Part shown: positions 1-32,056 of the stretch, one piece after another
Numbering within the stretch: the first letter of the stretch is position 1
Layout: each line of letters begins with the position of its first letter
Source: Marinosulfonomonas sp.
GTDB lineage: Bacteria; Pseudomonadota; Alphaproteobacteria; Rhodobacterales; Rhodobacteraceae
Assembly (NCBI GenBank): GCA_019090885.1
Contig: JAHRVC010000027.1
Location: forward strand, 1 to 32,056
Reading direction: 5' to 3'
Length of the DNA stretch: 32,056 bases
Notes under the pieces: generated by a model
Told to the model about the DNA's origin: nothing
The model's database searches: none
The model's input: only the letters and a program-made list of their open reading frames with translations
Translations under genes and position numbers: made by a program

Positions 1-163
1 ACAACATCTTGTCGATGGCGACCGTCACAAACAGGCCGACAAGGGTGAAAATAATCGCGTAAACGGCACCGTACTGCGCCTTGTCCAGCCGGTTTCCGCC
101 TTTGCGTGAAGCGGTGTAGACGCCATAGATGGCACCAAAAATAAGGGCGGCAATTACGATCAC
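1..163 (-). CDS. Small hydrophobic membrane protein, 3' end outside window (partial)
   Basis: Reverse-strand frame from a GTG at 163 reads VIVIAALIFGAIYGVYTASRKGGNRLDKAQYGAVYAIIFTLVGLFVTVAIDKML, open to the window edge. The GTG overlaps the TGA of the upstream gene (GTGA). Confidence 0.6.
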   Translation of the reverse strand, partial: MIVIAALIFGAIYGVYTASRKGGNRLDKAQYGAVYAIIFTLVGLFVTVAIDKML

Positions 164-1575
164 TGGCTGTTCCTTTCGGTATTTGTTTTGCGGGCCGGGG
201 TCAGGGCTGCAATTTCGCGCAATCGGGAGCGGATTTCACCCTCGGAGCGAAAGCCATACCGCGCCCACCCGAGGCTGTCGAGGCGCACGATGTCAGCCTC
301 GCCCGGACGATCCAGATTGTCCAGCGCCTGCGCCTTGAGCATCAGGAATGTCGCCAGAAGCGATGCGTTTTCTGCCCGCAGCGCAACCGTGGTGTTGCGG
401 TCGGCAATCGCAATTGCGTCCTTGGCGCGACCTGCCGACAGGGCATAGGCCGCGCCCTGAACGGCCACATGGGCGGCATGCAATGCGGTGGTGGGGTCGG
501 TGCGAAAAATGCTTTCGGCTTCGGAAAATGATGCCAGTGCCAAGTCGGGGTCATTGCCAAGCGCCAGACGGCCTTGGGCATAAAGCGCGAACCCTAGGCG
601 GTTGTCTTGCCATCCATGTGCGCGTGCCATTGCGACGGTAGATTTGGCCGCCGACAGGCGTGTGACAGGGGTTCCGCGTGGGCCAAGCGCGTTATGCACC
701 GATTTCCCCCATGCAAGCGGTGTCGCGCTGGCGCTGGTAAATCCGCCAGCCCGCCCGGCGGGGTTTATCCGTGACAAGATAGCAGGAAGGCGCGCGGCCA
801 CCTGTTGCCGGGTCATGCCGCTGTGCAGGGACGGGCTGTAGAATGCCCGCAGGATCGTCATGTCAAAGCCGGTCAGGACCGCGTGAAAATCATCGTCGTT
901 AAAGATCGAATCGCTTAGGTGATACAGGTCGTTCACTGGCCCCAGCGCTTGGGCGATTTCCTCGTGCAGACAATCGCGGACTTCCTGTGGGCTAACGTCA
1001 CCGGGCAGAAAAATCGCCATTTTCTCGCGCTCGGTGATCGTGGTCCAGTCAAGTGCGGCGGATCGGCGACTGGCGCGAAACTGCGCCCAGTTGGTAACGC
1101 GCGGGGCAACAAAGCAGGCCGCTTGGGGCACCGCACGTTGCAGGCTAGCGCGTTTTAGGACTTCGATGGTGATATTGGCGGATTGATCGGCCGCAACACG
1201 GGTGATCGAAATACGCGCCTCATTGCGCAGCCGTGCCAGCAGTTGGTCCAGATCGCGCTGACTGACCGCACTTAACGGCGCGCCGGTCAGACGCAGGGTG
1301 ATCGGACCTTCAAAGCGTGACAGCACCGGCAGGTGGCGGCCACTTTCAAGATCAAAAGCCAGCGTCAGGAATTGTTGCGCAATCGATGCATTGGAACGCC
1401 GGGTTGGTGCGGCAGGACGGGCGCGAAATGCATGCATTTCCGGCAGGGAAATGTTTGACGGGGCGCGGCGGGCAACATCGGCTGATTGGGTCAGCGGCCC
1501 GCAGGCAGCTATCGCCAGCAGGAACGGCGCAATCAGGGTGCGAAGCATGGACGTCGGGGCAGGGCGCGTTTTCAC
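160..1575 (-). CDS. DUF2927 domain-containing putative lipoprotein with TPR-like C-terminus
   Basis: 471 aa ORF with N-terminal signal and lipobox-like AIAAC. The segment REKMAIFLPGDVSPQEVRDCLHEEIAQALGPVNDLYHLSDSIFNDDDFH resembles DUF2927. Confidence 0.8.
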   Translation of the reverse strand: MKTRPAPTSMLRTLIAPFLLAIAACGPLTQSADVARRAPSNISLPEMHAFRARPAAPTRRSNASIAQQFLTLAFDLESGRHLPVLSRFEGPITLRLTGAPLSAVSQRDLDQLLARLRNEARISITRVAADQSANITIEVLKRASLQRAVPQAACFVAPRVTNWAQFRASRRSAALDWTTITEREKMAIFLPGDVSPQEVRDCLHEEIAQALGPVNDLYHLSDSIFNDDDFHAVLTGFDMTILRAFYSPSLHSGMTRQQVAARLPAILSRINPAGRAGGFTSASATPLAWGKSVHNALGPRGTPVTRLSAAKSTVAMARAHGWQDNRLGFALYAQGRLALGNDPDLALASFSEAESIFRTDPTTALHAAHVAVQGAAYALSAGRAKDAIAIADRNTTVALRAENASLLATFLMLKAQALDNLDRPGEADIVRLDSLGWARYGFRSEGEIRSRLREIAALTPARKTNTERNSQ

Positions 1576-2012
1576 GGACGGTCATACCGGATAAACGGGG
1601 TGACTTGCGCGATCCGGTCGTAAAGATGCCGGGCGGTCTTATTAAACTCCTGTGTCAGCCAATAAACCTTTGGCGTGCCAGCCTGATCGGCGGCCTCATA
1701 AACAGCCTCGATCAATGCGCGGCCAATGCCGGTGCCGCGTGTTTCGGGATCAGCATAGAGATCCTGCAAATAACACACCCCTTCAGGGCGCCACATGTGA
1801 TCGTGGAAAATGAAATGCACCAGCCCGACGGGTGCCCCGTCAAGTTCGGCAATGCGCCCATGAAACCTGTTGGACGGATCCAGCAGGCGTTCAAAGGCGA
1901 TCTGCTTAACCTCGTCGTCCAACCCGGTTTCATAGAAATCCAGATAGGCGGTCCAAAGACGCGACCACTGGGTGAAATCCCCGGCCTTTATATGTCGGAT
2001 CGTCAAAGCCAT
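1572..2012 (-). CDS. GNAT family N-acetyltransferase
   Basis: 146 aa; ...LQDLYADPETRGTGIGRALIEAVYEAADQAG... is a GNAT acetyl-CoA binding motif. 4-bp overlap with the next gene. Confidence 0.88.
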   Translation of the reverse strand: MALTIRHIKAGDFTQWSRLWTAYLDFYETGLDDEVKQIAFERLLDPSNRFHGRIAELDGAPVGLVHFIFHDHMWRPEGVCYLQDLYADPETRGTGIGRALIEAVYEAADQAGTPKVYWLTQEFNKTARHLYDRIAQVTPFIRYDRP

Positions 2013-2018
2013 CAGATT

Positions 2019-2858
2019 CTAGCGCTTTGAGCGCGATAGAAAGGCAAGCCGCTCAAACAAATGCACGTCCTGTTCGTTTTTCAGCAACGCGCCGTGCAGC
2101 TTGGGCAGCAATGACCCGGCGTCGCGTTTCAGGTCTTCGGGGCTAAGGTCTTCGGCCAGCAACAGCTTTAGCCAATCAAGGATTTCGCTGGTCGAGGGCT
2201 TTTTCTTTAGCCCGGCCTGTTCGCGTATTTCGTAAAACTGCGTCATCGCCGTTGCAACCAGCGCGTCCTTGATGCCGGGGAAATGCACCTCGACGATTTT
2301 GCGCAACGTGTCGGCCTCGGGGAAATTGATATAGTGGAAGAAACAGCGCCGCAGGAATGCGTCTGGCAGCTCTTTTTCGTTGTTTGAGGTGATGATGACC
2401 ACCGGTCGCACCTGCGCTTTGACGTTTTCGCCGGTCTCGTAGACGTGAAATTCCATCTTGTCGAGTTCCTGCAGCAGGTCGTTTGGAAACTCGATATCGG
2501 CTTTATCAACCTCATCAATCAGCAAGACGACCTTTTTGGGCGCGGTGAACGCCTGCCACAGCTTGCCCTTGCGGATGTAGTTGTTGACGTCATGAACGCG
2601 CTCATCGCCCAGTTGGCTGTCACGCAACCGGCTGACGGCGTCATATTCATAAAGCCCCTGTTGTGCCTTGGTGGTCGATTTGATGTGCCATTCGATCATA
2701 TCCATGCCAAGGGCCATCGCGACCTGACGGGCAAGTTCGGTTTTGCCGGTCCCCGGCTCGCCTTTGACCAGCAGGGGGCGTTCAAGCGTGACGGCGGCGT
2801 TTACGGCAACGGTCAGGTCTTCGGTTGCCACATAGGCATCGGTTCCGGTGAATTTCAT
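2019..2858 (-). CDS. MoxR-family AAA+ ATPase
   Basis: Walker A GEPGTGKTEL, Walker B VVLLIDEVDKAD, sensor ITSNNEKELPDAFLRRC. Start chosen at internal ATG (MKFTGTDAYVA); the ORF extends to 2882. Confidence 0.88.
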   Translation of the reverse strand: MKFTGTDAYVATEDLTVAVNAAVTLERPLLVKGEPGTGKTELARQVAMALGMDMIEWHIKSTTKAQQGLYEYDAVSRLRDSQLGDERVHDVNNYIRKGKLWQAFTAPKKVVLLIDEVDKADIEFPNDLLQELDKMEFHVYETGENVKAQVRPVVIITSNNEKELPDAFLRRCFFHYINFPEADTLRKIVEVHFPGIKDALVATAMTQFYEIREQAGLKKKPSTSEILDWLKLLLAEDLSPEDLKRDAGSLLPKLHGALLKNEQDVHLFERLAFLSRSKR

Positions 2859-2966
2859 GGTCAATATCGGCCTTTCGAGCATCTTTGTTCACGCTTTAGT
2901 AAAGACTGGCGCACAAACCATCAAGCCAGACCGATCAGCTAGTGACATCTAATCGCGCTTGGGCTA

Positions 2967-2980
2967 CATCGGCGCCGATG
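2967..2980. promoter_or_regulatory. Perfect 14-bp palindrome CATCGGCGCCGATG upstream of the dksA-like gene
   Basis: Self-complementary sequence in the divergent intergenic region between moxR-like and dksA-like genes. Confidence 0.4.
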
Positions 2981-2985
2981 GAGGG

Positions 2986-3025
2986 TTTCGGAAATCAGTG
3001 ACCACTATTTGTCAATTTCCGGAAA
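2986..3025. repeat. Interrupted inverted repeat TTTCGGAAAT ... ATTTCCGGAAA
   Basis: Arms 2986-2995 and 3015-3025, complementary apart from one extra base, 19-nt spacer, just upstream of the dksA-like start. Confidence 0.4.
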
Positions 3026-3041
3026 ACATAAGGGATTGAAT

Positions 3042-3464
3042 ATGAAGGCCGAAGTTTTTCTGCCAGATGATTACCGCCCGGCCGAAGACGAAGCGTTCAT
3101 GAATGAGCGCCAGATCGAATATTTTCGGCGCAAACTGACAGACTGGCGCAGCGAGTTGCTGGACGGCAGCAAGCAAACCATTGAGGGCCTTCAGGACGGC
3201 ACGCGCAATATCCCCGATGTTTCGGACCGCGCGTCAGAAGAAACTGACCGCTCGCTGGAACTTCGCACACGGGATCGCCAGCGCAAACTGGTGTCCAAGA
3301 TTGATGCCGCTCTGCGCCGTGTCGATGAGGGTGAATTTGGCTATTGTGTCGTGACCGGTGATCCGATCTCGCTCAAACGGCTGGACGCGCGCCCGATTGC
3401 CACGATGAGCCTTGAAGCGCAGGAACGCCATGAGCGGCGCGAAAAGGTGCATCGGGAAGACTGA
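3042..3464 (+). CDS. dksA: DksA/TraR-family RNA polymerase-binding protein lacking a complete zinc finger
   Basis: MKAEVFLPDDYRPAEDEAFMNERQIEYFRRKLTDWR... with a DksA coiled coil (ISDRASEETDRS-like) and C-terminal GYCVVTGDPISLKRLDARPIATMSLEAQERHE. Start at internal ATG after AAGGGATTGAAT. Confidence 0.9.
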   Translation: MKAEVFLPDDYRPAEDEAFMNERQIEYFRRKLTDWRSELLDGSKQTIEGLQDGTRNIPDVSDRASEETDRSLELRTRDRQRKLVSKIDAALRRVDEGEFGYCVVTGDPISLKRLDARPIATMSLEAQERHERREKVHRED

Positions 3465-3494
3465 TGGGCACTGACGGACAATTAGAAATTAATC

Positions 3495-3523
3495 ACACCG
3501 GGTCGCTACGTCCCGGTGTTTTT
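3495..3523 (+). terminator. Rho-independent terminator after the dksA-like gene
   Basis: ACACCGGG-TCGCTACGT-CCCGGTGT followed by TTTT(G)TTT; perfect 8-bp stem. Confidence 0.85.
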
Positions 3524-3540
3524 GTTTGTGGGGTGCTGGG

Positions 3541-4716
3541 GTGCTGATCGGGCAACAGGTTACGATTGTCGGGGCCGGTATCGGTGGATTGGCGAGCGCG
3601 CTGGCACTGGCGCAGCGAGGCGCAACAGTGCGGGTGCTGGAGCAGGCCAAGGAATTGAGCGAAGTCGGCGCTGGTTTGCAGATTAGCCCGAATGGCGTTG
3701 CGGTGCTGGACGCACTTGGCTTGGGTGAGAAATTGCGCGCGGTGGGGGTGTCGATGAGCGACATCCGCTTGCTGGATTATCGCCACGGTGCGCCGGTCTT
3801 GCGGATGAACCTTGCAAAATACAGTGCCGGGCGGGCCTATCTGGCGCTGCACCGGGCCGATTTGTTGGAGATACTGGAACAGGGCGCGCGCGACGCTGGT
3901 GTTGTGATCGAAACCGGTATGACCGTTACCAAAGTTAGCGGCGGCAGAGCGGGGATCGCGCTGGATGTGGACGGTCATGGGGCGCAGACCGCACCGCTGG
4001 TTATAGGTGCTGACGGCTTGCATTCACATCTGCGCGCGCATCTGAACCCCGGCGGCGCGCCGTTTTTTACCGGGCAGGTTGCATGGCGTGCGCTGGTTGC
4101 CGGGCCGGGCGAACAAAGCGATGACCGCTCTGTTCGCCTTTACATGGGGCCGGGAAAACATTTGGTGATTTACCCGCTGCGCGGCGGTGCTTTGACCAAT
4201 ATCGTAGCTGTGCAGGAACGCGAGGATTGGGCCGAGGAAAGCTGGTCGGCCAAGGGGAACCCTGCCGTTTTGCAGACTGTATTCAAAGATTTCTGCCCCG
4301 AGGTTCGCGATCTGCTGGCGCGGGTTGAAAAGGTTAACTTGTGGGGCCTGTTCCGCCATACGGTCGCGCCAAACTGGACCGGGCCGGGATGCGCTTTGAT
4401 CGGGGACGCGGCGCATCCGACGCTGCCGTTTCTGGCGCAAGGGGCCAATCTGGCGCTGGAAGATGCCTGGGTGCTGGCCGATTGTCTGGCCACGATGGAA
4501 CAGGATGCGGCGCTGAAGGCCTATCCGATACGTCGTAAAGCGCGCGCCGCAAAGGTGATCGCTGCGGCCAATGCCAATGCGCGGAACTATCATTTGCGCA
4601 ACCCGGTTTTGCGCCTTGGGGCACATATGATTTTACGCGCAGCCAGCAATTTGGCCCCGCGCCGGGTTTTACAACAGTTTGACTGGATCTACGGACACGA
4701 TGTGACCGGTAGCTGA
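3541..4716 (+). CDS. FAD-dependent monooxygenase (salicylate hydroxylase/UbiH-like)
   Basis: Rossmann motif VTIVGAGIGGLASALALAQRGATVRVLEQ and ...GCALIGDAAHPTLPFLAQGANLALEDAW. The supplied ORF opens at TTG 3526; GTG 3541 lies beyond the terminator T-run. Confidence 0.88.
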   Translation: MLIGQQVTIVGAGIGGLASALALAQRGATVRVLEQAKELSEVGAGLQISPNGVAVLDALGLGEKLRAVGVSMSDIRLLDYRHGAPVLRMNLAKYSAGRAYLALHRADLLEILEQGARDAGVVIETGMTVTKVSGGRAGIALDVDGHGAQTAPLVIGADGLHSHLRAHLNPGGAPFFTGQVAWRALVAGPGEQSDDRSVRLYMGPGKHLVIYPLRGGALTNIVAVQEREDWAEESWSAKGNPAVLQTVFKDFCPEVRDLLARVEKVNLWGLFRHTVAPNWTGPGCALIGDAAHPTLPFLAQGANLALEDAWVLADCLATMEQDAALKAYPIRRKARAAKVIAAANANARNYHLRNPVLRLGAHMILRAASNLAPRRVLQQFDWIYGHDVTGS

Positions 4717-4723
4717 CGCGGTT

Positions 4724-5482
4724 TTAGTTTGCGGCTTCTAAAGCCGTGATAATAGGCGAGAAATCCGCAGCCTTTAGCGACGCGCCGCCAACCAACGCCC
4801 CATCCACGTTGGACACGCCGAATATGTCTGCGGCATTGCCAGCCTTCACAGACCCGCCATAAAGAATGCGGGTAGAGCGGCCAACACCGGCCCCCAGATG
4901 CTTTTCCAGATTCAGGCGGATGAAATTATGCACTTCACCGATCTGTTCAAGGCTGGCGACCTTGCCAGTGCCAATTGCCCAGACGGGTTCATACGCCACA
5001 ACAAGGTTCGCACCAGTGACCAAATCGGGCACCGACCCAGCCAATTGCCCGGCGATGATTTCAAGGGTGTTGCCGGCCTCGCGCTCGGCCAGCGTTTCGC
5101 CCACGCAGATCACAACCTTTAGACCGGCCGCGATGGCGGTGCGGGCCTTGGCGTGCACGTCGTCATCGGTTTCGCCGTGGTTCGCGCGGCGCTCTGAATG
5201 GCCAAGGATCACAAACCTTGCCCCGGCGTCCGCCAGCATCTCGGCTGAGATGTCGCCCGTATGCGCGCCCGCCTGCTCGCGGTGGCAATCCTGCCCGCCG
5301 GTGGCAATCGTGCGCCCCACGGGCAGCGCGCTCATCAAGGCAAGCAGTGTTGCGGGCGGGCAGATTAGTATTTCGCAAGTGGGGTCTGGATGGGCGGCGC
5401 TTAACTTGGCGACTTCTTCCAAAGCATCGCCGACCCCGTTCATTTTCCAATTTCCGGCGATCAGTTTTTTGCGAAATTCCAT
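4724..5482 (-). CDS. tpiA: Triose-phosphate isomerase
   Basis: MEFRKKLIAGNWKMNG..., ILGHSERR, VVAYEPVWAIGTGK, RILYGGSVKAGNA. Confidence 0.97.
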   Translation of the reverse strand: MEFRKKLIAGNWKMNGVGDALEEVAKLSAAHPDPTCEILICPPATLLALMSALPVGRTIATGGQDCHREQAGAHTGDISAEMLADAGARFVILGHSERRANHGETDDDVHAKARTAIAAGLKVVICVGETLAEREAGNTLEIIAGQLAGSVPDLVTGANLVVAYEPVWAIGTGKVASLEQIGEVHNFIRLNLEKHLGAGVGRSTRILYGGSVKAGNAADIFGVSNVDGALVGGASLKAADFSPIITALEAAN

Positions 5483-5496
5483 TCAAATATTCCTAA

Positions 5497-5808
5497 TTAC
5501 AATTCGCTTAAGGCCCGTGTGGCCCAGTCGCGCGCCAGATATTCATCATCCAGTGCGGCCTCGGGCATAGTCCAATATCCCATCGTCTTACCAGTGTCCG
5601 CGCCAAATTGCACAGCGCCCGCATCTGCTATTTGGTTTGCAAAGTCACCTTTGGCTTTCAGGTATAGCGTGTTGGCGCTGTCCAGTATGGAAAACACCTG
5701 CCCGTCGCAATAGATCGTCAGCCCGCCCATCATTTTGCGATGGGTGATGGTGCCAAGTGGGGCAAACAGGTCTTCGATGAATGCGATATCGTCGCTGGTA
5801 ATGCTCAT
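5497..5808 (-). CDS. TfoX/Sxy N-terminal domain protein (copy A)
   Basis: 103 aa; FIEDLFAPLGTITHRKMMGGLTIYCDGQVFSILDSANTLYLKAKGD is TfoX_N-like. Confidence 0.85.
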   Translation of the reverse strand: MSITSDDIAFIEDLFAPLGTITHRKMMGGLTIYCDGQVFSILDSANTLYLKAKGDFANQIADAGAVQFGADTGKTMGYWTMPEAALDDEYLARDWATRALSEL

Positions 5809-6173
5809 GGTTTTCGTTTTGCTTTTTTAGCGCGCTTTTGAGCAGCGGCTTTCAGGGCGGGCACCATCGAAAGCTGCGCCCAGTGCATGGCCTCGTCGCT
5901 GTCTTCCAAGGCGGCATCCGGCAGGGCCATCAACCCGTTGATCTGGCGCGGGCCGGTTTTGGTGTCATAAGTGAAGGGCTGCGAACCTGCGGCGCTATAG
6001 ATATGCGCCAGTTCTTTGTCAGCCTTCATGAATACGGCATCGCCAAAGATCACCGCAAACATCGCGTCGTCTGAATAAAGCGCTGTGCCGCCAAACAAGC
6101 GCCCGGTGCGGATCGGCGCAAGGTTGGCAAATAAATCCAATGCATGATCCAGAAATCCGGGATCGGCGGGCAT
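5805..6173 (-). CDS. TfoX/Sxy N-terminal domain protein (copy B)
   Basis: 122 aa; LDLFANLAPIRTGRLFGGTALYSDDAMFAVIFGDAVFMKADKE. Overlaps copy A by 4 bp. Confidence 0.83.
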   Translation of the reverse strand: MPADPGFLDHALDLFANLAPIRTGRLFGGTALYSDDAMFAVIFGDAVFMKADKELAHIYSAAGSQPFTYDTKTGPRQINGLMALPDAALEDSDEAMHWAQLSMVPALKAAAQKRAKKAKRKP

Positions 6174-6523
6174 CAGCTTTCAGCGAATTTTATCGACTCA
6201 CCGCAACCGCAGGCATCAACCACATTGGGATTGCGAAACTTGAACCCGCTTTCCAGCAGCGAGGTTTCATAGTGGATTTCGGTGCCAAACAGGAACATCT
6301 GCGCCATCGGTGCGATCATCACCCGCGCGTCGCCCTGTTCAACGACCTCGTCATTTGCGTCAACCTCGGTCACATAGTCCATGGTATATTCCATGCCCGC
6401 GCAGCCACCCTTTTTGATGCCGATGCGCAGCCCCTTATGGCCCTCTGACTGCATCAGCTTGGATATCTGCACAGCCGCAGCATCGGTCATTGTGACAGCT
6501 TGTTTTCCGGGTATGCCGAACAT
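6173..6523 (-). CDS. A-type Fe-S cluster carrier (HesB/IscA/SufA family)
   Basis: MFGIPGKQAVTMTDAAAVQISKLM...GLRIGIKKGGCAGMEYTMDYV...NPNVVDACGCGESIKF; three conserved cysteines. Start at internal ATG 6523. Confidence 0.93.
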   Translation of the reverse strand: MFGIPGKQAVTMTDAAAVQISKLMQSEGHKGLRIGIKKGGCAGMEYTMDYVTEVDANDEVVEQGDARVMIAPMAQMFLFGTEIHYETSLLESGFKFRNPNVVDACGCGESIKFAES

Positions 6524-6545
6524 TGCGGTGGTCCTTTCGCGCGTT

Positions 6546-6562
6546 ACCCCTAACTTAGGGGT
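6546..6562. promoter_or_regulatory. Palindrome ACCCCTAA-C-TTAGGGGT overlapping the DUF3307 stop, upstream of the IscA-like start
   Basis: Perfect 8-bp arms with a 1-nt centre, 22 nt upstream of the ATG at 6523. Confidence 0.45.
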
Positions 6563-7292
6563 GGTTGGTGCGTATCTCAAGCACCTGTTCAAGGTCCGGT
6601 AGCAAAGACTGCAACCAAAGCACGCTTAGGGCGGCCAGAATGGCCCAGCCAAAGCTCGCCAATGTGCCGATGATGACGTATTCCGAGGCGCGCCTGTCTT
6701 GGTTGACGGCACTAAAGCGCAGTATGGATTTGGCCGCGATAAGAAACCCGATTGAGCCGGGCAGGTCTGCCAGCATCAGCATGTAAATCAGGCCACGTTC
6801 CAGATGGCCAATTGTTCGCCCGCCTTGGGGCAGGCCGGCGTCGCTGTTGGCCTCGGGGGTATGGCGCGCCATCAGGTAGGTGATCGCAAAGGCCCCGGCG
6901 CGGGTCGCAAATAGCAGCCCGCCCAGCAATAACATCGCATGGGGCAGGGCGGTGGGCGCGCTGGCCCAAATGCCGGTCGCCCACAGGTGGGGCGCGCAAT
7001 ATGCGACCGCGCAAAGGCTGGCCAGATGTGCCGCCTGATCGCCAAGGTGGCTGGCCAGCGTGTCCGGCGCCAGATAGATTTTCGCGGTGTCGATCAGCAG
7101 GTGTGCAGCACCCAGTGCCAGAATTTCCGGCGCATCGACGCGCCCGGTTGCGGCCATCGCCAATGCCAGAACAAGGGCGGCGTGTAACAGCAGCACAGCG
7201 GGTTCGCGTTTTCGCCTGACCATCCAAGTTGGCTGAAAGACGTAGTCAGCCAGAATATGGGCAAATGCCAATGCGATAAAGGTTTCAACCAT
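6555..7292 (-). CDS. DUF3307 domain-containing membrane protein
   Basis: 245 aa; MVETFIALAFAHILADYVFQPTWMVRRKREPAVLLLHAALVLALA... N-terminal LAHxLADYxxQ signature followed by several hydrophobic segments. Confidence 0.82.
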   Translation of the reverse strand: MVETFIALAFAHILADYVFQPTWMVRRKREPAVLLLHAALVLALAMAATGRVDAPEILALGAAHLLIDTAKIYLAPDTLASHLGDQAAHLASLCAVAYCAPHLWATGIWASAPTALPHAMLLLGGLLFATRAGAFAITYLMARHTPEANSDAGLPQGGRTIGHLERGLIYMLMLADLPGSIGFLIAAKSILRFSAVNQDRRASEYVIIGTLASFGWAILAALSVLWLQSLLPDLEQVLEIRTNHP

Positions 7293-7309
7293 GCCATGGC
7301 CCTACTTTG

Positions 7310-7356
7310 GCAAGCATATGGGCTTGCGTTTCGTGATTGAAAGCAAAATGACTTGC
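7310..7356 (-). promoter_or_regulatory. 47-bp paired-palindrome module upstream of DUF3307
   Basis: Minus strand: GCAAGTCATTTTGCTTTC-AATCACGAAAC-GCAAGCCCATATGCTTGC. Same layout as 8013-8059. Confidence 0.75.
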
Positions 7357-7361
7357 AGCGA

Positions 7362-7964
7362 TTACGGCACCTCTATCATGTCTATCGCATTAGATAGCGC
7401 GCCATATCCCGCCGCTTCCAGCGCTTGATCGATGCCTTGGCGTGTTATGCCAAGCGTGTCGGCCATTGTCTGTCGTGTCGTTTTGCCCGGAACAAGTGCC
7501 AGATGCATGGCCTTTGCCTGCGCGGGTGTCCAGCCTTGCGAGATCTGATCGGCAAGCCTGACCACGGCCCCCATGGTGCCCTGATCGGCAAAGACCATCG
7601 TGGCCGGGGGCTTTAGCCCGTCAAGCGCGCGCCCAGAGGCGACAAAGACCGGCCCGGATGCGGTATTCAGGTTGCCGGTTTGTTGGGCCATGCCTTGTCC
7701 GATTGCGATTGCTATCCGTGTCGACAGCGATTTTCCACCCGCGCGCAAAGCGGCCCGCAAGAATAGGGCTGTGCGCAGGGCAAGGGTCGGGTCGGGCAGA
7801 GCAACTTGCCAGCCATCGCCGCGGTGGCGACTGAATTGCAAATCGGAACCCTGCCAAATTGAAGCGTCGGCGGCGCCATTTTCCAAAGCCGCCATCGCGC
7901 GTTCTAGGTTGGATTGCGACAGGTCGGTTGAGCGCACCAGATCGCCAGTCAAAACAGCTATCAT
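7362..7964 (-). CDS. SatD-family protein (degenerate nucleotidyl-cyclase-like N-terminus, C-terminal HTH)
   Basis: MIAVLTGDLVRSTDLS...FSRHRGDGWQVAL...LSTRIAIAIGQG...TASGPVFVASGRALDGLKPPATMVF...TRQTMADTLGITRQGIDQALEAAGY. Start at internal ATG 7964 with AAAGGA upstream; the ORF extends to 8084. Confidence 0.8.
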   Translation of the reverse strand: MIAVLTGDLVRSTDLSQSNLERAMAALENGAADASIWQGSDLQFSRHRGDGWQVALPDPTLALRTALFLRAALRAGGKSLSTRIAIAIGQGMAQQTGNLNTASGPVFVASGRALDGLKPPATMVFADQGTMGAVVRLADQISQGWTPAQAKAMHLALVPGKTTRQTMADTLGITRQGIDQALEAAGYGALSNAIDMIEVP

Positions 7965-8000
7965 CACCCAAAATTCCTTTCGGGTGCAGAATGGCCGTGA

Positions 8001-8059
8001 TTTTGCGCAAAAGCAAGTCTTTTTGCTTGCTATCAGTAAATGCAAGCTAATTGACTTGC
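8001..8059 (-). promoter_or_regulatory. 47-bp paired-palindrome module (8013-8059) plus abutting 12-bp palindrome TTTTGCGCAAAA (8001-8012) upstream of satD
   Basis: Minus strand: GCAAGTCAATTAGCTTGC-ATTTACTGATA-GCAAGCAAAAAGACTTGC-TTTTGCGCAAAA. Confidence 0.75.
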
Positions 8060-8064
8060 GAACT

Positions 8065-8427
8065 TTACATGAACCCCAGTTCAAGGCGGGCTTCGTCAGA
8101 CATCATCTCCATGCCCCAGGGCGGTTCCCATATTAGAACCACGTCAACCTGTTTCACACCGGGCAGGGGTTCGACCGCGTCGGCGATCCAGCCGGGCATT
8201 TCACCGGCGACCGGACAACCGGGGGCGGTGAGTGACATCAAAATCCGAACTTCATTTTCGTCGGTGATCTCAATCGTGTAGATCAGCCCAAGATCATATA
8301 TATTCACTGGAATTTCAGGGTCATAGACAGACCGGCAGGCCGTCACAACGCTTTCGTAAAGCGCATGATCGGTGCTTGAAGGCTGGATCAGGGGGGTGCC
8401 CTCGATCGGGGTTGGTTCGACTGTCAT
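8065..8427 (-). CDS. SUF system Fe-S cluster assembly protein (DUF59/MIP18 family)
   Basis: MTVEPTPIEGTPLIQPSSTDHALYESVVTACRSVYDPEIPVNIYDLGLIYTIEI...MSLTAPGCPVAGEMPGWI...VVLIWEPPWGMEMMSDEARLELG. Start at internal ATG 8427. Confidence 0.93.
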   Translation of the reverse strand: MTVEPTPIEGTPLIQPSSTDHALYESVVTACRSVYDPEIPVNIYDLGLIYTIEITDENEVRILMSLTAPGCPVAGEMPGWIADAVEPLPGVKQVDVVLIWEPPWGMEMMSDEARLELGFM

Positions 8428-8572
8428 TAAGGCCTCGTATGATATCTGACCAAATATATAGGGATTGGCGCGGCAAAGGTCCAGATTGCAGTTTGCCCTG
8501 TGCGCTATTGGCGCGGGGGCGCAGGCGCAAACAGGTTTTGCAACTTTGCCTGTAACCACCTATGCGAGGGCG

Positions 8573-9703
8573 ATGAGTGCAAAATTTGAATTTTCCCTTG
8601 ATGCCAGCGATGGCAAGGCCCGTGCGGGCGTGATTTCAACCCCGCGTGGGGCGATCCGCACGCCGGCTTTCATGCCAGTGGGAACGGCCGCCACGGTCAA
8701 AGCGATGCTGCCCGAAAATGTGGCGGAGACCGGGGCGGATATACTGCTGGGAAACACCTATCATCTGATGCTGCGCCCAACTGCCGAACGGATTGCCAAC
8801 CTTGGCGGTTTGCATAATTTTATGAATTGGCAGCGGCCAATACTAACGGATTCAGGTGGGTTTCAAGTGATGAGCCTGGCCTCGCTGCGCAAACTTACCG
8901 AAGACGGTGTGCGGTTTAAATCGCATATCGACGGCTCGGACCACATGCTTTCACCTGAACGCAGCATGGAAATCCAGCGCTTGCTGGGGTCTGACATTGT
9001 GATGTGTTTTGACGAATGCACGCCCTATCCGGCAGAGGAAAAAGTGGCGCTGGAAAGCATGCGTATGTCGATGCGCTGGGCGGAACGATCCCGCGCGGCG
9101 TTTGGCGATCGGCCCGGTCACGCGCTGTTTGGCATTCAACAGGGCAGCGTTTTTCCCGATCAACGGGCCGAAAGTGCCGAAAAACTGACCGCGATTGGTT
9201 TTGACGGCTATGCGCTGGGCGGTCTTGCGGTGGGTGAGGGGCAGCAGGCGATGTTTGATGTGCTGGATTTTGCCCCAGATATGTTGCCCGCCGACCGACC
9301 GCGCTATCTGATGGGGGTCGGCAAGCCTGATGACATTGTTGGCGCTGTGGCGCGCGGCGTTGACATGATGGATTGCGTTTTACCGTCGCGATCCGGGCGC
9401 ACCGGGCAGGTATTTACCCGTCGCGGCGCGCTTAATATCAAGAACGCGCGCCATCAGGATGATCCACGCCCGCTGGACGAAAGTTGCAGTTGTCCGGCCT
9501 GTTCAAACTATAGCCGCGCCTATCTGCACCATGTTTTTCGCAGCCATGAGATTATCAGTTCAATGCTGCTGACGTGGCATAATTTGCATTACTATCAGGA
9601 ACTTATGCAGGAGATGCGGGATGCGATTGCCGCTGCGAAATTTGCGGCTTTTGAGGCCGAGTTCCACGCGGTGCGGGCCATGGGCGATATAGAACCGCGC
9701 TGA
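8573..9703 (+). CDS. tgt: tRNA-guanine transglycosylase (queuine tRNA-ribosyltransferase)
   Basis: ...[21 protein letters not shown]...[17 protein letters not shown]...[33 protein letters not shown]...; CxC...C zinc site [10 protein letters not shown]. Start at internal ATG 8573. Confidence 0.97.
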
Positions 9704-9943
9704 AGTGGGGAAAATTTGGGTTCACCCGACCCTAAAAGGCCCTAAATTTTCGGAAATTTTATTGATCTCGCTAAATCTATGCCTTGCCCCTGCCTTTTTC
9801 TGCCGTCAGAATATTGCCACGCCAAAACTGGTTGTGGTTGAATGAGCGGGTGCCAAGCCCCAGATAATATCACCAAGACCGGAGAGGGCCGGGAGCTGCC
9901 GAAAAATCGGGGCCGGGGCCGTCTTGCTAATTGAGGATAATTA

Positions 9944-12352
9944 ATGACCGAGCAATTCAAAAATTCTTACCCAGTCCTGCCATTGCGCGATATTGTGGTG
10001 TTCCCACATATGATCGTGCCGCTTTTTGTTGGCCGTGAAAAATCGGTAAAAGCGCTGGAAGAGGTGATGCAGGACGACAAGCAAATCCTGCTGTCCAGCC
10101 AGATTGATCCAAGCATTGACGAACCCACTTCGGACGGCATCTATAAAGTCGGCGTTTTGGCCAATGTGCTGCAACTGCTAAAATTGCCCGACGGCACTGT
10201 CAAAGTGCTGGTCGAGGGGCGCTCGCGTGTGCGGATCAACGAATATCTGGAAAATGAAAAGTATTTTGAGGCAACGGCCGAGCAACTGACCGAGGTGTCG
10301 GGCGATCCTTCTACGGTCGAGGCATTGATCCGCTCTGTTGGTTCGGATTTTGAGCGCTACGCCAAGATCAAAAAGAACATCCCCGAAGAGGCGCTGGCGT
10401 CCGTTGCTGACACGCGCGAACCAGACAAGCTGGCCGATCTGGTTGCTGGTCATCTGGGCGTCGAGGTGGATCAAAAACAAGAGTTGCTGGAAACGCTGTC
10501 TGTTGAAGAGCGGCTTGAAAAGGTCTTTGGCCTGATGCAGGGCGAAATGTCGGTGTTACAGGTCGAGAAAAAGATCAAGACCCGCGTTAAAAGCCAGATG
10601 GAGCGCACGCAGCGCGAATATTATCTGAATGAGCAAATGAAGGCCATTCAGAAGGAATTGGGCGACGGCGAAGAAGGCCAGGACGAAATTGCCGAGCTGG
10701 AAGGGCGTATCGCTGATACCAAATTCTCTAAAGAGGCGCGCGAAAAGGTCGATGCCGAGGTCAAAAAGCTAAAGTCGATGTCACCAATGTCGGCCGAGGC
10801 CACCGTTGTGCGCAACTATCTGGACTGGATGCTTTCAATCCCTTGGGGCGTGAAGTCGCGGGTCAAAAAAGACCTGACCAAGGCGCAGAAAATTCTGGAT
10901 GACGACCACTATAGCCTTGAAAAGGTTAAAGAACGGATTGTTGAATATCTGGCGGTGCAACAGCGTAGTCAAAAGCTGAAAGGCCCGATCATGTGCCTTG
11001 TTGGCCCACCCGGCGTTGGTAAAACCTCGCTTGGGAAATCCGTGGCACGGGCGACTGGGCGTGAGTTTATTCGCATCAGCCTTGGTGGTGTGCGCGATGA
11101 AAGCGAAATTCGTGGCCATCGGCGCACCTATATCGGCTCGATGCCCGGCAAGATCATTCAGGCGCTGAAAAAGGCCAAAACCACCAATCCGCTTATCCTG
11201 CTCGATGAGATCGACAAGATGGGGCAGGATTTCCGGGGCGATCCGGCAAGTGCGATGCTTGAAGTGCTGGACCCGGAGCAGAACTCTAGCTTTGTCGATC
11301 ACTATCTTGAGGTGGAATACGACCTTTCGAACGTGATGTTCCTGACCACGGCGAACACCTACAATATGCCAAGCCCGCTGCTGGACCGGATGGAAATCAT
11401 TCCGTTGGCTGGCTACACCGAGGACGAAAAGGCCGAGATCGCAAAGCAGCACCTTATCCCCAAGCAGATCGCTAACCACGGCCTTAAAAAGGGTGAGTTC
11501 AGAATAGAGGATGCCGCGCTACAGGAAATGATCCGCACCTATACTCGTGAAGCCGGGGTGCGTAATCTTGAACGTGAACTGGCCAAACTGGCGCGTAAAG
11601 CGGTGACCAAGCTGGTTAAAAATGAAGCTAAAAAAGTCGTTGTAACCCATGAAAACCTTGAGGATTTTCTTGGCGTGAAGCGGTTCCGTTATGGGCTGGC
11701 TGAGCAAGAAGATCAGATCGGTGTTGTCACCGGGCTGGCCTGGACCAGCGTTGGCGGCGATCTGTTGTCAATCGAGGCATTGCGCCTGCCTGGCAAGGGC
11801 CGGATGAAGACCACCGGCAAGCTGGGCGATGTGATGAAGGAAAGCATTGATGCGGCCGCGTCTTTCGTGCGCTCAATCTCACCCAAGATCGGTGTAAAGC
11901 CGCCGGTGTTTGAAAAAATCGACATCCACGTTCACGTACCCGAGGGTGCAACGCCCAAAGATGGGCCGAGTGCTGGTGTTGGGATGGTTACCTCAATCGT
12001 TTCGGTGCTGACTCAGATTCCAGTGCGCAAAGACATCGCGATGACAGGTGAGGTTACCCTGCGCGGTAATGTTCTGGCCATTGGTGGCTTGAAGGAAAAG
12101 CTGCTGGCAGCTTTGCGCGGTGGGGTCACGACGGTTTTGATCCCGATGGAGAACGCCAAGGACCTGACGGAAATTCCCGACAACGTGAAAGACGGGTTGG
12201 AAATAATTCCGGTGGCGCATGTAAGCGATGTCCTGAAACTGGCGCTGGTACGCCAGCCTGAACCGGTTGAATGGGATGAAGCGGCAGAAGACGCCGCAGC
12301 GCAGGCGGCGCTAAAGAATAAAGATGGTGGAGCAAGTCAGGTCGCGCACTGA
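9944..12352 (+). CDS. lon: ATP-dependent endopeptidase La
   Basis: 802 aa; PVLPLRDIVVFPHMIVPLFVGREKS, GPPGVGKTSLGKSVA, catalytic GPSAGVGMVTSIVS, GGLKEKLLAALRGGVTTVLIPMEN. Confidence 0.98.
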   Translation: MTEQFKNSYPVLPLRDIVVFPHMIVPLFVGREKSVKALEEVMQDDKQILLSSQIDPSIDEPTSDGIYKVGVLANVLQLLKLPDGTVKVLVEGRSRVRINEYLENEKYFEATAEQLTEVSGDPSTVEALIRSVGSDFERYAKIKKNIPEEALASVADTREPDKLADLVAGHLGVEVDQKQELLETLSVEERLEKVFGLMQGEMSVLQVEKKIKTRVKSQMERTQREYYLNEQMKAIQKELGDGEEGQDEIAELEGRIADTKFSKEAREKVDAEVKKLKSMSPMSAEATVVRNYLDWMLSIPWGVKSRVKKDLTKAQKILDDDHYSLEKVKERIVEYLAVQQRSQKLKGPIMCLVGPPGVGKTSLGKSVARATGREFIRISLGGVRDESEIRGHRRTYIGSMPGKIIQALKKAKTTNPLILLDEIDKMGQDFRGDPASAMLEVLDPEQNSSFVDHYLEVEYDLSNVMFLTTANTYNMPSPLLDRMEIIPLAGYTEDEKAEIAKQHLIPKQIANHGLKKGEFRIEDAALQEMIRTYTREAGVRNLERELAKLARKAVTKLVKNEAKKVVVTHENLEDFLGVKRFRYGLAEQEDQIGVVTGLAWTSVGGDLLSIEALRLPGKGRMKTTGKLGDVMKESIDAAASFVRSISPKIGVKPPVFEKIDIHVHVPEGATPKDGPSAGVGMVTSIVSVLTQIPVRKDIAMTGEVTLRGNVLAIGGLKEKLLAALRGGVTTVLIPMENAKDLTEIPDNVKDGLEIIPVAHVSDVLKLALVRQPEPVEWDEAAEDAAAQAALKNKDGGASQVAH

Positions 12353-12372
12353 TAGGACGCTCCAGAAAAAAG

Positions 12373-12402
12373 AAAAAGCACGCCCAACTGGGCGTGCTTT
12401 TT
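12373..12402 (+). terminator. Rho-independent terminator after lon
   Basis: AAAAAGCACGCCC-AACT-GGGCGTGCTTTTT; perfect 13-bp stem. Confidence 0.93.
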
Positions 12403-12493
12403 GCATTTGTCAGTGCTGCACGAGAAATTGAACCGTCCGGGCAATCCCACCAATTCCTCTTAAGTACTTCTATGTGCCCCGATTTGGGGACCG

Positions 12494-12712
12494 CTACTTA
12501 ACAGGTGCTGGGGCCGGGCTGCTGCTGCCGGAAATAACTACCGCGAACATGATTAAAAAAAGCAATGGGATTAGCAATCCGCCAGCGCTACTGGTTGAGG
12601 CCGCTTGAACAACCACCTGTTCATCCATCTCAGGTGAAAGCAGATTTCCGCCAAAAGCTGCCGGCGCGGCAATGCAGCCCACTACGGCACCGAGAATTAT
12701 AGATTTTCTCAT
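12494..12712 (-). CDS. Small secreted/membrane protein of unknown function
   Basis: MRKSIILGAVVGCIAAPAAFGGNLLSPEMDEQVVVQAASTSSAGGLLIPLLFLIMFAVVISGSSSPAPAPVK. Signal peptide plus C-terminal hydrophobic segment; GGGGGAAC upstream. Confidence 0.65.
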   Translation of the reverse strand: MRKSIILGAVVGCIAAPAAFGGNLLSPEMDEQVVVQAASTSSAGGLLIPLLFLIMFAVVISGSSSPAPAPVK

Positions 12713-12991
12713 ATTGTTCCCCCTCATTTGTACGAATTTTTACTAAGATAGGATGCTCTTTGTTGCAACCAATCAGTAAATGACAGTGGAAGTATAAAAG
12801 GGACCGCAGTCAGTATTCATCCGATTATAGGGTTCGCGGTTCAGATTTCCAAAATACTGTTTTCGAACAGAATGTCCCATGCGGTTTGTCACATTATTTG
12901 GCACGAGACTACATCTGCCAAGGAACCTAGTATTTTTGGGTTTTTGGGCTATTGTCAGGACCATAATCAACAATAACAACGGGTAGGGCAG

Positions 12992-13381
12992 ATGGCAGTC
13001 AAAAAACAGATAAAACCAATCAGCGAGATTACAGCCGAGCCGGCAACAGCGGCGGACGGCTCTGACGACGCGAAGATGGTCGAGAATGCCGTGACAATCG
13101 TTGTGCGGCGTAAAGAATTGGTTGAACGCATCGTGGCCAGTTCCGGGATGAAGCCAAACGCCGTGAAAACCGCAATAGATGCTGTGTTAAAAGAAGTTGG
13201 CGATGCGTTATCTGCGGGTGAGACGCTGAACATGCCCGCATTGGGTCGGGTGTCGGTGAAGCGGCGCAAGGTGCTGGACGATGGTGAAGTGTTGATTTGT
13301 AAAATCCGGCGTCGGAACAAGAAGGCCGATCCGCTGGCAAGCGCAGAAACCAGTATGACTGCCATTTTGGATGAGGATTGA
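12992..13381 (+). CDS. HU family DNA-binding protein with N-terminal extension
   Basis: 129 aa; RRKELVERIVASSGMKPNAVKTAIDAVLKEVGDALSAGETLNMPALGRVSVKRRK is HU-like, preceded by ~35 aa. Confidence 0.85.
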   Translation: MAVKKQIKPISEITAEPATAADGSDDAKMVENAVTIVVRRKELVERIVASSGMKPNAVKTAIDAVLKEVGDALSAGETLNMPALGRVSVKRRKVLDDGEVLICKIRRRNKKADPLASAETSMTAILDED

Positions 13382-13530
13382 TTAGCAGGGGGGGTAGGCC
13401 GCGCGGCCCTTGCGATGATCCCAAACAGGCCAAAAAGCAGACCTGTTTGAACAATCTGATCAAAGATAGGCAACAATGGTAAGTTGAGGCTTGAACATGG
13501 TCTCGCTGCCCGCTATGACGCGGCTCGGAT

Positions 13531-13606
<76 letters not shown>

Positions 13607-14011
13607 TTAGACTGTTCAATAAAGTTAAGATGAATGCGGTCGTTCGATGCTTCTATTGTATGGTGAATGGATCCAGATTGTTTGGGAACAATTTGGTCAA
13701 TTTCCGTCGGGTACGAAGCATTCCAGCTTTTAATTATCATCACATAAGCTGGTGTTTTCAGTTGTTAAATCCGCGATAAAACATGGCCGAAATCTCGGTT
13801 CAATTCAAAATTGAAGGTTGGCAGAATTCGGCGGGCCGATATGCCGCTGCGGTGCTTGACGGTCTGGTTACAGAGACTTAAAATGTTTTATTGATCGAAT
13901 TTGACTAACTAATAATCGACATTCATTCACCGGTCCCTTGTTTGTGTTGTTTGGGCCAAATTGCGCAATCGTGCATTCTCGCGGAATCGGTGACAAATTT
14001 GAGTTCCCACA

Positions 14012-15661
14012 ATGTCTAAAACCCGCCGGGAGATCGCCCTTACTTTTTCACTGATTTTTCTCGTCGGTTTGATTCTTTTCAATGCTTTTGATTATTCAGG
14101 CGACTTCGCTATCAATGACGATTGGGGATACTCGACACCTATACGTTGGTGGTTGGAATTGGGTGAGTTAAGATTGACTCACTGGCAATCGATGCCGCTA
14201 GTGTCTCAATTGGGTTCTGGAATAATTTGGTCTGAATTGCTTGGCTTTAGTCATGGTAATCTGAGGAAATTGACCCTTCTGTACGCGCTGCTGTCCTGCG
14301 GTACGATTTATTTCATTGGGCGGTTACTTTCGCTTCCAAAGTCTCTTTCCGCCGTTGGTGCCTTCCTTCCGCTCGCCTCGCCGGTTTTTGTTGGACTGTC
14401 TTATACATCAATGACGGATGTACCCTCGGCGGCGCTAGTGTTGCTCTGCCTATTAATGTTCGTACGCCACTTTTACTCAAATAGCGGAAACTCACATTTT
14501 TTCTTGATTGGTGTCGTCATTATGGTCCTTGCTGTGGCGCAGCGTCAGACAGCTATTGGTGTGGCGCTCGCATTCTTGGTTGCAGAATCAATGGTGAGAG
14601 GATTTGGAACTGGCCCGTTGATACGGGGTGTACTTACTTTCCTTACAGCACTTGTGGCATACCTCGCCGTGACCGAAATTCTGAAGCAAGCGACGGGTTT
14701 GCCTACTGCATATTTTGTGAAATCGAATGCTCTGCGCGAATGGGCGTCTGACATGATTTCTGGAAACTTCGTAGCCCTATTCCAATCTGTTCGAGCAATG
14801 CTCATTTTTTCAGCAAATTTTGGAATATTTTTGCTGCCACTCGCGCCAATTCTTTTACAGTCAATTTTTGTCCAGCCATTCATCCGAAAACCTTTGCGAC
14901 TAATTGTTTCTGCAGGTTTTGCGGCAGGACTACTCACATTGCTATCATTGCTTTTGGGGGCCGCCGTTCTATCGGACACAATTGGGAACATTCTGACGCA
15001 TGAGGGAGTTGGCCCGAGATTGATTGAAGGTAGTGCAACTCAGCATGGCATTTGGGGAAACATATTAACTTTCATTGGTCATTTCGTAGCAACAGTTACG
15101 CTCATTTCTGTCGTGCTTGGTTTCCTTGCGCGCAGGCTGTCCTGCAGCCCGCTGGACAAAAGCACAAAAGGGGCGGTCACGCTTCTGTTGCTTTCCGCTG
15201 TGATTATTTACGCTCCGCATACTATGGCCTACGCTGTGGTTTTCGACCGCTACTCGCTCCTACCGTCCATCCTTGTGTCAATTGCGGTTTTACGGCTGAT
15301 CGAATTTGACTATTCGAATAAACGAATTCTACAGTATTCAATCGGGCTCGCGTCTGTCCTGTTTTTGATGTCGCTTTTTCTGGTTAGTGATTTTTTCCGG
15401 TGGCAGGATGCTCGTTACAGACTGATCGCCCGCCTTGTTTCTGAAGGTCAGATCGCGGCCAATGAAATCGATGGCGGGTTTGAATACAACAATCTGACTG
15501 CGATTGAAAACAACCCCGCTACTGCAGTTTCGATGGTCCGGGTAGACGCTGTTAACCGAAAAACCCGCCTGTCCAAGAGCTTAGGATTAGATGATGAACT
15601 TGTAGATTCTGAGAAGTATCATGGGCTATTTGGGTTCGGAACAATCTTCGCGGTGCGGTGA
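14012..15661 (+). CDS. Polytopic membrane protein, probable GT-C fold glycosyltransferase
   Basis: 549 aa with many hydrophobic segments. Acidic motif FAINDDWGYSTPIRWW in the first predicted loop, as in GT-C/ArnT-like enzymes. Confidence 0.65.
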   Translation: MSKTRREIALTFSLIFLVGLILFNAFDYSGDFAINDDWGYSTPIRWWLELGELRLTHWQSMPLVSQLGSGIIWSELLGFSHGNLRKLTLLYALLSCGTIYFIGRLLSLPKSLSAVGAFLPLASPVFVGLSYTSMTDVPSAALVLLCLLMFVRHFYSNSGNSHFFLIGVVIMVLAVAQRQTAIGVALAFLVAESMVRGFGTGPLIRGVLTFLTALVAYLAVTEILKQATGLPTAYFVKSNALREWASDMISGNFVALFQSVRAMLIFSANFGIFLLPLAPILLQSIFVQPFIRKPLRLIVSAGFAAGLLTLLSLLLGAAVLSDTIGNILTHEGVGPRLIEGSATQHGIWGNILTFIGHFVATVTLISVVLGFLARRLSCSPLDKSTKGAVTLLLLSAVIIYAPHTMAYAVVFDRYSLLPSILVSIAVLRLIEFDYSNKRILQYSIGLASVLFLMSLFLVSDFFRWQDARYRLIARLVSEGQIAANEIDGGFEYNNLTAIENNPATAVSMVRVDAVNRKTRLSKSLGLDDELVDSEKYHGLFGFGTIFAVR

Positions 15662-15709
15662 GCAGAACCAGTTAGGTTGCTTGGAACGACTAGATACTCA
15701 CCAAACTTA

Positions 15710-15734
15710 AGTTCGAGCCTCTCATCACCCACCA
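15710..15734 (+). repeat. Putative att site copy 2 (tRNA-Val 3' fragment)
   Basis: AGTTCGAGCCTCTCATCACCCACCA; exact 25-nt copy of 13582-13606 without the rest of a tRNA. Confidence 0.92.
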
Positions 15735-15953
15735 CTTTGCCGCCAGACTGCCCGCAACGATACGATTTTACCACCGTTGCATAGCCAGTTGGCCGATGGT
15801 GTGGATCGTCCGGGTTCCTGTTTGAAAAGGGTGTTCTGCCTGCTGTCTGGGCGAGGTGAAAAATGCGATGAAAAATAAAGTCCGGCAGAACCACTATTTT
15901 GGCGTTCTAATGCTTGACGGGCATGGACAGTAAGCCTAGAACGCACGCCACGC

Positions 15954-16030
15954 GCGGTTGTAGCTCAGTTGGTTAGAGTACCGGCCTGTCACGCCGGGGG
16001 TCGCGGGTTCGAGTCCCGTCAACCGCGCCA
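15954..16030 (+). tRNA. tRNA-Asp (anticodon GUC), CCA encoded
   Basis: GCGGTTG/CAACCGC acceptor stem, CCGGC-CTGTCAC-GCCGG anticodon arm, GCGGG-TTCGAGT-CCCGT T-arm, GCCA end. Confidence 0.97.
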
Positions 16031-16222
16031 TTTACTTTTTGATCCTATATTGTCAGCGGATTGGTTGTTGCGGGTCCGTCGCATATCTGGATTGACCGCA
16101 GGGCGGACACTACCAAAAAACCCCTAACTTGTTCAGGCTATCAGGCCTACTCTTAGCCAACTTGTGTTCCGTTCATTTTTGTGGGGCATGGGAAACTTGT
16201 AAAACAGGATTGGGCGCTGCCA

Positions 16223-16804
16223 ATGACTAAGAAAATTCTCATCATTAATGGTCACCAGAAATGGGAAATCTCGCCGGGCGGGTTCAATGCTTTGTTGGCC
16301 GAGCACGCCAAAAAGGTTTTGTCAGCTAAGGGATATGAAATTAAAACCAGCACGATCGATGCGGGCTGGGATGACGAGGACGAAGTGCAAAAGACGCTTT
16401 GGGCAGATGTTATCATTTTGCAGTTTCCGGTGTTCTGGTTCTCGGTTCCGTGGCTGCTGAAGAAATATATCGATGAGGTTTACATGGTCGGCTATGGCCG
16501 CTTGTTTGCCAATGACGGGCGCACCCGGACCGACGCCAACCAGCACTACGGTTCTGGCGGGCTGATGCAGGGCAAGCAGATCATGTTGTCGCCCACTTGG
16601 AACGCGCCGCCCGAGGCGCTGGATGATCCGGACCAGTTTTTTGAGGGCAAGGGAAATGATGCCGTCTTTATGTGGCTAGAGAAAACATATGAATTCTGCG
16701 GCATGGAAGCACTGCCGGCATTCGCCACCTATGACGTTGCCAAAGAGCCGACGGTTGAAGAAGACCTGAAACGCTGGACTGAACATCTGGAAAAATATAT
16801 TTAG
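16223..16804 (+). CDS. mdaB: NAD(P)H-dependent flavin oxidoreductase, MdaB-like
   Basis: MTKKILIINGHQKWEISPGGFNALLAEHA...DVIILQFPVFWFSVPWLLKKYIDEVYMVGYGRLFANDGR. Start at internal ATG 16223. Confidence 0.87.
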   Translation: MTKKILIINGHQKWEISPGGFNALLAEHAKKVLSAKGYEIKTSTIDAGWDDEDEVQKTLWADVIILQFPVFWFSVPWLLKKYIDEVYMVGYGRLFANDGRTRTDANQHYGSGGLMQGKQIMLSPTWNAPPEALDDPDQFFEGKGNDAVFMWLEKTYEFCGMEALPAFATYDVAKEPTVEEDLKRWTEHLEKYI

Positions 16805-16810
16805 GCGCGC

Positions 16811-17731
16811 TTAGCGAATTCTGAGAACCAGTTTCCCGCGCAAATGCCGTGCCTCACTGATGCGATGCGCGGTGGCGGCGTCTGACAGGGCGAATTCGGT
16901 GATCTGCGGTGGCTTGATCGCGCCGCTGGATACCAGATCGGCAATACGCGTTAGATGTGCCCGGTCGCGCCCGACGGCGGGGCGTAATGCTGTGACGTCG
17001 CTGCGCGGTGGTTGCGGGGCTTCCCGTTCGTGAATGAAAGCGGCGCGGCCACCCGGTTTCAGAACCTTGAATGAACGCAGCGCCACGTCACCGCCGACAG
17101 TATCAAATACCGCGTCGCACGGCGGGGATAGCGCGGTGAAATCCTGCGTTTTGTAGTCGATAACCTCATCCGCCCCAAGGTCGCGCAGATAGTCGAGGTT
17201 TTCACCACTGGCGGTCGAGATCACATAAGCGCCCAGATGTTTGGCCAACTGAATTGCAAACCCAGCCACGCCGCCCGCACCGCCTTGTATCAGGATAACT
17301 TCGCCCGATTTCAGCTTTAGCGTATCTTCCAGCGACACAAGTGCTGTCAGACCTGTCAGGGCGATTGCAGCGGCCTCAACATGGCTCAGCGATTTGGGCT
17401 TTGGCGCGATGATGTCGGCTTTGACGGCGATTTTCTCGGCGTAGGTGCCTTCCTGCCCGGACGGGCAAACGCCAAAAACAGCGTCACCGATGTTCCGATC
17501 ATTAACCCCGTCCCCTAAGGCACTGACAATACCGGAAAAATCGCGCCCCGGTATATGCGGAAAGGTGTCAATTGTGCCAAAGGTTCCAGACCGCCCGCGC
17601 CAGTCAGCAGCGTTCACCGAGGCTGCGTGAATGTCGATCACCACCTCGCCCGATGCGGCGACCGGATCGGGCATATCGCCCAAAGTCAGCACCTCGGGCG
17701 GGCCAAGCCTGTCAAAATAAACTGCTTTCAT
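16811..17731 (-). CDS. MDR-superfamily NADPH:quinone reductase-like oxidoreductase
   Basis: MKAVYFDRLGPPEVLTLGDMPDP...HIPGRDFSGIVSALGDGV...VILIQGGAGGVAGFAIQLAKHLGAYVI. Confidence 0.9.
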   Translation of the reverse strand: MKAVYFDRLGPPEVLTLGDMPDPVAASGEVVIDIHAASVNAADWRGRSGTFGTIDTFPHIPGRDFSGIVSALGDGVNDRNIGDAVFGVCPSGQEGTYAEKIAVKADIIAPKPKSLSHVEAAAIALTGLTALVSLEDTLKLKSGEVILIQGGAGGVAGFAIQLAKHLGAYVISTASGENLDYLRDLGADEVIDYKTQDFTALSPPCDAVFDTVGGDVALRSFKVLKPGGRAAFIHEREAPQPPRSDVTALRPAVGRDRAHLTRIADLVSSGAIKPPQITEFALSDAATAHRISEARHLRGKLVLRIR

Positions 17732-17744
17732 AGCCGCTCTCCGC

Positions 17745-19121
17745 TTACTGGTTCATCGCGTCCAGTATCCGGGCCCAACTGCGAATGCCTTTGTGAAAAC
17801 ACTCCAGATCGTATTTTTCGTTCGGGCTGTGGATCTGGTCGTCGCGGGCAAAGCCGATCATCATTGAATTGATCCCCAGCAAGTCCTGAAAATACCCGGC
17901 AATCGGGATCGAGCCGCCGCAGCCAACAAAGGCCGCCGGTTCGGGCCATTCATCGGAAAGGGCTGCGCGGGCCTGCCCAAACGCCGGATGGTCGATTTGC
18001 ATTTGTGAGGCGGGGGATGCGCCGTGGTCGCTAAATTCAACCGAACAATCGGGCGGTAAACTCGCGCGCACCTGGGCGCGAAACGCGTCGCGGATTTTGA
18101 ACGGGTCTTGGGTTCCCACCAGGCGAAAGCTAATCTTGGCGCTGGCTTTGGATGGCAACACGGATTTGAACCCGTCGCCGGTATAGCCGCCTAAGATACC
18201 GTTAACTTCGCAGGTCGGGCGCGACCAGACCATTTCAAGCAGATCGCGACCCTGTTCCCCGGCAGGTTCGCTCAGGCCGACTTCTTTCAGCAGTTCGGCG
18301 CCGTCATAATCAAGGCCATCCCATTGATCACGAACGGATTTTGGCAGTTCGGGCACGCCGTCATAAAACCCCGGAACGGTGATCCGCCCGGTGTCATCAT
18401 GCAGATCGGCAATGATCCGGGCCAGCACGCGCACCGGGTTGATGGCCGGGCCGCCATACAATCCGGAATGCAGGTCTTTGTCAGGGCCGGTAATGACGAT
18501 TTCCTCGCCCAGAAGGCCGCGCAACATGGTGACGATAGCGGGCGTGTTCTGACCCACCAGCCCGGTGTCACAGATCAGCGCGATGTCGGCGCGTAATTCG
18601 TCGGCATTTTCCTTGATGAAGGGCACCAGCGAAGGCGAGCCGGATTCTTCTTCGCCCTCAAAAATGAATGAAATCCGGCCGGGCAGGGTGCCGTTAATTG
18701 CCTTCCAAGCGCGGCAAGCCTCTAGGAACGTCATCAACTGACCTTTGTCATCGGATGCACCGCGCCCGCGAATAACCTTGCCGTTGGCGGTGTCCTCGAT
18801 TGCCGGATCAAATGGCGCGCGGTCCCACAGGGCGAGCGGATCAACGGGCTGCACGTCGTAATGGCCGTAAAACAGCACGTGTGGGCCGGGATTGTTTTCA
18901 CCAATATGGCCCACAACCATCGGATGCCCCGGTGTTGCACGCTTGCTGGCATTAACACCCAGACTTTTAAGGTCGGCAACCAGCCAGTCAGCGGCGGCGT
19001 CGCAGTGCTTGCTATAGGCCGGGTCGGTTGAAATTGATTCGATCCGCAGCAATTCCAGCAACCGTTCAGTTGCGGCAGGCAGATCCTGATCAATTTGATC
19101 CAGCACTTTGGTTAGCGTCAT
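17745..19121 (-). CDS. M20-family dipeptidase/metallopeptidase
   Basis: HVLFYGHYDVQPVDP, GRGASDDKGQ, FEGEEESGSPSL motifs. Start at internal ATG 19121 with AGGAGAATACA upstream. Confidence 0.92.
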   Translation of the reverse strand: MTLTKVLDQIDQDLPAATERLLELLRIESISTDPAYSKHCDAAADWLVADLKSLGVNASKRATPGHPMVVGHIGENNPGPHVLFYGHYDVQPVDPLALWDRAPFDPAIEDTANGKVIRGRGASDDKGQLMTFLEACRAWKAINGTLPGRISFIFEGEEESGSPSLVPFIKENADELRADIALICDTGLVGQNTPAIVTMLRGLLGEEIVITGPDKDLHSGLYGGPAINPVRVLARIIADLHDDTGRITVPGFYDGVPELPKSVRDQWDGLDYDGAELLKEVGLSEPAGEQGRDLLEMVWSRPTCEVNGILGGYTGDGFKSVLPSKASAKISFRLVGTQDPFKIRDAFRAQVRASLPPDCSVEFSDHGASPASQMQIDHPAFGQARAALSDEWPEPAAFVGCGGSIPIAGYFQDLLGINSMMIGFARDDQIHSPNEKYDLECFHKGIRSWARILDAMNQ

Positions 19122-19280
19122 TGTATTCTCCTGCATGAAGTGTTGGCGATACGGTATCAGCGCCAATCGTGCTGTCTAGGGTGGTTTGCTGAAACGTGTC
19201 ATAGTTTTAGGCATAAAACGAAGGGAAATGGGGTTTTATGACGGGCTAGTGATTTGACAATTTGGCGATGATTTTGACAG

Positions 19281-19294
19281 TTGATCCAAATCAT
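19281..19294. promoter_or_regulatory. Candidate FNR/FnrL box upstream of hemA
   Basis: TTGAT-CCAA-ATCAT, one mismatch to the consensus TTGAT-N4-ATCAA, ~110 bp upstream of the hemA start. Confidence 0.7.
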
Positions 19295-19402
19295 ATTTCT
19301 GTCGGGCGGCAAAATGTATCGGTTATTGAATATGAGTCGCAATTGCGGCCCGGCAGATGTAACTAAGCCTTATGACAAGGTAAGACCCTCGGGAGGGGCG
19401 TT

Positions 19403-20626
19403 GTGAATTATTCGGACATATTCGACGGTGCTCTGAACCGGCTGCATGACGAGGGCAACTATCGCACGTTCATCGATATTGAACGGCGCAAGGGGTTCTT
19501 TCCGCATGCTATCTGGCAACACCCGGATGGCAGCGCGCGCCCGGTGACGGTTTGGTGCGGCAACGACTATCTTGGTATGGGGCAAAACCCTGTGGTTCTG
19601 GATGCGATGCACAACGCGCTGGATGCAACCGGGGCTGGTTCCGGCGGCACACGAAATATCTCGGGCACAACGGTTTTTCACCGCGAGCTGGAAGGCGAGT
19701 TGGCCGATCTGCACCGCAAAGAAGAGGCGCTGATCTTTACCTCGGCTTATATTGCCAATGACGCGACGCTTTCGACCCTGCACAAGCTGTTGCCGGGGCT
19801 GATTATTTATAGCGATGGTTTGAACCATGCTTCGATGATCGAAGGCATTCGGCGCAACGGCGGTGAAAAGCGAATTTTCCGGCACAATGATCTGGACCAT
19901 CTGCGCGACCTGTTGCAGGCCGATGATCCTGCCGCCCCCAAACTGATTGCGTTTGAATCGATCTATTCGATGGATGGCGATTTCGGCCCGATTGAGGCGA
20001 TCTGCGATCTGGCGGATGAATTTAACGCGATGACCTATCTGGATGAGGTTCACGCGGTTGGCATGTATGGCCCGCGCGGTGGTGGTGTGGCTGAACGAGA
20101 CGGTCTGATGGGCCGGGTTGATATTATTAACGGCACACTTGGAAAAGCGTTCGGTGTGATGGGCGGCTATATCGCCAGCTCGGCGCGGATTTGTGATGCG
20201 ATCCGGTCTTATGCGCCCGGCTTCATTTTCACCACCTCGCTGCCGCCGGCGGTTGCGGCAGGTGCGGCGGCTTCGGTGCGGTATCTTAAAAGCCATCAAG
20301 AATTGCGCGATGCGCATCAATCCCATGCGCGCACCTTGAAAATGCGCCTGAAAGGGCTGGGTCTGCCGATCATCGATCATGGCAGCCATATTGTGCCGCT
20401 GCATGTGGGCGATCCGGTGCATTGCAAAAAGCTGTCTGACATGCTGCTGGAAGACTACGGCATCTATGTTCAGCCGATCAATTTCCCGACCGTTCCACGC
20501 GGAACAGAGCGGTTGCGCTTTACGCCGTCGCCAGTTCACGGTCCGGCTGAAATTGACGCATTAGTAGGCGCTTTGGACGCACTGTGGTCCCATTGCGCGC
20601 TAAATCGCGCAGAGCTTTCTGCCTAA
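19403..20626 (+). CDS. hemA: 5-aminolevulinate synthase
   Basis: 407 aa; [76 protein letters not shown] start after GGGAGGGG. Confidence 0.97.
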
Positions 20627-20738
20627 TCCTGTAAATTGTGCAATCTTGCTTGCACTGTGGTAACCTTTTTCCCAATACGCTGACGGCAGGACGAATCGTT
20701 GGTGCGTGGGGGCGCGAGTTTAGTATGAGGAAAGGCGC

Positions 20739-21929
20739 ATGATAGGTTGGAGGCAACCTCCTCCTGTTGAAGAAAAGGCAAAGCCGAAAGGCTTTGACGA
20801 TTTCGAATTGCGCCTTGGTGACGTGATGCGCGGCGAGCGTGCCACACTGGGCAAATCGCTGCTCGACGTTCAGCGCGACCTTAAAATCAAAGCAACTTAT
20901 ATTTCTGCCATCGAGAATACCGATCCGTCGGCGTTTGATACCCAAGGGTTCATTGCCGGTTATGTGCGTTCCTATGCGCGCTATCTGGGGCTTGATCCCG
21001 AATGGGCCTACACGCGGTTTTGCGAAGAAGGTGCGTTTGCTACGTCGCACGGCATGGCGCCTGAGGCATCGGCAAAGCGCTCGGTTGTTGTTGAGTCGCC
21101 CACAAGTGGTGTGCGTGATCCTTTTGCAGAACCATCCGGGGCGTTTATTCCGGCCGGTGAAGGCGTGTTTGCCAAGGTCGAGCCTGCAGCCGTCGGTTCA
21201 ACGCTGGTTGTTGCCTTGCTGATCGGTGTGGTCGGCTATGGCGGCTGGTCGCTATTTCAAGAAGTGCAAAAGGTTCAGTTCGCCCCGGTGGATCAATCGC
21301 CCGGTGTGACGTCGCAGGTTGATGTCTTGCAGGCGAATGCGTCGGTGGTTGCGGCAACGGGTGAAAATTCCGGTTTCCAAATACCAACCGCGGATGCTTT
21401 GGATCGGCTTTATCGCCCCGAAGCGCTGGACATTCCGGTTCTTGTTGCGCGCGATGGACCTATTGCGACGCTTGATCCGGCAATTGGCGGTGCCTTGGCT
21501 GGAACGATGGAAATTTCTGAACTGGATGCGACTGCGCAGATTGTTGCGCCCAAACAACCGGTTGCCCCGGTGAACCCGGTTCAGGTTGTGGCGCAGGACG
21601 GCGCTGAAGTTTTGTTGTTCGCGGTGCGCCCATCTTGGGTGCGCGTGCGGGCGGGTGACGGGACGGTGTTGTTTGAAAAGATCCTTGATGCAGGGGATCA
21701 ATATGTCTTGCCCAATTCAGAAGAGCCACCAATGCTGCGGGCTGGCAACGCCGGGTCGCTGTATTTTTCCATCAACGGGAAAACCTATGGGCCGGTCGGG
21801 ACTGGGCCAAGTGTGGTGAATGATGTCGTGCTTAGCCATGATGCGGTGCTGTCGGGCTATGCGGTGGCGGATTTATCAAAGGACAACGATCTGGCCCGTT
21901 TCGTCGCTGTGGCTGAGGCGTCGCAATAA
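20739..21929 (+). CDS. RodZ-like protein (N-terminal HTH, TM helix, DUF4115 C-terminus)
   Basis: RGERATLGKSLLDVQRDLKIKATYISAIENTDPSAF...GYVRSYARYLGL; TM VVALLIGVVGYGGWSLF; PSWVRVRAGDGTVLFEKILDAGDQYVLP. Confidence 0.88.
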   Translation: MIGWRQPPPVEEKAKPKGFDDFELRLGDVMRGERATLGKSLLDVQRDLKIKATYISAIENTDPSAFDTQGFIAGYVRSYARYLGLDPEWAYTRFCEEGAFATSHGMAPEASAKRSVVVESPTSGVRDPFAEPSGAFIPAGEGVFAKVEPAAVGSTLVVALLIGVVGYGGWSLFQEVQKVQFAPVDQSPGVTSQVDVLQANASVVAATGENSGFQIPTADALDRLYRPEALDIPVLVARDGPIATLDPAIGGALAGTMEISELDATAQIVAPKQPVAPVNPVQVVAQDGAEVLLFAVRPSWVRVRAGDGTVLFEKILDAGDQYVLPNSEEPPMLRAGNAGSLYFSINGKTYGPVGTGPSVVNDVVLSHDAVLSGYAVADLSKDNDLARFVAVAEASQ

Positions 21930-22034
21930 CGCCAGTCATGCCTTGCCTGCTTCACAAATATCTGGCGACTGTTGTCAGTGCCGGTTCAGATGTTTATCTG
22001 ATCGCCAATACCCCCCGAACCCAGATGGCACCCA

Positions 22035-23156
22035 ATGACCCACAATCCAATCCGACCATGGCGCAACATCGAGCGGCGAAAGTCGCGCCAGATTTTTGTT
22101 GGCCCGGTGCCAATCGGTGGCGATGCGCCAATTGCCGTGCAGACAATGACCAATACCGACAGTTCAGATGTTGCAGCCACGCTGGCGCAGGTGAACGCCG
22201 CGGCCGAGGCGGGCGCGGATATTGTGCGTATTTCGACGCCGGATCAGGCCTCGACCACAGCGCTTAAGGAAATTGTCGCCCAAAGCCCGGTGCCTATCAT
22301 TGCCGATATTCATTTTCATTACCGCCGCGCCATCGAAGCGGCTGAGGCCGGGGCGGCCTGCCTGCGAATAAATCCCGGCAACATCGGCTCCAAAGAGCGT
22401 GTGCGCGAAGTTATTCAGGCGGCCAAGGATCACGGCTGTTCGATCCGCATTGGTGTTAATGCGGGCAGTCTGGAAAAACATCTGCTGGAAAAATACGGCG
22501 AACCATGCCCCGAGGCGATGGTCGAAAGCGGACTGGATCACATCCGAATTCTTGAAGACAATGATTTTCACGAATACAAAATTTCGGTGAAAGCGTCTGA
22601 CGTTTTCCTATCCGCTGCTGCCTATCAGGGCATCGCCGAGGCGACCGACGCACCGATCCATCTGGGCATAACCGAGGCTGGCGGGCTGACCACGGGAACC
22701 GTCAAATCCGCTGTTGGTCTGGGCAATCTGCTGTGGGCCGGGATTGGCGACACGATCCGCGTCAGCCTGTCGGCTGATCCGGTGGAAGAGGTGAAAGTCG
22801 CCTATGAAATCCTGAAATCGCTGGGGTTGCGCCATCGTGGTGTGAACATCATTTCCTGCCCGTCCTGCGCGCGTCAGGGGTTTGACGTGATTAAGACCGT
22901 CGAAGCGCTCGAGGATCGTCTGGCCCACATCAAGACCCCAATGAGCCTGTCAATAATTGGCTGCGTGGTAAACGGGCCGGGTGAGGCGCTGATGACCGAC
23001 ATTGGCTTTACCGGCGGCGGCGCAGGCTCGGGCATGGTTTATCTGGCGGGAAAGCAAAGCCACAAACTGGGCAATGACGCGATGATTGACCATATCGTCG
23101 AACAGGTCGAGCGGCGGGTGGAAGAGATCGCGCAGGCCGAAGCTGCAGCGGAATAA
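22035..23156 (+). CDS. ispG: 4-hydroxy-3-methylbut-2-en-1-yl diphosphate synthase
   Basis: [82 protein letters not shown]. Confidence 0.97.
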
Positions 23157-23174
23157 TCACCGCCAATGCTCGGG

Positions 23175-23921
23175 CTATTTGCTCCGCGCGCTGGCCACGA
23201 TTTCACGCATGCCATCCAGCGGCACATAGCCCCGCACCATCTGCGCACCCATCACGAAACTCGGAGTTCCACTGATTTGCATGCGTTGCGCAAGCAAGCG
23301 GTTTTCGGCGATGACTGCGTTAACTGCGTCGCTGTCCATTGCCGCCATGATTACGCCCGGTTCCAGATCAAGCGACTTGGCCAGCCGTTTAAGCGAAGCA
23401 TTTGAAATGTCACCCCGAAAGCTCATCAAGGCGTCATGCACTTTTGCGTATGCCTCGGGGCTGACATTCTGCAGCACCGATATGGCAAACCGCGATGCCA
23501 GAACCGATTGCTCGCCCAAAATTGGAAGTTCTTTGACGATATAGCGGATATTGCCGTCTGAATTAATCAACTCGGTCACTTCCGGGTGGGCACGTTTGCA
23601 ATAACCGCAGCGGTAGTCGAGGAATTCGACGACCGTTACATCGCCGTCCGGGTTGCCGCCGCGATAGGAATGTTGGTCGTCAAACAGCGCCTGTGCATTG
23701 GTTGCAACCAGCGAATTGTCATCCGTCGTTTGCGCCTGTTGCTGGCGTTGTTCCAGAACTGCGATGGCTTCCATCAGAACTTCGGGGTTTTCCAGCAGGT
23801 AGGCGCGGATTTCTTGGCGAAACACTTGGCGTTCGGTATCGTTCATGGCTGAAATGTCCAATGCGGCGATTGGCCCTGACAGGAACAGTGTCGCTATGGC
23901 GCAGATTATTAAACGTTTCAT
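23175..23921 (-). CDS. DsbA/ScsC-like periplasmic thiol-disulfide protein
   Basis: Signal peptide MKRLIICAIATLFLSGPIAA; active site DYRCGYCKRAHPEV; cis-Pro region ISGTPSFVMG. Confidence 0.9.
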   Translation of the reverse strand: MKRLIICAIATLFLSGPIAALDISAMNDTERQVFRQEIRAYLLENPEVLMEAIAVLEQRQQQAQTTDDNSLVATNAQALFDDQHSYRGGNPDGDVTVVEFLDYRCGYCKRAHPEVTELINSDGNIRYIVKELPILGEQSVLASRFAISVLQNVSPEAYAKVHDALMSFRGDISNASLKRLAKSLDLEPGVIMAAMDSDAVNAVIAENRLLAQRMQISGTPSFVMGAQMVRGYVPLDGMREIVASARSK

Positions 23922-24171
23922 TTCAGCCCCTTAAACTTCATCCGGCATTGCCCGGATTTGCTGCCAATAACACAGTCACGCACACCGCGCACCCAGCAAT
24001 CGCCATATGGGCGAGAATACGAAACAGTATGGCGTTTCAGCAAGGCTCTGTTGTTGTTATCCCCGGATCGTGATCGCTGGTGGTGCGGATATTCGGGTCA
24101 GATCGGATTTGGGCGCGGATTTGTATTTCCAGCGATTCCTACAGGGGCTATACTGCGGAAAAACAGACTGA

Positions 24172-25401
24172 ATGGCGGCGATGAGTAGAATAATTGCGAT
24201 TCTTGTAGCTGGGCTTTTGTGTTGCTCAAGTGCCGTATGCGCGCGCGAGCTAAGCGCACTGGCGCGCTTTATTTCTGATGGATCCCACTTGATTGAGGAC
24301 GCCGACGGGATCGACCTGCAGCTGTCGATGACGCAAGGCGTTCCGTATCGGATTTTCACCCTGACCGAGCCGTTTCGCTTGGTGGTCGATTTTAACGAGC
24401 TTAACTGGTCCGGCTTGCGGCCTAAAGAATTCAATGGCGCGGCCAGCGTGCGTAACCTGCGGGCAGGGGTGTTTCGGCCCGGCTGGTCGCGGATGGTGTT
24501 GGAACTTAGTCAGCCAATGCGCCTGACAAGTGCGCAGTTGGTTACGAAAACTGACCAAAGCGCGGTGGTGATCGTTCAGTTGCAACCAACCAGCGCCCAG
24601 GATTTTGTGCAAAACGCAGGTGCGCCCGCCGGGGCAACATTTGGCAAGCCTTCGGCCAGTCTTGCCACAGCGATCCCAAAACGCCGGCAAACAGGCGAGG
24701 GTGCGCTGGTTGTCGTTCTTGATCCCGGCCACGGTGGCGTTGATCCGGGTGCCCAGGCGGAAGGTGTGGTTGAGGCGGACTTGATCCTGACGTTTGCACT
24801 GGAATTGCAGGAACTGCTGATCCGGACCGGCGAAGTCAAAGTGGTTTTGACGCGCGACGCGGATGTTTTTGTGCCGCTGGAGGCGCGGGTTTCGATTGCA
24901 CGTCAGGCGGGGGCGGATGCATTTATATCGCTGCATGCGGATGCGCTGGTGGCCGGGCGGGCCTCGGGGGCGACGATCTATACACTGTCTGAACAGGCGT
25001 CAGATCTGGCAAGCCAGAAACTGGCCGAGCGCCATGATCGCGCCGATTTACTGGCCGGGGTAGATCTGAGCGCGCAGGACGATGTGGTCGTTGGGGTGCT
25101 GATGGATATGGCGCGCACGGAAACTGCACACCGGTCGGACATGCTGGCTGACGCGCTGGTGGACGGGCTGACGCAAACTGTGACAACCCATAAGCGGCCC
25201 CGTTTATCGGCCGGGTTTTCGGTGCTAAAGGCCCCCGATATTCCATCGGTTTTGGTCGAGCTTGGTTTCCTGTCCTCATCGCGGGACCGCAAGAACCTAC
25301 TTGATCCCAAGTGGCGAATGCGCGCCGCCGAAGGGATCAGAAATGCGCTGATGAACTGGGCGCTGGAAGATGCCGCCCAAGCCTTGTTGCTGCGCAAGTG
25401 A
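24172..25401 (+). CDS. amiC: N-acetylmuramoyl-L-alanine amidase (AMIN + Amidase_3)
   Basis: Signal peptide, AMIN-like N-terminus, VVVLDPGHGGVDPGAQAEGVVEADLIL, FISLHADALVAGRASGATIYTLSE, SVLVELGFLSSSRDRKNL. Start may be ATG 24181. Confidence 0.92.
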   Translation: MAAMSRIIAILVAGLLCCSSAVCARELSALARFISDGSHLIEDADGIDLQLSMTQGVPYRIFTLTEPFRLVVDFNELNWSGLRPKEFNGAASVRNLRAGVFRPGWSRMVLELSQPMRLTSAQLVTKTDQSAVVIVQLQPTSAQDFVQNAGAPAGATFGKPSASLATAIPKRRQTGEGALVVVLDPGHGGVDPGAQAEGVVEADLILTFALELQELLIRTGEVKVVLTRDADVFVPLEARVSIARQAGADAFISLHADALVAGRASGATIYTLSEQASDLASQKLAERHDRADLLAGVDLSAQDDVVVGVLMDMARTETAHRSDMLADALVDGLTQTVTTHKRPRLSAGFSVLKAPDIPSVLVELGFLSSSRDRKNLLDPKWRMRAAEGIRNALMNWALEDAAQALLLRK

Positions 25402-25524
25402 CGGGCCTGTGATAAATGCTCGTTTCGTGGAACGGCGGAAACTGGCGCGGTTTTCACGCAGGGTTCATTTTGCGCACCAAAGCGCTTATGTATACTGGCA
25501 ACAGATAATCTTCGGGGCAGCGGT

Positions 25525-28071
25525 GTGATCAGGTTCATCCTTTCATTTTTTGGCGGAATTTTCAGCCTTCTGACAATCGGTGCCCTAATGGGCGCACTGA
25601 CCATCGGTGCGGTGTTCTATATGTATGGCCGCGACTTGCCCAACCACGAGCAGTTGGCACAATATACCCCGGCCACGATCAGCCGGATATATTCCGGCGA
25701 GGGGCATATTGTTGATGAATTTGCCCGCGAACGGCGCTTGTATGTGCAGGCCGAGGAAATTCCCGATCTGGTGAAGCAGGCGTTTATTTCAGCCGAGGAT
25801 AAGAATTTTTATCAGCATAAGGGCTATGATCTGCGCGGCATGGTCGCCGCGGCCGTCGATGCGGCCCGGGGCGGGCGTTTGCGTGGTGCATCCACCATTA
25901 CGCAACAGGTGATGAAGAATTTCCTGCTATCCTCAGACCGGTCTGCGGAACGCAAAATTAAAGAACTGATCCTAGCCAGTCGGCTGGAAGAAACTTTGAG
26001 CAAAGAAGATATTCTGGAACTTTATCTGAATGAGATTTTTCTGGGGCAGAACAGTTTCGGCGTTGCCGCTGCGGCGCAAACCTATTTCAACAAGACATTG
26101 GGGCAGTTGAAGCCCGAGGAAGCGGCGTATCTGGCGGCTTTGCCAAAATCGCCGTCAAAGCGGCACCCGGTGCGTAATCTGGACGAGGCGCTGAAGTGGC
26201 GCAATATTGCGCTGCGTGAAATGCGCGAGAACGGCTATATCGATCAGGCAACCTATGTGGCGTCCAAAGACGCGCCGTTGGAAACGGTTCAGGGTGGTGA
26301 AATCGAATCCTTCCGCTTGCAACTGCCGCCAAGGGATTATTTCACCGATGAAATCCGACGCCAGTTAAGCCGCAACTTTGGCGAGGATGAATTTTTTGGC
26401 GGCGGCCTGTCGATCCGTTCGACACAAGATCCGGAACTGCAACTGGAAGCGGCGAAATCTCTGCGCAAACAACTGGAAGATTATGATCGTGCACAAGGCG
26501 TTTGGCGCGGCACTGGTCTGAGCATCGCCAGCGATGATCTGGTGGATGAAGCAACATGGCGCGCCGCATTAGGCGATATTCGCGTTTCGCGCGACATTGC
26601 CGGGTGGCACCCGGCCGTTGTTCTGACTTTAGAAAATAACTCGGCCCGCATCGGAATTGACGGTGTCGACGAGGATAGCGATGGCCACTGGATACCGGCC
26701 AAGGATGTGACATGGGCGCGCAAACGGCTGGCAGACAACCAACTGGGGCGCAAAGCAAAAACCGCCGGTGATCTGGTCGCGGTTGGTGATGTGGTGCATG
26801 TGCGCAAAATGACGCGTGATGCGGACGGCACGTTTATCCGCTGGACCCTTCGCCAAATTCCCGAAGTGCAGGGCGGCTTTATGGCGATGGACGTTAACAC
26901 CGGGCGGGTGTTGGCGATGCAGGGCGGATTTTCTTATCAGCATTCGGTCTTTAACCGGGCGACGCAGGCCACGCGCCAACCGGGGTCCAGCTTTAAGCCG
27001 TTTGTTTATGCGTCCGCGCTGGATAGCGGCTTTACCCCGGCCACGATCCTTGTCGATGCACCGATTGAAATTGACACACCCCAAGGCGTGTGGCGGCCCA
27101 AAAATGCCAGCCATGAGTTTTACGGCCCGACGCCGCTGCGTACGGGCATCGAACGCTCGCGTAACCTGATGACGATCCGACTGGCGCAAGAGGTCGGCAT
27201 GGACGTGGTCGCACGTTACGCCGAACGGTTCGGCGTTTATAAAAACATGGGCCGGTTTCTGGCCAATGCGCTTGGGTCCGAGGAAACGTCGCTGTTTCGA
27301 ATGGTTGCGGCTTATGCGATGTTTGCCAATGGCGGTGAACGGGTTGAACCAACGCTGGTTGACCGGGTGCAGGACCGCTGGGGCAAGACGGTTTATCGCC
27401 ACGATCAGCGGGTTTGCGAAGATTGCCAGCTTGCATCACTGGCGCCGGGCGCCTTTCCTACGATCAGCAACGACCGCGAGCGGGTGATGAATGCGGTCAC
27501 CGCCTATCAGTTGACGTCAATGTTGCAGGGCGTGGTGCAGCGAGGCACGGCGGCGGGGCGGGTTCATCTGCCGGTGCCGGTGGCAGGCAAGACCGGCACG
27601 ACGAATGACGCCAAGGATGTTTGGTTTATCGGTTTCACTTCGAACATTGTTGCGGGGTGTTATATAGGCTTTGACCGGCCCAAGCCGCTTGGGCGCGGGG
27701 CTTCGGGCGGGGCGTTCTGTGGTCCGGTGTTTGATCGGTTCATGCAAAAGGCCACAGCAAAATTCGGTGGTGGCGATTTTGCCGTGCCCGAAGGCGGGCA
27801 TTTCATCAAAATTGACCGCTACTCTGGCGCACGACTGGCCGATGATGCCTCGGGCCCGGATGTGGTGGCCGAGTATTTCCGCGATGGCGAGGAGCCTGTT
27901 TTTGGGCTGATGTATGACGGCGGATTTGCGATGTCGGCGAACCTGCCTCTGTTTGCTCCGGCCGAAAATGCAGCGTCTTTGGGCACAATGGTGCGCACCT
28001 CTTCAGGGCAGGTCGTGATCATTCCCAGAAAAGCGGACTATGGCACAATTTCTTCGGGGGGGCAGTACTAG
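25525..28071 (+). CDS. mrcA: Penicillin-binding protein 1A (bifunctional transglycosylase/transpeptidase)
   Basis: 848 aa; AFISAEDKNFYQHKGYD, GASTITQQVMKNFLLS, RQPGSSFKPFVYASAL, VAGKTGTTNDAKDVWFIGF. GTG start. Confidence 0.96.
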   Translation: MIRFILSFFGGIFSLLTIGALMGALTIGAVFYMYGRDLPNHEQLAQYTPATISRIYSGEGHIVDEFARERRLYVQAEEIPDLVKQAFISAEDKNFYQHKGYDLRGMVAAAVDAARGGRLRGASTITQQVMKNFLLSSDRSAERKIKELILASRLEETLSKEDILELYLNEIFLGQNSFGVAAAAQTYFNKTLGQLKPEEAAYLAALPKSPSKRHPVRNLDEALKWRNIALREMRENGYIDQATYVASKDAPLETVQGGEIESFRLQLPPRDYFTDEIRRQLSRNFGEDEFFGGGLSIRSTQDPELQLEAAKSLRKQLEDYDRAQGVWRGTGLSIASDDLVDEATWRAALGDIRVSRDIAGWHPAVVLTLENNSARIGIDGVDEDSDGHWIPAKDVTWARKRLADNQLGRKAKTAGDLVAVGDVVHVRKMTRDADGTFIRWTLRQIPEVQGGFMAMDVNTGRVLAMQGGFSYQHSVFNRATQATRQPGSSFKPFVYASALDSGFTPATILVDAPIEIDTPQGVWRPKNASHEFYGPTPLRTGIERSRNLMTIRLAQEVGMDVVARYAERFGVYKNMGRFLANALGSEETSLFRMVAAYAMFANGGERVEPTLVDRVQDRWGKTVYRHDQRVCEDCQLASLAPGAFPTISNDRERVMNAVTAYQLTSMLQGVVQRGTAAGRVHLPVPVAGKTGTTNDAKDVWFIGFTSNIVAGCYIGFDRPKPLGRGASGGAFCGPVFDRFMQKATAKFGGGDFAVPEGGHFIKIDRYSGARLADDASGPDVVAEYFRDGEEPVFGLMYDGGFAMSANLPLFAPAENAASLGTMVRTSSGQVVIIPRKADYGTISSGGQY

Positions 28072-28139
28072 CGCCGCTTGCCCGCAGCCCGGGCGATTGT
28101 TATCACCCAAAGCCATATGAAAACCGGACGGATATTAAA

Positions 28140-29267
28140 TTGCGCGCAGAAATAACGAATGCAGCCGAAGCAATCGGCAAATCTCTGGCGTTGCTTAAGC
28201 AACGGATGGATTGGGAAACCGCCAGCCACCGGCTGGAAGAATTTGACGCGATGATCGAAGACCCGGACCTGTGGAACGATCAGGCGCGGGCCCAGAAACT
28301 GATGCGTGACCGCCAGAACCTGATTGATGCCACTGCTGTTTGCACCGGGATCGGGCAAGAGCTGAACGACAATATCGAGATGATCGAGCTGGGCGAACTG
28401 GAGAATGATCAGGAGGTCGTGTCCGAAGCCGAAGCGGCCATTCTTGCGCTGGTCGAACGCGCGGCGCAAAAGGAAATTGAGGCACTGCTGAACGGCGAGG
28501 CGGACGGGAATGACACGTTTCTGGAGATTAATTCAGGGGCAGGTGGCACCGAAAGCTGTGACTGGGCGTCGATGCTGGCGCGGATGTATGTGCGTTGGGC
28601 CGAACAGCATGGCTATAAGGTCGAACTGATGTCGGAAAGCTCGGGTGAAGAGGCCGGGATAAAATCGGCGGCCTATAAGATCACCGGGCATAATGCCTAT
28701 GGCTGGCTGAAATCTGAAAGCGGTGTGCATCGGCTGGTGCGTATTTCACCATTTGATTCAGCCGCCCGGCGGCATACGTCGTTTTCCTCGGTCTGGGTCT
28801 ATCCGGTGGTGGATGACAACATCGAGGTTGATGTGAACCCATCCGATCTGCGGGTGGATACCTATCGTTCGTCCGGGGCTGGCGGGCAGCATGTGAACAC
28901 CACCGATTCTGCTGTCCGGATTACCCATTTACCAACCGGGATCGTTGTAACTTCCTCGGAAAAATCCCAGCATCAGAACCGGGCCAACGCGATGGCCGCG
29001 CTGAAATCCCGGCTGTATCAGATCGAGCTGGATCGCCGAAATGCCTCGATCCAGGAAGCCCATGAAAATAAGGGTGATGCGGGCTGGGGCAATCAAATCA
29101 GGTCTTATGTGTTGCAGCCTTATCAGATGGTCAAGGACCTGCGCACCAGCTTTGAGACGTCCGATACCCAAGGGGTTCTGGACGGAGATCTGGATGGGTT
29201 GATGGCGGCGACACTGGCGATGGATTTGTCTGGCAAGTCGCGCGCTGAGGCGCAGGGCGACGGGTAG
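28140..29267 (+). CDS. prfB: Peptide chain release factor 2
   Basis: RISPFDSAARRHTSF (SPF), YRSSGAGGQHVNTTDSAVRITHLPTGIVVTSSEKSQHQN (GGQ). Single uninterrupted frame from TTG 28140. Confidence 0.96.
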   Translation: MRAEITNAAEAIGKSLALLKQRMDWETASHRLEEFDAMIEDPDLWNDQARAQKLMRDRQNLIDATAVCTGIGQELNDNIEMIELGELENDQEVVSEAEAAILALVERAAQKEIEALLNGEADGNDTFLEINSGAGGTESCDWASMLARMYVRWAEQHGYKVELMSESSGEEAGIKSAAYKITGHNAYGWLKSESGVHRLVRISPFDSAARRHTSFSSVWVYPVVDDNIEVDVNPSDLRVDTYRSSGAGGQHVNTTDSAVRITHLPTGIVVTSSEKSQHQNRANAMAALKSRLYQIELDRRNASIQEAHENKGDAGWGNQIRSYVLQPYQMVKDLRTSFETSDTQGVLDGDLDGLMAATLAMDLSGKSRAEAQGDG

Positions 29268-29286
29268 ACTAACCGTTGCTCAAAGG

Positions 29287-29306
29287 TGGCCCGTGCCGGG
29301 CCATTT
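29287..29306 (+). terminator. Hairpin after prfB
   Basis: TGGCCCG-TGC-CGGGCCA then TTT; 7-bp perfect stem, short T-tract. Confidence 0.6.
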
Positions 29307-29382
29307 CCTTTGTCTCGTGTCCTCGGGGACACTCGGGCTGGCGCGTGTAGACACGGATTTATTAAAACACACCGGGCAAAGA

Positions 29383-29417
29383 AAAAAGGCGCGGCGGATC
29401 AACCGCTGCGCCTTTTT
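29383..29417. terminator. Bidirectional terminator between convergent prfB and bactofilin genes
   Basis: AAAAAGGCGCGGCGG-ATCAA-CCGCTGCGCCTTTTT; 15-bp stem with one G:U wobble. Confidence 0.85.
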
Positions 29418-29437
29418 GCAGAAATGAATAAGCTCGA

Positions 29438-29938
29438 TCAGGATTTTTCAGCCGGCTTTCCGGTTGGAACAGGTTTGGCCGACGCGGTCTGAAGCGGCTC
29501 TTCCTGACGCTGAACTGAGCCCTCGAAATGCGCACCGCTTTCGATGGCGATTGTTTTGTGGATGATGTCACCTTCGACCCGTGCGGTCGATGTCAGGCGC
29601 ACCTTCAGGCCACGGACCCGTCCGATCACCCGGCCGTTAACGACCACATCGTCAGCGATACATTCGCCTTTGACAGTGGCGCCTTCGCCGATGGTCAGCA
29701 AGTGAGCTCGGATGTCGCCCTCAATTGTGCCTTCAATCAATATGTCACCGGTTGTCTTTACGTTACCCTTAATTAAAAGGTCCGAAGACAAGGTGGATGC
29801 CGGTGGTTTGGCCTTTGGGGCCGACGGCTTGAATTCCGGCGCTGACGGTTTGCTTGTCGCGTCTGCGGGCGGAGTTGCTGCTGCTGTGTCGTCGCCGGTC
29901 TTTTGGCCGGGTTCGTTTATTCTGCTCTTAGAAAACAT
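29438..29938 (-). CDS. Bactofilin-family polymer-forming protein
   Basis: LSSDLLIKGNVKTTGDILIEGTIEGDIRAHLLTIGEGATVKGECIADDVVVNGRVIGRVRGLKVRLTSTARVEGDIIHKTIAIESGAHFEG, a beta-helix repeat pattern. Confidence 0.93.
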   Translation of the reverse strand: MFSKSRINEPGQKTGDDTAAATPPADATSKPSAPEFKPSAPKAKPPASTLSSDLLIKGNVKTTGDILIEGTIEGDIRAHLLTIGEGATVKGECIADDVVVNGRVIGRVRGLKVRLTSTARVEGDIIHKTIAIESGAHFEGSVQRQEEPLQTASAKPVPTGKPAEKS

Positions 29939-31247
29939 CGTTTGCTGCCTTGATATAAATCATCGGGTTTAGTGCTTTGCCGCCGTCACGGATTTCGTAG
30001 TGAAGATGCGTGCCGGTTGACCGTCCAGAACTTCCCATATCACCAATCCGGTCGCCGCGCGAGACTTTTTGCCCGACTTTGACACGGATTTGTGCCAAAT
30101 GGGCAAATCTTGTCTCTAGGCCAAACTCATGCTTGATCTTAATCAGGCGGCCATAACTGGTCTGCCAGCCCGCGTGAACCACGACGCCATCGGCTGTTGC
30201 ATAGATCGGCGTTCCATATGCAGCGGCAAAATCTGTGCCCGAGTGCATGCGTCCCCATCTGGGGCCAAATCCGCTGGTGTGGCGAAATGCAGATTTTACG
30301 GGCAACGAAAACGGCATCTTGTCGGCGGCGATCCGGTAAAGGTTCATCCTGTCCATTTTTTCAAGAATTCCATTGGCGCGCAGGCTGTCCGGATTGGGCG
30401 CTTGCCCACGGGTCGAAAACGTCAGTGGGCTAAGAGGGCCGCCCTGACCAGAATATCCGCGCCGAACGGTGTCCAGAATGCGCTCGGTTGGCATGCCCGA
30501 TGCGGCAAACATTTTGTCCAGCGGTGCCAACGACAGGCTGACAGCGTCTTCAAGTTGGCTGAAAATGCGGTCATTGCGTTCAAACAACAGCTTTTGTTCC
30601 AGCTCCAGTTCGGCCACATATACTTCGGTGTGAAGGGCCTTTGCGCTTATTGCGTCGCGTTGCAGGGCTGTCTGGTCCAGTGCGGCCGTCAGAAAATCAA
30701 GCGTTGCGGCCAGATCCGGATCAGAGGTTGTGAATTGGTCTGCCGAAAGGTTTGGGCCAAGACCGGCTTGGGCCACCTCTACTTGGGTGCGTGCGGCGTC
30801 GCGTTCGTGGATGGTGCGGCGCAGGGTGAACTGGATCACTTCGATCCCTTTTTCCATCTCTTTGCGGCGATCTTCGCTTGCTAATAGGGCCAGCTGCATC
30901 GACGATATCTGTTCAAGCGCGGTGTTAAAGCGGCTGCGCGCCATGCGGGCTTCGGTTGCACGGGTGTCGCGTTCCAGCGACAGATCATTCAGCCGCATTT
31001 CATATAGTTTCTGTTCGCGTTTGGCCTGCTCGCGAATGCTGCCCGACCCGATCGCGTCCATCAGCAAAAACGATGTTGCGATAATCGACCAAGAAACAAA
31101 CGTGATCCCACCAGCCCATGCGATCATCTGACTTGTCGGTGTCAGGCGAATGAACCGTGTTTCCGTATCTGACCGCACAAACAGCCGTTTTTCCGGAAAG
31201 TACTTTTCAAGTATCAGCCGAATTTTATGTACAATACGATTTGTCAA
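29928..31247 (-). CDS. M23-family peptidoglycan metallopeptidase with coiled-coil N-terminus
   Basis: 439 aa; TM helix, coiled coil, HTSGFGPRWGRMHSGTDFAAAYGTPIYATADGVVVHAG...GSSGRSTGTHLHYEIRDGGKALNPMIYI. 11-bp overlap with bactofilin. Confidence 0.94.
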   Translation of the reverse strand: MTNRIVHKIRLILEKYFPEKRLFVRSDTETRFIRLTPTSQMIAWAGGITFVSWSIIATSFLLMDAIGSGSIREQAKREQKLYEMRLNDLSLERDTRATEARMARSRFNTALEQISSMQLALLASEDRRKEMEKGIEVIQFTLRRTIHERDAARTQVEVAQAGLGPNLSADQFTTSDPDLAATLDFLTAALDQTALQRDAISAKALHTEVYVAELELEQKLLFERNDRIFSQLEDAVSLSLAPLDKMFAASGMPTERILDTVRRGYSGQGGPLSPLTFSTRGQAPNPDSLRANGILEKMDRMNLYRIAADKMPFSLPVKSAFRHTSGFGPRWGRMHSGTDFAAAYGTPIYATADGVVVHAGWQTSYGRLIKIKHEFGLETRFAHLAQIRVKVGQKVSRGDRIGDMGSSGRSTGTHLHYEIRDGGKALNPMIYIKAANDVF

Positions 31248-31423
31248 TTGCGTCCCTCATCGAACCACCCCAAGGTCATGTGCCGGAGCATCCCCAAATG
31301 CGACCCGACCCATTGTGCTTACAAATTGGTTGGCTTGGCTGCAAGATATTTGAGAAAAGATCACGCTATCAATTGGAAAACATTAAATTTTGGCGGGTTC
31401 CCGCCTAAAAAATCGGCGCAGTT

Positions 31424-32056
31424 TTAGTCAGTTACCGGTTTTTCGGTCAATGGCCAGTAGAAGTCGGGCGGCAAACCGGCGTCGGCCCGTTTTTCTTCGT
31501 TGAAGGGGGGACGCAGCGGACTGTGGAAATATTTTCGCACCAGATCGTGGAAAACCAGCTTTGGGTCTAGGTTCTCACGTCCGCACAGAAAGTTGAACCA
31601 TTTGGACCCGTAAGCGACATGGGCAACTTCTTCGCTGTAAATAGTTTCAAGGGCTTCAACGGCCTGACCCAAGTCAGCGCCGCGAAAGACCTTAATCATT
31701 GCCGGGGTGACATCCAGCCCTCGGGCTTCGAGCACCATAGGCACAACGGCCAAACGGCCCAGCAGGTCGTGGGCGGTATCGGTCGCGGCGCGCCACATTC
31801 CGGCGTGTGCGGGCAGGGCGCCATAGGTGCTGCCCAGATTTTCAAGGCAATCACAGATCAGATTGAAATGCTTGGCTTCCTCATCAGCGGCGCGCACCCA
31901 GTCGTCATAAAATCCGTCCGGCATTGGGGTATCGGTAAAGCGCGCTATTAGATCCCAATGCAGATCCACGGCGTTAAGTTCGATGTGGGCAACCGCATGC
32001 AGCAACGCGATCCGACCCGGTGCGGTGCCGGGACGGCGTTTTGGCACGTCACGTGG
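31424..32056 (-). CDS. DUF455 (ferritin-like) family protein, 5' end outside window (partial)
   Basis: ALLHAVAHIELNAVDLHWDLIARF...DDWVRAADEEAKHFNLICDCLENLGSTYGALPAHAGMW...LEARGLDVTPAMI. The frame is open to the window edge. Confidence 0.87.
   Translation of the reverse strand, partial: PRDVPKRRPGTAPGRIALLHAVAHIELNAVDLHWDLIARFTDTPMPDGFYDDWVRAADEEAKHFNLICDCLENLGSTYGALPAHAGMWRAATDTAHDLLGRLAVVPMVLEARGLDVTPAMIKVFRGADLGQAVEALETIYSEEVAHVAYGSKWFNFLCGRENLDPKLVFHDLVRKYFHSPLRPPFNEEKRADAGLPPDFYWPLTEKPVTD

Follow-up and report, generated by a model that had tools for sequence, protein, structure and literature searches.

Phased palindrome arrays as candidate operators of a cyclase-fold, helix-turn-helix regulator paired with DUF3307

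Two matching 47-bp modules, each built of two palindromes, lie in the 32,056-nucleotide stretch of Marinosulfonomonas sp. DNA analysed here (the window), one ahead of a gene for a small SatD-like protein and the other ahead of a gene for a DUF3307 membrane protein. We propose, with a probability of about 0.85, that these modules are operators of the adjacent SatD-like protein, a putative one-component regulator that would repress DUF3307 and, in most genomes, its own gene. The operators, their spacing, their link with satD, the covariation of half-site and recognition helix, and a promoter-like geometry were each obtained by direct computation, and the element initially noted at one locus is thereby extended to a family-wide, phased and apparently co-evolving operator.

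Two paired modules at the satD-DUF3307 locus

All features described here are on the minus strand, where the gene for the 200-aa SatD-like regulator (7362..7964), a cyclase-homology domain with a C-terminal helix-turn-helix (HTH) and the proposed binder, is followed by that for the DUF3307 membrane protein (PF11750; 6555..7292), the constant regulated gene of our proposal. Two genes that are not part of this module flank the pair: upstream that for a SufT-like Fe-S assembly protein (8065..8427), which was recognised in this place in 73 of 85 orthologous loci and is the customary neighbour, and downstream that for an IscA/SufA-type Fe-S carrier (6173..6523). The pair was previously annotated only as a hypothetical protein and DUF3307; a literature search turned up no work on DUF3307 or on an operator of this kind, which is weak evidence as most subscription journals were outside its coverage.

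The satD-proximal module (8059-8013) lies between sufT and the SatD-like gene, ending 48 bp before the ATG (7964), and consists of GCAAGTCAATTAGCTTGC (palindrome 1, 8042..8059) and GCAAGCAAAAAGACTTGC (palindrome 2, 8013..8030), whose centre is 29 bp from that of the first. The DUF3307-proximal module (7356-7310) occupies most of the gap between the two genes and consists of GCAAGTCATTTTGCTTTC (palindrome 1, 7339..7356), with a single arm mismatch, and GCAAGCCCATATGCTTGC (palindrome 2, 7310..7327), again 29 bp away. Both have the layout GCAAG-N8-CTTGC-N11-GCAAG-N8-CTTGC and agree at 33 of 47 positions: 19/20 across the 5-bp arms, 9/16 across the N8 cores and 5/11 across the spacer. On recount, the coordinates, sequences and match counts (33/47 overall, 5/11 in the spacer) were as the initial annotation had given them.

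It is the pair that is special. Scanning the window for the paired pattern with up to three mismatches gave 2 matches against 0 in 100 shuffles, and the genome-wide search that the initial annotation had suggested, run at the same threshold on 2.96 Mb (about 92% complete), returned only the two window modules, with 0 matches for a reversed-pattern control. Single 18-mers were unremarkable, with 13 exact matches genome-wide against 4 for the control. Across 397 genomes the GCAAG module, with up to two mismatches, was found in 42, and 38 of these carry satD; the four that lack it (G346, G076, G265 and G389) fall within the reversed-control rate of 6 genomes. A cassette-specific element used twice, as first surmised, is thus borne out by modules that are unique in the genome and whose presence tracks satD. 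In G346 (locus L124, G346:C11:150500-155000), satD and most of DUF3307 are missing between sufT and iscA, where a one-mismatch operator and the apparent last residues of DUF3307 are kept; a deletion of satD-DUF3307 has left a relic operator there.

The DUF3307 protein matches PF11750 with an E value of 1.7e-12 (47.9 bits, cut-off 23), and its structure model matched no solved relative in the PDB. Its near-invariant His and Asp residues (H12, D16, H37, H64, D68, D85 and H89; window 6555-7292) suggest a membrane-bound, metal-dependent enzyme with a fold unlike any solved. Conservation also extends beyond the Pfam domain into a C-terminal stretch (E165 R166, K188 S189, R192, E204 Y205). DUF3307 occurs without satD in some genomes of the family (e.g., G005, G011 and G016), with many shorter frames of about 130-200 aa.

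Operator arrays and promoter geometry across orthologues

About 400 family genomes, mostly one per genus, were searched; about 84 had an orthologue, and 85 non-redundant loci, about one per genus, were read. Upstream of these orthologues, where the initial annotation had called for a check, palindromes 28-30 bp apart are present in nearly all 85 loci: a de novo, sequence-blind search recovered pairs mostly 29 bp apart or at multiples of that distance. Arrays of two to five tandem palindromes precede nearly every SatD-like orthologue in the family, and, measured with the consensus of the respective locus, palindromes were 29 bp apart in 114 cases, 28 bp in 23 and 30 bp in 22. The half-site is genus-dependent. 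GCAAG, the consensus first described, is indeed present and the commonest, but is merely one among several types, which include TCAAG, GAAAG, GGAAG, GCAGG, GCAACC/GCATCC, ACAGG, ACAACC and ACAGCC.

These data bear on whether the pairs could be chance occurrences or a non-functional property of the sufT locus. Single 18-mers do occur near chance frequency, but paired matches were absent from both the shuffles and the reversed control, and the phasing is conserved despite diverged sequence in most of the 85 loci, including those away from sufT. Contradicted by this phasing and by the covariation described below, such a reading was rejected as scarcely credible.

Three arrangements were distinguished. 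In 52 loci the genes overlap or lie close together and a pair is found only upstream of satD; in 18, the window among them by type, the genes are apart and pairs precede both; and in 7 the pair is found only between satD and DUF3307. Of the remainder, 4 loci had an incomplete array or no array when the strict rule was applied, and 2 had an upstream pair only. Because DUF3307 is covered in all three arrangements, we take it to be the constant target. In a dozen loci no sufT was recognised as the upstream neighbour, in several of them because satD is elsewhere, and the pairs are nevertheless present, which indicates that the element goes with satD whatever the locus. Inverted repeats in the gene's own control region are conserved in orthologues, the pattern of an autoregulated HTH regulator. 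Two SatD-like genes (L109 and L110; G347:C330 and G166:C480) apparently carry a frameshift ahead of the HTH, and the palindrome arrays upstream of them are intact; this could reflect decay or assembly error.

In 30 loci two units stand 29 bp apart and the ATG begins 1-4 bp past the last unit. At idx 14-17 of the first unit these loci have TTGC (T 100%, T 100%, G 80%, C 87%), and 17 bp after this -35 hexamer, inside the last unit, they have TATRRC (T 93%, A 93%, T 70%), with the A of the ATG 7 bp beyond. The pattern reads as a leaderless promoter whose putative -35 and -10 both lie inside the operator, with +1 at the ATG, and palindrome spacings of 28 or 30 bp would correspond to promoter spacers of 16 or 18 bp. 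T-tracts and A-tracts flank the palindromes. By analogy with these orthologues, a putative DUF3307 promoter can be read in the window module (7313..7342), with a weak -35 TTTCAA (7342-7337), an 18-bp spacer and a -10 TATGCT (7318-7313). A consensus promoter scan of the window found none, this candidate included, and the satD copy of the module has no convincing -10, so that promoter occlusion in the window leans on the orthologues.

Extra palindromes further upstream in many loci (3-5 units), and embedded promoters with non-consensus -35 and -10 hexamers of the sort frequent in activator-dependent promoters, would suit a SatD-like protein that uses the same operator as an activator, its dimers recruiting RNA polymerase from the array. 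The last palindrome, however, covers the -10 and an arm of the preceding one forms the -35, a position typical of repressors, and we regard activation as unlikely. The geometry also weighs against palindromes that work in RNA, as paired 5'-leader hairpins forming an attenuator or bound by a protein. GCAAG-N8-CTTGC can form a hairpin of 5-7 bp, and about 20 loci have a start codon far enough downstream for the element to be transcribed; in the 30 loci described above, however, the element would lie upstream of +1. The scan of the window found no terminator-like site there, and the covariation is with the HTH recognition helix. A role in RNA is thus very improbable.

The SatD-like protein and its half-sites

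The AlphaFold2 model of the SatD-like protein is confident (pLDDT 95.8). Residues about 1-140 match class III adenylyl cyclases (Foldseek 4wpa, E 6e-5; profile match to Mycobacterium avium Ma1120, E 0.001), and the C-terminal ~50 residues form the HTH, with its recognition helix at 175-184. Of 82 sequences, 81 retain both metal-binding Asp residues (D8 and D50), whereas a hand alignment, not based on structure, shows a residue other than Asn at the transition-state Asn position (108) and has Arg112 in 51/82. Since the protein is small, ends in an HTH and, by that alignment, keeps the Asn and Arg positions poorly, its N-terminal domain is probably a nucleotide-binding sensor and less likely a normal cyclase.

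The name satD used in the initial annotation has no profile backing. The Pfam SatD family (PF16264) is of similar size by profile length (211 positions), but it matched neither the window protein nor the genome at E<=1 and is absent among the families listed for 27 orthologues; "SatD-like" is therefore a label of convenience. No Pfam, NCBIfam or PADLOC model matched the protein or gave it a useful name, a single-protein search of the genome contigs found no relative, a class-wide search at E<=1e-8 found no orthologue outside the family, and a search of phages likewise gave none.

We scored each variable half-site position against about 200 protein columns by mutual information. The top columns were p1-175, p2-176, p4-177 and p5-180, all in the recognition helix. 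Residue 175 pairs with p1 as R with G (58 loci), Q with A (9) and P, T, K or A with T (11), the exceptions being one R with T (L089), one K with A and one P with A; K180 goes with C at p5 in 14/14 loci. In a null model in which the DNA letter was simulated on a tree from residues 1-155 only, any column reached the observed value in 0/400 simulations for p1, 10/400 for p2, 0/400 for p4 and 10/400 for p5. Independent changes on the tree are few: p1 has 6-7, 3 of them on well-supported branches and none discordant, and the independent pairs for p2 and p5 are likewise few, with none discordant. For 13 loci the half-sites had been assigned manually; when these were left out, p1, p2 and p5 kept their top column and p4-177 lost first rank.

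A tighter alignment yielded 43 further named loci (Roseovarius, Thioclava, Salipiger, Marivita and others) as a held-out set, which tests the DNA side only, as its members were retrieved partly by helix motif. R175 was found with G in 41/43, the two misses resembling register shifts, and S177 with G at p4 in 5/5; RP went with GAAAG or G?AAG, and RS with GTAAG. Together with the excess over the phylogenetic null, this supports the initial suggestion that the C-terminal HTH is the plausible binder, and points, on computational grounds, to the recognition helix of the protein itself as the determinant of operator specificity. Helix and putative docking sites have evidently changed together across some 80 genera, so that residue-to-base assignments can be proposed directly: residue 175 would read the outermost base p1, 176 p2, 177 p4 and 180 p5. 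Such an order along the helix, with 175 outer and 180 inner, is typical of HTH repressors.

These genomes encode many HTH regulators, any of which might bind the modules, and nothing specific favours one of them. Against such a binder, the only paired sites in the genome adjoin satD, and they move with it to other chromosomal positions; moreover, the half-sites vary in step with residues of the SatD helix to a degree that exceeds the tree null. We therefore consider another DNA-binding protein a most improbable candidate.

In the mechanism that we propose, the SatD-like protein, which joins an HTH to a class III cyclase-fold domain, would act as a one-component regulator whose dimer reads each 18-bp palindrome through the recognition helix. 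Dimers on palindromes 28-30 bp apart would probably act together. With one arm serving as the -35 and the next palindrome containing the -10, both promoter elements would lie inside the operator, and occupancy should exclude RNA polymerase and so repress. Most likely DUF3307 would always be under repression, and the gene of the regulator itself in most genomes, with release by a signal that may be a nucleotide binding to the cyclase-fold domain. Binding, repression, cooperativity and ligand are all inferred.

Distant relatives and known systems

Relatives at about 30% identity occur on plasmids, and DUF3307 follows them wherever annotated; carriers of the pair are Sphingomonas insulae, Segatella copri, two Salinivibrio, Vibrio lentus, Pseudomonas fragi, Enterobacter kobei and E. 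coli (pEC34A). Phased palindromes recur in Vibrio lentus (TTAGCC every 28 bp), Pseudoalteromonas (GTAACC, 28 bp) and Sphingomonas (TCAACC, 28 bp), and E. kobei has CAACC-N5-GGTTG twice, 29 bp apart; no clear palindrome pair was found at the P. fragi and E. coli loci. With the helix read by eye, K180 with C at p5 holds in the distant relatives that have phased palindromes. Sphingomonas and probably E. kobei combine R175 with T, which does not fit the code; with L089, and with p1=A beside P or K, this means that the code has exceptions.

On the Sphingomonas insulae plasmid (L119; NZ_CP048421.1, 2250-5621), the pair adjoins genes for a Pycsar effector, an E2-associated protein and an adenylate/guanylate cyclase; its other flank carries TIR and HTH/ImmA genes, and the region looks like a defence island. 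The P. fragi (pPFL), E. kobei and E. coli (pEC34A) pairs (L189, L190 and L191) are also on plasmids, and on 3.77-kb mobilizable plasmids of E. coli and Klebsiella the pair is a large share of the plasmid.

Among known systems, repressors of the lambda CI/Cro type are likewise dimeric HTH proteins that autoregulate from tandem palindromes over the -35 and -10, and the N-terminal end of their recognition helix reads the outer bases, as we propose for the SatD-like protein. Unlike these, the SatD-like system has 18-bp palindromes at a 28-30-bp centre spacing, a cyclase-fold domain as presumed sensor, DUF3307 as partner, and half-sites that change between genera together with the helix. Class III cyclases such as Ma1120 share the N-terminal fold and the two metal-binding Asp residues (D8/D50), whereas the SatD-like protein is small, has a C-terminal HTH and, by sequence alignment, does not conserve the Asn position and has Arg112 in 51/82. 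Mycobacterial cyclase-HTH proteins such as Rv0386 also join a cyclase-type domain and an HTH in one polypeptide, but they are large and multidomain, with a LuxR-type HTH, and we know of no such operator array for them. Pycsar systems, beside one of which the Sphingomonas pair lies, resemble the pair in setting a cyclase-fold protein next to a membrane protein; the SatD-like protein, in contrast, has an HTH and incomplete catalytic residues, DUF3307 is not a known Pycsar effector, and PADLOC, which matched neither protein, does not place the pair in Pycsar.

A broader reading, which we put forward tentatively and think doubtful, is that the pair is a widespread mobile two-gene system in which a cyclase-fold nucleotide sensor, bound to a rapidly drifting private operator, would free a membrane effector upon a shift in nucleotides, such as phage attack or other stress might bring; its occurrences span Alpha- and Gammaproteobacteria, Bacteroidota, small mobilizable plasmids and one defence island. 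For the family itself, the analysis gives the gene pair a proposed function, as a DNA-binding autoregulator, a proposed target in DUF3307 and a candidate base-by-residue recognition code. An operator that drifts between genera in step with its presumed protein is a natural experiment in joint specificity change, and the family could prove a source of numerous repressor-operator pairs that are orthogonal to one another. A small repressor with a cyclase fold as its presumed sensor also suggests that the membrane protein DUF3307 is controlled in response to nucleotides.
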